Assembly: GCA_937942085.1 (NCBI GenBank)
Contig: CALDGA010000201.1
Location: forward strand, 1-64,000
DNA: 64,000 bases
Direction: 5' to 3'
Origin: an uncultured Flavobacteriales bacterium
Lineage (GTDB): Bacteria > Bacteroidota > Bacteroidia > Flavobacteriales > Schleiferiaceae
A program made the translations under genes and the position numbers. The notes below the pieces were generated by a model. The model was not told the DNA's origin and ran no database searches. It saw only the letters and a list, made by a program, of their open reading frames with translations. Below, in pieces: positions 1 to 64,000 of the stretch (position 1 is its first letter; each line of letters starts with the position of its first letter).

Positions 1-599
1 AGAGGTTTGGTACGAGCCGTCATTATGCCGCGCATGTTCGGGATACGGAGGTCTTTTTCTTCAACCAATCCTTTTTTACCGCCCACGACCATCGGAAGTG
101 AACAGCTGTACGAGGCATGTCCGCCGTCGATTTCTGCCTTAGCGGTAGCCGAACCGCCATTGATATCTAAACCTACACAAGCATTGACAAATGGAAAATC
201 GAGGAATGCAGCGGTCATGGCAGGAACTTGTTGTCCGTTGTAGTCGATGCTTTCCTGTCCACAAATGATCAAATCATACGCGTTTGCCTGTATGTGGTTC
301 TTGATGGACTTTGCAACTGTGATAGCGTCCGTAGGGGTGGCGTTAATGCGTACGGCTTGATCGGCTCCAATGGCCAATGCTTTGCGCAGAGTAGGTTCTG
401 TTTCTGGTCCGCCCACGTTTAGCACGGTGATGGTCGCGCCTTGGGCTTCTTTAATATGCAGGGCTTTGGTCAATCCAAATTCGTCGTAGGGGTTAATGAC
501 GAATTGGACACCTGCAGGATCCAATGCCGAACCGTCCGCAGTGAAGTTAATCTTCGCTGTAGTGTCCGGTACATGGCTGATGCAAACAAGTATATTCAC
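1..599 (-). CDS. etfB: Electron transfer flavoprotein beta subunit (3' truncated by window)
   Basis: Small subunit of the soluble heterodimeric electron-transfer flavoprotein, which passes electrons from acyl-CoA and related dehydrogenases to ETF:quinone oxidoreductase. The reverse-strand reading from base 599 gives ILVCISHVPDTTAKI, then NPYDEFGLTKALHIK, ICGQESIDYNGQQVPA and AEIDGGHASYSCSLPMVVGG, all strongly characteristic of Bacteroidota EtfB. About 199 of the roughly 245 expected residues are present; the C-terminus lies beyond base 1. The start is GTG at 597-599: an in-frame TAG lies 24 bases upstream of it (621-623) and no ATG lies between. It is divergent from pdhB. EtfA is expected just outside the window. 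Confidence 0.93.
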   Translation of the reverse strand, partial: MNILVCISHVPDTTAKINFTADGSALDPAGVQFVINPYDEFGLTKALHIKEAQGATITVLNVGGPETEPTLRKALAIGADQAVRINATPTDAITVAKSIKNHIQANAYDLIICGQESIDYNGQQVPAMTAAFLDFPFVNACVGLDINGGSATAKAEIDGGHASYSCSLPMVVGGKKGLVEEKDLRIPNMRGIMTARTKP

Positions 600-726
600 G
601 TGATAGCTGTTTTTCTGCCCCTAAAATTACTATGCATGCATAATAAATCCAAAGGAAAAAAGTAGGAATTGTTGAGTTTTATCCCTCCTATACCACTTTG
701 TGGTAGTCTACCTCCGCAATGCATAC

Positions 727-734
727 TATATTTG
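727..734 (+). promoter_or_regulatory. Bacteroidota -7 promoter element for pdhB
   Basis: TATATTTG matches TAnnTTTG exactly, 23 bases before the pdhB ATG at 757. A TTG lies at 698-700, but its 26-base spacing is longer than usual, so only the -7 element is claimed. The predicted leader is under 20 bases and has no Shine-Dalgarno site. Confidence 0.5.
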
Positions 735-756
735 CCGCTCGACACATCTATTGACT

Positions 757-1737
757 ATGAAGACAATCCAGTTTAGAGAGGCCGTATGTGAGGCCATGAG
801 CGAGGAAATGCGCCGCGACGAGAGCATCTATTTGATGGGTGAAGAAGTTGCGGAGTACAACGGAGCCTACAAGGCGTCGAAGGGCATGTTGGACGAATTT
901 GGTCCAAAGCGCGTCCTTGATACGCCTATTGCAGAGCTTGGTTTTGCCGGTATTTCTGTGGGTGCAGCCATGAACGGTTTGCGTCCTATCGTGGAATTCA
1001 TGACATTCAACTTCTCGATGGTGGCCATCGACCAGATCATTAATAACGCTGCTAAAATGAAGCAGATGTCAGGTGGTCAGATCAACGTGCCTATCGTATT
1101 CCGTGGACCTACGGCTTCTGCCGGTCAGTTGGCAGCGACACACTCTCAAGCCTTTGAGAGCTGGTACGCAAACTGTCCAGGTTTGAAGGTAATTGTTCCT
1201 TCTAATCCTTACGATTGTAAAGGGCTGTTGAAGAGCGCTATTCGCGACAACGATCCCGTGATCTTCATGGAAAGCGAGCAGATGTACGGCGACAAAGGTG
1301 AGGTACCAGAAGGCGAATACCTATTGCCTATTGGTGTAGCCGATATCAAGCGCAAGGGTACTGATGTAACAATCGTGTCGTTCGGTAAAATTATTAAAGT
1401 GGCGTACGAAGCAGCAGATTTGTTGGCTGCGGAAGGCATTTCTTGTGAGATTATTGATTTGCGTACGGTTCGTCCAATTGATTACGCAACCGTGATCGAA
1501 AGCGTGAAGAAAACCAACCGCTTGGTATGTTTGGAGGAAGCGTGGCCGTTGGGCTCTATTGCGACTGAAATCGCGTACAAAGTACAATCTGAAGCCTTCG
1601 ATTACCTAGATGCTCCTGTGAAGCGCATCACCACTACCGATACTCCAGCGCCCTATTCACCAACCCTTCTCGAGGCATTCTTGCCACAGGTAGGACAGGT
1701 GATTGACGCAGTGAAATCGGTCATGTATGTTAAATAA
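757..1737 (+). CDS. pdhB: Pyruvate (2-oxoacid) dehydrogenase E1 component, beta subunit
   Basis: Beta subunit of the alpha2-beta2 thiamine-diphosphate E1 enzyme that decarboxylates pyruvate and transfers the acetyl group to lipoyl-E2. The 326 residues contain the transketolase pyrimidine-binding domain (about 4-180; MGEEVAEYNGAYKASKGM, DTPIAELGFAGISVGAA, FRGPTASAGQLAATHSQ) and a transketolase C-terminal domain (about 200-320; SFGKIIKVAYEAA, DLRTVRPID, LEEAWPLGSIATEI). The start is ATG 757 because homologues begin MKTIQFREA; the reading frame is open upstream from 700, but that part precedes the promoter element. The alpha subunit and E2 are not adjacent. A branched-chain 2-oxoacid substrate cannot be fully excluded from sequence. 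Confidence 0.93.
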   Translation: MKTIQFREAVCEAMSEEMRRDESIYLMGEEVAEYNGAYKASKGMLDEFGPKRVLDTPIAELGFAGISVGAAMNGLRPIVEFMTFNFSMVAIDQIINNAAKMKQMSGGQINVPIVFRGPTASAGQLAATHSQAFESWYANCPGLKVIVPSNPYDCKGLLKSAIRDNDPVIFMESEQMYGDKGEVPEGEYLLPIGVADIKRKGTDVTIVSFGKIIKVAYEAADLLAAEGISCEIIDLRTVRPIDYATVIESVKKTNRLVCLEEAWPLGSIATEIAYKVQSEAFDYLDAPVKRITTTDTPAPYSPTLLEAFLPQVGQVIDAVKSVMYVK

Positions 1738-1759
1738 CCTAGAGCTTTTTCGACCTAGG

Positions 1760-1789
1760 TTGAGATAAAGACTCTAACGCTTATATTTG
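1760..1789 (+). promoter_or_regulatory. Promoter of the membrane pyrophosphatase gene
   Basis: TTG at 1760-1762, a 19-base spacer, then TATATTTG at 1782-1789: a good match to the Bacteroidota TTG/TAnnTTTG promoter. Transcription should begin near 1793, about 50 bases before the ATG at 1846. Confidence 0.6.
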
Positions 1790-1790
1790 C

Positions 1791-1818
1791 AGCCCTCTTT
1801 GTAAACGCAAAGAGGGCT
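1791..1818 (+). promoter_or_regulatory. Perfect 11-bp inverted repeat at the predicted 5' end of the hppA mRNA
   Basis: AGCCCTCTTTG (1791-1801) and CAAAGAGGGCT (1808-1818) are perfect complements separated by six bases. The repeat begins immediately after the -7 element, so the transcript would carry a 5'-terminal stem-loop; as DNA it could also be an operator. It is not followed by a T-run, so a terminator of pdhB is less likely. Confidence 0.6.
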
Positions 1819-1845
1819 GATTATTTGAAATCAAACCATAGTATA

Positions 1846-4362
1846 ATGGAAAACTTGCTTTATGTAGTCCCAATTCTTGGGCTTGTCGGTCTTGCTTACA
1901 TGTTCGTTCTACGTTCATGGGTTATTAAACAAGACACTGGAACCGAAAAGATGTCAAAATTGGCTTCTTACGTTAAAGAAGGAGCAATGGCATTCTTGAA
2001 TGCTGAGTACCGCATCCTTGCCGTATTCGTAGTTATTGCTGGCATTCTTTTAGGAATTATTTCTTCTGTTGTTGAAACCACTCACTGGTTCATCGTAGTA
2101 GCCTTCGTTATAGGTGCAGTATTCTCTGCTGTTGCTGGTAATATTGGTATGCGTATCGCTACTGATGCGAACGTTCGTACTACGCAAGCGGCCCGTACTT
2201 CTTTGCCAGAGGCGTTGAAGGTTTCGTTCCGTGGAGGTACAGTAATGGGACTAGGTGTTGCCGGTCTTGCTGTATTTGGTCTTAGTGCATTGTTCGCTTT
2301 GCTCGTAGGCTGGTTCATGACTGAAGGCGGTAACTTCTACAACGACATGACTGTTGTTTTGGAAGCCCTAGCCGGTTTCTCTCTAGGTGCTGAATCTATC
2401 GCGTTGTTTGCGCGTGTAGGTGGTGGTATCTACACAAAAGCTGCCGACGTAGGTGCTGACCTTGTAGGTAAGGTTGAAGCAGGTATTCCGGAAGATGATC
2501 CACGTAACCCTGCGACTATTGCAGATAACGTAGGTGATAACGTAGGTGATGTTGCAGGTATGGGTGCCGATTTGTTCGGTTCGTACGTAGCCACAGTATT
2601 GGCTTCTATGGTATTGGGTAATTACGTCATCAACGAGCACCTTCAATCTACAGGTGAGGCGTTGGGTATGGGTCCAATTCTTCTTCCACTCATGATTGCA
2701 GGTGTAGGTATCCTATTCTCAATCATCGGTACTTTCCTTATCCGTGTGAACAGCAATGATGCGAAAGAGCCAGAGGTTCAGCGTGCATTGAACATGGGTA
2801 ACTGGACGTCTATCGTATTGACTGCGATCGGTTCATATGTATTGATCAACATGATGCTTCCTGCAGCCATGGACATGAACTTCTTCGGTGAAGGAGTGAA
2901 GACAGTTACAAGCGGTGATGTATTCGGCGCTGTAGTTGTTGGTTTGGTAGTAGGTGCATTGATCTCTTACTTCACAGAATACTACACTGGTTTGGGTAAA
3001 AAGCCAGTGCTTGATATCGTACAAAAATCATCTACAGGTGCTGCAACCAACATTATCGCTGGTTTGGGTACAGGTATGATTTCGACTTTCGCTCCAATCC
3101 TTTTGTTCGCTGGCGCTATTTGGGCTGCTTATGCATTCGCAGGATTCTATGGTGTGGCGATCGCAGCTTCTGCGATGATGGCAACTACTGCCATGCAGTT
3201 AGCAATCGATGCCTTCGGTCCTATCGCGGATAACGCGGGTGGTATCGCTGAGATGAGCGAACTTCCAGACGAAGTACGTGAGCGTACAGATATTCTAGAT
3301 TCAGTAGGTAATACTACTGCAGCGATCGGTAAAGGTTTCGCTATTGCTTCTGCAGCACTTACTGCATTGGCATTGTTCGCTGCCTTCGTAACCTTCACAG
3401 GTATTGACGGTATCAACATCTTTAAAGCGCCAGTTCTTGCGATGCTATTCGTAGGGGGTATGGTTCCTGTAGTGTTCTCTGCATTGGCAATGAACTCTGT
3501 AGGTAAAGCTGCGATGGAGATGGTAAAAGAAGTACGTCGTCAGTTCGCTGAGATTCCAGGTATCATGGAGTACAAAGCAGAGCCTGAGTACGACAAGTGT
3601 GTTGAAATCTCTACACAAGCATCTTTGAAAGAAATGATGTTGCCGGGTGCAATGACTATCATCTTCCCACTAGTAATCGGTTTCTTGCCGATGGTATTCG
3701 GTTACTCGGGTCAAGAGGCTGCTGAAATGCTAGGTGGATACATGGCAGGTGTTGCTGTATCAGGTGTTCTTTGGGCCATCTTCCAAAACAACGCTGGTGG
3801 TGCTTGGGACAACGCTAAGAAGTCTTTTGAGGCTGGTGTTATGATCGACGGTGAAATGACCTTCAAAGGTTCAGAAGCACACAAAGCATCTGTTACAGGT
3901 GATACAGTAGGTGATCCATTCAAGGATACTTCAGGTCCATCGATGAACATCTTGATCAAGCTTACTTGTTTGGTAGGTCTTGTTATTGCACCAATTCTTG
4001 GTGGCGGTCACGAGAGCCACGCTGCAGGTGAAGCTACTCAAACAGAAGTTCGTCGCGAGGTAATGCAAATGAAGCTAAAAGACGCTAAAGTCAATGTTAG
4101 CGGTGCTGCATTCGAAGGTGTTGCGATGGCTGATATGAGCATCAGAGTAGAAGATGAAAGAGTAAATGCAACTATGGAAGTTTCTTCTGAAGATGGTGCG
4201 TTCTCTGGCACCTTCACTTCAATGGAAGGCATGTTCGACGGTATGATGTTCCACGCAACGGGGACATTCACTACTGCCGAAGGAGCTGAATTCCACGCTG
4301 ATGCAGATTTCTTCCGCAACGAAGAAGGAGATATTCAAGATTTCCACATGGGCATTCACTAA
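1846..4362 (+). CDS. hppA: Membrane-bound pyrophosphate-energised ion pump with extra C-terminal domain
   Basis: Integral membrane pyrophosphatase coupling PPi hydrolysis to H+ (or Na+) export. The catalytic core is intact: [56 protein letters not shown] and [22 protein letters not shown] carries Ala where K+-independent enzymes have Lys, pointing to the K+-stimulated subfamily. With ATG 1846 the protein has 838 residues, against about 720 for the core. The last ~115 residues, from [20 protein letters not shown], are a soluble acidic, Met- and His-containing tail not explained by the pump fold. Since the C-terminus of these pumps faces away from the cytoplasm, the tail should be periplasmic. 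A TTG in frame at 1825 is less likely as start. The gene is monocistronic, with its own promoter and terminator. Confidence 0.93.
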
Positions 4363-4383
4363 GAGGAAAGCCTTTAGCATAGT

Positions 4384-4417
4384 AAAAAACCCGGGCGCGG
4401 AGCGCCCGGGTTTTTTT
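4384..4417 (+). terminator. Intrinsic terminator after hppA (bidirectional)
   Basis: CCCGGGCGC (4390-4398), three-base loop, GCGCCCGGG (4402-4410), flanked by an A-run before and seven T after. It can serve hppA and the convergent M20 peptidase gene. Confidence 0.9.
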
Positions 4418-4470
4418 GTGCCATTTCCTCATCTAGATGGAGCGATCTCGAGCACTAGCAGATGGTGCTA

Positions 4471-5994
4471 TTATTCATGGCTCGCACTTGGAAACTCCCC
4501 TTCGCTCCATAATTGGACCAAGGTCGTATACCAACGTACCATCTTGCGATATTCTTCCAAATCGATGCGTTCGTTCGTGCCGTGAATACCGCCCACTTCG
4601 TCCGGGCTCAGGGTCATGGGCAAAAAGCGATAGGTATTCTTCGACAACCCTTCGAAATTCTTACTGTCGGTGCCGCCAATGGTCAGATAAGGGCTAACCA
4701 GCGCCTCTGGGAAAATCTCTTTCACCGCTTGTCCCAATTTCACGAAATCTTCACTCTCCGTACTCGAAGTATTGGTCGCGGCGCTCCCCATATTTTGGTA
4801 GGGTTCCACGGTTCCTCCATATTTTGCTGCGAGCGCTTGGTAGCGCGCGAGCACATCCTCCTGGGTAGTGCCGGGCAAGATTCGGGTATTACAAACGACT
4901 CGGGCGCTCGCAGGAACCACATTATCCTTGATGCCGGAGGCCATGATCGTGGCTACTGCGGTGTTGTTGGTGAGGGCGCGTCCCGTGTGGCTCTTTTGGT
5001 ACAGGCTCAAAAGCAGAGGCTCGGTCAGGTAGCGGTTGGCAAAAACGGTTTTCAGGGTCCAAGGCATCTCGGGGGCGAGGTGGTCGATGAAGCCGTTGAG
5101 GGGTTGGGAGAATTGGGGATCATATAGTCCTTCGCTGAGGTCGTCGATGAATGCTGCGCTTTGGGTGATGGCCGTTTGGCTATTGGGCATGCTGCTGTGG
5201 CCGCCAGCGACATTGAAGGAAACTTCTACGCTGAGGTATCCTTTTTCTGCGGTGCCGATGAGGGCGACGGGGGTTTGCTTGAGTCCGGGGATGCTGCCGG
5301 TGGAAATGATGCCGCCTTCGTCGAGGATTGCTTCAAAGGCGAGTCCGGTCTGGCGACAATGTTCCGCTACGAGAGCCGCTCCGGCTTGTCCGCCTATTTC
5401 CTCGTCTTGACCTAGGCAGAAATAGAGGTTATGGGCAGGTTGAAAGTGTTGAAACGCGAGGGACTCTAGGGTTTCCATTAGGGCCATAAGGGAACTTTTA
5501 TCGTCGAGGGTGCCGCGTCCATAGACGAAGCCTTTTTCAGCGCCTTCAGAATCACCTGGGGCGCCTTCGAACGCACCGCTGAAGGGCGGGTAATGCCATT
5601 GGTCGAGGCTTTTTTGATCGACTGGAACCACATCTTGATGGGCAATGAAGAGATAGTTTTTGGCTTCGGGGGAAGGACTGGGCCAGTGTAAGAAGTAGGT
5701 GTGGGTGCTAAAGGTGTCGACGGTTAAGGTGGCGAAAAGGTCGGGATAGGAGGCGCGAAGGAATTGGCCAAAGCCATCGAAAGCCGCGGTGTCCAACATT
5801 CGGGGGTCTTGACTAATGGTCTTATAGGTGATGCTTTGTTGCAGTCGTTGGAGGTCGCCGCGAAGGGGAGGAAACTTCAAAGTCCCGGTCGACGGGGTAT
5901 AGCGCCCTTGGACGGAATCAAGGTTGAGTAGGGGCATCAGGCCGCCAAAGAAAAGTAGTGCCGCAAGGAATGTGTATAAAAGGTATTTCTTCAC
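4471..5994 (-). CDS. M20 family metallopeptidase, carboxypeptidase S/PM20D1-like, membrane-anchored
   Basis: Predicted zinc-dependent amidohydrolase/peptidase of 507 residues. An N-terminal hydrophobic segment (about 4-23) suggests a signal anchor with the catalytic part outside the cytoplasm. M20 features in order: FIAHQDVVPVD (first metal ligands), YGRGTLDDKSSLMALMETLE (bridging Asp), CLGQDEEIGGQ (catalytic Glu and ligand), EAILDEGG, and late TIGGTDSKNFE and GIHGTNERI. This pattern and length fit the CPS1/PM20D1 branch, which cleaves or forms N-acylated amino acids or small peptides. The start is GTG at 5992-5994; no in-frame ATG precedes the hydrophobic segment. Substrate unknown. Confidence 0.88.
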   Translation of the reverse strand: MKKYLLYTFLAALLFFGGLMPLLNLDSVQGRYTPSTGTLKFPPLRGDLQRLQQSITYKTISQDPRMLDTAAFDGFGQFLRASYPDLFATLTVDTFSTHTYFLHWPSPSPEAKNYLFIAHQDVVPVDQKSLDQWHYPPFSGAFEGAPGDSEGAEKGFVYGRGTLDDKSSLMALMETLESLAFQHFQPAHNLYFCLGQDEEIGGQAGAALVAEHCRQTGLAFEAILDEGGIISTGSIPGLKQTPVALIGTAEKGYLSVEVSFNVAGGHSSMPNSQTAITQSAAFIDDLSEGLYDPQFSQPLNGFIDHLAPEMPWTLKTVFANRYLTEPLLLSLYQKSHTGRALTNNTAVATIMASGIKDNVVPASARVVCNTRILPGTTQEDVLARYQALAAKYGGTVEPYQNMGSAATNTSSTESEDFVKLGQAVKEIFPEALVSPYLTIGGTDSKNFEGLSKNTYRFLPMTLSPDEVGGIHGTNERIDLEEYRKMVRWYTTLVQLWSEGEFPSASHE

Positions 5995-6021
5995 AGTGGG
6001 GGTGTGCTTCGTGTGGATTTG

Positions 6022-6029
6022 TAACTTTG
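6022..6029 (+). promoter_or_regulatory. -7 promoter element for the 6046 membrane-protein/hflX unit
   Basis: TAACTTTG matches TAnnTTTG, 17 bases before the ATG at 6046. No good -33 TTG at normal spacing was seen. Confidence 0.45.
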
Positions 6030-6045
6030 TGAAAAATACGAATAG

Positions 6046-6483
6046 ATGTACACAGGATTACTACACTTACATCATTGGCTGCCTTTTGTTTACTTATTGT
6101 TGATGTTGGCAGTATTGGTTCAGAACTTTTTGGCCTGGAAATCGGACAATGCGTTTACCGAGAAATTGGCCCGTCAAAATAAAATCGCGCTGATTCTTAC
6201 CCACCTTCAAGTGACCATCGGACTGATCATGTTGTTTGGATTCAACATGGATATGTTCTCGGATATGGGAACCTTGATGGGCGACGGTGCCTTGCGTTTC
6301 AAATACGTAGAACACCCGATGACGATGATTATTGCGGCGGTGTTGATTACCGTTGGTAATGCGAAATCGAAGAGAGGGACTACGGATGCGGAGAAAGCAA
6401 AGCCAGTAGTGGTTTGGTTTGGTATCGGTTTGTTTTTGATCGCTTTGCGATTGCCTTGGGAAGCCTTCTTGCAAGGCGCGTAA
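6046..6483 (+). CDS. Small four-helix membrane protein (cytochrome b-like annotation in Bacteroidota)
   Basis: 145 residues with about four hydrophobic segments (roughly 10-30, 48-66, 88-104 and 122-138). Histidines lie near or in the helices (LLHLHHWLPF, LTHLQVTIG, YVEHPMTMI), so haem binding is conceivable but not demonstrated. Related Bacteroidota proteins are often labelled cytochrome B on weak grounds. It starts 17 bases after a promoter element and is followed nine bases later by hflX, so the two are probably co-transcribed. Function unknown. Confidence 0.72.
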   Translation: MYTGLLHLHHWLPFVYLLLMLAVLVQNFLAWKSDNAFTEKLARQNKIALILTHLQVTIGLIMLFGFNMDMFSDMGTLMGDGALRFKYVEHPMTMIIAAVLITVGNAKSKRGTTDAEKAKPVVVWFGIGLFLIALRLPWEAFLQGA

Positions 6484-6492
6484 ACCTCAGAC

Positions 6493-7686
6493 ATGTTAGA
6501 GCTCAAGAAAAAGGATTCGCTTCAACGTGAGCGTTGTATCCTCATTGGTATTATTAATAAGGACCAAGATGAGGAGAAGTCCATGGAGTATTTGGAGGAA
6601 CTTAGGTTCCTTGCGGATACAGCCGGGGCGGATACGATGCACATCTTCACCCAGAAATTATCTCGTCCCGATACTAGAACCTTCTTGGGTTCTGGGAAAA
6701 TGGAGGAGATCAAAGGGTATGTGGATACAGAGAATATTGACTTGGTCGTATTTGATGACGAGCTTACGCCGTCGCAGCTGAAAAACATTGAGGTCTTGTT
6801 GGAGGTGAAGGTGATGGACCGAACGAATTTGATTCTGGACATCTTTGCCGCCCGTGCGCAAACCAGCTATGCTCGAACGCAAGTAGAATTGGCCCAATAT
6901 CAATACCTACTTCCACGATTGACTCGAATGTGGACACACCTTGAGCGTCAAAAAGGGGGTATTGGGATGCGTGGTCCTGGGGAAACCCAGATTGAAACGG
7001 ATAGACGGATCATCCAGCAAAAGATCTCGTTGCTCAAGAAGAAGCTCGAGAAGATTGATGTGCAGATGACTACCCAGCGCAGCAACAGGGGCAAGCTATG
7101 CCGTGTCGCGCTCGTGGGCTACACGAACGTAGGGAAGAGTACCCTGCTGAACTTATTGTGCAAGACTGATGTATTGGCGGAGAATAAACTCTTTGCCACC
7201 TTGGACACGACCGTGCGTAAAATCAACATCGATAACTTGCCTTTGCTGCTTACGGATACCGTTGGGTTCATTAGGAAGTTGCCGACGCAATTGGTCGAGA
7301 GCTTTAAATCAACCCTAGATGAGGTGCGCGAGGCGGATGTGCTGCTGCATGTGGTGGACATTAGCCACCCGAGCTTCATGGACCACATCGCCAGCGTGAA
7401 CACCATTTTGCAAGAGATTCAGAGCCAAGATAAGCCGACCATCATGGTCTTTAATAAGATTGACGCCTTTACGCATGAGGAGGCAGATGAGTTTGAACTT
7501 GAGCTCACACAACGCAATTATGATCTGGATCATTGGAAGCGCAGTTGGATGAACAAAGTCGGAGAGCGTGCCGTGTTTATCAGCGCTCAAGACCGCAACA
7601 ATATTGACGAATTACGGAGAACCGTGTATCGCGTGGCCTCAGAAATCCATGCGACAAGGTTTCCGTTCAACACCTTTTTGTACTAA
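6493..7686 (+). CDS. hflX: Ribosome-associated GTPase HflX
   Basis: GTPase that splits or rescues stalled 70S ribosomes. The 397 residues show the N-terminal HflX domain (TFLGSGKMEEI, FDDELTPSQLKNIE, DRTNLILDIFAARAQTSYAR), the glycine-rich linker GGIGMRGPGETQIETDRR, a coiled coil (about 175-200), and a G domain with GYTNVGKST (G1), LDTTVRK (switch region), DTVGFIRKLP (G3) and FNKID (G4). Length is typical. It follows the small membrane protein by nine bases and precedes maeB by 11 bases. Confidence 0.96.
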   Translation: MLELKKKDSLQRERCILIGIINKDQDEEKSMEYLEELRFLADTAGADTMHIFTQKLSRPDTRTFLGSGKMEEIKGYVDTENIDLVVFDDELTPSQLKNIEVLLEVKVMDRTNLILDIFAARAQTSYARTQVELAQYQYLLPRLTRMWTHLERQKGGIGMRGPGETQIETDRRIIQQKISLLKKKLEKIDVQMTTQRSNRGKLCRVALVGYTNVGKSTLLNLLCKTDVLAENKLFATLDTTVRKINIDNLPLLLTDTVGFIRKLPTQLVESFKSTLDEVREADVLLHVVDISHPSFMDHIASVNTILQEIQSQDKPTIMVFNKIDAFTHEEADEFELELTQRNYDLDHWKRSWMNKVGERAVFISAQDRNNIDELRRTVYRVASEIHATRFPFNTFLY

Positions 7687-7697
7687 TTTCACTCGTT

Positions 7698-9968
7698 ATG
7701 AGTCAAGGACCTATTAAAAAGAAAGATACACTTCAGTACCACCAAATGCCGAAACCCGGTAAGATTGAGGTGGTGCCAACCAAGCCGTCGAACTCGCAAC
7801 GCGACTTGAGTATCGCTTATTCACCAGGGGTTGCAGATCCATGTATGGAAATCGCGGCCAACCCTGAAGATGTCTACAAATACACAGCGAAGGGAAACTT
7901 AGTTGCAGTGATCTCGAACGGAACGGCTGTGCTTGGTCTGGGAGATATCGGTCCTGAGGCTTCAAAGCCGGTGATGGAAGGTAAGGGCGTGTTGTTCAAG
8001 ATCTTCGCGGACATTGATGTGTTCGATTTGGAATTGGACGCAGCAGATCCAGATAAATTCATTGATACGGTGAAGGCTGTGGCCCCGACTTTTGGGGGAA
8101 TCAATCTAGAGGATATTAAAGCGCCCGATTGTTTTTACATCGAGAAGCGTCTCAAGGAAGAATTGGACATTCCTATCATGCACGACGATCAACACGGAAC
8201 TGCCATCATCACGGCAGCAGCCTTGTTGAACGCCTTAGAATTAGCAGAAAAGGACATTACCAAGGTTAAAGTAGTCTTCAACGGCGCGGGGGCATCCGCA
8301 ATCTCGTGTGCCAAATTATACCTCGCCCTCGGCGTACAGACCAAGAACCTTTTCATGTGTGATTCACAGGGATTGATCACTCAATGTCGCGAGTCTCTCA
8401 CCGAGGAAAAGGCCATTTTCGCTCAAGATCATCCTGAATCACAACTCGAAGAACTCCTGAAGAATGCCGACGTATTTGTAGGCTTGTCTAAAGGAGGTAT
8501 CGTAAGCAAGAAAATGGTGGCCAGCATGGCGCCAAACCCTATTGTTTTTGCCTTGGCAAATCCGGATCCGGAGATCAAGTATGAAGATGCGATCAGCGCC
8601 CGTGAGGATATCATTATGGCCACCGGTCGCTCGGACAATCCGAACCAAGTCAATAACGTACTAGGCTTCCCGTTCATTTTCCGTGGGGCCCTAGATGTGC
8701 GCACTTCAAAGATTAACGAGGAGATGAAACTAGCCGCGGTACGTGCCATTGCAGACCTTGCGAAAGAGCCGGTGCCGGAGATTGTAAACTTGGCCTATGC
8801 GGAGAGTAATCTGTCTTTTGGGACCAATTATATTATACCAAAACCCTTCGATCCTCGCCTGATCACCACCGTCGCACCAGCAGTCGCCAAAGCAGCCATG
8901 GACAGCGGTGTGGCCAAAGCGCCTATCAAGGATTGGGATGCCTACGAAAGAGAACTTAGCGACCGTCTAGGGCGCGACGATAAATTCATTCGCCTGCTCA
9001 ACGAAAACGCACGCCGCAAACCTCAGCGCATCGTCTTTACTGAAGGGGATCATTACCGCATTTTGAAGGCGGCCGAAATCCTCATCGCCAACGGTGTCGC
9101 AAAACCTATCCTGCTCGGGTCGATGTCGAAGATGGAATCCATCATTGAGGAATACCAACTTGAGCTTGAAGGTGCCGAATTCATCGATATCATCGCCAAC
9201 TCAGAAGGACGTGAGAAATACGCCAATGATATGTACGCCCTGCGCAAGCGAGGTGGATGGACCTTGGCAGAATGTCGTTCTAAAATCAAATCGCGCGAAT
9301 ACTACGGGAATATGATGCTTCGCGAAGGCGCAGCAGATGCCTTGATCAGCGGTTTGACCGTAAAATATCCAACCGCACTTCGCCCTATCCTTCGAATTAT
9401 TGGAATGGAAGAGGGTATACGTAAGGCGGCAGGGATGTACACCTTGTTGACCAAGCGCGGCCCGATGTTCTTCGCCGATACGACGATCAACTTGGACCCA
9501 ACCGTCGATGATTTGGTACAGATGGTGCTCAATGTTGCCGATACGGTGAAGCGCACCAACATCACTCCGAAAATTGCCCTGTTGAGCTATTCAAACTTTG
9601 GTTCAAGCAATGGTCCGGATGCTCGCAAAATGGCTGAGGTGAGCAAGCGTCTACGTCATGAACACCCTGAGCTCATCGTCGATGGTGAGATGCAGGCCAA
9701 CTTTGCCTTAGATAAAGCATTATTGGAGGAAAGCTTCCCATTCTCGGATTTGGTAGGACATAAGGCCAACGTCTTTATCTTCCCGAACCTTGCTGCCGGA
9801 AACATTGCCTACAAGATGTTGCAGAGTTTTGGTGCTGCCGAGGCCATCGGTCCGTTGTTGATCGGCACGAAGCACAGTGCGCACGTGTTGCAGCTCGGTG
9901 CATCGGTCCGCGAGATTGTGAACATGGCTACCTTGGCAGCGGTGGATGCGCGTACGCGTAAATCCTAA
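7698..9968 (+). CDS. maeB: NADP-dependent malic enzyme with C-terminal phosphotransacetylase-like domain
   Basis: Oxidatively decarboxylates malate to pyruvate, typically with NADP+, supplying NADPH and pyruvate. Malic N domain (about 15-160; [25 protein letters not shown]-like [23 protein letters not shown]), NAD-binding malic M domain (about 165-410; [44 protein letters not shown]) and a phosphate acetyl/butyryltransferase-like C-terminal half (about 430-750; [35 protein letters not shown]). In characterised MaeB proteins the C-terminal domain binds acetyl-CoA as an allosteric inhibitor rather than acting as a transferase. The 756-residue length is typical. It ends three bases from the convergent cyclase gene. 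Confidence 0.96.
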
Positions 9969-9971
9969 TCT

Positions 9972-10676
9972 TTAGCGGTATAGCAATGGGCGCGACGGCG
10001 CCGCATCATTGTCCAGTGGCGCCACCTGTAAATTGAGCAGGTAGTGTCCGTCTTGAACATGGGCTGGAATGTGCAGCAACTCCGAAATGGTCCGGTGCAA
10101 GCTTAGTTCAGGCTGTGGTCCCCAAAATGCGCGATGACATGCGAGTGCTCCGCCATCTTCCTCCTTATCCACACTAGGTTGATCGATCAGTACATGGTCT
10201 ACACCTTGCTCGCGAAGGAAGGTGCCTATGCCTGCATCGAGGTATGGCCAATCTGTATTGCTATAGGCACGGTTAGCCACACGATCCGGCTCAGTTTCGG
10301 TACGCACGATCACAGATTTCACTGCGCCTTCAGCAAGGATTTCCCAGCGCACTTTGAAATCCTCTAATGTAATTACGCCATTGCTGGGCGCCACGGTGAG
10401 TAGGAGGGCTTTGGTGAAGTAATCTTTGAAATGCTGGTGAACGCTGTGGCGTTCGGGCAGAATATGACCGGCGGTCTCGGTGTGTGTGCCGTGTGCATGA
10501 GGGTTGAAGCCTACATTGAAAAAGTTTACGCCGCCGCCTTCAGCAACGCTTCCTACCCAATCTCCCAATCGAACAGGTTCATACGTGGGCGCATCGATGT
10601 ACCAGGCACGAGGGACATCGCGCACAGGCAAACTGAGGTCTGCTACAAATTCGAGATCTAGTGGACTGTTTTTCAT
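9972..10676 (-). CDS. Cyclase family protein (kynurenine formamidase-like metal hydrolase)
   Basis: 234 residues. The signature region reads HAHGTHTETAGHI, corresponding to the HxGTHxDxPxH metal motif of KynB/cyclase proteins but with Glu for Asp and Ala for Pro. A later segment, VLIDQPSVDKEEDGGALACH, matches the family's second conserved block. Likely a metal-dependent amide or ester hydrolase; kynurenine formamidase activity is not certain, and no kyn genes are nearby. ATG 10676 is preferred over the in-frame TTG at 10685. It lies 15 bases downstream of hemW and may be its operon partner. Confidence 0.82.
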   Translation of the reverse strand: MKNSPLDLEFVADLSLPVRDVPRAWYIDAPTYEPVRLGDWVGSVAEGGGVNFFNVGFNPHAHGTHTETAGHILPERHSVHQHFKDYFTKALLLTVAPSNGVITLEDFKVRWEILAEGAVKSVIVRTETEPDRVANRAYSNTDWPYLDAGIGTFLREQGVDHVLIDQPSVDKEEDGGALACHRAFWGPQPELSLHRTISELLHIPAHVQDGHYLLNLQVAPLDNDAAPSRPLLYR

Positions 10677-10691
10677 CTTTGACAAGATAGG

Positions 10692-11813
10692 TCAATCCAA
10701 AAATAATTGGGCAATAATTCTATCGCTCTCCATCCAACGCGCTACCGGTATGGCAAAACCTCCATCGTTGGCGACAAGTTCTCCCTGCGCCACCGCTCGA
10801 GTCACCTCCTGCTCCAACACGAACCGCTCCGCCCGACCCAGCTCGTGTGGAAAATCATTGTCCCATCTGAATCCCTCGGCGGTACGAAGGCGCACCATCA
10901 ATCGCTCGTGCAGTAGGTCTTGAGGGGAGAGCTGTTCTTCTGTAGGCTTGGCACCTTTCGCGTAGAGGGCATTGTTGGAAATGTTCCACCAACGGCGCGT
11001 GCCGTCGAAGGAATGCGCCCCAGGCCCAATGCCGAGATAAGGCGCTCCGGTCCAATAGTGGCTATTGTGCCTGCTGTGCTTACCGGGCTGTGCAAAATTA
11101 GATAGTTCATAATGCGCATAGCCATGGGCGTTGGCCCATTGGTCCAAAACCTCAAACTGCTTCACGATAACATCATCGGCGGGAAGGGAAATCTCACCTG
11201 TTTTGACCTGATGATGCAGTACGGTTTTTTCCTCGACGGTTAAGGCATAGCAGCTCAGATGCGGTGGACAGAATGACGCGAGCGTTTGGAGGTGTGCCTG
11301 CCAACTTTCGACCGTACTGCCGGGCATGCCGTACATGAGATCGACCGTATAATTCTCGATAGGGCTTTCAGAAATCCACTGCAGGCACTGCCGGCTATGG
11401 TTTGAATGATGCGCACGATTCATCATGGCCAATTCCCCATCGTCAAAGCTCTGCAGCCCCACGCTCAACCTATTGATCCCGATGCTGTGCCACTGGGCTA
11501 GTCGTTCGGGGGTGATGTCATCTGGATTCGCCTCGAGGGTAATCTCTGCATCCTCGCGTAGGGCATATAATGTAGAAGCACGGGTAATGAAGCGTTCGAG
11601 GAGTTCCGGCGCTACAATACTTGGCGTGCCGCCTCCAAAGTAGAGGCTGGTGAATTCATATTCCGACCACGCATGTTGACCCTCGGCCAATTCCTCTAAC
11701 ATCCGCTCCACGACCTCATTCTCGGTCGAGCGAACGGTAGAAAAGTGAAAATCGCAATAGTGGCAAGCTTGCTTGCAATAAGGGATGTGGAGGTACAGCG
11801 TGGCGTGTTTCAT
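10692..11813 (-). CDS. hemW: Radical SAM haem chaperone HemW (HemN-like)
   Basis: 373-residue radical SAM protein. The cluster motif is CKQACHYCDF (CxxxCxxC followed by Asp-Phe rather than the extra Cys of HemN), placing it with HemW, a haem-binding chaperone, rather than with oxygen-independent coproporphyrinogen oxidase. Further family blocks: YFGGGTPS, EITLEANPDDIT, RLSVGLQSFDD, VDLMYGMPGSTVESW, LSCYALTVEEKT, and the C-terminal HemN domain with WNISNN. The ATG shares one base with the stop of the upstream histidine kinase (TGATG), indicating translational coupling. Confidence 0.93.
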   Translation of the reverse strand: MKHATLYLHIPYCKQACHYCDFHFSTVRSTENEVVERMLEELAEGQHAWSEYEFTSLYFGGGTPSIVAPELLERFITRASTLYALREDAEITLEANPDDITPERLAQWHSIGINRLSVGLQSFDDGELAMMNRAHHSNHSRQCLQWISESPIENYTVDLMYGMPGSTVESWQAHLQTLASFCPPHLSCYALTVEEKTVLHHQVKTGEISLPADDVIVKQFEVLDQWANAHGYAHYELSNFAQPGKHSRHNSHYWTGAPYLGIGPGAHSFDGTRRWWNISNNALYAKGAKPTEEQLSPQDLLHERLMVRLRTAEGFRWDNDFPHELGRAERFVLEQEVTRAVAQGELVANDGGFAIPVARWMESDRIIAQLFLD

Positions 11814-12964
11814 CAGGCCTTTGGGAGGGTGATTTTAAAGGTCGTACCCACCTGAGCACCACTTTCGACGAGGATTACCTTGCCTTGGTGGTAATCTTCA
11901 ATAATGCGCTTGGCCAAGCTCAGACCCAATCCCCAACCGCGACTTTTGGTGGTGAATCCTGGGTGGAAAATCTTGCGCTGGTCGTTGGCGGGTATGCCCT
12001 TGCCATTGTCGCTGATGAACAATTGAACCTCCGCGGCCGCGCTTTCCTTGCGGATGCGGATTTCACCCTCGCCTTCCAAAGCATCGGCGGCATTTTTGAT
12101 CATGTTCTCTAATACCCAGCTGATGAGCTGCCCGTTATGCCGGACGTTGCTTTCAGTACCTAAGTTGGTGGTGAGGCTGATTTTCTTGCCCAAGCGCGTA
12201 CCGAGGTAATCGGCCGTGCGGGAAATGGTTTGATCGAGGTTGAGGTCGCCGAGTTCCGGTTGTGAACCGATCTTACTGAACCTGTCGGTGATTTCGGTTA
12301 ACCGGTCAATGTCCTTCTCCATTTCCCCAAAGGCAATCTCTTTCGGATACTGCTCCTTGAGATAGGCGATCCAACCCATCAGGGCGCTCAGTGGGGTGCC
12401 GATCTGGTGCGCGGTTTCCTTGGCCATACCGGTCCACACTTTGTTTTGCTCGCTGCGGCGCGCATTGGAAAAGGCCATATAGCTGATGAGCATGTAGATG
12501 CCGATGACGGCCAGAAGGATGAGCGGGTAGAGGCGGAGTTTGGTCAATAGGTTGGAGCCCTTGTAGTAGAGGAAGTTGGTTTGCCCGTCGGCGAACTGAT
12601 TTTCGAGGACTTGGCCAGAGGTTTTAAACTCGTCCAATTTTCTCAGCAGGTACTTCTGCGGATTCGACTCCGGCACACTTAAATTTCGATGGGCGATGAT
12701 ATTCCCTTCATTATCGGTCAAGATCACCGGGATGGTCGTGTTGTCTTGAATGATTTGGGTGAAAAAGCTCAAGTTAGAATCGTCTTCGGCAAAAAAGACT
12801 TCCTCCACGGCTTGGGCCCAGAGCTTGATTTTTCGTTCCTCTTCATTGCGCAATTCTCCCAAGAAAGACTCGGTGTACAACAGCGAGGCAAGCCCGATGA
12901 TGGTTCCAAAGGAGATGATGGCAATTTTCCACCAAATTTTACGTGTATATACATCGCTGTTCAT
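11813..12964 (-). CDS. Orphan membrane sensor histidine kinase
   Basis: 383 residues. Two transmembrane helices (about 11-31 and 145-165) enclose a roughly 110-residue periplasmic sensor region. No clear HAMP domain. The H-box is AKETAHQIGTPLSAL with phospho-acceptor His about 186, then the N-box NMIKNAADALEG, G1 DNGKGIP, and G2 GWGLGLSLAKRIIEDYHQG. No response regulator is encoded nearby, so the partner is elsewhere. The stop overlaps the hemW start by one base. The sensed signal is unknown. Confidence 0.92.
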   Translation of the reverse strand: MNSDVYTRKIWWKIAIISFGTIIGLASLLYTESFLGELRNEEERKIKLWAQAVEEVFFAEDDSNLSFFTQIIQDNTTIPVILTDNEGNIIAHRNLSVPESNPQKYLLRKLDEFKTSGQVLENQFADGQTNFLYYKGSNLLTKLRLYPLILLAVIGIYMLISYMAFSNARRSEQNKVWTGMAKETAHQIGTPLSALMGWIAYLKEQYPKEIAFGEMEKDIDRLTEITDRFSKIGSQPELGDLNLDQTISRTADYLGTRLGKKISLTTNLGTESNVRHNGQLISWVLENMIKNAADALEGEGEIRIRKESAAAEVQLFISDNGKGIPANDQRKIFHPGFTTKSRGWGLGLSLAKRIIEDYHQGKVILVESGAQVGTTFKITLPKA

Positions 12965-12989
12965 GACTACTAAACTATGGTTTCTTTGC

Positions 12990-12997
12990 TACATTTG
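12990..12997 (+). promoter_or_regulatory. -7 promoter element immediately before the polyprenol sugar transferase gene
   Basis: TACATTTG matches TAnnTTTG. Its final G is seven bases before the ATG at 13004, which implies a leader of only a few bases and rules against the upstream in-frame ATG at 12977 as start. Confidence 0.55.
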
Positions 12998-13003
12998 TCC
13001 TCT

Positions 13004-13729
13004 ATGTCGAACGCATTAGTCATCATACCTACGTATAACGAGATCGAGAACATCGGTAAGATGTTGGATACGGTCATGAATCTAAACGAAGGCTTTGATG
13101 TTTTAATTGTGGACGACGGTTCTCCAGACTGCACCGCGCAGGTGGTCCGCGAGAAGATGGACGCCTTTGGCGGACGCATTCACCTTGAAGAACGCACGGG
13201 TAAATTAGGATTAGGAACGGCGTATATCCATGGCTTTAAGTGGGCCTTAGCGCGCGGTTACGAGTATATTTTTGAGATGGACTGTGATTTTTCCCATGAT
13301 CCCAACGACTTGGCGCGATTGAAAAAAGCCTGTGAAAATGGGGCAGATTTGTCCATCGGTTCGCGGTATGTGAAAGGGGTGAATGTGGTGAATTGGCCCA
13401 TGAGTAGAGTACTACTTAGTTACTTCGCCTCCGTCTATGTTCGCTTCATTACAGGCATGCCTATACAGGACGCTACTGCCGGTTTCAAATGTTATAAGCG
13501 CGCCACGCTTGAAGGCATAAATTTTGATAAGATTCACTTCGTCGGATACGCTTTCCAGATCGAGATGAAATTCAAGGTTTGGCAGCGCAAGATGTCCATC
13601 GTCGAGGTTCCGGTGATTTTCACCGACCGCACGGAGGGACAATCTAAAATGTCTAGCGGCATTATTAAAGAAGCCATTTTTGGCGTGATAAAACTTAAGC
13701 TCTGGAGCTTGTTCCAAAAGACCAACTAA
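13004..13729 (+). CDS. Polyprenol monophosphomannose synthase-type glycosyltransferase (GT2)
   Basis: 241-residue family 2 glycosyltransferase resembling the catalytic domain of dolichyl-phosphate mannosyltransferase (DPM1). Motifs: IIPTYNEIENI near the N-terminus, VDDGSPDCTAQV, GLGTAYIHGFKWAL, EMDCDFSHDPNDL (DXD-type metal site) and DATAGFKCYKR. It likely transfers a sugar from a nucleotide donor to a polyprenyl phosphate at the cytoplasmic membrane face. No C-terminal membrane helices are visible. It is followed 15 bases later by dihydroorotase; this pairing, continued by a DUF4296 gene, recurs in Flavobacteriia. Confidence 0.9.
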   Translation: MSNALVIIPTYNEIENIGKMLDTVMNLNEGFDVLIVDDGSPDCTAQVVREKMDAFGGRIHLEERTGKLGLGTAYIHGFKWALARGYEYIFEMDCDFSHDPNDLARLKKACENGADLSIGSRYVKGVNVVNWPMSRVLLSYFASVYVRFITGMPIQDATAGFKCYKRATLEGINFDKIHFVGYAFQIEMKFKVWQRKMSIVEVPVIFTDRTEGQSKMSSGIIKEAIFGVIKLKLWSLFQKTN

Positions 13730-13744
13730 CCCCTACCATAGTTT

Positions 13745-15085
13745 ATGTTAAAATCCTACCTCATTAAAAATGCACGAATGGTCAATGAGGGAGAAATCCT
13801 TGAAGGGGACCTCCTCGTTGAAAACGGTCGCATTGCCAAAATTGATACGAGCATTGGTCCGAAGAATGCCAATGTGAAAGTTATTGATGCGGAAGGTAAA
13901 TTTTTGATCCCTGGTGTGATCGACGATCAGGTACACTTCCGTGAGCCTGGATTAACACACAAGGGTGATATCGCCTCAGAAAGTGCTGCAGCGGTGGCCG
14001 GTGGCATCACCTCGTACATGGAGCAGCCCAATACCAAGCCTGCGGCAACCACTATTGAGGAGTTAGAGAAAAAATACAGCCGTGCGGCAGAGGTGAGTTT
14101 GGCAAACTACAGCTTCAATATGGGAGCGACCAACGACAACCTCGAAGAACTCAAACGCGTATCCAAAACAGATGTGGCGGGGATTAAAATCTTCATGGGG
14201 TCTTCCACAGGAAATATGTTGGTGGATGCTCAGAAGACGTTGGAGGGAATTTTCCAATTAGACCATCAACTCATCACCCATTGCGAGGACGAAGCGACGA
14301 TCAAGGCGAATCTTGAGGCGGCGAAGGCGCAATACGGCGAGGATATTCCGATGAGCATGCACCCAAAAATTCGCAGCGAAAAAGCGTGTTTGCTCAGCTC
14401 CACTACTGCCGTGGAAATGGCCAAGAAATACAACAGCCGTTTGCACGTATTCCATATCTCTACCGGGGTAGAGACGAAGTTGTTCTCGAACAAAAAGCCA
14501 TTGGCAGAGAAGCGCATTACGGCCGAAGTTTGTGTGCACCACTTGTGGTTCGACGACAGCCAATACGATAAAAAGGGCAGCTTGATCAAGTGGAACCCGG
14601 CGGTGAAGACAGCCAAGGACCGCGACCTACTGTGGAAGGCACTGCTCGACGATTGCATTGATGTTATTGCGACAGATCACGCGCCGCATACGAAGGAGGA
14701 AAAGGCCAATACATATTTGAACGCCCCTTCGGGTGGCCCGTTGGTGCAACATGCACTACCGGCCATGATGCAGAAGGTACACGACGGGGTGATGGACATG
14801 GAAACTTTGGTTCAGAAAATGTGTCACAACCCGGCCATTCTGTTCCGCATGGAAGACCGCGGCTTCTTGCGCGAAGGGTATCATGCTGATTTGGTTTTGG
14901 TGGATCCAAACCGTCCGTGGAGCGTGAACAAAGACAATATTCTCTACAAATGTGGCTGGTCGCCGTTTGAAGGCACGCTGTTTAAAAGCCGAGTGACGCA
15001 TACGTTTGTGGGCGGTCACCTCGTTTATAGAGATGGACAGATCGACGGTTCTGTGAAAGGATCGCGCTTAAAATTCAATAGGTAA
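13745..15085 (+). CDS. pyrC: Dihydroorotase (pyrimidine biosynthesis)
   Basis: 446-residue amidohydrolase-superfamily enzyme interconverting carbamoyl-aspartate and dihydroorotate. Diagnostic blocks: PGVIDDQVHFREPGLTHKGD, ITSYMEQPNTKP, GIKIFMGSSTGN, LITHCEDE (metal His), HVFHISTG (metal His), IATDHAPHTKEEK (catalytic Asp), and a C-terminal FEGTLFKSRVTHTFVGG. The first metal-binding His of the usual HxH pair is Gln here (residues 62-64, QVH). I recall the same residue in other Bacteroidota homologues, so it looks like a clade trait. The stop directly abuts the next gene. Confidence 0.92.
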   Translation: MLKSYLIKNARMVNEGEILEGDLLVENGRIAKIDTSIGPKNANVKVIDAEGKFLIPGVIDDQVHFREPGLTHKGDIASESAAAVAGGITSYMEQPNTKPAATTIEELEKKYSRAAEVSLANYSFNMGATNDNLEELKRVSKTDVAGIKIFMGSSTGNMLVDAQKTLEGIFQLDHQLITHCEDEATIKANLEAAKAQYGEDIPMSMHPKIRSEKACLLSSTTAVEMAKKYNSRLHVFHISTGVETKLFSNKKPLAEKRITAEVCVHHLWFDDSQYDKKGSLIKWNPAVKTAKDRDLLWKALLDDCIDVIATDHAPHTKEEKANTYLNAPSGGPLVQHALPAMMQKVHDGVMDMETLVQKMCHNPAILFRMEDRGFLREGYHADLVLVDPNRPWSVNKDNILYKCGWSPFEGTLFKSRVTHTFVGGHLVYRDGQIDGSVKGSRLKFNR

Positions 15086-15454
15086 ATGAAAGCTTGGAAG
15101 CTATTTGTGGGCTTGGGATTGTTGGTAGGAATGGGTTCCTGCGGCAGGCCTGAAGTGCAAATACCTTCCACGGTACTTTCTTCAAAGGCCATGATCCCCA
15201 TTATGGTCGATGTGCATGTGGTGGAAGGGGCGCGTAACGGTGCTTTGATCCTTGGGGATACCAACGGCATTGAAGATTACTACGCGAAGATTTACCAGAA
15301 ACACCAGATCACCGAACAGCAGTTCAAAGAGAGCTTCGCTTTTTATAGCTCACACCCTGATATTTTCATCCCTATTTACGAAGCCGTATTGGATTCTTTG
15401 AAGATCAACGGCGAACTATTGGGTCGCAGAGGTGTTGAAGCTGATTATGACTAA
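15086..15454 (+). CDS. DUF4296 lipoprotein
   Basis: 122 residues with a lipoprotein signal (LVGMGSC, lipidated Cys about 19). The body has the DUF4296 pattern: PIMVDVHVVEGARNG, YYAKIYQKHQITEQQFKESF and a helical SHPDIFIPIYEAVLDSL. Function unknown. It is a conserved neighbour of dihydroorotase in Flavobacteriia. It starts on the base after the pyrC stop and overlaps the next gene by eight bases. Confidence 0.85.
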   Translation: MKAWKLFVGLGLLVGMGSCGRPEVQIPSTVLSSKAMIPIMVDVHVVEGARNGALILGDTNGIEDYYAKIYQKHQITEQQFKESFAFYSSHPDIFIPIYEAVLDSLKINGELLGRRGVEADYD

Positions 15455-15869
15455 GGTTGTTTCCATTGTATTTTTCTTGTGCCTGTTGAGTGGCTCGTTG
15501 AGCGCTCAAGATCGCGGCATCAAACTTTGGGTGAGCGGAGCAGATAGTTATCCGACCACCTTAGCTTACGACATCATAGATCCTTCCGGAACCCGCATTA
15601 AAGCAGATTTTGTGCCTTTGAAGGATGCCAACACTCCTGTGGTTATTCCCGTAGCACTAACGGATAAGTTCGGGGTGGTCATATATGAGGACGCCAATGA
15701 AAACGGGGAGTTGGACATGGGCATCTTTGGTCAGCCCACGGAGCGTTATGGTTTTAGCAACGGAGCTTGGAAGTTCTTAGGTCGCCCGGAACACCCGGAG
15801 ACGTTGGTGGCTCCAAAAGGAAATTGGACCGAACTGCGAATGACCTTAAAAAGCGTGATGGACTATTAA
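15447..15869 (+). CDS. DUF2141 secreted protein
   Basis: 140 residues. A signal peptide (about 1-19, ending SLSAQ) is followed by a single DUF2141-type beta domain with YEDANENGELDMGIFGQP and ERYGFSNGA. The Asp/Asn-rich DANENGELD segment resembles a calcium-binding loop, but binding is not shown. ATG 15447 is chosen because it starts the signal peptide; an in-frame start at 15432 would overlap more with the DUF4296 gene. The stop shares bases with the stop of the convergent hydrolase gene (TTAA at 15866-15869). Confidence 0.82.
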   Translation: MTKVVSIVFFLCLLSGSLSAQDRGIKLWVSGADSYPTTLAYDIIDPSGTRIKADFVPLKDANTPVVIPVALTDKFGVVIYEDANENGELDMGIFGQPTERYGFSNGAWKFLGRPEHPETLVAPKGNWTELRMTLKSVMDY

Positions 15870-16642
15870 AGTTCGCCTAGGAACGCTTCAATCATCTCTG
15901 AAAATGCTTCGCGCGCTTCCGCGTGCACCCAGTGACCGGCATCGGCAATGGTCTTGATCTCTGCCTGAGGGAACAAATCGTAGATATGGTCGTGATCGGC
16001 CGGCTCAATATAGCCGCTCATGCCTCCCGCGACGAACAGGGTGGGTTGGTCGTAATACCCAAATTCTAGGGGTTCGCCGACAAAGGCAATCTGAGCTTCT
16101 AGGGCATCGAGGTTAAATCTGAAGGTGAAGGAATTCTTATCCGTTCGGTACATGCTCTTTAAGAAGAACTGACGAATGCCTGCGTTCGAAACGGTGCGGG
16201 AGAGTTGTGCTTCCGCGTCTGAACGCTTTTCTACCTTGGCAAAATCGATGGATTTCATGGCATCGATGTAGCCTTGATGGTGCACCGGGTACGCCTTTGG
16301 GGCGATATCTACCACGATGAGGGCCCGAACGCGTGCAGGTCGAGATACTGCAAAGTGCATGGCCGTTTTTCCACCCATGCTGTGTCCCAAGAGCACGGCG
16401 CTTTCAATATTGTGTTGGTCTAAATAGGCTTCTAGGTCGGCGGCCATCAGGTCGTAGTTGTGCTCGGCCATATGTGGGCTGCGCCCGTGGTTTCTCGCAT
16501 CTACGGCATGCACCTGCCACCCAAGATTGGCCCAGTGCTTGGCGTGTGTGGCCCAATTATCTCCCATGCCGAACAAGCCGTGCAAGATGATCAAGGGCGC
16601 TCCTTCACCGTAGATTTTCGAAAACAATGGGGTTACTTCCAT
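15866..16642 (-). CDS. Alpha/beta-fold hydrolase (YbfF-like esterase)
   Basis: 258 residues. Alpha/beta hydrolase features: [12 protein letters not shown] (oxyanion region), DARNHGRSP, nucleophile elbow [13 protein letters not shown] (Ser), and a C-terminal [10 protein letters not shown] catalytic His. Resembles the YbfF/ABHD11-like esterases. ATG 16642 (MEVTPLFSK) overlaps the pdxJ end by ten bases; the longer ATG at 16660 would overlap by 28. Co-transcribed with pdxJ. Substrate unknown. Confidence 0.87.
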
Positions 16643-17373
16643 GCCGTCGGGTTCAAGCAATTCAAGTATTGTTGAATGGTATTGTGCAATCCCAAATAAA
16701 GGGCATCAGAAATCAAGGCATGACCTATGCTCACTTCGTCGAGATTCCCGTGTAACTGTTGTCCAAAATAGGCCAAATTCTCTAAGCTGAGGTCGTGACC
16801 CGCATTCACGCCAAGGCCGATGCTCTTGGCGAAGGCGGCACTGTCCACAAAGGGTGCCACAGCAGCCTCACGGTTTTTCGAATATTGCACGGCATAGGAT
16901 TCCGTGTACAGCTCAATGCGGTCTGTGCCAATGGCCTTTGCAGCCTCGATCAAGGTCCGGTCGGTTTCAATAAAAATAGAGGTTCGAATGCCTGCATTTT
17001 TAAAGGTTTGGATCACCTCGGTCAAAAAATCCTTGTGGGCAATGGTATGCCAACCGGCATTGGAGGTCAGTACTCCTGGTGGATCAGGAACAAGGGTGAC
17101 TTGCGCCGGTTTATGGGCAAGAACCAGGTCCATGAATTCCATATTGGGGTAGCCCTCGATATTAAATTCGGTGGTAATTGCTGGGGCCAATTCCGCTACG
17201 TCGCTATACCGAATATGACGTTGGTCTGGGCGAGGGTGTACGGTGATGCCTTCCGCACCGAAGCGCTCACAATCTAATGCCACCTGCAACACGTTGGGCA
17301 CATCGCCCCCTCGTGCATTGCGCAAAGTCGCGACTTTATTGATGTTGACGCTCAGTTTTGTGTGATTGTTCAT
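16633..17373 (-). CDS. pdxJ: Pyridoxine 5'-phosphate synthase
   Basis: Final ring-closing enzyme of deoxyxylulose-5-phosphate-dependent vitamin B6 synthesis: condenses 3-amino-1-hydroxyacetone phosphate with DXP. The 246 residues show [75 protein letters not shown] and [18 protein letters not shown] 17373 is the family start; codons further upstream lie before the predicted promoter. A TAnnTTTG element ends six bases before the ATG. Confidence 0.96.
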
Positions 17374-17378
17374 GGGTG

Positions 17379-17386
17379 CAAAACTA
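17379..17386 (-). promoter_or_regulatory. -7 promoter element for pdxJ
   Basis: On the reverse strand TAGTTTTG matches TAnnTTTG, with its final G six bases from the pdxJ ATG. Back-to-back with the CBS gene promoter at 17398-17405. Confidence 0.55.
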
Positions 17387-17397
17387 AAGAAAAGACC

Positions 17398-17405
17398 TAT
17401 GTTTG
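17398..17405 (+). promoter_or_regulatory. -7 promoter element for the CBS-nadK-bamA operon
   Basis: TATGTTTG matches TAnnTTTG, with its last G eight bases before the ATG at 17413. It implies a leader of about five bases or fewer. Confidence 0.55.
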
Positions 17406-17412
17406 TGTAAGA

Positions 17413-18078
17413 ATGTTGCAAGAATCCATACATACCGAACCCATTAGTCCACTGCGCCCTTCGGACAGTATTGTTGAGGCCTTGGACCACATGGAAGAAT
17501 GGAAGCTAGCCCACCTGCCTTTGGTGGACGCCGGAGGAACGTATTTGGGTTTGATCAGCGAGGATGCACTATTGGCTGCAGCGGATGACCGCGCCCAGGT
17601 ACAAACGGTGCTCAACCCCGCCTTTGCGCCGAGCGTATTGCCTAAATCCCATGCTTTCGTAGTCATGGATGTGTGCACGCGTGACCGCATCACCATCATC
17701 CCCATCGTCAATGCGGAAGGGCTCTATGAAGGGGCTCACTTGCTGACGGATGTACTGGAATTCTTCCGCGGCACGCCGGCCTTGTCCCAGCCCGGGGCTG
17801 TGATGGTGTTGTTCGCGCCGATTTCTACCTACAGTTTGGCAGAAATTGCGAGCGTTGTCGAGCAAAACGACGCCAAGGTATTGGCCACTTGGTTGACCCA
17901 CGGCAAAGCGGCATCGGATATCGAAATCACGTTAAAAATCAATGTAGAACACAGCGGTCCCATTGCCCAATCCCTCCAGCGCTACGGCTACGAAATAGGC
18001 AGTATCTTTGGGGACAAGAACTTTGATGAAGATTACCAGCAACGGTATGACCATCTGATGAATTATTTGAAGTACTGA
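17413..18078 (+). CDS. CBS-domain protein heading the nadK/bamA operon
   Basis: 221 residues with a pair of CBS motifs in the N-terminal half (about 8-60 and 75-125; [23 protein letters not shown] and [16 protein letters not shown]) and an ACT-like C-terminal region ([20 protein letters not shown], ending [21 protein letters not shown]). Probably a nucleotide-sensing protein; ligand and partner unknown. Its TGA overlaps the nadK ATG by one base. Start chosen from the promoter position; an upstream in-frame start at 17362 would precede the promoter. Confidence 0.85.
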
Positions 18079-18968
18079 TGAGAATTGCATTGTTCGGTCG
18101 CGCCCCCAAGCCCACTAACCTTCCCTATGTGGAGGTGGTGCTGGAGAAGCTCGTGGAAGAAGGAGTGGAGTTTTCTGTGTACCACACCTTACGCCCGGCG
18201 TGCGATGAAATTATCAAGGAGGAGTTCAAGGAGGTCCAATTCTCTACTTATGCCGACGAGGAAGAATTGGCCCAATTTGATCCACATTTCCTCATCTCAC
18301 TAGGCGGTGACGGTACTATCCTCGAAGCCACGGTACTCATTCAAAGCAAGGACATTCCTATTCTCGGCATCAACATGGGCCGATTGGGATTCTTGGCGAA
18401 TGTGGCCAAAAGCAATATTATTACCTCCCTTGACGCCTTGTTCACGGGTAGATTCCAACTCGATTTCCGTAGCCTTCTTCAGGCGCGCAGCTCGTCCACT
18501 CATGTGATGAAGCCAAACTTCGCCCTGAATGAAATTACCATTGCGCGCAAGGAAACTACGAGCATGATTACGGTGCATACCTACCTGAATGGCGCGTATT
18601 TGAACAGCTACTGGGCCGACGGTTTGATCATCAGCACGCCTACGGGTTCCACGGGCTACAGTTTGAGCTGTGGCGGTCCGATCATCATGCCGAACAGCGA
18701 AAACTTTGTCCTTACACCCATTGCACCGCACAATTTAACCATGCGTCCCTTCGTTATTTCCGACAACAACACTATGCGCCTGCGCGTGGAGAGTCGTGAA
18801 AACGAGTTTTTAGCATCGTTGGACAGCCGTATGCACAGCTTCGATACAGAAACCGAACTCTTCGTGCAAAAGGCTGATTTTAGAATCGCCTTGGTGCAAA
18901 CTGAAATGCAAGATTTCCCGTCGACGCTTCGCAACAAGCTCAGCTGGGGATTGGACCACAGAAACTAA
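18078..18968 (+). CDS. nadK: NAD kinase
   Basis: Phosphorylates NAD+ to NADP+. The 296 residues carry the family GGDGT motif (about 76-80, in ISLGGDGTILEAT), LGINMGRLGFLA, LNEITIARKETTSM, and the second conserved region DGLIISTPTGSTGYSLSCGG followed by PIAPHNLTMRPFVI. Length is typical. Coupled to the CBS gene (TGATG) and abutting the next gene with no spacing. Confidence 0.96.
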   Translation: MRIALFGRAPKPTNLPYVEVVLEKLVEEGVEFSVYHTLRPACDEIIKEEFKEVQFSTYADEEELAQFDPHFLISLGGDGTILEATVLIQSKDIPILGINMGRLGFLANVAKSNIITSLDALFTGRFQLDFRSLLQARSSSTHVMKPNFALNEITIARKETTSMITVHTYLNGAYLNSYWADGLIISTPTGSTGYSLSCGGPIIMPNSENFVLTPIAPHNLTMRPFVISDNNTMRLRVESRENEFLASLDSRMHSFDTETELFVQKADFRIALVQTEMQDFPSTLRNKLSWGLDHRN

Positions 18969-19796
18969 ATGAAATTACGTACCCTTTTCCTTGCGGCTTT
19001 TCTTGGCTTGAGCACTTCTATGCTGGGCCAATTCTATGAGCTCGGCCTCGGCGGCTCAGGTACTCTATTCCACGGCGATGTGGGCGCAGTGGGCACTGCA
19101 GCTCAAGGTGCGTACGGATTCACCCCGAACCAACCCGCCGGTCAAATCACCCTCCGCCGCCAATTCAATTGGCACTGGTCGACCCGCCTAAACTATACTC
19201 GCGGCTACCTCAGTGGCATGGATGCTTGGGCGAAAGACGATTGGAAGCAGGACAGGGACTTGGCCTTCCGTACGGAGATCTCGGAGATTTCTTACATGAC
19301 GGAATTCAACTATTGGCCGTACGGTACGGGAACCAAATTCAACCAATCTTTCTACCTGTTTACAGGAATTGGGCTTACTCAATACAACCCTCAAGGCGAG
19401 TTTGAAGGGGAGTGGCACGACTTGCGTCCGCTGGGCACAGAGGGCCAACAAACCGACTTGAACGACCAACTGTTCTACGGAACGACCACGCTTACGGTGC
19501 CCATGGGCTTCGGTTACCGTCGCAGTTTGGCGCGTGATTGGAGCATGACGGCTGAGGTGGGATGGCGTTCGTACGGGTCCGATTATTTGGACGATACCAG
19601 CGGCGATTACGTCGATGCACAGGATTTAGCAGAGGAGCGCAGCGAATTGGCCGCGTATTTTTCAAATCCTGGAAACGTGCCTTACCAAAGTGGATTGGCT
19701 CGAGGCAATGCTGAGTCAAAGGATTGGGCTATTTTTGCCGGACTAACCATTTTTTATAACCTGAGCCCCAGAGATGAGCGCTGTAGTGGATTCTAA
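18969..19796 (+). CDS. DUF6089 outer-membrane-type protein
   Basis: 275 residues with a signal peptide (about 1-20, ending SMLGQ) and alternating beta-strand sequence with aromatic strand ends, consistent with a small outer-membrane barrel. Early FYELGLGGSGTLFHGDVG and terminal ADFIFYN-like FAGLTIFYNLSPRDERC resemble DUF6089 proteins, which usually lie between nadK and uppS in Bacteroidota. Function unknown; the position beside bamA fits an envelope role. Its 3' end overlaps uppS by 23 bases. Confidence 0.8.
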   Translation: MKLRTLFLAAFLGLSTSMLGQFYELGLGGSGTLFHGDVGAVGTAAQGAYGFTPNQPAGQITLRRQFNWHWSTRLNYTRGYLSGMDAWAKDDWKQDRDLAFRTEISEISYMTEFNYWPYGTGTKFNQSFYLFTGIGLTQYNPQGEFEGEWHDLRPLGTEGQQTDLNDQLFYGTTTLTVPMGFGYRRSLARDWSMTAEVGWRSYGSDYLDDTSGDYVDAQDLAEERSELAAYFSNPGNVPYQSGLARGNAESKDWAIFAGLTIFYNLSPRDERCSGF

Positions 19797-20559
19797 CATT
19801 TTTCGAAATAATCGCCTGAAAGCAGGCCTCGATCCGGACCACATCCCGCAACACATTGCGGTGATCATGGACGGCAACGGTCGCTGGGCCAAGCAACAAG
19901 GCTTCATGACCCGAGTGCGCGGCCATGAAGTAGGTGTTGAAGCGTTACGAAAGATCACCACAGCCGCAGCAGAATTAGGATTGGGCTTTTTGACCGTCTA
20001 TGCGTTTTCCACGGAAAATTGGAATCGCCCGAAGGCCGAAGTCGATGCATTAATGAATATTTTGATGACGGCTTTGGAGAAAGAATTGCCCACGTTAATG
20101 GATAATAATGTGCGTCTCAACGCCATTGGAAACGTGGATTCCTTGCCGGAAAAAGCAAATAAAAAGTTAATGTCAGTCATAACGGCTACATCCAAGAATG
20201 ATGGGTTAACTTTGACGCTTGCTTTGAGTTACGGCTCTCAGGATGAAATGGTGCAAGCGGTTCGCAAAATTGCCACTGAGGTGGCCAACGGGGCATTAGC
20301 TCCAGAGGACATTTCAGAAGCACATATTGAGAACTCACTCTTCACAGCGGGCATGCCCAGTCCGGATCTTATGATTCGTACCAGTGGAGAACAGCGCATC
20401 AGCAACTACTTGCTTTGGCAGTTAGCCTATGCGGAGTTGTATTTTACACCCATCCTTTGGCCGGACTTTGATGCACAGGGGTTATACGATGCCATTGCTG
20501 CCTACCAAAAAAGAGAGCGCAGATTTGGTCAGACCTCTGAACAACTAACGGACAAGTAA
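19774..20559 (+). CDS. uppS: Isoprenyl (undecaprenyl) diphosphate synthase
   Basis: cis-Prenyltransferase making the C55 carrier lipid for peptidoglycan and polysaccharide export. The 261 residues show HIAVIMDGNGRWAKQ (catalytic Asp), FLTVYAFSTENWNRP, LTLALSYGSQDEM, PDLMIRTSGEQRISNYLLWQ and AELYFTPILWPDFD. The start lies inside the DUF6089 gene. It is followed four bases later by bamA. Confidence 0.96.
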   Translation: MSAVVDSNIFRNNRLKAGLDPDHIPQHIAVIMDGNGRWAKQQGFMTRVRGHEVGVEALRKITTAAAELGLGFLTVYAFSTENWNRPKAEVDALMNILMTALEKELPTLMDNNVRLNAIGNVDSLPEKANKKLMSVITATSKNDGLTLTLALSYGSQDEMVQAVRKIATEVANGALAPEDISEAHIENSLFTAGMPSPDLMIRTSGEQRISNYLLWQLAYAELYFTPILWPDFDAQGLYDAIAAYQKRERRFGQTSEQLTDK

Positions 20560-20563
20560 CAGC

Positions 20564-23032
20564 ATGAAGCGTACCCTTTGGGCCTTATTTCTAGTGTGTT
20601 CAGCACTGATTTCTCGTGGACAAATCGTCACGACGGGAGATTTCAATTTGATACCTGGCATTGATTACGAAGTAGGCGGTATTACCGTCAGTGGAACCAA
20701 GGATTTGGATCCTAATGTCGTGATCATGTTGACAAACATTCGCGTAGGCGATCAGATTCAGTTTCCAGACCCTGCCATTTCTGAGGCCATTCGTACGCTG
20801 TGGCGTCAACAGCTTTTCGAGGACATCACCTTCCGCGTGACCAACAAAACTGGAAACAAGGTGTTCTTGGACATCTATCTGAAGGAACTTCCAAAGCTGA
20901 GCAAATACTACATCGTTGGGGTAAAGAAGTCATGGAAAGACGACCTGCGTGAAGAATTGGGCCTACGTGCCGGAAAAGTCGTGAACGACAACTTGCTCGT
21001 GATGAGCAACAACAAGATTGAGCAATACTTCCGCGAAAAAGGCTACCTCAATGCCAGCGTTGATATCGTTCAAGATGTCGACACAAACTTCAACCATGCC
21101 GTTATCCTCGGTTTCCGAGTGAACCCAGGCGAGCGCGTGAAGATCAACGAAATCGTATTCCACGGCAACGAAGCGGTAAGCGACAAAGTGCTGCTCAAAG
21201 CGATGAAAAACACCAAAATGAAAGGCAAGGCCATCTTCAAGGTGTCGAAGCTCCGCAAGAAAGAATACCGCGAAGACCTCAAGGCCATCGTGACCAAATA
21301 CAACAGCCTAGGGTACCGCGATGCCCGCGTGGTATCAGATACTTCCTATGCCCTCGACGGCGAGCTGGTCAATGTTGAAATCACCGTAGAAGAAGGACGT
21401 AAGTTCTATTTTGGGGACATCACCTTCGTAGGAAACACGAAGTACGATACGCCTATCCTCAAGAGCATCTTGAAAATCAACAGAGGCGATATCTACGACA
21501 GCCAGCATTTGAACGAACGCGTGAGCTTCGATCCGAACGGCAATGATGTAGCGTCGATTTACTTGAATAATGGTTACCTCTTCTCACAAGTGGTGCCTAT
21601 CGAGAAGAACGTACAGAACGATACCATCGATATTGAGATTAGAATTCAAGAGGGCCGTCAGGCCACAATCCGCAAGGTGAGCATTACCGGGAATGAGCGT
21701 ACGAACGACCACGTGATCTACCGCGAGGTTCGCACCAAGCCGGGTGATTTGTTCTCTAAAGCGATGATTCAGCGTACCATTCGAGAATTGGCCCAGCTAG
21801 GCTACTTCGATCAAACTCAGATCGGCGTGAATCCAGTACCAGATCCGCAGACGGGTACGGTGGATCTGGAATACACCGTAGTGGAGCGTTCGACCTCTCA
21901 GCTTGAATTACAAGGAGGTTGGGGTGCCGGCCGAGTGGTAGGGACCTTTGGGTTGAACTTCAACAACTTCTCTGCGCGCAACATCAACAACAAACGCGCT
22001 TGGCAGCCATTACCGACGGGTGATGGACAAAGCATCAACTTGCGTGCGCAATCGAACGGTTTGTACTTCCAGAGCTACAACGCCTCGTTCACCGAGCCGT
22101 GGTTGGGTGGTAAGAAACCAAACAGCTTCACAGCCACCATTTACCACAACGTTCAAAGCAACGGGGTGCGCGCGAACGACCCGAACCGCCAGAGCCTGTA
22201 CATTACCGGGGTAAACTTCGGACTAGGGCAGCGCTTGAAGTGGCCGGATGATTACTTCACCCTATACCAAGGTTTGGAATTCCGTCGCTTTAATTTGGAC
22301 AACTTCCCTACTGGGTTCTTGAACTACAACAAAGGGATCTCCAACAACGTGAACTACAAGTTTACCTTGGGACGAAACAACACCGACGTGCCGATCTTCC
22401 CAACGCGCGGTTCACAGTTGAGCTTCGCAGCGGAATTGACCCCGCCGTTCAGCATGTTCAATAAGGACATTGATTACAAGAGCTTGAGCAGCGAGGAGCG
22501 CTTCAGATTGGTGGAATACCACAAATGGAAGTTGAACGCAGATTGGTTTGCGCCGATCACCTCTAAGTTCGTCATCCGCACCCACGGGGAGTTTGGATAC
22601 CTTGGTTCGTACAACAAAGATTTGGGCTTGCCGCCGTTCGAACGCTTCTATGTTGGAGGTGATGGATTGGCCAATTTCGTCATCGACGGCCGCGAAATCA
22701 TCGGTCTGCGCGGGTACCAAAACAACTCCATTACCCCAGCAGGAGGTGGTGCGTTGTACAACAAATACATCCTTGAATTCCGATACATCCTCGCCAACAA
22801 CCCGTCGGCTCAGGTATTCCCATTGGCGTTCTTGGAAGGAGGAAATAACTACGACAATTTCTGGGACTACCGTGCGTTTAACTTGAAGCGTAGTGCTGGA
22901 GTTGGTTTGCGCATCTTCATGCCTATGTTTGGTTTGATGGGAGTGGATGTTGCCTATGGCTTCGATCCTATGCCGAACGGTGCAGCAGCCAGCGGATGGC
23001 AAACGCACTTCATCATTGGCCAACAGTTCTAA
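20564..23032 (+). CDS. bamA: Outer membrane protein assembly factor BamA
   Basis: Omp85-family insertase for outer-membrane beta-barrel proteins. The 822 residues have a signal peptide (about 1-20), POTRA repeats over roughly 25-440 (GITVSGTKDLD, EIVFHGNEAVSDKVLLKA, DITFVGNTKYDTPILKS, KVSITGNERTNDHVIYREV), then a C-terminal barrel ending in aromatic HFIIGQQF. EIIGLRGYQNNSITP corresponds to the conserved VRGF-type lid-loop motif (LRGY here). In the same operon as two Skp/OmpH-like chaperones. Confidence 0.96.
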   Translation: MKRTLWALFLVCSALISRGQIVTTGDFNLIPGIDYEVGGITVSGTKDLDPNVVIMLTNIRVGDQIQFPDPAISEAIRTLWRQQLFEDITFRVTNKTGNKVFLDIYLKELPKLSKYYIVGVKKSWKDDLREELGLRAGKVVNDNLLVMSNNKIEQYFREKGYLNASVDIVQDVDTNFNHAVILGFRVNPGERVKINEIVFHGNEAVSDKVLLKAMKNTKMKGKAIFKVSKLRKKEYREDLKAIVTKYNSLGYRDARVVSDTSYALDGELVNVEITVEEGRKFYFGDITFVGNTKYDTPILKSILKINRGDIYDSQHLNERVSFDPNGNDVASIYLNNGYLFSQVVPIEKNVQNDTIDIEIRIQEGRQATIRKVSITGNERTNDHVIYREVRTKPGDLFSKAMIQRTIRELAQLGYFDQTQIGVNPVPDPQTGTVDLEYTVVERSTSQLELQGGWGAGRVVGTFGLNFNNFSARNINNKRAWQPLPTGDGQSINLRAQSNGLYFQSYNASFTEPWLGGKKPNSFTATIYHNVQSNGVRANDPNRQSLYITGVNFGLGQRLKWPDDYFTLYQGLEFRRFNLDNFPTGFLNYNKGISNNVNYKFTLGRNNTDVPIFPTRGSQLSFAAELTPPFSMFNKDIDYKSLSSEERFRLVEYHKWKLNADWFAPITSKFVIRTHGEFGYLGSYNKDLGLPPFERFYVGGDGLANFVIDGREIIGLRGYQNNSITPAGGGALYNKYILEFRYILANNPSAQVFPLAFLEGGNNYDNFWDYRAFNLKRSAGVGLRIFMPMFGLMGVDVAYGFDPMPNGAAASGWQTHFIIGQQF

Positions 23033-23051
23033 TTCAACTACCTTCACTGCA

Positions 23052-23561
23052 ATGAAGCTTCGCCTTTTCCATATCATCATCGCCACCCTTCTCAGCGTGC
23101 CTACCATGGCACAGCGCTATGGCGTGGTGGATACGGAATACATCCTCGCGAACATGCCAGAATACGAGCAGGCCAAAAGCCAGCTCAACAAGCTCAGTGA
23201 GCAGTGGGCAGGAGAGGTGAGTGCGCTTCAGAGTGAGTTGCAAAGTTTGAAGGATGCCCTCGCGGCAGAGCGCATTTTGTTGTCGCCAGATAAATTGGCC
23301 CAACGTGAAAAAGCCATTCAAGACAAAGAGGCAGAGGTCATCGCCCTGCAGCAAAAATATTTCGGACCGGAAGGCGAGCTTTTTACCAAGCGTGCCCAGC
23401 TTGTTCAACCCATTCAAGATAAAGTCTTCGGAGCCGTCCAGGCATTAGCGACCAAAAGGAAATTAGACCTAATTTTGGACAAAAGCGCGGACAGTGGTGT
23501 TCTCTTCGTAGAAAAGGAGAAAGACTACAGTGACGAAGTTTTAAATAGTTTAAAGCGATAA
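23052..23561 (+). CDS. OmpH/Skp family periplasmic chaperone, first copy
   Basis: 169 residues: signal peptide (about 1-20, ending PTMAQ), then RYGVVDTEYILANMPEYEQAK and a long charged coiled coil (about 35-130) ending KLDLILDKSADSGVLFV. Typical of the Skp fold, whose tentacle-like helices hold unfolded outer-membrane proteins for BamA. ATG 23052 starts the signal peptide. It follows bamA by 19 bases and precedes a paralogue by ten. Confidence 0.9.
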   Translation: MKLRLFHIIIATLLSVPTMAQRYGVVDTEYILANMPEYEQAKSQLNKLSEQWAGEVSALQSELQSLKDALAAERILLSPDKLAQREKAIQDKEAEVIALQQKYFGPEGELFTKRAQLVQPIQDKVFGAVQALATKRKLDLILDKSADSGVLFVEKEKDYSDEVLNSLKR

Positions 23562-23571
23562 ATTAAAAACA

Positions 23572-24081
23572 ATGAAAAGAGTAATATTCGCACTTGCCTT
23601 GACTCTCGGCCTTGCTGGAACCGCTACGGCGCAGCAAAAAGTAGGTCACATCAACGTAGATGAGTTGTTGGCTATCATGCCTGAGACAAGCACCGCAGAA
23701 GCTGAGATTCAGAAGTACGCAGAGCAGTTGGAAGGTGATCTTACTGAAATGCAGCAAGAGTACAATACTAAATTGCAGAATGCACAGGCAAACCAAGGTA
23801 CTTGGACACAGTTGCGTCTTCAAAAGGAAGGTGAGGAATTGCAAGCGATGGAGCAACGCATGATGGCGTTCAACCAGAGCGCACAGCAAGAATTGCAGCG
23901 CAAGCAGATGGATTTGATGCTTCCAATTATTGAGAAGGCTCAAAACGCAGTAAACAAGGTGGCAGAAGATAATGGCTTCGCATACATCTTGGATGCTTCT
24001 CCATCAAAGGCAATCGTGATTTACTTGGACGGTGGCGACGATGTAATGCCATTGGTTAAAGCAGAGTTGGGCATCAAATAA
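23572..24081 (+). CDS. OmpH/Skp family periplasmic chaperone, second copy
   Basis: 169 residues: signal peptide (about 1-20, ending ATAQQ), KVGHINVDELLAIMPETSTAE, a Gln/Glu-rich coiled coil (about 40-130) and FAYILDASPSKAIVIYLDGG. Tandem paralogue of the preceding gene; the pair is a usual Bacteroidota arrangement after bamA. Last gene of the CBS-nadK-bamA operon, followed by a strong terminator. Confidence 0.92.
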   Translation: MKRVIFALALTLGLAGTATAQQKVGHINVDELLAIMPETSTAEAEIQKYAEQLEGDLTEMQQEYNTKLQNAQANQGTWTQLRLQKEGEELQAMEQRMMAFNQSAQQELQRKQMDLMLPIIEKAQNAVNKVAEDNGFAYILDASPSKAIVIYLDGGDDVMPLVKAELGIK

Positions 24082-24105
24082 TTCCCGACGCGATAAAATA
24101 TTAGG

Positions 24106-24138
24106 ACCCCTACAGCAATGAGCCGTAGGGGTTTTTTT
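24106..24138 (+). terminator. Intrinsic terminator of the bamA/ompH operon
   Basis: ACCCCTAC (24106-24113) pairs with GTAGGGGT (24125-24132), followed by a run of seven T. Confidence 0.88.
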
Positions 24139-24157
24139 ATGTCGTATTTTGGCTCCG

Positions 24158-24943
24158 ATGAAAGGCATTCAAAAAATAGGATTGTTTGATAGTGGTTTGG
24201 GCGGGTTGACCGTACTTCAAGCCCTAGAACAGCGCTTGCCAGGCGTGCCGAAAATCTATTATGGCGATACACTCCACTTGCCCTACGGGGACAAGAGCGA
24301 TGCGGCCATCATCTCCTATAGCACCAAAATAGTTTCCTTTCTAGCCTCGGAAGGTTGTGACCTGATCGTCGTTGCTTGTAATAGTGCGAGCGCCGCGGCG
24401 GGGAAGGTGCTTGAGGCGGAGTTCCCGGGGCTGGTGTTCATCAATGTCATCGACCCGGTTGTAGCGGCGCTCGCATCCGGACCGCATGAGAAGGTGGGAC
24501 TGTTGGGGACGCGTGCTACGGTTAGGAGTGGTGCCTACCCGACGAAATTAGCTGCGCTAAATCCCTCGGTAGAGTTATGTGCCTTGGCTACCCCTTTGTT
24601 GGTCCCTTTGATTGAAGACGGGTTTTTGGGCACGGGTATTGAAACCCAAGTCTTGAAACACTATTTGGACGATAAGGTATTGGACGGGGTGCAGGCCTTG
24701 GTGCCGGGTTGTACGCATTATCCGTTGTTGGAACAGGCAGCAGCGGCCTTGTTGGAGGGAGTGGATTGGATAGATGCCCCCGCGCTCGTGGCGGAAGCTG
24801 TGGCAGTGGAATGCGGGTCGTCCTCGGCGGATGCTGAGGTGGAGACGACGTTCTATTTGAGCGATAAGACGCCGAGCTTCATGGAATTGGCCACTAAAAC
24901 ATTCGGGATCAAAGCCCAATGGAATACGAAGGTGCTGGATTAG
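24158..24943 (+). CDS. murI: Glutamate racemase
   Basis: Supplies D-glutamate for peptidoglycan. The 261 residues show IGLFDSGLGGLTVLQAL (first catalytic Asp/Ser region), YYGDTLHLPYGDKS, VVACNSASAAA (catalytic Cys) and LVPGCTHYPLL (second catalytic Cys). ATG 24158 is chosen over an in-frame TTG at 24149. TATTTTG, one T short of a TAnnTTTG element, ends seven bases before the ATG. The stop shares bases with the convergent gene (TTAG at 24940-24943). Confidence 0.95.
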   Translation: MKGIQKIGLFDSGLGGLTVLQALEQRLPGVPKIYYGDTLHLPYGDKSDAAIISYSTKIVSFLASEGCDLIVVACNSASAAAGKVLEAEFPGLVFINVIDPVVAALASGPHEKVGLLGTRATVRSGAYPTKLAALNPSVELCALATPLLVPLIEDGFLGTGIETQVLKHYLDDKVLDGVQALVPGCTHYPLLEQAAAALLEGVDWIDAPALVAEAVAVECGSSSADAEVETTFYLSDKTPSFMELATKTFGIKAQWNTKVLD

Positions 24944-25293
24944 CGCCCTTCTCCCCATTTATACATCCAGGAACTGATCGTGGAGATCAAAAAGCTGAAT
25001 AGGATTGCGGTCCAAGTACTGCTTACATGCATGCCGTCGACCCATTGATCCGCGACGCCGATGATGATGGCGTTGATGATCAAAAGGAACAATCCCAAGG
25101 AGAGGAAAGTCAGCGGGATGGTGATGATGATCAACAATGGTTTTAGGGTAGCGTTTAAGATGCCAAGTACGATGGCCACACCAATGGCCGTGCTGAAGGA
25201 GTCGATGGTGACGCCGGGCAGCAGCCAATCGGCCACGAAAACGGCCAAGGAGCTCACAACTAGTCGGGTCAGTAAACCGGGTTTTTGATTCAT
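24940..25293 (-). CDS. Phage-holin-like four-helix membrane protein (PF04020/YvlD type)
   Basis: 117 residues, four hydrophobic segments (about 8-25, 30-48, 55-78, 92-110). LPGVTIDSFSTAIGVAIVLGILNATLKP and the following IITIPLTFLSLGLFLLIINA are the signature of the widespread chromosomal holin-like family IV, which is not phage-borne here. Function unknown. ATG 25293 (MNQKPGLLTR) is the family start. Confidence 0.9.
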   Translation of the reverse strand: MNQKPGLLTRLVVSSLAVFVADWLLPGVTIDSFSTAIGVAIVLGILNATLKPLLIIITIPLTFLSLGLFLLIINAIIIGVADQWVDGMHVSSTWTAILFSFLISTISSWMYKWGEGR

Positions 25294-25327
25294 CTGCGGT
25301 ATATTCACTGCTCGAAAAGTACACATT

Positions 25328-27289
25328 ATGAATCGAAATTTCACCCTCCTTGTAGCTTCAGTTTTTGCCGTTGGCGTATTGACGAATTGTCAAAACACCA
25401 ATGAGGCTCCGGCACCTGTTGCGGAGACTGTTTTTTATGGCGATACCAGCGTGCGCGCTGAATTGTTTGATGATCCACATAGCTATTCGGAAGAGGAAAG
25501 TAAGGTGGTGCATTTGAACTGGGATGCGGTGGTTGATTTTGAGAATGAGGTGATCATGGCAACGGCGACCTGGACCTTAGCCGAACAGCACGGCCCTGAA
25601 GTCATTTTTGACGTGAAGGACCTCAATATTTCTAAGGTTACCCTTGACGGTCAGGAGGCAGTTTGGGATTTGGAATACGACGACGAGCTCTTAGGGTCGG
25701 CACTTGTGGTTTATGATTTAGGCCCAGATTCTAAAGAGGTGGCCATTACCTACGAGACTTCGGCTGAATCTGAAGCGCTACAGTGGTATCCTGCGGAGCT
25801 GACCCAAGGAAAGCGCATGCCCTTCTTGTTTACCCAAAGTCAAGCTATTTTGGCGCGTACTTGGGTGCCCTGTCAGGACCGTCCAGGAGTGAGATTTACC
25901 TACTCTGCAAAGGTCAAGGTGCCTAAGGGCATGCTGGCGCTGATGAGCGCGTCGAATCCTACACAGAAATCTGAGGACGGTGTATATGAGTTTTCAATGC
26001 CACAGCCTATTCCGAGCTACCTTTTGGCCTTGGGTGCGGGTGATTTGGCCTTCATAGAACTAGGCGAGCGTTCTGGGGTTTATGCCGAGCCAGAAATGGT
26101 GCGCAATGCGGCCTTTGAGTTCAGCCAAACTGAAGATATGATCTCACGTGCGGAGTATCTCTATGGTCCGTATTACTGGGGACGCTACGATATGCTAGTA
26201 TTGCCGCCGTCGTTCCCTTTTGGCGGGATGGAGAATCCGCGATTGACCTTTTTGACGCCCACCGTAATCGTGGGAGATATGAGCTTGACAAGCTTGATTG
26301 CTCATGAATTGGCACACAGCTGGAGCGGTAATTTGGTGACCAATGCGACCTGGAACGACTTCTGGCTCAACGAAGGGTTCACGGTGTATTTTGAAATGCG
26401 CATTATGGATGCGGTGTACGGGCCGGACTTTGCGGATATGTTGGAAGCCTTGAGTTACGATGATTTGCAACGCGAGCTGGCCGTGATGCTAGAGGAAGAT
26501 ACTGATGCGACAAGGCTGAAGCAAAATCTTGAAGGACGCAATCCGGACGATGCCGTGACGGCCATTGCGTATGATAAAGGGTTCCACTTTTTGAAACTCT
26601 GTGAGCAAACGGTCGGTCGTGAGCGTTGGGATGCCTTCTTAAAGGGGTATTTCGATACGTACAAGTTTAAGACGCGCGTTACGGAGGAGTTTCTGCAGGA
26701 ATTGGCGGGGTTGATGACTGGGGAAGAGTGGAATGCCGTGGGCGTGGAAGAATGGGTGTATGGCAAGGGATTGCCTGCCAACTGTCCGTTCCCAGCCTCG
26801 AACAGATTTTACATCGTGGATGAAGGCGTCAAGATGTTGCTTGGGGTGAGCCCTGAAGATCCTGATGCGAAGTCCATGGTCTACCTCGAGCAGGACGTGA
26901 CGATTCGATGGACCACTCACGAGTGGTTGCGCTACATCAGAGTATTGGAAGCCGGTGGTGCTACTGTGGGCCATTATAGATTGGCCGATGCGAATTATGG
27001 ATTTACTGGAAGTCCAAACCCAGAGATTGTAGCCGCATGGTACACGGCCATTTTGAAGACAGATTTTGAAGGTTTTGACCCTAAGGTGTATGAAGAGAAG
27101 GTAGAATCCTTCTTGACCACTGTGGGCCGTCGCAAGTTTATTGTTCCGATGTATGCAAGCATGCTCGAGGGGGATGAAAAGCGTCAGGCTTGGGCGAAAG
27201 AGATTTATGCGAAGGCACGCCCGTCGTACCATCCATTATCACAGCAAACGTTGGATCAGCTTTTTGCCGAGCACGAGCAAGGACTTTAG
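25328..27289 (+). CDS. M1 family aminopeptidase lipoprotein (LTA4 hydrolase-like)
   Basis: 653-residue zinc aminopeptidase. Lipoprotein signal VGVLTNC (Cys about 21). N-terminal saddle domain; the exopeptidase motif appears as GGMENPRLTFLTP; zinc site HELAH at 326-330 with the third ligand Glu349 in FWLNEGFTVYFE; a C-terminal helical domain as in leukotriene A4 hydrolase. It likely trims peptides in the periplasm or on the envelope. It is transcribed away from the holin-like gene and shares its stop bases (TTAG at 27286-27289) with the convergent AsmA-like gene. Confidence 0.94.
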   Translation: MNRNFTLLVASVFAVGVLTNCQNTNEAPAPVAETVFYGDTSVRAELFDDPHSYSEEESKVVHLNWDAVVDFENEVIMATATWTLAEQHGPEVIFDVKDLNISKVTLDGQEAVWDLEYDDELLGSALVVYDLGPDSKEVAITYETSAESEALQWYPAELTQGKRMPFLFTQSQAILARTWVPCQDRPGVRFTYSAKVKVPKGMLALMSASNPTQKSEDGVYEFSMPQPIPSYLLALGAGDLAFIELGERSGVYAEPEMVRNAAFEFSQTEDMISRAEYLYGPYYWGRYDMLVLPPSFPFGGMENPRLTFLTPTVIVGDMSLTSLIAHELAHSWSGNLVTNATWNDFWLNEGFTVYFEMRIMDAVYGPDFADMLEALSYDDLQRELAVMLEEDTDATRLKQNLEGRNPDDAVTAIAYDKGFHFLKLCEQTVGRERWDAFLKGYFDTYKFKTRVTEEFLQELAGLMTGEEWNAVGVEEWVYGKGLPANCPFPASNRFYIVDEGVKMLLGVSPEDPDAKSMVYLEQDVTIRWTTHEWLRYIRVLEAGGATVGHYRLADANYGFTGSPNPEIVAAWYTAILKTDFEGFDPKVYEEKVESFLTTVGRRKFIVPMYASMLEGDEKRQAWAKEIYAKARPSYHPLSQQTLDQLFAEHEQGL

Positions 27290-29709
27290 AAACGCATTCT
27301 TGGCGATGCGTTAAGGCTATCTTCCGGCCACACTAAGTCGAAGGTCCCAGAAGATGGGGTTTCTTGGAACGGTTTCTTTTCTTCCTTAGGAGTAGGCTTG
27401 AAGATGTCCAGCAAATCTTGCTTTTCCTGCTTTAGAGTCTCTTTGAAACTCTGAGAAATGCGCGCCTTGTCCAAGCTGATGCAAACATCGTCGAGGTTAC
27501 AACCGACGATCAAGCGGATATACGGCTGGTTTTCGTTTTCCGCTTCTGAGATCCAATTCCCTAAATCGCGGTTGGAGTTTTTACCTCTAAGGGCCAAATC
27601 CTTTAATCCCAGTCGAACGCTGTAGCGGATATCATCGGTCTCCAAATTTTGCCAACCGTTCACCCATAAATTCAAGGCACTGTTCTCCACCTTAGTCTCA
27701 GGCAATTGTAGGGTATCGCCGTGCACTCGGAATTCAGAGTTCAAATAAGGGAAATCAATGCGCTGGAGCTCGCCTTGATCAATGAAGGCACTTAGTTCCT
27801 GCAATGGTGCATAGTTCTGCAGGGTACCATTGCGTATTTCCCCACGCCCTTCCACCAATGTTTTGTTGGCAATTTGTTCCCATTCCTCGTCGAAGGTCAG
27901 AGAAATAGTGGCTTCTACATTCGCTTCCCCAAGGAGGTTGGAGGCGTCGAGGTCTTCAATGTCAAAGCTGTTGAAGCTGGCCAATAATTGGTCAAGTTGT
28001 ATGCCATCGGCCTTCGCATCTGCCCTGAACACATTATCTGTGCCTATTTCGCTTAGGGTCCAATTCCCTGCGAGCGTGCCATCACACCCTTCAATACGCA
28101 TATCATTGCCCAACATCATGGCCCCACGGTTGAACACCTTCCCGCGCAAGTTTGTGCCGTTAAAATCTCCTAGGTTCACGTGGTCGATGAACAGTCCCAC
28201 GCTGTAATCAAAGGTCGTTTCTTCATCTACGTCCTCCGGGGAATCCTCAAATTCCCAAAACAGTAGGGGATCGATATCGATGGTCGGACTTTCCAAGCGT
28301 AGTTCTACCATGGGGTATCCATTAGGCTCGAGCGCGTGGTAAATCATTCCTTGAACCACGGCAGTATTTTCTTCGCTTTTCAAGAAACAGCGCTCCACCG
28401 CAACATGGCGGCCATCTGCACTGAGTTCAGCCTCCACTTTGTCAAACACGATATTACTCTGTGCCAATCCGAAGGAGCCTTCGGTCAACTGAATCTTACC
28501 TTCAAAGAGTGGATTGCCGTACGGGGTAAGATCGTCCCAAGAGCGGAAGGCTTGCTTGATCACGAGGTCTTGCCCCTGCCAAAACCCCATGGGGTCTACC
28601 AGAATATCTGTTTCGACAAAATCAAAGAGTTCACTGAGGTTTGATCCCCCGCGAAGCTCCGTGATGAGCTGAGGTCTCGGACCTGAAATGGACAGTGATC
28701 CGCTGATTTCACCCGTCTTTGTCTTTACGTTGAGGGTGCCTATTTGTAATTCCGGTAATGCCCCCCATTGCCATCGTCCTGTGCAGGATACCGATGGGAC
28801 GGCGATTCCATTATACACCATGGAAGAGCCGTCCGTAGAAAAATCTACTGCCCAATCTTCATAGGTGCCCTCCCAAGTCCACGAAGCGCGCAAGGCTTTA
28901 ATGTCCACTTCTTCAGGTAATTCGAACAATGGGACATAAACCAGGGCCGCTGGAACATCCATTTGGGAAGCACTGATGCGCCCTCCATCTTGGTGGAGGA
29001 GGAGGGAAACAGGGAAGGTATGCAGTTTGAGGCTTTCAGTCTCAATCCGCCATTGGTCATCACTGAAACGAACATTTGCCGATCCTTTGAGTGGGGCATC
29101 GACTAAAAATTTGCTTTGGTCGATGCTTACATAAGTGTGTTCGAGATCGGCTTGAAGGTCGAAAACGGTAGAAGATCCTATGCTCCCGGATGCAGATAAA
29201 GCAGCTATGAAGGCCTCATAATAGGAATCCTCCTCGTAGTCGTCGTAATGCAACTGCACCTTCTTGGCTTCCACATGCTGAAGATTCAATTCTGTGGATG
29301 AAGTATCTGTACTGGTCAACAGGTCCCAATTATCTCCTCGTCTCTTATCGTGACGCAAATGCACTTCACCAGAGCTTATGGCCAATTCCTCTACGGTGTA
29401 TTCCCCTTGAATAACACCAATCACGTTCATGCCAAGCCCCACCTCGGCCGCTCTAATCAATGGTGCTTCGCCTCCAAAGGGGTCTTCAATAAGGACATCG
29501 TGCAAGACGATGCGCACGCGAGGAAAGCCCGAAAAAATATCGAGATCGATGGTGCTGACAGAGACGGGAGTCTTGAGTTGAGTATTGATTTTCTCAACCC
29601 CGCCCGCAATGATTTTATCTTGATTAGAATACAGATATCCGGCACCCCCTGCTAGGACAAGGAAGAGCACGAGCGCGAGGTAAGCCAATATTTTCAGCGC
29701 GCTCTTCAT
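27286..29709 (-). CDS. AsmA-like/DUF3971-type envelope protein
   Basis: 807 residues. N-terminal membrane segment (about 7-28, LAYLALVLFLVLAGGAGYLY), then LNTQLKTPVSVSTIDLDIFSG-like sequence (INTQLKTPVSVSTIDLDI), VRIVLHDVLIEDPFGG and long beta-rich repeats, with a C-terminal AsmA_2-like block (VEGRGEIRNGTLQNYAPLQ, IDFPYLNSEFRVHGDTL). AsmA/TamB-type proteins bridge inner and outer membranes and are implicated in lipid transport and outer-membrane homeostasis. It starts five bases after the pseudouridine synthase gene, so the two are probably co-transcribed. Confidence 0.86.
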   Translation of the reverse strand: MKSALKILAYLALVLFLVLAGGAGYLYSNQDKIIAGGVEKINTQLKTPVSVSTIDLDIFSGFPRVRIVLHDVLIEDPFGGEAPLIRAAEVGLGMNVIGVIQGEYTVEELAISSGEVHLRHDKRRGDNWDLLTSTDTSSTELNLQHVEAKKVQLHYDDYEEDSYYEAFIAALSASGSIGSSTVFDLQADLEHTYVSIDQSKFLVDAPLKGSANVRFSDDQWRIETESLKLHTFPVSLLLHQDGGRISASQMDVPAALVYVPLFELPEEVDIKALRASWTWEGTYEDWAVDFSTDGSSMVYNGIAVPSVSCTGRWQWGALPELQIGTLNVKTKTGEISGSLSISGPRPQLITELRGGSNLSELFDFVETDILVDPMGFWQGQDLVIKQAFRSWDDLTPYGNPLFEGKIQLTEGSFGLAQSNIVFDKVEAELSADGRHVAVERCFLKSEENTAVVQGMIYHALEPNGYPMVELRLESPTIDIDPLLFWEFEDSPEDVDEETTFDYSVGLFIDHVNLGDFNGTNLRGKVFNRGAMMLGNDMRIEGCDGTLAGNWTLSEIGTDNVFRADAKADGIQLDQLLASFNSFDIEDLDASNLLGEANVEATISLTFDEEWEQIANKTLVEGRGEIRNGTLQNYAPLQELSAFIDQGELQRIDFPYLNSEFRVHGDTLQLPETKVENSALNLWVNGWQNLETDDIRYSVRLGLKDLALRGKNSNRDLGNWISEAENENQPYIRLIVGCNLDDVCISLDKARISQSFKETLKQEKQDLLDIFKPTPKEEKKPFQETPSSGTFDLVWPEDSLNASPRMRF

Positions 29710-29714
29710 GAAGG

Positions 29715-30617
29715 TTATCTGGTTTTCAGGAAGTCAATTTCCTTAGTGTCCAACAAGCGGTATTCGCCGCGGCTGAGGTTTTTCTTGGTCAACCCCGCAA
29801 AGGACATACGGTCCAATTTTTCGATGGTATACCCCAAGGAATCAAATACGCGGTGTACCAACCTGTTTTTACCGCTATTTACACGAATGCCTATTTCACG
29901 TTTGTTGGCTTCGTTGGCATAGCGTATCTCTTCAATAAAGGCTTTGCCGTCTTCGAGTTCTACCCCTTTTTGAATGGCAAGTAGATCTTTCTTTGCCAAG
30001 GCCTTGTCTAGGACAACGCTCAAAATTTGAACCGCACCTCTAGACGGGTGGGTTAGCTTTTTCGCGGTATCGGCATCGTTGGTAAACAGCAATACTCCGG
30101 TCATCGAACGGTCCATCGTACCTACAGGATACAAGCGCTCACGTGTGGCATTGCCGATGAGTTCGTCGACGCTCTTTTTCACGCGGTTGTCGTTTACGGT
30201 GGTGATGAACCCCTTGGGCTTGTTCAACAACAAATATTTCTTCTTCTCGCTCTTGATCAGGCTGCCGTTGAATTTCACGGTATCCGTAGGCTTGACTTTG
30301 TAGCCCATAGTGGTCACGACCTTGCCATTGATTTCTACCAAGCCGGCTTCGATCAAATCATCCGCTTCACGACGGTTACAAATACCAGCGGTAGAAAGGA
30401 ATCTGTTCAAGCGAATCTCATCATTCGACCCGGCTAATTCCTCCGCGCTCTTACGCTTGACACGCTTAAAGTTTCCTGGACCTCTTTTGAAATCCTTTTT
30501 GCCTTCGTTTTTAGAACGATCTGAATCTGAAAAACGCGGCGAACGAGGGCCGTCTGAGAAGCGGTTGCGGCTTTCAGTTTTCTTAGGTCCTCTAGAGTTT
30601 GAGCGGCTATTGCGCAT
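29715..30617 (-). CDS. RsuA/RluB-family rRNA pseudouridine synthase
   Basis: 300 residues. A basic, Ser/Arg/Lys-rich disordered N-terminus (about 1-60), an S4 RNA-binding domain (about 65-125; IRLNRFLSTAGICNRREADD) and the catalytic domain with YPVGTMDRSMTGVLLFTND, where Asp is the nucleophile and the usual GRLDRxTxGL reads GTMDRSMTGV. A role in large-subunit rRNA modification is inferred from family. Own promoter at 30634-30661. Confidence 0.9.
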   Translation of the reverse strand: MRNSRSNSRGPKKTESRNRFSDGPRSPRFSDSDRSKNEGKKDFKRGPGNFKRVKRKSAEELAGSNDEIRLNRFLSTAGICNRREADDLIEAGLVEINGKVVTTMGYKVKPTDTVKFNGSLIKSEKKKYLLLNKPKGFITTVNDNRVKKSVDELIGNATRERLYPVGTMDRSMTGVLLFTNDADTAKKLTHPSRGAVQILSVVLDKALAKKDLLAIQKGVELEDGKAFIEEIRYANEANKREIGIRVNSGKNRLVHRVFDSLGYTIEKLDRMSFAGLTKKNLSRGEYRLLDTKEIDFLKTR

Positions 30618-30633
30618 GATGCGGTAATTTTTA

Positions 30634-30661
30634 CAAAGGTATGTGCTTAGGCCCTCTGCAA
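30634..30661 (-). promoter_or_regulatory. Promoter of the pseudouridine synthase/AsmA operon
   Basis: Reverse strand: TTG (30661-30659), a 17-base spacer, then TACCTTTG (30641-30634). The ATG is 17 bases further on. Confidence 0.6.
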
Positions 30662-30679
30662 TTCAAATGCCACAAAATT

Positions 30680-31009
30680 TCAGTTAACATCTAAAGGAAG
30701 TAGGATAGGGGTGTCCAATTCCGGTGAGAACCCCACCAACCACACTTCAACTTCCGAGCATTGGTGCTCACTGAGCAAGGATGCGCCCAAGAAAAGCAGC
30801 CGTTGAATTTGTCTCTGTTCGACCCAAAGCCAAGCCTCTTGAGGCACATATTTTCTGTATTTGACCTCGACAACGAAGAGCACACCGTCTTTTTTGGTGA
30901 TCACATCGGCTTGGTATCTCCCCATCCGATAATCTTTCGCGACCAAATGATGTCCGCTTGCCAGCAGCATTTCTGTGGCCAATCGCTCGTATGTTTTGTA
31001 GGACGACAT
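30680..31009 (-). CDS. YraN family (UPF0102) nuclease-fold protein
   Basis: 109 residues. KDYRMGRYQADVITKK followed by VLFVVEVKYRK gives the restriction-endonuclease-like core (Asp...Glu-x-Lys) of the YraN family, with an N-terminal ERLATEMLLASG helix. Function not established for the family. ATG 31009 (MSSYKTYERLA) is preferred over an upstream in-frame TTG at 31045. Confidence 0.86.
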   Translation of the reverse strand: MSSYKTYERLATEMLLASGHHLVAKDYRMGRYQADVITKKDGVLFVVEVKYRKYVPQEAWLWVEQRQIQRLLFLGASLLSEHQCSEVEVWLVGFSPELDTPILLPLDVN

Positions 31010-31067
31010 GCCCAAGAAATTGGCCCCTAAAAAGGGAAAAGACAAGAAATGTGGAGAACTAAAAGTT

Positions 31068-31559
31068 TTACAGCGTCATCACCTGGCGGTAAAAGAAGAG
31101 CGCCAACACACCGAAGATTAAGAGGGTGATGAAAAAGTTAATCCAAGTCTTTTGTTGATTCACTCGCTGCCTTTGCGCGTAGCGTTTCTGATGTCTTTCG
31201 GTAAAGCTTCCTTTGCGCTGCTTTCTAGCCTCGTGAAGTTTCAAAATTTGGCCCATCGCCTCAAAGTGCCCTGGCTCTTGAAGGTACGTTCGCATCACCT
31301 CAAACACCTGCTCTCTTTGGGTGGAAGTGAACACTCGGTCAAAGCTGTTATCGCTGCCTTCTTCCCAGGTTGCGACACGAACCTCCCATGTGCCATTGTC
31401 CCACTTGAGTAACCGACACCCGCTCAGGGGTTTCTCCACCTGTAAAAAGAAGGTTTTGGTCTCCAGCCAGGGCAGGACTTTTTCCCTCGCCTTTGCTAGT
31501 GATTCAAAACTCAAATGATGTGTTTCTTCGTTGGGTATGCCGTAGGTAACGTTGATCAT
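31068..31559 (-). CDS. Unknown tail-anchored protein translationally coupled to LD-carboxypeptidase
   Basis: 163 residues, not recognised. The N-terminal ~100 residues look soluble (WDNGTWEVRVATWEEG); a basic, Gln/Arg-rich stretch (about 110-135, ARKQRKGSFTERHQKRYAQR) precedes a single C-terminal membrane helix (about 140-158). No signal peptide: topology suggests a cytoplasmic domain with a C-terminal anchor. ATG 31559 overlaps the LD-carboxypeptidase stop by four bases (ATGA), which fixes the start and indicates coupled translation. Confidence 0.7.
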   Translation of the reverse strand: MINVTYGIPNEETHHLSFESLAKAREKVLPWLETKTFFLQVEKPLSGCRLLKWDNGTWEVRVATWEEGSDNSFDRVFTSTQREQVFEVMRTYLQEPGHFEAMGQILKLHEARKQRKGSFTERHQKRYAQRQRVNQQKTWINFFITLLIFGVLALFFYRQVMTL

Positions 31560-32398
31560 ACTTCGCGTAAGATAATGGGCCAATTCTCTTTTCCATGCCC
31601 AATAATGGGGTGTTCATACACGGGCACGCCCTCGGCCTCAAAATGTTTGCTCAGGGAATGTCGAACGTCGGGACCCCACGGAATGTGGTGGTCGTGTATA
31701 TCAGAAAATACGCCAAGCACTACAGCCTGTAGCCCTTTAAAGGCCTCGCGTCGGCGAAGGGCAAGAAGCATACGATCCAAGTGGTAGTGGTATTCGTCAA
31801 GGTCTTCCAACAGCAAAACACAGCCGTTTAAGCTCGGTAAACTTGGGGTGCCTAGGATGCTATATATAACGCTGAGGTTGCCGGCAATGACTTGGCCGTG
31901 TACCTCCTTAGGCAAGGCACAATGCAGTGCATCTTCTTCACCCATCAAGACCTTCAGCGTAGCTTCGATGGCCTCTTTTTTGGTCGTTTCAAAACTGATG
32001 GGCATGGGCGCATGTAGGGTCGCCAATCCTTGTTGTACCCCGTGACACAAAAAAGTGGTGAAATCTGAAAAGCCCACAAGCCATTTCGGATTTTTCTGGA
32101 GCGCCGCCCAATCCACCGCGTCCACAATCTCCGCACTCCCGTAACCGCCACGCACATTCCAAATGGCCTTGACCTCGGGATGGTGCACCAGTGCATTGAA
32201 GTGGGCCACTCGCTCCTCAATGGTGCCGGCCAGCTGGTGGTGTTGGCTGAGAATGCCCGGTTCGTAATAGACCTTGAAGCCCGCGCCTTCCAAAACGGAC
32301 TTTGCCGTTTCGATCATTTCGGGACGGGCAAATCTAGCGGTAGCGCTAATGCCTATGGTATCTCCAGGGGTTAGGAAATGTGGTGTGGATTGTTTCAT
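31556..32398 (-). CDS. LD-carboxypeptidase (peptidase family S66)
   Basis: 280-residue serine peptidase of the LdcA/MccF family, which removes the terminal D-Ala from muropeptide tetrapeptides during cell-wall recycling. Landmarks: LTPGDTIGISATAR, WNVRGGYGSAEIVD, WLVGFSDFTTF (nucleophile Ser111), LLLEDLDEYHYHLDRM (catalytic Glu) and HPIIGHGKENWPI (catalytic His). ATG 32398 is the family start; the frame is open further upstream, but that part overlaps the metG promoter region. Confidence 0.92.
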   Translation of the reverse strand: MKQSTPHFLTPGDTIGISATARFARPEMIETAKSVLEGAGFKVYYEPGILSQHHQLAGTIEERVAHFNALVHHPEVKAIWNVRGGYGSAEIVDAVDWAALQKNPKWLVGFSDFTTFLCHGVQQGLATLHAPMPISFETTKKEAIEATLKVLMGEEDALHCALPKEVHGQVIAGNLSVIYSILGTPSLPSLNGCVLLLEDLDEYHYHLDRMLLALRRREAFKGLQAVVLGVFSDIHDHHIPWGPDVRHSLSKHFEAEGVPVYEHPIIGHGKENWPIILREV

Positions 32399-32464
32399 TA
32401 CCCGAAAAATACCCAATAAATGCGCATTATCTTCGCGGTATCGTTTAAACGTTATCAAAAAGGA

Positions 32465-34519
32465 ATGAGTACGAACAAAAAAATCATGGTGACTGCGGCC
32501 TTGCCGTACGCCAATGGTCCTATACACATCGGGCACCTTGCGGGGTGTTACCTGCCGTCGGATATCTATGTGAGGTATCTACGAATGCGGGGCCGTGATG
32601 TGAAGTTCGTCTGTGGCTCCGATGAACACGGGGTGCCTATTACTATCAAAGCGAAGAAGGAGGGCATCACCCCGCAGGATGTGGTGGACCGCTACAACGC
32701 GATGATGAAAGGCGCATTCGAAGAATTTGGAATCAGCTTTGACCACTATAGCCGCACCTCAAGTCCTCAACACCACAAAAACGCTCAAGAGTTCTTCAAA
32801 ACCTTGATGGATAAAGGTGCCTTGGTCGCGAAGGAAACGCAGCAATACTTTGATCCGGAAGCGGGCCAATTCCTTGCTGACCGCTACATCACCGGCGAAT
32901 GCCCTAAATGTCATGCGGCAGATGCCTATGGCGACCAATGTGAATCTTGTGGCACCTCATTGAACGCGACGGATCTGATTCAACCAAAATCAACGCTTAG
33001 CGGCGCCACCCCAGAGTTGCGTAATACCACCAACTGGTTCTTGCCTTTGGACGAACTCTCGGAAGACCTACGTGCCTTTTTAGAGAGCCGCGAAGGCTGG
33101 AAGCCGAATGTGATGGGACAATGCATGAGCTGGCTCAATGCAGGCGACGGTCTGCAGCCGCGTGCCATGACCCGCGATTTGGATTGGGGGGTACCCGTTC
33201 CAGTCGAAGGCGCCGAAGGAAAAGTCATGTATGTGTGGTTTGATGCGCCCATTGGCTACATAAGCTCCACCCAAGAACTCTTGCCCAACGATTGGGAAGA
33301 GTATTGGAAAGGCGACAACGCAGAGATCGTACACTTTATTGGAAAAGACAATATCGTTTTCCACTGTATCATTTTCCCTGCCATGTTGCAGCAGCACGGT
33401 GAATATGCCTTGCCGACACAAGTACCTGCGAACGAATTCCTCAACCTTGAGGGACGTAAGCTGAGCACCTCAAAGAATTGGGCCGTTTGGCTGCATGAAT
33501 ACCTTCAGGATTTCCCGGGCCAGCAAGATGTCTTGCGCTACGCCTTGACGGCTACGATGCCGGAGACCAAGGACAATGATTTTACATGGGCCGATTTCCA
33601 GCAGCGCAACAACAGCGAACTAGTCGCAGGCCTCGGTAACTTCGTCAACCGTGTGATGGTCCTCACCCACAAATATTTTGGGGGCGTAGTCCAACAACCC
33701 AATGTGTTGACCGATGCCGATCGCGAAGCGCTGGCTGCGATGACCCAATACGGCCGTCGCATCGCTAAATCCATCGAAGCCTTCAAGTTCCGTGAGGCCT
33801 TGAATGAAGCGATGAATGTCGCTCGCCTTGGAAATAAATACCTCCAAGAACAAGAACCTTGGAAGGTGTACAAGCAAGATCCGGAGCGCGCAGGTGTAGC
33901 ACTTTTCGTTGCCACCCAAATCATGGGTGCCGCTGCCATAGTCTTCGAACCGTTCTTGCCTTCTACTGCGGCTAAACTGCGCAACATGCTCGGTTTATCC
34001 GAAGGATTCCGCTGGGAATATGCCAACGAAGAAACCATCATTCCTGGTGGTACACAGCTAGGCGAAAGCACCTTATTGTTCTCAAAAATTGAGGACGAGC
34101 AGATGGAAGCACAGCGTCAAAAACTAGAAGCGGCCGCGGCAGCAAACGCACCACAAACGACAACAGAAAGCATTAAGCATATGCCACAGAAAGAAGATAT
34201 TTCATTTGACCAATTCATGGCTATGGACCTCCGCGTAGGCACCATCCTCGAAGCTGAGCGTGTCCCTAAAGCAGACCGCCTCCTAAAATTCTTGGTCGAT
34301 ACCGGCCTAGACCAACGCACCATCGTCAGCGGCATCGCAGAACACTTCTCACCAGAAGAAATGGTGGGTAAAAAGGTAACGGTCCTCATGAACCTGCCTC
34401 CACGCAAAATCCGCGGCGTTGAAAGCCAAGGCATGCTGCTCATGGCAGAAGATGGCGACGGCAAACTTCGCTTGATGAGTCCGGAAGGCGGTGCAGACAG
34501 CGGCGCGATCATTGGGTAA
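32465..34519 (+). CDS. metG: Methionyl-tRNA synthetase with C-terminal tRNA-binding domain
   Basis: Charges tRNA-Met. The 684 residues show the catalytic domain with [16 protein letters not shown] (HIGH), a zinc knuckle with two CxxC pairs ([18 protein letters not shown]), the KMSKS equivalent KLSTSKNW, an anticodon-binding helical domain, an Ala/Gln-rich linker (about 555-575) and a Trbp111-type OB fold (about 580-684; [36 protein letters not shown]). ATG 32465 is the family start. Followed by tRNA-Arg. Confidence 0.97.
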
Positions 34520-34524
34520 GTATT

Positions 34525-34596
34525 GGCCCCGTAGTATAATGGATATTACATGGGTTTCCGGAGCCTAGGATCCAGGTTCGATTCCTGGCGGGGTCA
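34525..34596 (+). tRNA. tRNA-Arg (CCG anticodon)
   Basis: 72-base cloverleaf. The acceptor stem GGCCCCG pairs with CGGGGTC (one G-U pair), a short D arm, anticodon loop TTCCGGA (anticodon CCG, reading CGG), T arm CCAGG-TTCGATT-CCTGG and discriminator A. CCA is not encoded. Followed by a strong terminator. Confidence 0.93.
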
Positions 34597-34600
34597 CATA

Positions 34601-34629
34601 AACAGGCGCAATTTGCGCCTGTTTTTATT
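34601..34629 (+). terminator. Terminator after tRNA-Arg
   Basis: AACAGGCGCA (34601-34610), three-base loop, TGCGCCTGTT (34614-34623), then a T-rich tract. Confidence 0.88.
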
Positions 34630-34650
34630 TATAACAAGTCCAGAAACTAC

Positions 34651-34728
34651 GGAGCAAAACCCACAGCCCTTGGGCGAGGACTTGCGACATGTTGAATGGA
34701 CTTGTGTTTGATTCCCTTCGGGGCTCCA
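34651..34728 (+). pseudogene. Possible degenerate tRNA-like sequence
   Basis: Begins GGAGC and ends GCTCCA, giving a five-base acceptor-like pairing, with TTTGATTCC near the 3' end resembling a T-loop TTCGATTCC. The D and anticodon arms cannot be folded convincingly, and GGACTTG occurs twice 21 bases apart. Directly followed by a terminator. Could be a decayed tRNA, a recombination scar or an unrelated small RNA. Confidence 0.3.
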
Positions 34729-34757
34729 AAACCCGCGCCAGTGGCGCGGGTTTTTTT
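34728..34757. terminator. Strong bidirectional terminator
   Basis: ACCCGCGCC (34731-34739), loop AGT, GGCGCGGGT (34743-34751), with T-run after and A-run before. It lies five bases from the stop of the leftward gene ending at 34763, so it can terminate that gene and anything transcribed rightward. Confidence 0.88.
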
Positions 34758-34762
34758 ATGCA

Positions 34763-35974
34763 TTAACAGCTGTTGGCGAGCACGAATACGAGATATTTCG
34801 TTATTATATCACCTCCGTCATTGGGTGAAAAAATGACTTTAAGTGTTATATTTTCTACGAGGCAAAACGATTGCATCTGCTCTTCTGTTTGGATGTATTC
34901 GACAAATGAGTAATGATAATCACCACACTCATTTAGAACAAGTTCCTTAAAGTCTTCGATGGACATATTAGGACTCCACTGCTGTTCCTCTTCTGTATAT
35001 TTATGTAAGTCGACGATATCATAACTCATATCTAGCGCACGCCACGCTGAAGCAAAATCAGGTTTTTCAATGTCACAGAAATCTCCGTCTCCTGAGATTC
35101 CGATTCCACCATTGTACCTTTGGAATAAAGAAAACGTACCGGGCTCTTTTGAAATAAACCTCAGTGTCAAATTTTGGCTGAAGGCGTCGTTTCGAAGCAA
35201 ATTCATCGTTTGATCTAAATCAAAGAAGACCTTAACTGTATCTAAGTTTTCTCTTTCGGAAATCTCCGCAATTTTTAAACCGGTGTTTTGTTGAAAGAAT
35301 GAAGAATGAATTTCAAATTCATCGAACAGGACATAATTTGATTCAGAATCTACAAACTTCACGTTTTCAAAGTGTCCATTCTCATCCACTTGGACATACC
35401 TTTTATTGGTTGTTTCGTCCAAATGAAAGTCAATATCTATGAGCGTGCTGTGCTCATCCGGTAAAATCACTTTGAATATGCTCGAGAACTCAAATTGCTC
35501 TTTAATGGCATCGAAGGAATACGGGAGACTTGGTGAATAACGTCTTGCCTCAAATTCATGAAAATCATAGCCTGTATAGTACAACTCGCTAGAAAGGAGG
35601 AATCCTTCGATAGGCTTTCCTTCTGCGTTCAAGGTTAACGCCCAGTGCTGCAGGTATCGATCTTTAACAACTATCAGAAAATATTTGTCTTCTGCATGAA
35701 TGATATCGCCGTTCTTGATTTCGCTGAATTCCTCAACCCTTATGAAACCACTCTTGTGTCGATTGAGATTCCTATCATCAATTTTTTCACCGATTAATTG
35801 CGCAATTTTTACCGAATCGTCTCCAGTTAAGTTTAACTGACTGATGTTTCCAGCGACAAACTCATTCCAGCGAGTTGAATATTGCGTCTTATCACCTCCA
35901 ACTTCTTGACCAAATAGGTTGAAATTTATTGAGATTAGCAAACAACAAGAGAGTATGTTTCGAAAAGAAGTCAA
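34763..35974 (-). CDS. Secreted protein of unknown function, AT-rich accessory region
   Basis: 403 residues, not recognised. Signal peptide (about 1-22, ending NLFGQ), then an acidic, aromatic-rich mature part without repeats or obvious catalytic motif; few cysteines (DFCDIEKPD, ECGDYHYS, SFCLVEN and a terminal Cys). The only start before the signal peptide is TTG at 35974; no in-frame ATG is nearby. Codon usage and composition are AT-richer than the flanking housekeeping genes. Divergent from the amine oxidase gene across about 145 non-coding bases in which I see no clear promoter. Confidence 0.72.
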   Translation of the reverse strand: MTSFRNILSCCLLISINFNLFGQEVGGDKTQYSTRWNEFVAGNISQLNLTGDDSVKIAQLIGEKIDDRNLNRHKSGFIRVEEFSEIKNGDIIHAEDKYFLIVVKDRYLQHWALTLNAEGKPIEGFLLSSELYYTGYDFHEFEARRYSPSLPYSFDAIKEQFEFSSIFKVILPDEHSTLIDIDFHLDETTNKRYVQVDENGHFENVKFVDSESNYVLFDEFEIHSSFFQQNTGLKIAEISERENLDTVKVFFDLDQTMNLLRNDAFSQNLTLRFISKEPGTFSLFQRYNGGIGISGDGDFCDIEKPDFASAWRALDMSYDIVDLHKYTEEEQQWSPNMSIEDFKELVLNECGDYHYSFVEYIQTEEQMQSFCLVENITLKVIFSPNDGGDIITKYLVFVLANSC

Positions 35975-36119
35975 GCGTATTCGTACTTTGTAAAGAATAA
36001 GAGTTGGAAAATTCTTAATCTATTGCTTAAAGGTAAAGATAATTGCCTTCAGGCATGCAATTTGCGAGTAATGAGACGGTTGGCAGCCCTTTGAATCAGC
36101 CTGAATTAAAGCACTACAC

Positions 36120-37334
36120 ATGAGTACACGAGTTAGAACAATTACACTTTTATTTTCTTTATCCCTGTTGGTTTCAAGTTGTATGAACTGGGCTGCGCGT
36201 GCAGTTGAAAAGCTGCCTGAAGTTACAGCACTTGATAAATCCTACGAATATTCAGGCAAAGTTGTTATTGTGGGTGCAGGTCCGTCGGGTTTGGCTGCGG
36301 CAAAAATCTTAGAGCGTAACCAGATTGACTACCTCATTCTAGAAGCCACAGATAGGTTTGGCGGCAGACTGAAAAAAGATACTACACTTGCGGATTTTCC
36401 AATCGATCTAGGCGCAGAGTGGATCCATAGTGATCCGATTGTTTTAAACAAGATTAAAGGTGTAGCTGGAAATACGATAGAAGAAGATCTTGTCCCTTAC
36501 CATCTCAAGAGTGGTGCGAAATGGGACGGAGTAAAGATTAAAGAGGTGTCAAAAGCGGAATTGGATTTTAGGTACCGATTCCTGCCTGAGTCTAAATTCA
36601 AATCATCTACCTGGTATGATTTTGTTGAAGAAAATCTTGCCAAATCAGTCAAATCGAAAATTCATTTTAACTCGGCTGTGACATCCATTGACTATTCAGA
36701 GGATGAGGTAATCGTCAAAACTGTTGGTGGAAAAGCATATGAAGCAGACCGCGTATTGGTCACAGTCTCAGTGGGTGTTTTGAAGTCAAAATCCATTGAA
36801 TTTACCCCTGCTTTAGATGGCAAAAAGAAAAAAGCCATTGCAGCCATACATTTTCGACCAGGTTTAAAGGTTGCTTTGAAATTTTCAGACACCTTTTATC
36901 ATAATGCTATTGAGTGCGCTTCAAATTCGGGCGAACGCGTTTATTATGATATTGCGTTTGGGAAAGAAAGCGAATCACATGTACTTGGATTCTTATGTAC
37001 CGGTGAAGAGAGTAGGCGATACATCGAATATTCTTCAGACGAAGCACTAGTGCAAGTGTTACTTGAAGAATTGGACCAAATGTATACAGGTCGTGCTACA
37101 AGACTTTTTACAGGTGAATACCGTATCGAGAGATGGAGTGAATATGAATATACTCGAGGCACATGGACCCAAGCTTTTGAGGAGAACCCTAATCACCTGA
37201 GACATTTAAACAGGCCTTTGAATAATAAAGTATTCTTCGCGGGGGAGATAAATGATCCTTATCGCCAGATGGGGGTGCCTGGCGCAATCTTATCCGGCTA
37301 TCACTCTATTGATAGATTACTTTCTGCACCATAA
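36120..37334 (+). CDS. Lipoprotein FAD-dependent amine oxidase
   Basis: 404 residues. Lipoprotein signal LLVSSC (Cys about 21) precedes a complete flavin amine oxidase fold: VVIVGAGPSGLAAAKIL (FAD Rossmann motif), RFGGRL, DLGAEWIH, VLVTVSVGVLKS, and the C-terminal FAD contact VFFAGEINDPYRQMGVPGAILSGY. It resembles polyamine/monoamine oxidases, so oxidation of a primary or secondary amine is the best guess. A FAD enzyme with a lipobox would need folding and cofactor loading across the membrane, which is unusual. AT-rich composition suggests acquisition. Confidence 0.85.
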   Translation: MSTRVRTITLLFSLSLLVSSCMNWAARAVEKLPEVTALDKSYEYSGKVVIVGAGPSGLAAAKILERNQIDYLILEATDRFGGRLKKDTTLADFPIDLGAEWIHSDPIVLNKIKGVAGNTIEEDLVPYHLKSGAKWDGVKIKEVSKAELDFRYRFLPESKFKSSTWYDFVEENLAKSVKSKIHFNSAVTSIDYSEDEVIVKTVGGKAYEADRVLVTVSVGVLKSKSIEFTPALDGKKKKAIAAIHFRPGLKVALKFSDTFYHNAIECASNSGERVYYDIAFGKESESHVLGFLCTGEESRRYIEYSSDEALVQVLLEELDQMYTGRATRLFTGEYRIERWSEYEYTRGTWTQAFEENPNHLRHLNRPLNNKVFFAGEINDPYRQMGVPGAILSGYHSIDRLLSAP

Positions 37335-37355
37335 ATAGTAAGAAGAGTACTAAGT

Positions 37356-37384
37356 AAAAAAGGCCCCCATTTCTGGAGGCCTTT
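37356..37384 (-). terminator. Terminator of the cold-shock gene
   Basis: Reverse strand: AAAGGCC...GGCCTTT with an internal CC/GG pairing and one mismatch, followed by six T. Weaker on the forward strand for the amine oxidase gene. Confidence 0.7.
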
Positions 37385-37403
37385 GGAATAATCTGGTATA
37401 AAC

Positions 37404-37595
37404 TTAAAGCTGTTTTACGTTCACAGCGTTCAATCCTTTCTTTCCTTCTTGCAATTCAAACTCAACTGCATCACCTTCAGAGATTTGGTGTACAAGACCT
37501 GTCACGTGGACAAAGTACTCAGTGTTTGAATCGTTGTCTTTAATAAAGCCAAATCCCTTGTCAGTATTAAAGAACTTTACTGTTCCTTGATTCAC
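37404..37595 (-). CDS. Cold-shock domain protein (CspA family)
   Basis: 63-residue OB-fold RNA chaperone: GTVKFFNTDKGFGFI (RNP1 KGFGFI) and EYFVHVTGL (RNP2-like). The start is GTG at 37595; an in-frame TAA six bases upstream of it (37602-37604) excludes a longer form. About 135 non-coding, AT-rich bases precede it, room for a long structured leader such as those that regulate cspA genes; no exact TAnnTTTG is seen, although CACCTTTG lies near 37619-37626. Confidence 0.95.
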   Translation of the reverse strand: MNQGTVKFFNTDKGFGFIKDNDSNTEYFVHVTGLVHQISEGDAVEFELQEGKKGLNAVNVKQL

Positions 37596-37731
37596 AATTA
37601 GTTATTTAATTTCACCAAAGGTGCGGCTAATTATTTGACTTTTAGCTATGTGAATCAAAATATTACCAAGCTTATTTATCCATTATGCACATTTGGTAAG
37701 CATTATCGAATGAAAATTACTTTACAATTGA

Positions 37732-38568
37732 TCATGATAATAGCTCCTCTTTATTCTCGACTTCAAAGCTTAAGATATTTGGATCAAGTCTTGTAAGTGC
37801 TTCGCCTAAAAACTCTTCATCAACCGGAACTTTGAAAAATAGAAAATCATTTAAGTGCTGTTTGTTGAAGGAATAAAATGCTTCTATAGCTTCGTCTACA
37901 GAGTTGAAGAACTGAGGTTTAGAAAAAGTTATTTCAGTCTTGATCACAGGCTGTCGTAAAACATTCCAAAAGTGTTTAAGAAAATGTTTGACAAATCCAC
38001 TTTTCAAAGAGTGATAATAGGGAACCATTTTATTCATGTACTTAAAGCACATAAAGGTTATGGGAACATTGGATCCAATCGCAAGTTGAAACAGACCAGG
38101 TTTAACTGGATAGATATCGTGTGTTCCAGAAGTTCTTCCTTCAGGCGAGGTCATTATGCACATATTTTTTCTGAATCTTGATTCCGCCTCACGAAGCACC
38201 TCTACACCAGCTCTTCGGTTATGTCTTTCAATCCATATAACCTCTAAAGCCCTTCCAAACCAACCAATAAATGGCCAATTTTTGAAATTACTTGCTGCGA
38301 TTAAACTTGTAGGGTGTTTAATGAGGTTAATGAACATTATATCGATATAAGAGGGATGATTAACCAAAATCAACTGACGATACTTTTGACGATTTCCAAT
38401 AATATCGTAGGAGAGCCCTAATGTTTTGCCCATACAAAAAACACCAAACCTCATTGCGGCATGGGCAGCCTCACGACCAAATAACCTAGAGCAAACTACA
38501 AGAATGCTAGTAATTAAAAAAAGAAATATCAGTAGGGTAAAGCGGAAGAATGCGAGAATGTGCGTCAT
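37732..38568 (-). CDS. 1-acyl-sn-glycerol-3-phosphate acyltransferase-like protein
   Basis: 278 residues, PlsC family. N-terminal membrane segment (about 5-30), the acyltransferase block I as NHPSYID (HX4D), block III as TSPEGRTSG (FPEGTRS variant) and block IV-like VPITFM. Expected to acylate lysophosphatidic acid or a related acceptor at the inner membrane. ATG 38568 (MTHILAFF) is preferred; the frame continues to a TTG at 38589. AT-rich like its neighbours; a second, housekeeping PlsC presumably exists elsewhere. Confidence 0.86.
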   Translation of the reverse strand: MTHILAFFRFTLLIFLFLITSILVVCSRLFGREAAHAAMRFGVFCMGKTLGLSYDIIGNRQKYRQLILVNHPSYIDIMFINLIKHPTSLIAASNFKNWPFIGWFGRALEVIWIERHNRRAGVEVLREAESRFRKNMCIMTSPEGRTSGTHDIYPVKPGLFQLAIGSNVPITFMCFKYMNKMVPYYHSLKSGFVKHFLKHFWNVLRQPVIKTEITFSKPQFFNSVDEAIEAFYSFNKQHLNDFLFFKVPVDEEFLGEALTRLDPNILSFEVENKEELLS

Positions 38569-38654
38569 TGTTTCAAAGTATAGAGCCAAAATACAAATTC
38601 AAATTATTTGTGTACCAAAACACCCCCATCTCGTATCTTTGAATTCCTATTAAG

Positions 38655-38729
38655 GGGCTATTAGCTCAGTTGGTTTAGAGCGCTGCCTTGACAGGGCAGA
38701 GGTCACTGGTTCGAATCCAGTATAGCCCA
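38655..38729 (+). tRNA. tRNA-Val (GAC anticodon)
   Basis: 75-base cloverleaf: acceptor GGGCTAT/ATAGCCC, D arm GCTC...GAGC, anticodon stem-loop CTGCC-TTGACAG-GGCAG (anticodon GAC), T arm ACTGG-TTCGAAT-CCAGT, discriminator A; CCA not encoded. Confidence 0.95.
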
Positions 38730-38735
38730 CAAAGA

Positions 38736-38770
38736 AAAAGCCGTGCACCGAAAAGGTGCACGGCTTTTTT
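38736..38770 (+). terminator. Terminator after tRNA-Val
   Basis: AGCCGTGCACC (38739-38749), loop GAAAA, GGTGCACGGCT (38755-38765), then six T. Confidence 0.92.
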
Positions 38771-38895
38771 AATGCCGCACCTGTGCTTGCACAAAGGTGC
38801 AGGCATTAAAAAAGACGCAGCGCTGCGGCAGTAGCGCACGGCTTGTCTTTGGGTACAAGGGCGCGTTTTTGGTTCTTTCGCCGTAGGCGAAAAAT
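38771..38895. repeat. Cluster of inverted repeats between tRNA-Val and the SGNH hydrolase gene
   Basis: Successive hairpins: AATGCC...CACCT-GTGC-TT-GCAC-AA-AGGTG...GGCATT (38771-38807), then GCGCT...AGCGC near 38820-38840, and TCGCC-GTA-GGCGA near 38879-38889. GCACGGCTT also recurs from the upstream terminator. No T-runs follow the hairpins and no ORF with coding signal is present. Confidence 0.6.
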
Positions 38896-38910
38896 CCATA
38901 ACTTCTCACA

Positions 38911-39612
38911 ATGAAAATTTCTACACACTTCTTCCTACTTCTTGTCTTATTTGGTTGTAAATCAGAACCCGTTGAGGAAGCAAAAAATAAAATACTACCC
39001 ATAGGGGCCTCACGGGTTGAGGGTGATGCCCCGGAATTCTACAGTTATCGCTATCCATTGTGGAGTGAGCTCATCGATAATGAGTGGTCAATTGATTTTA
39101 TCGGGAATGAGGTAGATCCATATTATTACGGTGATGATGATTTCGATCCCGATCATGAAGGACATAGCGGTTGGACCTCAGGTCAAATTCTTACTGCGCT
39201 CCCAAATTGGCTGGGCACCATCGATACTCCTGATGTAGTACTCATTAGCTCACCTGGCGGAAACGATGCACTGGACGGTCTATCATATAGCGATACCATG
39301 GATAACATAGAAGATATCCTAGAGATTCTTCAATCTCATAATCCCGAAGTCACGATTGTTATTGAAATAATGGCACCTGCACATTCAGGTTTGATGACGG
39401 GGGATTTGCTTTCATTCTACGAGCAAATGGAAATCGATATTGCGGCTATGGCCAATGATTACTCTTCGGGTACCTCCCAAGTAATAACGGTTGATATGGG
39501 CGATGGCTTTAGCGATGCCTTCCTTGCCGATCCTATTCACTATAACCAACAAGGTGCCGAATTCATTGGCCACAAGTATTATACAGTTTTAGAGCAGGTT
39601 TTGAGCAGATAG
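38911..39612 (+). CDS. SGNH/GDSL-type hydrolase lipoprotein
   Basis: 233 residues with a lipoprotein signal (LLVLFGC, Cys about 16). SGNH blocks: ILPIGASRVEG (block I, Ser in a GDS variant), a Gly in GHSGWTSGQI (block II), SPGGNDALDG (block III, GxND) and DPIHYNQQGAEFIG (block V, catalytic Asp and His). Probable esterase or acetylhydrolase acting on the cell surface or in the periplasm. Acidic, Asp/Tyr-rich segment DPYYYGDDDFDPDHEG. Confidence 0.86.
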   Translation: MKISTHFFLLLVLFGCKSEPVEEAKNKILPIGASRVEGDAPEFYSYRYPLWSELIDNEWSIDFIGNEVDPYYYGDDDFDPDHEGHSGWTSGQILTALPNWLGTIDTPDVVLISSPGGNDALDGLSYSDTMDNIEDILEILQSHNPEVTIVIEIMAPAHSGLMTGDLLSFYEQMEIDIAAMANDYSSGTSQVITVDMGDGFSDAFLADPIHYNQQGAEFIGHKYYTVLEQVLSR

Positions 39613-39627
39613 ACGTATTTTCAAACC

Positions 39628-40347
39628 ATGCCCAAAATCATCCACGCCATTTCCGGACCTCGCAACATCAGTACTGCACTGATGTACAGTTTTGCCCAGC
39701 GTCCCGGGTGCGCGGTCTTTGATGAACCGATGTACGGGGTGTACTTGAAGAAATTGGACCCTGATCACCCTGGAAAAGAAGACGTACTAGCACAATGGCC
39801 CACCACTGTCGAAGGGGTGCGGGACGAAGTCGCTGCGCTATCTTCCCACGACGAGATTTACCTCAAAAACATGGCGCATCACATGCACGGCGAGCCCTGG
39901 CATTGGGTGGAGCCGTCGGCCTACGTATTTTGGATCCGTCATCCCCGCAAGGTGGTGCACAGTTTCGCGAAGGTGATCGACGCGATGAGTCCGTTCGACA
40001 TCGGTTTAAATGAGCAATGGGAGCAGTGGGTCCAATTATCCCAATTCCCCGGTCCAAAAATCATCGTGGATTCCGACGAAATGTTGGCCAATCCAGCGAA
40101 AAATATGCCCTTAATTTGCGAAGCCCTTGGCCTAATGCCACGACCAGAAATGCTCGTCTGGGCACCCGGTCAAAAGCCTTGCGACGGTCCCTGGTGGCCG
40201 TATTGGTACGCGAACGTCCACAAGAGCACGGGCTTCGGTCCGGCTAAGGCCATGCCCGCGCCGCTGCGCCCCGATCACGAAGCTGTCGTGGAGGCGACAT
40301 TGCCGGCCTATGAGGCTTTGTACGAACAACGATTACAATTCGAATAA
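39628..40347 (+). CDS. Sulfotransferase-like P-loop protein paired with an aminotransferase
   Basis: 239 residues. HAISGPRNISTALMYSFAQRP at the N-terminus resembles the phosphosulfate-binding loop of sulfotransferase-fold proteins (SxPRxxST), followed by DEPMYGVYLKK, YLKNMAHHM, VFWIRHPRKVVHSFAKV (the RxP..S 3'-phosphate-binding region) and KIIVDSDEMLANP. The activity of this subfamily is unknown and it need not be a sulfotransferase. Only one base separates its stop from the class IV aminotransferase start, so co-translation is very likely. Confidence 0.75.
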   Translation: MPKIIHAISGPRNISTALMYSFAQRPGCAVFDEPMYGVYLKKLDPDHPGKEDVLAQWPTTVEGVRDEVAALSSHDEIYLKNMAHHMHGEPWHWVEPSAYVFWIRHPRKVVHSFAKVIDAMSPFDIGLNEQWEQWVQLSQFPGPKIIVDSDEMLANPAKNMPLICEALGLMPRPEMLVWAPGQKPCDGPWWPYWYANVHKSTGFGPAKAMPAPLRPDHEAVVEATLPAYEALYEQRLQFE

Positions 40348-40348
40348 T

Positions 40349-41257
40349 ATGTTACAACAATTCGATCCAAGAAATAAGGATATCAAAGTATGGGTAGGCG
40401 ATGGCCTAGTGCACCGCGACCATGCGAAAGTCAGTGTATTTGATAGCTCGGTACAGGGCGGTGATGCCGTGTGGGAGGGCATGCGCGTTTACAAGCACGG
40501 GGTGTACTGCCTCGACCGTCACCTCGACCGCCTCGAGGATAGTGCTATTGCGATGGCCTTTGAAGGGGTGCCCTCGCGCGACTTCATTCGCAAGGCCATA
40601 CAGGCGACACTCGAGGCCAACGGGATGACCGACCATACTCATATCAGGTTGACCTTGACCCGTGGCGAAAAGATCACCTCGGGAATGGACCCGAGGCTGA
40701 ACCAGAAAGGGTGCACGCTCATTGTATTGGCCGAATGGAAACCGCCGGTATACGACAACGACAAAGGCATCCGAATCATCACCTCGGCCATTCGTCGCAA
40801 CAGCCCGATGCACTTGGACTCAAAAATTCATCACAACAACTTGATCAATAATATCCTCGCAAAGATTCAAGCGAACCAAGCGGGGGTGGATTCGGCATTG
40901 ATGTTGGACAACCTAGGTTTTATCGCGGAGATGAACGGGACGAACATTTTTATGGTAAAGAATGGGAAGCTCTTGACTCCTACGGCGGACGCCTGTTTGC
41001 ACGGGATTACTAGGGGATTGGTATTGGAATTGGCCCGAGAAAATGGCATGCCCGTGGAGGAGCGCAATCTCTCCCTAACCGAACTGTATTCCGCCGACGA
41101 GGCCTTCGGAACAGGTTCGATGGGCGAGCTCACCCCAATTACAGAGGTGGACGGCCGCTCGCTAGTCAACCGTTCCGGTACCCAAATCACTCAAGAACTT
41201 GTTAAATTATTCGAAGGCACCCACGGAAAGTGGAGTACGCCTATTGATAAGCTGTGA
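40349..41257 (+). CDS. Class IV PLP aminotransferase (branched-chain/D-amino-acid type)
   Basis: 302 residues. Fold-type IV aminotransferase: VWEGMRVYKHGVYCLDRHLDRL, LDSKIHHNNLINNILAKI (the Lys of DSK is the likely Schiff-base residue), DNLGFIAEMNGTNIFMVKNG, PTADACLHGITRGLVLEL and DEAFGTGSMGELTPITEVDGR. Motifs sit between IlvE-type branched-chain and D-amino-acid aminotransferases, so the substrate is not assigned. ATG 40349 follows the sulfotransferase-like stop by one base. Confidence 0.88.
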   Translation: MLQQFDPRNKDIKVWVGDGLVHRDHAKVSVFDSSVQGGDAVWEGMRVYKHGVYCLDRHLDRLEDSAIAMAFEGVPSRDFIRKAIQATLEANGMTDHTHIRLTLTRGEKITSGMDPRLNQKGCTLIVLAEWKPPVYDNDKGIRIITSAIRRNSPMHLDSKIHHNNLINNILAKIQANQAGVDSALMLDNLGFIAEMNGTNIFMVKNGKLLTPTADACLHGITRGLVLELARENGMPVEERNLSLTELYSADEAFGTGSMGELTPITEVDGRSLVNRSGTQITQELVKLFEGTHGKWSTPIDKL

Positions 41258-41273
41258 GTTGAAATTATCTTTG
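41244..41273 (+). promoter_or_regulatory. Promoter of the TlpA-like thioredoxin gene
   Basis: TTG (41244-41246), 19-base spacer, TATCTTTG (41266-41273). It overlaps the end of the aminotransferase gene and lies five bases before ATG 41278 or 20 bases before ATG 41293. Confidence 0.62.
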
Positions 41274-41292
41274 AGAGATGAAACCAATATTC

Positions 41293-42543
41293 ATGAAGAA
41301 ACTCACCCTGTTTTTATCTGCCCTTTTATCGGTCCAAATCTCTGCGCAGAACATTAGCGGCTGCATCACATCGATGCCGGATTCCATTTCGAATATCAAA
41401 GTGGCATATGTGCGTGGGAAAGGATTGGCAGTTAAGCAGGAGATTCCTGTAAATAACGGCTGTTTCAATGCAGCGTGGGAGCACCCCGAACAAGGGATTT
41501 TCATCGTATATATCGATGGGGGGCACACTTTTGATATGGTCGTATCCAATGGGAACCTGAAGATACAAGGGGACTACAATGCCTTAGAAAATGTCCAATT
41601 ATCTGGTCCGGGTATTGAGGAATTTAATGGGTTTAAGGGCTTATTGAAATCGGACCCGAATGAAGAGCAAATTCGCAATTACCTACTTGCCATTAAGGAC
41701 AATGGACTCCGAGAATTTTTGCTACCACAGATATTGCCATTGAATCCAGATACAAATGTGTACTGGTTGCGCAGTCATTTCTGGGATTACACGAACCTCA
41801 GATCTAAAAGCACCATCATTAATCCGTTCTTCGAAAAGAATAGAAAAATCTATTTCGAGCAAGTATTAGGGCACGATCCGGATACAGTTATTAAGCATTT
41901 AAATACGCTTCTAAATTCTCCTATGGATGATCAGGTTCGTAAGGTGCTCGTCAGTACGGCTACATATCACTATGAGACTTCAAATTATATGGGGGAGGAC
42001 AAGGTGTTTGTTTGGCTGGCTCAAACGTTTTATAATTCCGGCTTTGCCGATTGGATGGACAAAGATGATTTGGCAAAAATCAAGGAGAAATCAGACGGAT
42101 TGAGTACAGAACTCATTGGAAATCCAGCAAGAGATTTTGCCTTCGACACCAAAGACCGTGGCCGCATCAAATTAACAGATGTACAAAGCCCCATCACCAT
42201 CCTGTACTTCTGGGACAGTACTTGTGGGCACTGTAAGAAAGAGACGCCTCGATTGAAGAAATTCTACGAAGAATACAAGGACAAAGGGGTAGAAGTGGTG
42301 GCGATCACATTGGAAAACGAATTCACCTCTTGGAATAAGTACATTGATGAGAATGAGCTTACTTGGATCAACGGCTATGAAAGTGATTTCGAACGCCCGA
42401 ACTTCTTGTGGTATTATTATATCCCAACGACTCCGAAGAAGCTAGTCTTAAATAAAGACAAAAAGATCATCGCCAAGAACCTTGATGTGGAAACTACGCT
42501 CCGCACCTTCATCGACGATTATTTGGCGGGGAAAGTCAAATAA
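41293..42543 (+). CDS. TlpA/ResA-like thiol-disulfide protein, secreted
   Basis: 416 residues. Signal peptide MKKLTLFLSALLSVQISAQ, an N-terminal beta-rich DUF4369-like region (about 20-110), a helical middle, and a C-terminal thioredoxin domain (about 275-412) with FWDSTCGHCKKETPRLKKF (redox pair TCGHC), VEVVAITLENE and YYYIPTTPKKLVLNKDKKI (cis-Pro). Likely a periplasmic thiol oxidoreductase. ATG 41278 would add five residues but would be leaderless from the mapped promoter motif; 41293 starts a textbook signal peptide. Confidence 0.88.
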   Translation: MKKLTLFLSALLSVQISAQNISGCITSMPDSISNIKVAYVRGKGLAVKQEIPVNNGCFNAAWEHPEQGIFIVYIDGGHTFDMVVSNGNLKIQGDYNALENVQLSGPGIEEFNGFKGLLKSDPNEEQIRNYLLAIKDNGLREFLLPQILPLNPDTNVYWLRSHFWDYTNLRSKSTIINPFFEKNRKIYFEQVLGHDPDTVIKHLNTLLNSPMDDQVRKVLVSTATYHYETSNYMGEDKVFVWLAQTFYNSGFADWMDKDDLAKIKEKSDGLSTELIGNPARDFAFDTKDRGRIKLTDVQSPITILYFWDSTCGHCKKETPRLKKFYEEYKDKGVEVVAITLENEFTSWNKYIDENELTWINGYESDFERPNFLWYYYIPTTPKKLVLNKDKKIIAKNLDVETTLRTFIDDYLAGKVK

Positions 42544-42572
42544 AAAAGGCGCCCATTGGGCGCCTTTTTTTT
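42542..42572. terminator. Bidirectional terminator, first copy
   Basis: AAAAAAGGCGCCC, loop ATT, GGGCGCCTTTTTT, between convergent genes. The arms are the same as those of the hairpin at 44283-44311. Confidence 0.9.
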
Positions 42573-42588
42573 ATGGAATGACCTCAAA

Positions 42589-42927
42589 TTATTTTTCCGT
42601 TCCTGCTCCAGCAGGCTTGCTACAACAGCTTTTTTTCTCGCCGGCAGCAGTAGTTTGCTTAGGCTTATCCGCACAAGATGCGCTAGCTGTTGCCTTTTCA
42701 GAGCAGCAAGATTTCTTCTCTACCATGGCAGTTTCTTTATTATCAGAACAAGCTTTGGCTTCGCCAGCTTTCTCAGAACAGCAAGATTTCTTCTCTGCCT
42801 TTGCCATCGCGCCGTGATCGCATTGTTCAGTGCAAACGTGCTTAGATTCTGCGTTTTGTGGCTTCTCTTGGGCGCTAGCAGCTACAGTGAAGGCCAGGAA
42901 GCTTAGGGTAAGAACAAATTTTTTCAT
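42589..42927 (-). CDS. Secreted cysteine-repeat protein, probable metal binder
   Basis: 112 residues, not a family I recognise. Signal peptide (about 1-19, ending ASAQ), then ten Cys among 93 mature residues. An N-terminal HVCTEQCDH (30-38; two Cys flanked by two His) is followed by three copies of EKKSCCS (about 45-51, 70-76, 97-103), the first two each followed by a further Cys nine residues after the pair (60 and 85). Lys/Glu/Ala-rich linkers suggest little globular structure. It may bind soft metals or act as a thiol reservoir; the neighbouring TlpA-like protein and Cys-containing small lipoprotein make a thiol or metal theme plausible. Confidence 0.75.
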   Translation of the reverse strand: MKKFVLTLSFLAFTVAASAQEKPQNAESKHVCTEQCDHGAMAKAEKKSCCSEKAGEAKACSDNKETAMVEKKSCCSEKATASASCADKPKQTTAAGEKKSCCSKPAGAGTEK

Positions 42928-42979
42928 GGGTTTTTGTGTTTTAAGAGCTTGAAGTTAATGAAAACTAGGGGTTAACCCC

Positions 42980-43008
42980 TTGAAAGGTCATAATTGTTCT
43001 TATTTTTG
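42980..43008 (+). promoter_or_regulatory. Promoter of the OmpA-family lipoprotein gene
   Basis: TTG (42980-42982), 18-base spacer, TATTTTTG (43001-43008); ATG 23 bases downstream at 43031. Confidence 0.65.
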
Positions 43009-43030
43009 TTCGCAAATCAAAGGATACAAA

Positions 43031-43855
43031 ATGAAAAAGGTACTTGTAATGGCTTTTGCAGCTGCGTTCACGTTGACGAGCTGTGTAAGCAAGCAGAAAT
43101 ACGTTGAGCTTGAAGAATTGCAAAACGCGACTTCTGATAAGTTGAGCAATACTAAAATGGAGTTGGCTGCAATGACCGCAGAACGTAATGCTCAAGCACA
43201 ACAGTTGGCAGAACTTAAGGCAGATAAAAACAACTTGGCAAAACAAGTGGGTGATTTGACTGCAATGAGCGCTACCAACGCTGAGAACATGGAAAAAACA
43301 TTGGAAAGCATCAACGAGAAGGATATGACCATCACTCGTTTGCAAGATGCTGTAACCCGCAAGGACAGCGTTACGTTCGCCCTAGTAAACTCATTGAAAG
43401 GTGCGTTGGGTGATTTGAACGACGAAGATGTTCAGATCAGCGTTGAGAAAGGTGTGGTATATGTGAACTTGAGCGACAAGCTGATGTTCCGTCCAGGTTC
43501 AGCTTACGTTAGCAAGGATGCGAAAGCAGTTCTTGGTAAAGTAGCTAAAATCATGCAAGCCAAACCAACCTTGGAGATCTTGGTAGAAGGTCACACTGAC
43601 ACTGACCCTATCGCTACAGAATGTATTAGCGACAACTGGGAACTAAGTGCTCGTCGTGCGACTAACATCGTTCGCGTATTGCAGAACGACTTTGAAATCG
43701 CTCCAGAGCGTATGACTGCGGCAGGTCGCGGTGAGTACGTTCCAGTAGCAACTAACGAAACTCGTGAAGGTCGCGCTGCGAACCGTCGTACACGTATCGT
43801 TGTATTGCCTAAGTTGGACGAATTCAACAAGTTGATCGAGGAAGGATTGAAATAA
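43031..43855 (+). CDS. OmpA-family lipoprotein with coiled coil
   Basis: 274 residues. Lipoprotein signal TLTSC (Cys about 17), a long coiled coil (about 25-110), then a peptidoglycan-binding OmpA C-terminal domain (about 150-265) with ILVEGHTDTDP, NWELSARRATNIVRVL, MTAAGRGEYVPVA and ANRRTRIVVLPK. Anchors the outer membrane to peptidoglycan. ATG 43031 begins the signal peptide. Followed by its own terminator. Confidence 0.93.
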   Translation: MKKVLVMAFAAAFTLTSCVSKQKYVELEELQNATSDKLSNTKMELAAMTAERNAQAQQLAELKADKNNLAKQVGDLTAMSATNAENMEKTLESINEKDMTITRLQDAVTRKDSVTFALVNSLKGALGDLNDEDVQISVEKGVVYVNLSDKLMFRPGSAYVSKDAKAVLGKVAKIMQAKPTLEILVEGHTDTDPIATECISDNWELSARRATNIVRVLQNDFEIAPERMTAAGRGEYVPVATNETREGRAANRRTRIVVLPKLDEFNKLIEEGLK

Positions 43856-43877
43856 GATCTTTTTCAAATACTATAGA

Positions 43878-43907
43878 AAGCCCGGCCTTGTGCCGGGTTT
43901 TTTTTGG
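43878..43907 (+). terminator. Terminator after the OmpA-family gene
   Basis: CCCGGC (43881-43886), five-base loop, GCCGGG (43892-43897), then a T-run of about nine. Confidence 0.85.
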
Positions 43908-43953
43908 TCCAATTTTGGCTTTACCTTGTAGGTAACTCGAAACTTACAAGATT

Positions 43954-44265
43954 ATGTTAGACTACTTTATGATGGGCGGCCCACTGTTTATGGGCATCCT
44001 CACCTTAATTCTTTTGTTGATGATTTATGCCGCTGTGCGCAATGGCTGTGTAAAGGAATTGGGTCTCTTGGCTCTTGCGGTAGGCTTCTTGGGCCAATTA
44101 ATTGGTCTTTTCGGCGCCTTCGAAGGCATCGAGCAGATGGGCGGCGTGAGCCAAGCCATGCTCGCTGGCGGCCTAAAGGTCTCGAGCATCACTTCCATTT
44201 ATGGATTGCTGATTTACACCGTGAGCCTTCTTATTCAAATCGTCAAGAAATTCACTGGTAAGTAA
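43954..44265 (+). CDS. Very small ExbB/MotA-like membrane protein
   Basis: 103 residues with three hydrophobic segments (about 8-26, 36-54, 76-95). GFLGQLIGLFGAFEGIEQMGGVSQAMLAGGLKVSS resembles the proton-channel signature of ExbB/TolQ/MotA (GLxGTxxGxxxAF...LAxGI), but the usual cytoplasmic domain is absent. No ExbD-like partner is adjacent. Function unknown; could be a stator-like remnant or an independent minimal family. Confidence 0.7.
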   Translation: MLDYFMMGGPLFMGILTLILLLMIYAAVRNGCVKELGLLALAVGFLGQLIGLFGAFEGIEQMGGVSQAMLAGGLKVSSITSIYGLLIYTVSLLIQIVKKFTGK

Positions 44266-44282
44266 AATTTTTTCGCCCCAAT

Positions 44283-44311
44283 AAAAAAGGCGCCCAGAGG
44301 GCGCCTTTTTT
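44283..44311. terminator. Bidirectional terminator, second copy
   Basis: AAAAAAGGCGCCC, loop AGA, GGGCGCCTTTTTT. Identical arms to the 42542 hairpin, again between convergent genes. Confidence 0.9.
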
Positions 44312-44328
44312 GTGAAATATATTTTCGT

Positions 44329-44568
44329 TCACGGACACTCCGCGCGCGTTACCGTCAAATAAGATGGTGTATTTCCACCTCCGGCTGTTGTGGAATCCAA
44401 AATACCGGGATCGACACAAGTATCTTCAACGGTGAGGGCTGAATTATCTAATTGGTACTGGAAACCGTCCCAAGTGTAATCGTCTTCATAGACATCACAA
44501 TCACAGAATGCATTTCCACATGAGGCTAAGGCAAAGCCTACGCCTAAGATTAGTAGGGCTTTTTTCAT
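44329..44568 (-). CDS. Small lipoprotein of unknown function
   Basis: 79 residues. Lipoprotein signal FALASC (Cys about 17), then FCDCDVYEDDYTWDGFQYQ and two further Cys (DTCVDPG and the penultimate residue). Acidic. The four mature Cys other than the lipidated one could form disulfides or a small metal site. Not recognised. Ends close to a bidirectional terminator. Confidence 0.65.
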   Translation of the reverse strand: MKKALLILGVGFALASCGNAFCDCDVYEDDYTWDGFQYQLDNSALTVEDTCVDPGILDSTTAGGGNTPSYLTVTRAECP

Positions 44569-44619
44569 AAGTGTAATTATTTAGCGAGTTTGTTCCTCAC
44601 TAATATAGGGACTATGCCT

Positions 44620-46233
44620 CTAATGTATCAGGCTGTTGGGGGCATACGGCAAGTTCGCCTTCTCCGCGACCTTATCCACCACATCCGTGATGTGCATCTT
44701 TTCGTGGCTGCTGCCCGGACTCACTCCAGTACCCATCATCAAGAAAGGCACATGAGTATCATAGGTATAGCCCGTCCCGTGCGTGGACCCCGTAGGACCG
44801 TAGAAAATACAATTCGGTTGAAGCTGGAAGATCAAATCCCCGGCAAATCTAGTTTGATAACCTTCATGAAGTAGTTGTACGAGCTCTTCATTGCCGGGCC
44901 TGCGAACCTCATCTGTGGTGTAGACATGAACAAACGGATCAACTTGTTCTACGATTTTGGCAATCTCCTCAGCATATGGCTTGGCCCAATCATTCAAATA
45001 CAGGTGGTGATTGATGATTTTGGAAACGGCGTTTTCCAAGTTTACCTCTACATCGATCCCCTCGACGATGGCATCGTTCAGCATGGCCACCACATCGGCA
45101 TTGGCATAATTGCGCACATCGTATCCAAAGTTTCGCAGGTGATTGGGATTTTCACTTGCCCCATGATCTGCAGTGAGGTATATGATGTACTGATCACGCC
45201 CTACTTTCTTGTCGAGGGCTTTGATGAGCTGGCCTAATTGGGCATCCAACTTTAAATACAAATCATGCACCTCACGGGAGCGCACGCCCCAAGTATGTCC
45301 TGCATAATCCGGCGAAGAAAAGCTCACACCCAAAAAATCCGTGAACTCATCGTCCCCAAGATCTTCTTCCTCCAGCAGTAATAGGGCCATCTCCAACACC
45401 ATTTCATTTCCGATAGGGGTCATTTTGAGTCTTTCCAGTCCCGATTCCCTGAATGCGCCATTAGAAGCATTGACCATATATTCTAAATCATATGGGAAAC
45501 TAGAACTCTGTCTATTTAATTTTGGCTCGTATGGATTCTCATCTTCTAAGCTCAACTGATATTTACGAGGAGATAATTCCAATTTCCAACCACGTCGCAT
45601 TTCGTTCATTGCGAACTCCTCTCCGTTAAAGTCACGCACATAATCAGGTAATTGATTCATATAATAAGATGATGAGACAAAATGCATTGAAGCATCTAAC
45701 CAAAAGGCTCCGTCCGCCATATGACCCGCAGGGAAAATAGCCCCACGGTCTTTTATACTGACCCCGTAGGCCTTCCCTTTATTATTTGTATACAATTTAA
45801 TACCGTCTGAAAAAGTTAGTGCCCGTAAGTTTTTTGGAGAACGTTTACTCGAGCTTTCAATCGTTCCTAAAGGCTCTACGTCCATATCTTGCGCACAATA
45901 AACCTCACTAGCCGTGCGGTTGTCCCACCAATCGTTCGCCACCACACCGTGGTATTTAGGCGTTGTGCCTGTAGAAATACTCGCGTGCCCAGGCCCTGTG
46001 TAGGTGGGGATGTAGTTATAATGTGTATTGGAATACGAAAAACCGCTGTCCATTAACGTTCTAAAGCCACCATCAGGTGTAAACTGGTGGTCAAATCGCT
46101 GCAAGTATTCTGCGCGCATCTGATCAACCACAACTTGAACAACAAGCTTCGGTTGTGCCCAAAGGTTTACGCTTAGGAGGCCTGCGACAATTTCGATTCC
46201 AAGGCCTCTTTTTCTTCGTTGAGTTGCTCCCAT
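44620..46233 (-). CDS. pafA: PafA-like alkaline phosphatase
   Basis: 537-residue secreted phosphomonoesterase of the alkaline phosphatase superfamily. The nucleophile Thr79 lies in NYIPTYTGPGHASIS, Asn100 in GVVANDWW, and Lys161/Arg163 in SIKDRGAIFPAGH, closely matching the active-site set of Elizabethkingia PafA (Thr79, Asn100, Lys162, Arg164 as I recall). Metal sites: VVVDQMRAEYL, SSPDYAGHTWG, TADHGAS and HGTGYTYDTHVP. Signal peptide: basic MGATQRRKRG, hydrophobic core, cleavage near WAQ. The start lies inside the upstream ABC-F gene, overlapping its end by 61 bases in another frame. Confidence 0.92.
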   Translation of the reverse strand: MGATQRRKRGLGIEIVAGLLSVNLWAQPKLVVQVVVDQMRAEYLQRFDHQFTPDGGFRTLMDSGFSYSNTHYNYIPTYTGPGHASISTGTTPKYHGVVANDWWDNRTASEVYCAQDMDVEPLGTIESSSKRSPKNLRALTFSDGIKLYTNNKGKAYGVSIKDRGAIFPAGHMADGAFWLDASMHFVSSSYYMNQLPDYVRDFNGEEFAMNEMRRGWKLELSPRKYQLSLEDENPYEPKLNRQSSSFPYDLEYMVNASNGAFRESGLERLKMTPIGNEMVLEMALLLLEEEDLGDDEFTDFLGVSFSSPDYAGHTWGVRSREVHDLYLKLDAQLGQLIKALDKKVGRDQYIIYLTADHGASENPNHLRNFGYDVRNYANADVVAMLNDAIVEGIDVEVNLENAVSKIINHHLYLNDWAKPYAEEIAKIVEQVDPFVHVYTTDEVRRPGNEELVQLLHEGYQTRFAGDLIFQLQPNCIFYGPTGSTHGTGYTYDTHVPFLMMGTGVSPGSSHEKMHITDVVDKVAEKANLPYAPNSLIH

Positions 46234-48134
46234 ACTTCCATTTTGCCGCTAATCACGGACTTTTTTTCTTCATACTTGGGATAAAAATCTGGATCAGCCA
46301 TGAGCGCCTTGCATTCCTGCGGATCGGCGAGCTGCTCGTCCCAAGCGTTTATTTCTTCCTCTAAGTTCTCAATTTCTTGCTCAACTTCCTCCAATTTCCG
46401 CATCACACTGCGCAAATCTTTCTCTAGCTGCTTACGCTCCTTGTAATCCAGGCTGCTCGCAACCTTTTCTTTGGCTTTCTGAACATTTTTTTGGGCCGAT
46501 TTCGCTTCGACCTCGCGCATCGATTCCAATTTTCTTTGCTCGAGATAGTATTCAATACCTCCCAAAATCGTTTTGACCTTCTGGTCTCTAAACTCAATAG
46601 TTTTGGTCACCAGCCCCTCCAAAAACTCACGGTCGTGGCTCACTACCAATAGCGTGCCGTCAAAGGCCTGAAGGCTCTGCTTGAGCACGTCCTTGCTGTT
46701 CATGTCCAAGTGGTTCGTCGGCTCATCCATCACCAAGAAATTGATGGGATTCAGCAGGAGCTTACAAAGTGCCAATCGGCCACGCTCCCCACCGCTCAAA
46801 ACTTTCACTTTCTTATCGACGTCCTCGCCTCTAAACATAAAGGCACCCAACATACTGCGGGCATGCTTGCGCATATCCTCTGGAGAGGCATCCTCGATGG
46901 TCTGTAAGGCCGTTTTACTGCCATCAAGGGCATCCGCTTGGTCTTGGGCAAAATAACCCACCATGACATTGTGCCCCAATTCCATTAAACCATCCGCAGG
47001 AATCTCTTTCAGCAAGGCTTTGACCAAGGTAGATTTTCCCTGGCCGTTTTGTCCTACGAAGGCCACACGATCGCCGCGCTCCACCTCCAAATCTACGCCT
47101 CGCAATACTTGCAAATCGCCATAGGACTTTTTCACTCCCTCTGCCTTCACAACCACCTTGCCGCTTCGCGGCGCCGGCTGAAACTTGAAGTGCATGGCTG
47201 AGGTATCCATATCGTCCACCTCAATGCGTTCCATACGGTCGAGTTTCTTAATCAAACTCTGCGCAAAAGAGGCTTTACTGGCCTTCGCGCGGAACCTTTC
47301 AATCAATTCCTCCGTCTGTTTGATTTCACGCTCTTGATTTTTGGCAGTGGCCAATTGTTTTTCACGCAACTCTTCCCTCAAAGTCAGATACCTTGAGTAC
47401 GGAGCATTGAAATCATAGGCCTTGCCCATGGTAACCTCAATGGTACGTGTGGTCACATTATCCAAGAAAGTTCTATCGTGACTCACCACCATCAGGGTTT
47501 GATTGCTCTCGCTCAGATGTTGCTCCAACCACATGATACTTTCGATATCCAAATGGTTCGTAGGCTCATCCAAAAGTAGTAGGTCTGGCTTTTGAAGAAG
47601 TAATCGGGCCAATTCTGCTCTCATTCGCCATCCCCCCGAAAATGTATTCAGTTTGTTATGAAAGGTATCTTGCGTAAACCCGAGCCCCTTTAATACCAAC
47701 TCCACGCTTTCGTCAAGATTATCACCGCCTAGGATGCCAAAGCGCTCGCTGAGTAGGCTTAATTCTTCAATTAATCGGGTGTAGGAATCACTCTCGTAAT
47801 CCGTACGAACTTCAAAGTCCTTGTTGATCTCCTCCATTCGCTCGTTGATACCCATGATCTCGTCAAAGGCGCTGCGGGCGATCTCCATGATGGTCTTTTC
47901 CATATCCATGGCCAAATCCTGACGCAGGAAGCCTATTCGAACTTCTTTCGCCATGTTTTTGCTCCCCTCGTCCAGGGAGTAGTCGCCTGCGATGAGTTTC
48001 AGTAGGGTAGATTTCCCCGCACCATTTCGACCCACGAGACCAATGCGATCGCCCGGGTTGATTTGGAAACTGATTTCGTTGAAGATGGCCCTTCCGCCAA
48101 AAAATAGCGAGGCCTTATTGAATGATACTACCAT
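46173..48134 (-). CDS. ABC-F family ATPase (Uup-like)
   Basis: 653 residues with two ABC cassettes and no membrane domain: GLVGRNGAGKSTLLKLIAG and LLLDEPTNHLDI in the first; AFVGQNGQGKSTLVK, LSGGERGRLALCKLL and LVMDEPTNHLDM in the second. A linker between cassettes (about 240-300) and a C-terminal coiled coil (about 540-635) indicate a Uup-type member. ABC-F proteins act at the ribosomal E site; the specific role is not assigned. Promoter element ends six bases before the ATG. Confidence 0.94.
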   Translation of the reverse strand: MVVSFNKASLFFGGRAIFNEISFQINPGDRIGLVGRNGAGKSTLLKLIAGDYSLDEGSKNMAKEVRIGFLRQDLAMDMEKTIMEIARSAFDEIMGINERMEEINKDFEVRTDYESDSYTRLIEELSLLSERFGILGGDNLDESVELVLKGLGFTQDTFHNKLNTFSGGWRMRAELARLLLQKPDLLLLDEPTNHLDIESIMWLEQHLSESNQTLMVVSHDRTFLDNVTTRTIEVTMGKAYDFNAPYSRYLTLREELREKQLATAKNQEREIKQTEELIERFRAKASKASFAQSLIKKLDRMERIEVDDMDTSAMHFKFQPAPRSGKVVVKAEGVKKSYGDLQVLRGVDLEVERGDRVAFVGQNGQGKSTLVKALLKEIPADGLMELGHNVMVGYFAQDQADALDGSKTALQTIEDASPEDMRKHARSMLGAFMFRGEDVDKKVKVLSGGERGRLALCKLLLNPINFLVMDEPTNHLDMNSKDVLKQSLQAFDGTLLVVSHDREFLEGLVTKTIEFRDQKVKTILGGIEYYLEQRKLESMREVEAKSAQKNVQKAKEKVASSLDYKERKQLEKDLRSVMRKLEEVEQEIENLEEEINAWDEQLADPQECKALMADPDFYPKYEEKKSVISGKMEVWEQLNEEKEALESKLSQAS

Positions 48135-48139
48135 TGTGA

Positions 48140-48147
48140 CAAAAGTA
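48140..48147 (-). promoter_or_regulatory. -7 promoter element for the ABC-F gene
   Basis: Reverse strand TACTTTTG matches TAnnTTTG; its last G is six bases before the ATG at 48134. A TTG at 48165-48163 sits 15 bases upstream, a short spacing. Confidence 0.5.
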
Positions 48148-48204
48148 TCAAAAACCCCCGCGCAACCGTTGTATTTTTACCCTGCAAATCAGCAATAAAT
48201 CAAG

Positions 48205-48603
48205 ATGTTAAAAGGCACGAAATTTTACGCCATCACTAAGAGCAAGTGTCCGCGTTGTATGGAAGGAGATATTTACCCTGATAGTAATCCCTACCACCTC
48301 AAAAAGCTTTCGGATTTTAACCAGCGCTGCGATGTCTGCAACCAAAACTTCGAGCCCGAGCCAAACTTCTACTACGGCGCGATGTATATAAGCTACGGTT
48401 ACACGGTGGCTTTATTCGTGGCAGTATATATCATTTTTGGCGTGTGGATGGATTGGTCTATGTGGCCCACCGTAAGTGCCTTGGGAATCATCTTGGTCAT
48501 CTTAGGGCCTTTCTTGTTCCGATTATCTCGTACTACTTGGCTTTCTCTCTTTGTCCACTACGACAGGGATGCCACCGAGCGCTGGCAAAAAGAAAAGAAG
48601 TAA
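48205..48603 (+). CDS. DUF983 zinc-ribbon membrane protein
   Basis: 132 residues. A cytoplasmic zinc ribbon with paired CPRC and CDVC motifs (about 15-18 and 43-46), NFEPEPNFYYGAMYISYGYT, then two membrane helices (about 63-82 and 88-107) and a basic tail. DUF983 family, function unknown. TATTTTTA, one base off the -7 consensus, lies about 25 bases before the ATG. The stop abuts the convergent FAD oxidoreductase stop with no bases between. Confidence 0.88.
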   Translation: MLKGTKFYAITKSKCPRCMEGDIYPDSNPYHLKKLSDFNQRCDVCNQNFEPEPNFYYGAMYISYGYTVALFVAVYIIFGVWMDWSMWPTVSALGIILVILGPFLFRLSRTTWLSLFVHYDRDATERWQKEKK

Positions 48604-49653
48604 CTAGCTTTTGAATCGAGCGGGGTCGCATTCCTTGAGTAAAGGCACTCCATAGAGCAAGTGTTCGGCCATGTTTTGTGCCAAATAAGGCACCATTAGC
48701 ACTGCTCGAGACCCCATGCCGTTAAAGACCCACACGTTCTCCTTCTCGGGATAGGGCCCTATGATCGGTCTTCTATCCTTGGTGGCTGGTCGAGTACCTG
48801 CGTAGTGATCAATGACTTTATATTCCTCGGCCCAAACTTTATCAATATGCTGGATAAGTTCATCTTTACCTTTGGGTGTAGGGCCGTCCTCGAACCCCTC
48901 CCACGCATAGGTCGCACCAATGGACGCTTTTTCGTCCTCTTCACCCAACATAAAATGTCCTTGATGAATGCATTCCTTGCCTAGATCGCGTTGCAATTGG
49001 ACGGTTAACAGCTCCCCTTTAACGGGCGAAAAGCCCTGCTGCTTAAGCTGACTTTTGTCTAGCGCTAGATGCGTTCCCTCACAAGAAATAATTGCGTGGG
49101 CCTTGATACCCTTGTATTGTACCCCTTCATTGTGCGGTTCAACCGCTTCCCAATTAAAATGTTCCTTCGTAAAGGAATCTATTTCGCTGAGTTTGTCGCG
49201 CACGGCGGCCATCATAGCGTTCACCTTGAGTCGTCCTGTGCCTTTGGTCAATCCGCTACCGTGTTCAGCTATAATTCCAGAAGGTGTGGGCTCAATGTAG
49301 TCTTTGAGATAAGGGGCGAAGCTTTGTTGATCGGATAGTTCCATCCAAGTATTTTGCTCTCCCGGGTTGTGAAACACACGACGTAAGGGTAGGGGCTCGA
49401 AGAAGGACTTTTGTGTCCATGTCTCCATGTCCGGATAGACTTCGTGAAGGACCCCCATCATCTCATCGGCCATCCAAACCTTTTTCATGCGTTTTAGTAC
49501 GATCGGGTTCCAAAGTCCAGCTGCCACCTTGGAGCTCATATTTTCACCAGGTACATCAAAGAGATGTACGCTAGCGCCGTGCTTCATTAGCGTGTAGCTA
49601 AGCACAGATCCCGAGATACCTCCTCCAACAATGATATAATCTACGTAAGGCAT
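48604..49653 (-). CDS. FAD-dependent oxidoreductase (DAO/glycine-oxidase fold)
   Basis: 349 residues. FAD-binding YIIVGGGISGSVLSYTL at the N-terminus; C-terminal HYAGTRPATKDRRPIIGPYP and VWVFNGMGSRAVLMVPYLA, as in D-amino-acid/glycine oxidases and the MnmC oxidoreductase domain. Substrate unknown. The ATG directly follows the seven-T tail of the gldN terminator; TACCTTTA, one mismatch from a -7 element, lies inside the terminator loop and could drive a very short leader. Confidence 0.87.
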   Translation of the reverse strand: MPYVDYIIVGGGISGSVLSYTLMKHGASVHLFDVPGENMSSKVAAGLWNPIVLKRMKKVWMADEMMGVLHEVYPDMETWTQKSFFEPLPLRRVFHNPGEQNTWMELSDQQSFAPYLKDYIEPTPSGIIAEHGSGLTKGTGRLKVNAMMAAVRDKLSEIDSFTKEHFNWEAVEPHNEGVQYKGIKAHAIISCEGTHLALDKSQLKQQGFSPVKGELLTVQLQRDLGKECIHQGHFMLGEEDEKASIGATYAWEGFEDGPTPKGKDELIQHIDKVWAEEYKVIDHYAGTRPATKDRRPIIGPYPEKENVWVFNGMGSRAVLMVPYLAQNMAEHLLYGVPLLKECDPARFKS

Positions 49654-49686
49654 AAAAAAACTCCTGCTATAAAGGTAACAGGAGTT
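49654..49686 (-). terminator. Terminator of the gldKLMN operon abutting the next start codon
   Basis: Reverse strand: AACTCCTG, 12-base loop, CAGGAGTT continuing into a seven-T tract that ends at the ATG of the FAD oxidoreductase. Confidence 0.85.
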
Positions 49687-49712
49687 CTTGAAGAAGTTTT
49701 ACTTCTGTAGAC

Positions 49713-50558
49713 TTAGTACGTCCACATATCGTGCTCTTTGTTTCTCAAATCTTCTTTGATTCGAGCGGCTTCGAGCAATTGGTTCATCGCGCTGTTGCGC
49801 TTGTAATCTGCAATCGTACGATCGTAAACGTTGTCCATTTTAGTAATGGTCGCGTTGAACTTGCGGAAATGCATGATCTGATCGAAAGTCAATCGCTGAT
49901 TGTTGTTCTTTTCGTTGTAAGCCACTGCAGTTGCCATAGCGTAACGAGCATCAGGGAACCATACCCAGAATGGGTTGTAGGTCAACGATGGGTTACGTGG
50001 ATCGCGTACTTCAGGTGCAATACCAATAATGCGGTTCTTCAATTCACCTCTTTGCTTGTCGAAGTACCAGTCGCTTTTAATGTGGTAGGCAACCACATTG
50101 TTTGCTTTAATGGTAATGGTATCGATAGCCAACGGTGGACCGAAAGGATCGTCTGGATCTGGAATGGTATCGTATTGCTCGATTTTCTCACGAACCTCGT
50201 CAATAGTTAATGGCAATTCGAAACGATCATCCAAGAAAATCTCAGTAATGGTATTTTCGGTAATGATACCGTCTACCAATACATCCCAAAGTGCTTTGCG
50301 ATCTGGCATAGGCTTGATCGGGTAGTACAACGGAAGGTTGATTTTCTCGCGCAAGTCAATGCGCTCCCAGTGACGTTCAGACCACAACATGTCGTCTTGA
50401 CGCAAGTAAGGGTAAGGCACCACACGATTATTGCGGTAGTGCTTGGTCGCCTCAGGGATGATACCATCATCCGAAGGATCTAGAATTTGCGCATTTGCAG
50501 TCGAATAGGATAGACCTACTGCAACGATGGCAAAAAGGAGCGCTTTAACTCGTACCAT
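49713..50558 (-). CDS. gldN: Type IX secretion/gliding protein GldN (PorN)
   Basis: Periplasmic component of the T9SS; with GldK it forms the outer-membrane-associated ring. The 281 residues show a signal peptide (about 1-23, ending ANAQ), VVPYPYLRQDDMLWSERHWERIDLREKIN-type sequence (RQDDMLWSERHWERIDLR) and NPSLTYNPFWVWFPDARY. Last gene of porP-gldK-gldL-gldM-gldN; one base from gldM. Confidence 0.95.
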   Translation of the reverse strand: MVRVKALLFAIVAVGLSYSTANAQILDPSDDGIIPEATKHYRNNRVVPYPYLRQDDMLWSERHWERIDLREKINLPLYYPIKPMPDRKALWDVLVDGIITENTITEIFLDDRFELPLTIDEVREKIEQYDTIPDPDDPFGPPLAIDTITIKANNVVAYHIKSDWYFDKQRGELKNRIIGIAPEVRDPRNPSLTYNPFWVWFPDARYAMATAVAYNEKNNNQRLTFDQIMHFRKFNATITKMDNVYDRTIADYKRNSAMNQLLEAARIKEDLRNKEHDMWTY

Positions 50559-50559
50559 A

Positions 50560-52083
50560 TTAGTTCAAATCAATAGTAATAGGAGCAACTTTAGGTTTGA
50601 TGCCTTTAGCAGTTGCCGCCTTTATGTTTCTAATAATAACCGGTGTTCCAGGTTTTGCTTTATCCAATGCAGCTTTGGCATTAGAATTTAGGGTATTCCC
50701 TTTACAGTCGATAGGAGCGAAAGGAGGGATGATGATCTGGAAGCTGGTTACTTTCAAAGGCAATTCAAAGTCGAAGTTGTTGAATTTCGCTTCAACCTTC
50801 GCTCTTTTAATCAAGTTCGCTGACATCAAACCTTCGGATTTACCGAAAATTTCGCCGGCTGCATCTGGCAAGTTCTTTACACGGAATTCTTTCGATCCCA
50901 TAGACTTAGTTGAACCGTCTGCTTCACGAACGCTTACGGCAATCTTCATTGTACCACCAGAATTACGTGTTACATCAGCGATATATTCTCTGCCTGATTT
51001 CTTCACCCCTGGACCGTTTACAATCAAGTTGGAAGGATCTACACCGGGAACAGAAATTTCCAATGGGTTATCGACCCCACGATATAATACGTTCATCTTG
51101 GTTGGCGAGATCACTACACTTGGAGGAGCTACATTATAGAATTGCTCTCCAATCTCATAAACTTTTTCCTCTCCGTTAGTTATCAAGCGGATTTCTCCGT
51201 TCCATGTTTCAGTACCAACCTTGTTCGCGGGTAGAGTGATTTTCGCAACTCCATCAACAATGTTTTCAGCTGCTATAGACTCTCCATTTATCACGAATGT
51301 CGGATTTTGAGTATCGTCAAAAGCCGCCAATAAGACTTCGGCCTCGTAGGAATCACCTTTTGTTACAAATGTGCTTGCAGGTATTACAATCGGCTTAACC
51401 CCTGTCACCTTAATATCGCGTGCATTGATGTTAGAATAAAGATTGTCTATGACGTTAGCTTCTGCCGTTCTAACATCACTTTGCATACCTGTTAAGAAGG
51501 TTAGTACAGAAATCAGTGGATAATGCTCAAAGTTTTGTTGCTCCCAAGACATGTTAACACCATCGTGCATTTCATCTGCCAAAGAAAAAGTAGCATCCAA
51601 AGCCTCAATCAGGCTTTCATTTCCAACGGACTCCCATTTCATGACCTCTCTAAAGGCTTCCATTTCTGACTTAAGTGCGATTCCATTTTTCTCAATTAAG
51701 AAATAATTGGGCGCCGTTTCCCGATCATCCATTTTTTTTGGTTTACCTGGATTCTCCTCATCTTCACCTCCAGCACGAAGAATCAATTCGTCTTTCATGG
51801 ATTCGATAAGATTGAACAAACTATCCGATTTGGCATGGACAATTTCCGCCTTATCTCTCCATGGGCCGGCTTTAACGGGGTTGTCCGCAGCAGCGCTTTT
51901 GAATGAAGCATAGAGTGAAGCGTTTTGACCCTCTACAGTCTCAATAGAAGCATTTTGATCAAGCATTACCTCATAAAAAGCATCCATGACTTCGCGACTA
52001 ACATTAAGTGCCAAGAGTGCCGTCAATACGAGATACATCATATTAATCATCCTCTGTCTTGGGCTTAAATTACCTGATGCCAT
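50560..52083 (-). CDS. gldM: Type IX secretion/gliding motor protein GldM (PorM)
   Basis: 507 residues. GldM partners with GldL to form the proton-driven T9SS motor. N-terminal SPRQRMINMMYLVLTALLALNVS contains the single transmembrane helix (about 12-28); the remainder is periplasmic with four domains, including an acidic helical first domain and beta-rich domains ending in FQIIIPPFAPIDCKGNTLN. Length close to other GldM proteins. Confidence 0.95.
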   Translation of the reverse strand: MASGNLSPRQRMINMMYLVLTALLALNVSREVMDAFYEVMLDQNASIETVEGQNASLYASFKSAAADNPVKAGPWRDKAEIVHAKSDSLFNLIESMKDELILRAGGEDEENPGKPKKMDDRETAPNYFLIEKNGIALKSEMEAFREVMKWESVGNESLIEALDATFSLADEMHDGVNMSWEQQNFEHYPLISVLTFLTGMQSDVRTAEANVIDNLYSNINARDIKVTGVKPIVIPASTFVTKGDSYEAEVLLAAFDDTQNPTFVINGESIAAENIVDGVAKITLPANKVGTETWNGEIRLITNGEEKVYEIGEQFYNVAPPSVVISPTKMNVLYRGVDNPLEISVPGVDPSNLIVNGPGVKKSGREYIADVTRNSGGTMKIAVSVREADGSTKSMGSKEFRVKNLPDAAGEIFGKSEGLMSANLIKRAKVEAKFNNFDFELPLKVTSFQIIIPPFAPIDCKGNTLNSNAKAALDKAKPGTPVIIRNIKAATAKGIKPKVAPITIDLN

Positions 52084-52121
52084 TGTAGTTGTTGTTTAGG
52101 GTTAACAAAATTGATTCACTC

Positions 52122-52757
52122 TTACTTACCCATAGCTGTAAGCATACCTCCATAAATATTATTCAGAGTAGCAAGATTACCTTTCAATGCAGAGATTTGA
52201 CCTGCGAGATCTGATGCATCAGTAGAAGCGGTTGCAAGTTTTTCCATTACGTCGTTTTGACGCTCAACTTGGGCCGTAGTGTTCTCTAACTGAACCGCAT
52301 ACAAAGCATTTAGACTTTCCATATTCGCAGCGGCAGAATTAAGTTGTTCACTGTACTTAGCAGTCGCTCCAGCCGCGTCAACAGTTCCTGAAAGTGCACC
52401 TGCTGTCTCGCTTAGACTGCGCATACCCTCTCCAAGTCGTGCAATTAGTTCCGAATCTATACCTCCGTTTTCTAATGCATTGTCGAGTTGTTGCGTGATA
52501 GTCATAGACCCATCGCCATCTCCAGTGGCTAGTTCAGGATATACTAATGACCAATCATATTCAGTCGCTGGTTTTTCAAAAGCTGAAAAGAAGAAAATTA
52601 CCGCTTCCGTTGAAAGTCCTGCAACTAGCATGAAGTTCGCACCTTCCCAGTGCATAATCTTAAACATTGCACCAAGAATTACGACTGCCGCTCCAATACC
52701 GTAGAGCTTTGCCATAAAATTCTTGAACCTTTTACCATTTACGTCAATAAGTGCCAT
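52122..52757 (-). CDS. gldL: Type IX secretion/gliding motor protein GldL (PorL)
   Basis: 211 residues with two transmembrane helices (about 16-32 and 41-55) near the N-terminus: YGIGAAVVILGAMFKIMHW and LVAGLSTEAVIFFFSAF. The Glu in STEAV within the second helix corresponds to the conserved residue implicated in proton-motive-force use. The cytoplasmic C-terminal part is helical (MRSLSETAGALSGTVD). Confidence 0.95.
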   Translation of the reverse strand: MALIDVNGKRFKNFMAKLYGIGAAVVILGAMFKIMHWEGANFMLVAGLSTEAVIFFFSAFEKPATEYDWSLVYPELATGDGDGSMTITQQLDNALENGGIDSELIARLGEGMRSLSETAGALSGTVDAAGATAKYSEQLNSAAANMESLNALYAVQLENTTAQVERQNDVMEKLATASTDASDLAGQISALKGNLATLNNIYGGMLTAMGK

Positions 52758-52790
52758 AATATTTGAGGATTTGAAATTTTAGTTGTGGGT

Positions 52791-54206
52791 TTAAAAATCT
52801 TTGAGGTCCCTTCCTAGGAACGTTTGTACAGTCCTGAAACCAATGTAACTTTTAGCTGTATCTTGATATTCGTAGTCTCTTGCTCCAACTTGAAGGAAGT
52901 ATGCAACATCTTTCCACGATCCACCACGAATCACTTTGCGTTTCATCGTTTCTAATTCGTCATCAAATGCATTGTATTGTATTTCAGCGGCAATATCACT
53001 GTTGAAAGCATACGACTGAACATCAAACGCAGTAGAAGTCCACTCGCTCACATTACCAGACATGCAATAGAGATTGTATTCATTAGGAGAATATGCGGTT
53101 ACTTCCACAGGGTAAAAACCTCCATCAGCGGTAAGATTTCCTCGTCTAGGTTTGAAATTAGCTAAATAACAACCCGCACTGTTCGTAGCATAAGGTCCAC
53201 CCCATGGGTACGTGGTTAATTCCACACCTCCTCTGGCGGCGTATTCCCACTCAGCTTCGGTTGGCAGCCTAAATTCATGCTCTACGAGCTCTCCTGAGTT
53301 TTTCAAGAAATCTCTCCTATACTTACTTCTCCAGTTTGTAAATGCTTTTGCCTGTTTCCAACTAACTCCAACTACAGGGTAATCATCGTATGCTGGATGC
53401 CAGAAGTATTTATCATGCATTGGCTCGTTAAAACTGTAGGTAAAGTCGTGTATCCATACAAGAGTATCCGGATATACATTGATAGTTTCTTTCTCAAAAA
53501 ATGAAGAACGATTTGAACTAGACTGGGTGTTTTTGATGTAGTCTCGGTAACCGAATAACGAACCATCATCGTCTTCGTCACGATAGTCATATTCAACACG
53601 ATTCAATTTACTTGCTGCCTTTTGCTTATTAATCCAGTAGTATGTGTAATTCAATTGACGTGTATCTAATTGACGGTAACCCAACCACTGCTCCTCGGGA
53701 GGAAGATACATTCCCTCGATAATTTCAGTGTATTCAGCTGACGGGTAGCGGTTTTTTTCCCATTCTAGGAACGGATCCCAATTCAGGCGACGCATCATGC
53801 TGTCAGGATAATTGAGAGCGACGTAATCCTGGTAATAAGTTGGGTCCTCTAGTTCAGCGAAATCTATATATTCAAAATCTTCTACCAAGCCTTCAGCCAA
53901 TCGAACGCGAGCTATTGAATCACGAACCCATTGAACAAATTGACGATATTCATTATTCGTGATTTCAGTTTGGTCCATGTAAAATGAAGCTACACTAACC
54001 ACTTTAGCCGGAGCAGTGTATGCATATGGAACATCTTCATCATGGTTTCCCATTGTGAAAGACCCTTGAGGAATATAAACCATCCCATACGGTTCGCTTG
54101 GATACCAAGTCGGTCGGTTTTGAACACCAACTAATTCGCCTTGATCACTTCCGCCACATGAGGCCAAAAGTGCCGCTGCTGTGAGCCCTAATAGGAGCTT
54201 TTTCAT
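52791..54206 (-). CDS. gldK: Type IX secretion/gliding lipoprotein GldK (PorK)
   Basis: 471 residues. Lipoprotein signal ALLASC (Cys about 17), then a formylglycine-generating-enzyme-like fold: GMVYIPQGSFTMGNHDED, FYMDQTEITNNEYRQFV, PVVGVSWKQAKAFTNWRS, FRLPTEAEWEYAARGG, YCMSGNVSEWTS and KVIRGGSWKD. In GldK the fold is structural, forming periplasmic rings with GldN. A TAnnTTTG element at the end of porP suggests an internal promoter. Confidence 0.95.
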   Translation of the reverse strand: MKKLLLGLTAAALLASCGGSDQGELVGVQNRPTWYPSEPYGMVYIPQGSFTMGNHDEDVPYAYTAPAKVVSVASFYMDQTEITNNEYRQFVQWVRDSIARVRLAEGLVEDFEYIDFAELEDPTYYQDYVALNYPDSMMRRLNWDPFLEWEKNRYPSAEYTEIIEGMYLPPEEQWLGYRQLDTRQLNYTYYWINKQKAASKLNRVEYDYRDEDDDGSLFGYRDYIKNTQSSSNRSSFFEKETINVYPDTLVWIHDFTYSFNEPMHDKYFWHPAYDDYPVVGVSWKQAKAFTNWRSKYRRDFLKNSGELVEHEFRLPTEAEWEYAARGGVELTTYPWGGPYATNSAGCYLANFKPRRGNLTADGGFYPVEVTAYSPNEYNLYCMSGNVSEWTSTAFDVQSYAFNSDIAAEIQYNAFDDELETMKRKVIRGGSWKDVAYFLQVGARDYEYQDTAKSYIGFRTVQTFLGRDLKDF

Positions 54207-54256
54207 AATCTAATTTGTTTCTCTACTTTAATCTTAGCAAAAACCAAGCCGCTATA

Positions 54257-55195
54257 TTACAAAAATATGGGGTTTCTGTAACTACCTTTTTCCTTTGGTG
54301 GAATTTCGATAGTAAAACAGTAGGTCATCATGATTTCATGAGAACCACTGCTTGAGTTTCTTAACGTAGACGTGGTTAGGTCGTACGAGTAACTTGCGCG
54401 CAAGTCCTTAGTGATTTGGTAGCCTGCCATAATAGCCAAGGCGTCTTGCACTCTGTATGTAACGCCACCCCAGATTTGATTATTGTACATCGCTGCAGCA
54501 TTTAAATCAAACTGTGTGGTCACAAAGTCAGTCTTAATCATGGCTGCCGGCTGAAGCACGAAGCCATTTCCAAGGTCCAGATCATAACCCCCCATGAGGT
54601 AGTAATGACGTTGTCCGCGAATCTCTGCATTGAAGCTACCGCCGGTTGCATTGAGAATGTCTTTAGTTTCTAGGAGTCTAGTGCTACTCAATCCTGCGTA
54701 CCAGTTGGTGTGGCGATAGTAGGCACCAAAGTTCAAATCAGTTGCCATGGAGCTGCTTCCAAAAGCCACCAACGATGGATCGTTCATGGTTTGAGGCGGC
54801 GCCCAATTTCCTGTGGTTACTGCCTTGTTTCTGAAATCCACGCGCAATCCCAATCCAAGTGTTCCTCCTGCAAGGTCCATCTGGTAACCGTAGCCCAATC
54901 CTACAGTCATGTCTTGGAAATACCCAATCATATCGTTAGTCACATTTACCGCTAAACCGCCATGTAGGATTTTCCACGGAATGTTCGCTGTGAAGTTCTG
55001 TGTACTAGGGGCATTATCGAAACCTACCCATTGTTGACGGGCGGCCATGCCTAAACAAATAGCATCTCCCGCTCCAGTAACTCCTGGGTTGTAGAAGATT
55101 TTGTTGTTCGCGAATTGGGTGAACTGCACATCCTGTTGAGCCCAAAGGCTTGAGGTGCAGAACATTGCGAACAGTGCGATACAGGTTTTTTTCAT
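54257..55195 (-). CDS. PorP/SprF family type IX secretion membrane protein
   Basis: 312 residues: signal peptide (about 1-20), QDVQFTQFANNKIFYNPGVTGAG typical of PorP/SprF, then an outer-membrane barrel with Gly/Tyr-rich strands. PorP-type proteins bridge the T9SS ring to cargo or adhesins. First gene of the gld cluster; TATCTTTA, one base off the -7 consensus, lies at 55229-55236. Confidence 0.92.
   Translation of the reverse strand: MKKTCIALFAMFCTSSLWAQQDVQFTQFANNKIFYNPGVTGAGDAICLGMAARQQWVGFDNAPSTQNFTANIPWKILHGGLAVNVTNDMIGYFQDMTVGLGYGYQMDLAGGTLGLGLRVDFRNKAVTTGNWAPPQTMNDPSLVAFGSSSMATDLNFGAYYRHTNWYAGLSSTRLLETKDILNATGGSFNAEIRGQRHYYLMGGYDLDLGNGFVLQPAAMIKTDFVTTQFDLNAAAMYNNQIWGGVTYRVQDALAIMAGYQITKDLRASYSYDLTTSTLRNSSSGSHEIMMTYCFTIEIPPKEKGSYRNPIFL
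54260..54267 (-). promoter_or_regulatory. Possible internal -7 promoter element for gldK
   Basis: Reverse strand TATTTTTG in the last codons of porP, about 54 bases before the gldK ATG. Exact match to TAnnTTTG, no clear -33. Confidence 0.35.
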
Positions 55196-55228
55196 CTGAT
55201 TTGGCGCGTACGTGTTTTCAGTTGCCGC

Positions 55229-55236
55229 TAAAGATA
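55229..55236 (-). promoter_or_regulatory. Near-consensus -7 element for the porP-gldKLMN operon
   Basis: Reverse strand TATCTTTA, one mismatch from TAnnTTTG, 34 bases before the porP ATG. Confidence 0.35.
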
Positions 55237-55276
55237 GAAAAATTCCCTTGCGAATGACACAATCTTCCTTTTGTTA

Positions 55277-56434
55277 TCAAGCTTTTTGTTGCGCTTTCCA
55301 CCAGCGTGAGGGCAATTTTCCTTGCAAGGCTTCTTCATAATCCTCAAGACCACAAGGAACTAGGGCTGTTCTATTTTGATCTGGACTGCCTTTTGGAATT
55401 TCTATCCACCATCTCCCGCTTTTGGGACTCTTGAAGAAATTGACTTCGTCGCTTTCATCGACTAGCACGGTGTACTTCTGGTAGTCGGCGCGCGATCCTT
55501 TTGGGTAATCGCCATAGCGCAATGAGATGCCTTCGAGGAAGTACCAAAGGGCATGTGCGCACAGGTGGGCGCTTTGGCCGCGGTTGTCGAGACGCGGGTT
55601 GTATTCGTAGAGGCCGAGCTGAGATAATTGGTCGCTCATACCAGCATACCTCGTAATCGCACACAATTCAGCTCCGGAAAGTCCATGTGGCGAGGTGTAG
55701 AAGGTGCCAGGGTTGTAGCTCTGACGTACGGCCCCGAGGTCAATGGAGACAATATCTGCATCTCGTACGAAGGGTTCCGTACGAGCAATTTGGTTCTGAA
55801 TTTCACCTAAACGCACGGCTTCAAAGAAGAGCTTGTCAATGAGTTTGATTTCCTCTGGATTGTTGAAATAGGTTTGGTAGCCGAGGTTGGTGAAGTTATA
55901 GAGGTTATGTGGCTGTTGTAGGACCAAGTGGCTCACGTAGCTCTGGTGGTCCAGGTCGCGTCCTTCACCACCGACGTCGAGTCTGGCGTCTACTGCGACC
56001 ACATTGACGGTTTGTTCGAGGTCATCGTAGGCACGGTACGAGCCAAAGGTCAATTCCTGCGAGCCGCCGATCGTGATGACGATGATGTTGCGCTTGAGGA
56101 GCTCTTCGGTGATTTCTTTGAGTGCAGTAATGGTATCAAGGTGTTGCTCTCCCTTGTAAAGATTGCCGAGGTCTGCCACATGAAAATCCCAATTCCCCTT
56201 GTACAATTGGTACAAGTACGGGCGAATGGCATCTGCAGCGCCATCACAGCCCACGTTGCGGTAGGCGCGACGATCTTCCTGTACGCCGATAATGGCCACG
56301 TTGATGCCGTCGAGATCCGGCAAGCCATCGAGTTCGGTGTGCTTGTGCACGACTCGACCAAGCTGGTTCGTGTCCAGTACGGGCAGTGCGTTAAGTACAC
56401 TGTCGGGAATTGGGCTAAGGTGTAGCACGGGCAA
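55277..56434 (-). CDS. Arginase/formimidoylglutamase-fold protein lacking canonical metal ligands
   Basis: 385 residues of the ureohydrolase fold, as in the Bacteroidota proteins annotated formimidoylglutamase. The metal motifs are altered: GGSQELTFG (His to Gln at 126), VDARLDVGG (DAHxD His to Arg at 151; both Asp kept), and VSIDLGAVRQSYNPG (first Asp kept at 232, second replaced by Gly234). Three of six arginase-type ligands are missing, so dinuclear Mn catalysis is doubtful. The start is TTG 56434 or GTG 56428; no in-frame ATG exists between the upstream stop (56453-56455) and the conserved sequence. It follows topA by 26 bases. Confidence 0.85.
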   Translation of the reverse strand: MPVLHLSPIPDSVLNALPVLDTNQLGRVVHKHTELDGLPDLDGINVAIIGVQEDRRAYRNVGCDGAADAIRPYLYQLYKGNWDFHVADLGNLYKGEQHLDTITALKEITEELLKRNIIVITIGGSQELTFGSYRAYDDLEQTVNVVAVDARLDVGGEGRDLDHQSYVSHLVLQQPHNLYNFTNLGYQTYFNNPEEIKLIDKLFFEAVRLGEIQNQIARTEPFVRDADIVSIDLGAVRQSYNPGTFYTSPHGLSGAELCAITRYAGMSDQLSQLGLYEYNPRLDNRGQSAHLCAHALWYFLEGISLRYGDYPKGSRADYQKYTVLVDESDEVNFFKSPKSGRWWIEIPKGSPDQNRTALVPCGLEDYEEALQGKLPSRWWKAQQKA

Positions 56435-56460
56435 GGATTTTACCCGTCCAATTTAGGGCC

Positions 56461-58755
56461 TTATTTACGTCCGCGACGACGTTTTGTAGGTCCTGCCGCC
56501 ATAAGTTCTTCACAACCGGCACGGTCCAAAGATTCGGCTTCTGTGCCTTTTGGAATCTTATAGTTGTTGCCGCCTGATTTGATATAGGGTCCGTAGCGTC
56601 CTTTGAGGATTTGGATGATCGGTTCTTCCGTGAATTCCGCAATGATGTTGTTCGCGGCCCCGGCTTCTTTTTCCTCGATGACTTGGATGGCTTTTGCCAA
56701 ACTCACCTCCTCTGGAGTGTCCTCGGTTAAGCTGTAGAATTTCTTGTTCCACATCACATATGGACCGTAACGCCCTACATTGGCTTTGATTTCAAGATCC
56801 TTGTAGGTTCCCACGGTGCGCGGGAGGACTTCTTCACGCAAGGCCATTTCCAACGTGGCATCATAGAATCCTACGTTCGGTGGGAGCTTTTTGAATCGGG
56901 GCTTGGTCTCTTCGTCCCCATCGCCAATCTGGAATACGAACCCATAACGAGCGAGTTTTACATATACCGGCTCGCCTGTGCCCGGCTCTTCACCTAGAAG
57001 GCGTGAGGCCTTGCCGCCTTGTGGGGCTTGTTCGATGAGCGGGTGGAATTGGCTGTAGAAATCCTGAATAGAATCCTGCCAGCGTACTTGACCTTCCGCG
57101 ATGGTATCGAAGTTTTGCTCAGCTTTCGCGGTGAACTGGTAGTCCATGATGAGCTTGTAATGCTCGGTGAGGAAATCAGTCACTACTCGGCCAATGTCGG
57201 TAGGGAACAGTTTGTTTTTATCTGCGCCGTAGGTTTCTGTGGCAGTGGCTGCGGACAGGCCGGCGGCGTTGAGCGTAAGGACTTGGTAATCGCGCTGGTT
57301 GCCTTCTAAACTATCCTTGATCACGTAGTCGCGTTTTTGGATGGTAGAGATGGTCGGTGCGTAGGTCGAAGGACGTCCAATGCCCAGTTCTTCAAGTTTC
57401 TTTACCAAGGAAGCTTCGGTGTATCGCGGGGTGTGCTTGGTGAAGCGTTGTGTGGCCGTGATCTCAGTGTAGGAGAGGCGGTCGCCTTCTTTTACTGCAG
57501 GTAGTTGGCCGTCTACGGTTTCTGCGTTTTCCTCGTCCGTGCCTTCAGTATATACTTTGATAAATCCGTCGAACGTGATGACTTGACCGCGGGCAGTGAA
57601 TCGCTCTGCAGAAGGAGCGTTTTCATTGGCCAATTTAATGGTCGTATTCTCCAATTTCGCATCCGCCATTTGAGAGGCGATTGTGCGCTTGTAGATCAAA
57701 TCATAGAGACGCTTTTGTCTGTCGTCGGCACCGGCTATGGTCTTAGAGAAATTGGTCGGGCGGATGGCCTCGTGTGCTTCCTGCGCGCCTTTGCTCTTGG
57801 TGCTGAATTTGCGGACTTGGTGGTATTCAGGACCGAAATGTGCTTCAACGTGCTGGGCGATTCCTGTGATGGCATCGTTGCTCAAGTTAAAGCTGTCCGT
57901 TCTCATGTAGGTAATGTGTCCGGCTTCGTATAGGCGTTGGGCGAGGGTCATGGTTTGACTTACGCTGTAGCCCAATTTTCTACTAGCTTCCTGTTGTAGG
58001 GTAGAGGTGGTGAACGGGGCGGCAGGGCTTCGCTTGCCAGGGCGCATTTCTACGCTCTCGACGATGAAATTGGCCCCAGCGCAATTTTGTAAAAAGCTTT
58101 GTGCAGCCTCTTGAGTAGGGAATCCGTTGCTAATATCTGCTTTGAACGAGATGCTTCCGTCGGTGAAGATTCCGCTCACTTTAAATGAGGCTTCAGGGGT
58201 GTGCGCTTCGATTTCGCGCTCCTTTTCCACGATCAATCGAACGGCCACACTTTGCACGCGACCGGCACTCAATCCGCGCTTGATGCTCTTCCACAAAACA
58301 GGGCTTAATTCGTACCCTACCAATCGATCCAGTACGCGACGCGCTTGCTGTGCATCGACCAATTCCTTGTTGATCTTGCGAGGATTTTCTACCGCGCGTA
58401 GGATGGCGGTTTTGGTGATCTCGTTGAAGACGATGCGTTCGGTATTTTCTTCTTTCAATTCAAGTGCTTCGCTCAGGTGCCATGCAATGGCTTCCCCTTC
58501 GCGGTCCTCATCCGATGCGAGCCAAACCTTTTCGGCTTTCTTCGCAGCGGCCTTCAATTCCTTGACCAAGGTTTTCTTGTCTTTCGACACACAATATTCT
58601 GGGGTGAATTCGTTTTCGATGTCGATGGCCATCCCTTTATCGCATAGGTCGCGAATGTGACCGTACGAGGACATTACCGTGAAATCGTTTCCAAGGTATT
58701 TCTGGATGGTTTTGGCTTTCGCCGGTGACTCTACAATGACTAGGTTGTTGGCCAT
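56461..58755 (-). CDS. topA: DNA topoisomerase I (type IA)
   Basis: Relaxes negative supercoils. The 764 residues show a TOPRIM domain (NLVIVESPAKAKTIQKYLG, ASDEDREGEAIAWHL), the active-site Tyr in GHITYMRTDSFNLS, and AGRVQSVAVRLI. The C-terminus has Topo C repeats (KLARYGFVFQIG, NVGRYGPYVMWN, LKGRYGPYIKSGG) and a basic tail in place of zinc fingers. ATG 58755 begins the TOPRIM domain. TTACTTTG, one mismatch from a -7 element, lies about 30 bases upstream. Confidence 0.97.
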   Translation of the reverse strand: MANNLVIVESPAKAKTIQKYLGNDFTVMSSYGHIRDLCDKGMAIDIENEFTPEYCVSKDKKTLVKELKAAAKKAEKVWLASDEDREGEAIAWHLSEALELKEENTERIVFNEITKTAILRAVENPRKINKELVDAQQARRVLDRLVGYELSPVLWKSIKRGLSAGRVQSVAVRLIVEKEREIEAHTPEASFKVSGIFTDGSISFKADISNGFPTQEAAQSFLQNCAGANFIVESVEMRPGKRSPAAPFTTSTLQQEASRKLGYSVSQTMTLAQRLYEAGHITYMRTDSFNLSNDAITGIAQHVEAHFGPEYHQVRKFSTKSKGAQEAHEAIRPTNFSKTIAGADDRQKRLYDLIYKRTIASQMADAKLENTTIKLANENAPSAERFTARGQVITFDGFIKVYTEGTDEENAETVDGQLPAVKEGDRLSYTEITATQRFTKHTPRYTEASLVKKLEELGIGRPSTYAPTISTIQKRDYVIKDSLEGNQRDYQVLTLNAAGLSAATATETYGADKNKLFPTDIGRVVTDFLTEHYKLIMDYQFTAKAEQNFDTIAEGQVRWQDSIQDFYSQFHPLIEQAPQGGKASRLLGEEPGTGEPVYVKLARYGFVFQIGDGDEETKPRFKKLPPNVGFYDATLEMALREEVLPRTVGTYKDLEIKANVGRYGPYVMWNKKFYSLTEDTPEEVSLAKAIQVIEEKEAGAANNIIAEFTEEPIIQILKGRYGPYIKSGGNNYKIPKGTEAESLDRAGCEELMAAGPTKRRRGRK

Positions 58756-58902
58756 AATGTGGGTAAGGGTTGAAATTTGCCGCAAAGTAAAAACCAATTT
58801 TTAATGAGATGCAACACCTGATATATGTGGGACCGATGAACTTTTTCCTTATTACTACGTAATAGATTTTTACGAATCGGACAAATTGTCAGTATACCGA
58901 TG

Positions 58903-58910
58903 TATCTTTG
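58903..58910 (+). promoter_or_regulatory. -7 promoter element for miaB
   Basis: TATCTTTG matches TAnnTTTG, 42 bases before the ATG at 58952. A TTG at 58886-58888 gives a 14-base spacer, shorter than usual. Confidence 0.5.
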
Positions 58911-58951
58911 AAGCATCGCAAGAGAAAGTAAAGTTTTGAGCGAATAGATTT

Positions 58952-60427
58952 ATGGAAGCAAAAACAAAACGCGCAAGCGGAAGGGGCCTCTACGCCGAGG
59001 GCGACAAGAACCCGCACGAGCATGATGGCACGGTCCACGAGACCAACAATCCCAACGGCACCAAGAAACTCTACATCGAGTCTTACGGTTGTCAAATGAA
59101 CTTTTCAGATAGCGAAATCGTCGCTTCAGTATTGGCTAAAGAAGGCTATACGACCACTCAAGATGCGGCTGAGGCGGATCTAGTGTTGTTGAACACTTGT
59201 TCGATTCGCGACAAAGCCGAACAAACCGTTCGCAACAGATTGGCGCATTTCAACGGCCACAAGAAAACCAACCCGGACATGAAAATAGGTGTGTTGGGCT
59301 GTATGGCGGAGCGCGTGAAGGGTAAGTTGTTGGAAGAAGAAAAATTGGTTGACTTGGTCGTAGGGCCGGATGCCTACCGCGATCTCCCGAATCTTTTGGA
59401 GGAGCTCGACGGCGGTCGTAAGGCGGTCAATGTAATCCTTAGCAAGGAAGAGACCTACGACGATATTGAACCGGTTCGCTTGGGCGGAAATGGCGTAAGT
59501 GCCTTTATTTCCATCACTCGCGGTTGTGATAACATGTGTACCTTCTGTGTAGTGCCGTTCACCCGTGGACGCGAGCGCTCGAGAAACCCACAAACCATCG
59601 TGGACGAGGCATTGGACCTTGCGAGCCAGGGCTACAAAGAAATTACCCTCTTGGGACAGAACGTCGACAGCTACTTGTGGTACGGCGGCGGACTCAAGAA
59701 GGACTTTGATAAGGCATCGGATTTGGCCAAGGCCAGCGCGGTGCATTTCGCTGACCTTATGGCGATGGTTGCCGAGGCAGTGCCGCACATGCGCATCCGA
59801 TTCTCCACGTCGAACCCGCAGGATATGCGAGACGATGTGCTCGAGACCATTGCGAAGTACAAGAACATCTGTAACTACATCCATTTGCCGGTGCAAAGTG
59901 GATCGTCTCGCATCTTGGAATTGATGAACCGTGGGCACAACAGAGAGGAGTACTTTGCGCTGATCGACCGCATTCGCCGAATCATTCCTGGGTGTGCCAT
60001 TTCGCATGATATGATTGCGGGCTTCCCGACGGAAACCGAGGAAGACCACAAGGAGACGTTGAGCTTGATGGAATATGTGCAATATGATTTTGGCTACATG
60101 TTCTTCTACAGCGAGCGCCCAAACACGTATGCGGCGAGAAAATTGGAAGATGATATCCCTCTTGAGGTGAAAAAGCGCCGATTGAACGAGATCATCCAGT
60201 TGCAAAACAAGCATTCACTCTTGCGCCACGAGGCCATGGTAGGCAATACCTACGAGGTCTTGGTAGAGGGCACGTCTAAGAAGCGTGAGGACCAATTATT
60301 TGGTCGTACCGACACCAACAGTGTGGTAGTATTTGATCGCCATGATTTCCAGCCTGGCGATTTTGTGAAAGTGAACATAGATAGATGTACGGCAGCGACC
60401 TTGATCGGTACTGTAGTCTTCGAATAA
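58952..60427 (+). CDS. miaB: tRNA-2-methylthio-N6-dimethylallyladenosine synthase MiaB
   Basis: Radical SAM methylthiotransferase modifying A37 of tRNAs. The 491 residues comprise a polar N-terminal extension (about 1-28), the MTTase domain with three cluster Cys (ESYGCQMNFSDSE, LLNTCSIRDKAE, GVLGCMAERVKG), the radical SAM motif RGCDNMCTFCVVPFTRGRE (CxxxCxxC), IHLPVQSGSSRILELMNRGH and a C-terminal TRAM domain. First gene of the miaB-regulator-lptE-secG block. Confidence 0.97.
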   Translation: MEAKTKRASGRGLYAEGDKNPHEHDGTVHETNNPNGTKKLYIESYGCQMNFSDSEIVASVLAKEGYTTTQDAAEADLVLLNTCSIRDKAEQTVRNRLAHFNGHKKTNPDMKIGVLGCMAERVKGKLLEEEKLVDLVVGPDAYRDLPNLLEELDGGRKAVNVILSKEETYDDIEPVRLGGNGVSAFISITRGCDNMCTFCVVPFTRGRERSRNPQTIVDEALDLASQGYKEITLLGQNVDSYLWYGGGLKKDFDKASDLAKASAVHFADLMAMVAEAVPHMRIRFSTSNPQDMRDDVLETIAKYKNICNYIHLPVQSGSSRILELMNRGHNREEYFALIDRIRRIIPGCAISHDMIAGFPTETEEDHKETLSLMEYVQYDFGYMFFYSERPNTYAARKLEDDIPLEVKKRRLNEIIQLQNKHSLLRHEAMVGNTYEVLVEGTSKKREDQLFGRTDTNSVVVFDRHDFQPGDFVKVNIDRCTAATLIGTVVFE

Positions 60428-60444
60428 ACGTTAATACACTACCA

Positions 60445-61662
60445 ATGTCTGATATGAAAAGCATCAAACAACGCTTCGGCATCATCGGGGTAAGTCCATT
60501 GTTGGACCGCGCCTTGGAGAAAGCCGTGCGTGTGGCGCCGACCGACATCAGCGTCTTGGTCACCGGAGAAAGTGGGGTGGGGAAAGAAGCCGTCCCGAAA
60601 ATCATTCACGGATTGAGCCACCGAAAGCATGCACCGTACATCGCGGTGAACTGTGGGGCCATTCCTGAGGGAACCATAGATTCGGAACTCTTTGGGCACG
60701 AGAAAGGCGCTTTTACGGGCGCCACCGGCGCCCGCAAAGGGTACTTCGAGGAAGCTGACGGCGGCACCATCTTTTTGGACGAAGTGGGCGAATTACCCAT
60801 GCCCTCACAAGTGCGATTGCTTCGCGTGTTGGAAACGGGGGAGTTCATCCGAGTAGGGGCGTCTCGAGCCAACAAGATTGACGTTCGCGTCGTTGGAGCC
60901 ACGAATGTGGGTATGCTCGAGGCGATCAAGAATGGCAAGTTTCGCGAGGATTTGTACTACAGATTAAACACGGTGGAGATCAACTTGCCGCCATTGCGAG
61001 AGCGCCCGGCCGACATCCATTTGTTGTTCCGAAAGTTTGCGGCGGATTTCGCTAATAAATACCATTTGCCGCCGGTGCGTTTGGACGATGAAGCGGTCCG
61101 ATTACTGGAGCAATACCGTTGGCCAGGAAACATTCGTCAATTGCGCAACCTGGCAGAGCAGATGAGTGTGATTGAGACCTCGCGCTTGGTGGGTAAGGAA
61201 GTGCTGAAGGCCTATTTGCCGCAGGTGGATGCCTCGAACTTGCCGGCATTGGCCAATACCCGATTGAGCGACGATGGTGTTTCGAATGCGGATTTTGTGA
61301 AAGAGCGTGAGGCTTTGTACAAGCTGTTGTTTGAAATGCGCGCTGAAATCAATGCATTGAAAAATGCGATGGCTTCGGGCGAGGGAATTTACGAAGGCAT
61401 GCAGCGCGAATATCCAAAGATTACGGGAGAGTACAGCCCGTCGGACGGGGCGGTGACGTTTGTGGATCGCGAGCAGTACGAGGATTTCAATGAGGATGAG
61501 AATACCATTGAGATTGAGAATTTGAGCTTGGTAGACAAGGAAGTGGAATTGATCAAGAAGGCATTGGAAAAGTCGAATGGAAAGCGGAAGGTTGCCGCGA
61601 AGGAATTGGGCATTTCTGAACGTACCTTGTATCGCAAGATCAAACAATACAATTTGGAATAA
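60445..61662 (+). CDS. AAA+ sigma-54-type transcriptional activator without receiver domain
   Basis: 405 residues. AAA+ domain begins almost at the N-terminus: Walker A GESGVGKE (41-48), GAFTGA (88-93) for sigma-54 contact, Walker B GGTIFLDEVGE (106-116), and RWPGNIRQLRNLAEQM. A divergent acidic linker (about 290-360) precedes a Fis-type helix-turn-helix (VAAKELGISERTLYRKI). No receiver, GAF or PAS domain, so activity is controlled by other means. It sits 17 bases after miaB and overlaps the lptE start by one base. ATG 60445 or 60454 both plausible. Confidence 0.93.
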   Translation: MSDMKSIKQRFGIIGVSPLLDRALEKAVRVAPTDISVLVTGESGVGKEAVPKIIHGLSHRKHAPYIAVNCGAIPEGTIDSELFGHEKGAFTGATGARKGYFEEADGGTIFLDEVGELPMPSQVRLLRVLETGEFIRVGASRANKIDVRVVGATNVGMLEAIKNGKFREDLYYRLNTVEINLPPLRERPADIHLLFRKFAADFANKYHLPPVRLDDEAVRLLEQYRWPGNIRQLRNLAEQMSVIETSRLVGKEVLKAYLPQVDASNLPALANTRLSDDGVSNADFVKEREALYKLLFEMRAEINALKNAMASGEGIYEGMQREYPKITGEYSPSDGAVTFVDREQYEDFNEDENTIEIENLSLVDKEVELIKKALEKSNGKRKVAAKELGISERTLYRKIKQYNLE

Positions 61663-62165
61663 TGGTCCAATTCTGCCGCATATCCATCCTGTTTCTCGCG
61701 TTGGTGCTGAGTTCCTGCAAAGGTGGGTACAGCTTTACGGGCGGTAATGTGGGGGACGCGAAGACGATGCAGGTGGACTTTTTTGATAATAATGCACAGA
61801 TTGTGAATCCGGAGGCGTCGCAGTGGGTGACCGAAGCGATCAAAGATATTTTTGTGCAGCAGACGCCGCTAGAGCTCGTTCAGGGGCCGGCCGACATGTA
61901 TATCAGCGGCGAAATAAGCGAATACAGTTTGCGGCCGCAGGCGGCGCGAGGTCCCAGTGAGGTGGCTCAGATGCTGTTTACTATAAGTGTGCAGGTGGAG
62001 TTCATCAATGAATTGGCCCCAGAGAATAATTTCAATGCCCGGTTTAGTCGTTCTCGTCCCTACGATGCAGACCTCAATTTTTCCGATATTGAAAACGAAT
62101 TGGCCGCAGAAATCATAAAAGAATTACGAGAAGATGTGCTGAATAGAGCCATCGCGAATTGGTAA
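61662..62165 (+). CDS. lptE: LptE-family lipoprotein (LPS assembly)
   Basis: 167 residues. Lipoprotein signal LVLSSC (Cys about 19), GGYSFTGGNVGDAKTMQVDFF at the mature N-terminus, and a compact mixed alpha/beta body (DMYISGEISEYSLRP, FSRSRPYDADLNFS). In Bacteroidota this family corresponds to LptE, the plug partner of the LptD translocon. The ATG overlaps the regulator stop (TAATG). Confidence 0.85.
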   Translation: MVQFCRISILFLALVLSSCKGGYSFTGGNVGDAKTMQVDFFDNNAQIVNPEASQWVTEAIKDIFVQQTPLELVQGPADMYISGEISEYSLRPQAARGPSEVAQMLFTISVQVEFINELAPENNFNARFSRSRPYDADLNFSDIENELAAEIIKELREDVLNRAIANW

Positions 62166-63350
62166 ATGAACGCAAAGAAAATCAACACCTTGTTCAAGCA
62201 TCCGGAGCAAATTACTTCGGAGGATTTGATCGGCCTGAAGCAGGCGGTGGATGATTTTCCCTATGCGGCTCCGTTGCATGCGTTGTACATGAAGGCATTG
62301 CAGAAGAAGGAGAGCTATTTGCTGCCGGGTCAGATCAAAAGAGCGGCCATTGCCACACCGAACCGTGCAGCACTCAAAGAATTTCACGATATGCCCATTC
62401 CGGGCATGGAGAGCGCGAAGGAGGTGCCGGTGGTAGATTTTACCGAGGTGGCCGAAGGGGGCAAGGTGGAAGAAGTTGAGGTGGCGGCCATAGCTCCGGA
62501 GAAAAAGGCTGTGGAGCCGGTGAAGGCGAAAGTTGAGAAAGCGGCGGAACCTGCAAAGCCTAAGACAGAGAAAAAGCAGGCGGCGGCCCAAAAGTCTGAG
62601 GCGGTGAAGCCTGAGATGGAGGTGAAGGAGCCCGTGAAATTGGATACTCCAAAACCGAAAGCTGCCCCAGCAAAACCGACTGCTGTACCAGAAGATTTAA
62701 GTCATTTACCGGAGGCGGTGCGCAAGGCGATTTTGCGCTCGCGTGCGTTGCGTGGGGAGGAAACTCCGGCGAGTACCACGGAAGAGAAAAAGCCGGCCGA
62801 GGAGAAACCTGTTCAGGTAAAGAAAACGTCTCCTGCAGAGGAAAAATCTAAACCTGCCCAGAAAAAGCCTGCTGATGAGGCGAAATCTATCGAGGAGAAG
62901 TCTGCCCCAGAGAAGCCTAAGAAAGCTCCTAAAGCGCCGAAGCAGAAGATTGAAAAGGCGAAGAAAACGGAAGCTGCGCCCATTGAGGAAAAACTTGAGG
63001 TGAGGGAAATGCCTTTCAGCGAGAAAGCGTCTTTCATGGAGTGGTTAACAGCTGATTTTTCCGACGGAGCGCCTAAAAAAGTGGAGCGTAGCGCGCCTAA
63101 AGATGTGAAGACAATCATCAGCGAATTGCCCAAATTCCCCGTGCCAAAGAAGGATGGAAAAATAGACGTGTTCCACTTGCCTTCGGACGACCAAGGGAAG
63201 TTTGTAACCGAAACATTGGCAGAGATTTATCTAAAGCAGGCGCTTTGGGATAAGGCAATTAACGCTTACGAGGTTTTAAGTTTGAAATACCCGGAAAAAA
63301 GTAGTTTCTTTGCCGACCGAATTAGAGAAATTAAGAAACAGAAGAAGTAA
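62166..63350 (+). CDS. Protein with long Lys/Glu/Pro/Ala linker and TPR-like C-terminus
   Basis: 394 residues, function unknown. A folded N-terminus (about 1-80; LFKHPEQITSEDLIGLKQAV), a highly charged low-complexity stretch (about 90-290) rich in Lys, Glu, Pro and Ala with PEKPKK- and EEKxxP-type repeats, then a conserved C-terminal part (about 310-394; SFMEWLTADFSDG and LAEIYLKQALWDKAINAYEVL, which reads like a single TPR hairpin). No signal peptide, so cytoplasmic. It starts right after lptE and shares one base with the secG start. The same gene order recurs in Flavobacteriia. Confidence 0.75.
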   Translation: MNAKKINTLFKHPEQITSEDLIGLKQAVDDFPYAAPLHALYMKALQKKESYLLPGQIKRAAIATPNRAALKEFHDMPIPGMESAKEVPVVDFTEVAEGGKVEEVEVAAIAPEKKAVEPVKAKVEKAAEPAKPKTEKKQAAAQKSEAVKPEMEVKEPVKLDTPKPKAAPAKPTAVPEDLSHLPEAVRKAILRSRALRGEETPASTTEEKKPAEEKPVQVKKTSPAEEKSKPAQKKPADEAKSIEEKSAPEKPKKAPKAPKQKIEKAKKTEAAPIEEKLEVREMPFSEKASFMEWLTADFSDGAPKKVERSAPKDVKTIISELPKFPVPKKDGKIDVFHLPSDDQGKFVTETLAEIYLKQALWDKAINAYEVLSLKYPEKSSFFADRIREIKKQKK

Positions 63351-63715
63351 TGACAGCATTGTTTACCATCCTGATTGTTGTGGTCTCCGTATTGTTGGTT
63401 TTGATCATTTTGGTTCAGAACCCAAAAGGAGGTGGTCTTAGCTCAGCCTTTGGTGGCGATAGCCCTCAAATGCTAGGCGGCGTAAAGAAAACTACAGATT
63501 TCTTGGACAAGGCAACTTGGTCTTTGGTGATCGCTTTGTTTGTATTGGTGATCGGTATGAACATGGTGAGCACTGAAACGGTCGAAGAGCAGGATACTAT
63601 TTTGCAAGAGCAGGTAGAGGATGCACTTCCATTCCAGCCAAGCATGCCCGCAGCACCGGCAGATGCTCCTATTGAGCAAGCGCCTGTAGAAGGAATGCCT
63701 GAGAGCGTAGAATAA
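63350..63715 (+). CDS. secG: Preprotein translocase subunit SecG
   Basis: 121 residues with two membrane helices (about 3-24 and 54-72) and the family loop QNPKGGGLSSAFGGDSPQMLGG. Part of the SecYEG channel. The C-terminal Pro/Glu/Ala-rich tail is longer than in enterobacterial SecG, as is common in Bacteroidota. It overlaps the upstream stop by one base. Confidence 0.95.
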   Translation: MTALFTILIVVVSVLLVLIILVQNPKGGGLSSAFGGDSPQMLGGVKKTTDFLDKATWSLVIALFVLVIGMNMVSTETVEEQDTILQEQVEDALPFQPSMPAAPADAPIEQAPVEGMPESVE

Positions 63716-63741
63716 GAAGCGTCTTTCACACATAGAATAGG

Positions 63742-63772
63742 CCCGCATGGCAGTTGCTGTGCGGGTTTTTTT
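63742..63772 (+). terminator. Terminator after secG
   Basis: CCCGCA (63742-63747) pairs with TGCGGG (63760-63765), followed by seven T. Confidence 0.82.
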
Positions 63773-63892
63773 ATGCTTTTATGTCAATTTTTCGGATGCA
63801 GAAATAGGGTCGGTGACAGGATGACACAATTCGTACCTTGGCACAGAATTTCATGTAATGAAGCGTCAAACAATAATTTAATAACTCAAATC

Positions 63893-64000
63893 ATGGCAGA
63901 TTTAAACATTCGTCCGCTAGCTGACCGAGTGATCGTGGAACCTGCAGCTGCGGAAACTACGACTGCATCCGGAATTATCATTCCTGATACAGCGCAAGAG
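63893..64000 (+). CDS. groES: Co-chaperonin GroES (3' truncated by window)
   Basis: The 36 codons present read [18 protein letters not shown], then [15 protein letters not shown], the canonical GroES N-terminus including the start of the mobile loop region. It is preceded by the secG terminator and about 120 non-coding bases; TACCTTGG, one mismatch from a -7 element, lies near 63834-63841. No CIRCE inverted repeat is evident. groEL should follow outside the window. Confidence 0.93.

Follow-up and report, generated by a model that had tools for sequence, protein, structure and literature searches.

The window, i.e. the whole 64,000-nucleotide stretch of DNA analysed here, carries on its minus strand the gene of a small exported protein with regularly spaced cysteines (Cys-repeat protein). 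The ORF was found at exactly the position given in the original prediction. It is flanked by the gene of a TlpA-like thioredoxin, which is convergent with it as had been noted, and by a divergently oriented OmpA-family gene. The features of the locus are as follows:

41278..42543, plus strand: TlpA-like thioredoxin with a C-x-x-C motif (CGHC) and a weakly DUF5106-like N-terminal part (Thioredoxin_8, 2.3e-16; AhpC-TSA, 1.3e-15)
about 42537..42575, no strand assigned: inverted repeat resembling a bidirectional terminator hairpin, between the convergent TlpA-like and Cys-repeat genes
42589..42927, minus strand: gene of the exported Cys-repeat protein; ORF with ATG start, 112 amino acids, 10 Cys, orthologues under selection
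42619..42639, minus strand: Cys module 3, EKKSCCS, residues 97-103; truncated, with no downstream C in the window's clade
42673..42720, minus strand: Cys module 2, EKKSCCSEKATASASC, residues 70-85, CC-x9-C; spacing invariant in the 13 typical members including the window's; DNA repeat with module 1
42748..42795, minus strand: Cys module 1, EKKSCCSEKAGEAKAC, residues 45-60, CC-x9-C; spacing fixed in the 13 typical members, the window's among them
42814..42840, minus strand: head motif HVCTEQCDH (H-x-C-x3-C-x-H), residues 30-38; invariant positions in 11 orthologues
42871..42927, minus strand: signal peptide MKKFVLTLSFLAFTVAASA, read from the sequence; predicted cleavage before QEKPQ (between AASA and Q), no lipobox Cys
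43034..43855, plus strand: OmpA-family lipoprotein, divergent neighbour (PF00691, 4.3e-21)

Architecture of the protein and its gene

The secretion that had been predicted agrees with the signal peptide, which from its sequence is of the Sec type and lacks a twin Arg; the residues AQEKP around the predicted cleavage site are invariant across the orthologues. The mature N-terminus reads QEKPQNAESK, followed by HVCTEQCDH and then by three (E)KKSCCS units, the head and repeats being present as described in the original prediction. The mature chain is of low complexity, rich in Lys, Glu, Ala and Ser, and the Cys residues occupy positions 32, 36, 49, 50, 60, 74, 75, 85, 101 and 102 of the protein. 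Ten Cys in the 93 residues of the mature region correspond to 10.8%, far above chance when compared with 0.72% in the long ORFs of the window (binomial tail 1.7e-9 at this background). Two CC-x9-C units arose in 364 of 200,000 composition-preserving shuffles of the mature chain and two or more KKSCC in none of 200,000. The internal duplication proposed from repeats in the DNA was confirmed for units 1 and 2, which contain 38-nt copies (42692-42729 and 42767-42804) that are 84% identical and 75 nt apart, but the third KKSCCS unit was not detected as a DNA repeat at the sensitivity that revealed the first two. AlphaFold2 modelling yielded one short low-confidence helix with a mean pLDDT of 42 and a pTM of 0.21, which, from 11 sequences only, is a weak test of disorder. 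The model is consistent with a chain that has no fold of its own.

Between the gene and that of the TlpA-like protein lies the terminator-like hairpin (42537-42575), and the Cys-repeat gene therefore looks monocistronic. The gene order BCAT, TlpA-like protein, Cys-repeat protein, OmpA lipoprotein is constant at every orthologous locus within the reach of the contigs. The adjacency of the TlpA-like gene is nevertheless weak evidence for a functional link, because the whole surrounding block is equally conserved. A perfect palindrome, AGGGGTTAACCCCT (42967-42980; core GGGGTTAACCCC, 42968-42979), lies in the divergent intergenic region upstream of the gene; it was rejected as an operator since its conservation stops at the nearest clade. 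Neither a metal regulator nor an operator was found for the Cys-repeat gene, and a scan for sigma-70-type promoters, which leaves out the differing promoters of Bacteroidota, gave no match. The immediate gene block contains no metal-resistance gene. A heavy-metal P-type ATPase is encoded in 24 of the 25 genomes of the genus, whether or not they have the Cys-repeat gene, and this co-occurrence was discarded as an uninformative clue to function. Elsewhere in the window, a tRNA-Val(gac) gene lies at 38655-38730 beside short ORFs, one of which (38675-38899, minus strand) overlaps it and is probably spurious.

Selection on the cysteine modules

Pairwise dN/dS values were 0.03-0.13 for most pairs of orthologues and reached 0.30 in some L040-L043 and L047 pairs; the Cys-repeat ORF therefore encodes a real, translated protein, on which purifying selection is strong. 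Conservation of Cys among orthologues, whose absence was to refute the original prediction, was evident: between the window's clade and L040-L043, 40 of 40 Cys cells were kept versus 157 of 332 other residues, and the comparison with L044-L046 gave 27 of 30 and 97 of 249, respectively. Each of the 13 typical members (the window's and L035-L046) has two CC-x9-C motifs; the short L047 and the divergent L018 have none. The nine residues inside the motif vary while its spacing stays fixed. Variation of the repeats between related genomes, which had been proposed as a check, also appeared, as a varying module make-up: in the L040 and L044 clades, one module or both are lengthened from CC-x9-C to CC-x9-C-x2-C, and other clades have an extra C after module 3. 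In the head, H30, C32, E34, C36, D37 and H38 are invariant in the alignment of 11 orthologues; L035, from one MAG, has Tyr at position 36 in place of Cys. Strict conservation is limited to the Cys modules and the HxCxxxCxH head.

The number of Cys residues bears on the possibility that the protein is structured by disulfides, i.e. that paired Cys staple the loose chain of an exported envelope or surface component, the TlpA-like neighbour being its isomerase or reductase. The even number of Cys in the two main intact clades (10 or 12), export to an oxidising space and the thioredoxin-fold gene that always adjoins the Cys-repeat gene would suit this explanation. We consider it unlikely, since some members have 13 Cys and odd ones 9 and 7, adjacent CC pairs are ill-suited to regular disulfides, the chain shows neither a hydrophobic core nor a predicted fold, and the gene neighbourhood is conserved as a unit anyway.

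Distribution and the variable slot

In the sampled genomes, protein and profile searches confined the family to one genus of Schleiferiaceae (aquatic Bacteroidota). The gene is intact in 14 of 25 genomes of this genus, counting the window's (in one, L011/L047, as a shortened form of 93 amino acids); three have a decayed copy and two a divergent form without the head. A profile of the mature region only gave no match in 63 other genomes of the family Schleiferiaceae. In 395 sampled genomes of the phylum, it matched only the window's genome and one further site, which was rejected as spurious because it is antisense to an apparent NuoH-like gene. Scanning about 85,000 species genomes with the sequence pattern returned 14 loci, corresponding to the genomes of the genus already found. 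No family member was found on plasmids or viral contigs. Weak matches outside the genus, which were examined in part, reflected similarity of the signal peptide to DUF1573-like proteins or to exported proteins resembling HMA (heavy-metal-associated) domains, or were other unrelated ORFs; they were lost with the mature-only profile. More remote relatives may lie beyond the reach of these searches because low-complexity chains diverge fast.

The original prediction had recognised no named family, and none came to light: no fitting family was found in Pfam (searched to E<=1) or NCBIfam, and the family's own profile matched no PDB chain sequence. A Pfam match to Ly49 (E 0.01, about half the cut-off) was dismissed as chance. 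Among the papers searched, none connected Schleiferiaceae to cysteine-rich proteins. Judged by its sequences, this is a new, narrowly distributed family outside every known metallothionein family.

Going beyond the original prediction, the gene proved to be dispensable, several members of the genus having a decayed copy or another gene in its place. The reading frames of L014, L016 and L017 are broken by lost starts and/or stops; although the genomes are drafts, every copy carries at least two disabling changes. In G004 (L094) and G015 (L093), the slot between the TlpA-like and OmpA genes is occupied by an unrelated exported protein of about 180 amino acids with several Cys. The L093 protein had no Pfam match, and the OmpA of G015 is 97% identical to the window's. 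This suggests that the slot is a small variable site; it was unreadable in four genomes (G003, G007, G008 and G020), where the contig is cut or OmpA is missing. L039 (6001-6336) is mosaic: the DNA of its signal sequence is 93% identical to L041 versus 54% to the window, whereas its mature region is of the window type (83% DNA identity). The OmpA gene of L039 has a dS of 0.67-0.88 to the L040 group versus 1.78 to the window, so that OmpA and signal sequence both group with the L040 clade. We take this as a sign of recombination that would have joined a signal sequence of the L040 clade to a window-type mature region, with a breakpoint inside the gene. Decay, replacement and the L039 mosaic thus indicate that the gene is selected where present, yet dispensable and exchanged within the genus.

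A possible exported metal chelator

The best explanation appears to be that the Cys-repeat protein is an accessory, exported, metallothionein-like chelator that would bind Cu(I), Zn or Cd; we give this about even chances. In the periplasm, the reduced chain would wrap soft metal ions, the C2H2 head would provide one Zn or Cu(I) site, the CC-x9-C(-x2-C) modules would form thiolate clusters, and the chelator would buffer or trap Cu(I), Zn or Cd. Speculatively, the thiols could be kept reduced by periplasmic thioredoxins, the TlpA-like neighbour among them. The fixed spacing, the invariant His residues of the head, the export, the lack of a predicted fold and the Cys by which the modules of other clades grow to CC-x9-C-x2-C, gaining potential ligands, all favour a metallothionein-like extracytoplasmic chelator, as do the high Cys content, the retention of Cys between clades and the low dN/dS. 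Against it speak the missing metal regulator and operator and the lack of a metal-resistance gene in the immediate block; moreover, conditions outside the cytoplasm are partly oxidising, and the Cys may be joined in disulfides instead. Decayed copies, replacement and the mosaic allele match the dispensability of a habitat-dependent trait, and we propose that a chelator useful only in some habitats would be lost or replaced elsewhere.

The high Cys content, the low-complexity linkers and the TlpA-like neighbour would also agree with a thiol buffer or antioxidant whose Cys are sacrificed to, or recycled after reaction with, peroxide, hypochlorous acid or reactive sulfur and re-reduced by thioredoxin-like proteins. 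This is quite unlikely, as a plain reservoir needs neither the exact CC-x9-C spacing nor the invariant His of the head.

Bacterial metallothioneins (SmtA/BmtA, Pfam Metallothio_Pro; MymT) are likewise small and Cys-rich, have conserved His and are expected to have no metal-free fold. Those known are, to our knowledge, cytoplasmic, without an export signal and without CC-x9-C modules. The Cys-repeat protein is, like them, a small chain rich in conserved Cys (10 of 93 residues; 40 of 40 kept between clades), and no profile or sequence match to SmtA or MymT was obtained in Pfam at E<=1 or among PDB chain sequences. The twin CX9C proteins such as Cox17 have two CX9C motifs in a helical hairpin. 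They have the CC pair and the C-x9-C spacing in common with the Cys-repeat protein, which differs in having one CX9C per module, low-complexity linkers, no helix hairpin and no match in Pfam at E<=1. SmtA itself adopts a zinc-finger fold (structure 1JJD; PMC7558416). The copper storage protein Csp1 is likewise exported and has many Cys, but it combines a Tat signal with a rigid four-helix bundle (PMC7558416), in contrast to the Sec-type signal of the Cys-repeat protein, which lacks a confident helical fold and shows no match to Csp1. Metallothioneins acquire their fold when they bind metal, in contrast to the pre-folded Csp proteins (PMC7558416); given the absence of a predicted fold, this would place our chain on the metallothionein side.

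Sco- and CutF-type copper proteins are also exported and have a CxxxC head, plus His. The CxxxC and His of the Cys-repeat protein match the ligands used by Sco-type Cu chaperones, and CutF, which is of comparable size, also contains CxxxC (PMC7558416). The protein might accordingly be a relay or chaperone for Cu or Zn instead of a store, its head handing one ion to a partner and its repeats serving as docking or loading sites. We regard this as slightly less likely still: there is no Sco-like thioredoxin fold (neither a Pfam match nor a predicted fold), no C-terminal PPR motif as in CutF and no downstream multicopper oxidase gene, the next gene being convergent and behind a terminator. The monocistronic appearance of the gene makes it less likely to regulate a downstream gene in the manner of CutF, and the absence or decay of the gene in relatives also speaks against a relay.

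The family itself is new, and its way of working, most likely metallothionein-like, would be of a familiar kind. More tentatively, and with less than even confidence, these proteins could represent a new lineage-specific family of exported metallothioneins in which a duplicable CC-x9-C(-x2-C) module follows an HxCxxxCxH head. They would be encoded in a fixed chromosomal slot whose alleles are exchanged, lost or replaced depending on exposure to metals. If the protein is merely disulfide-stapled or a thiol buffer, there would be little of note in it. SmtA-type homologues are known from a limited number of genomes (PMC7558416), and exported metallothionein-like proteins of bacteria are little described. 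If the chelator reading is true, the family would provide a clean system for studying how metal preference outside the cytoplasm depends on the spacing of Cys, offering a compact selected module, natural variants that differ in the number of Cys, and close relatives that are natural knock-outs.
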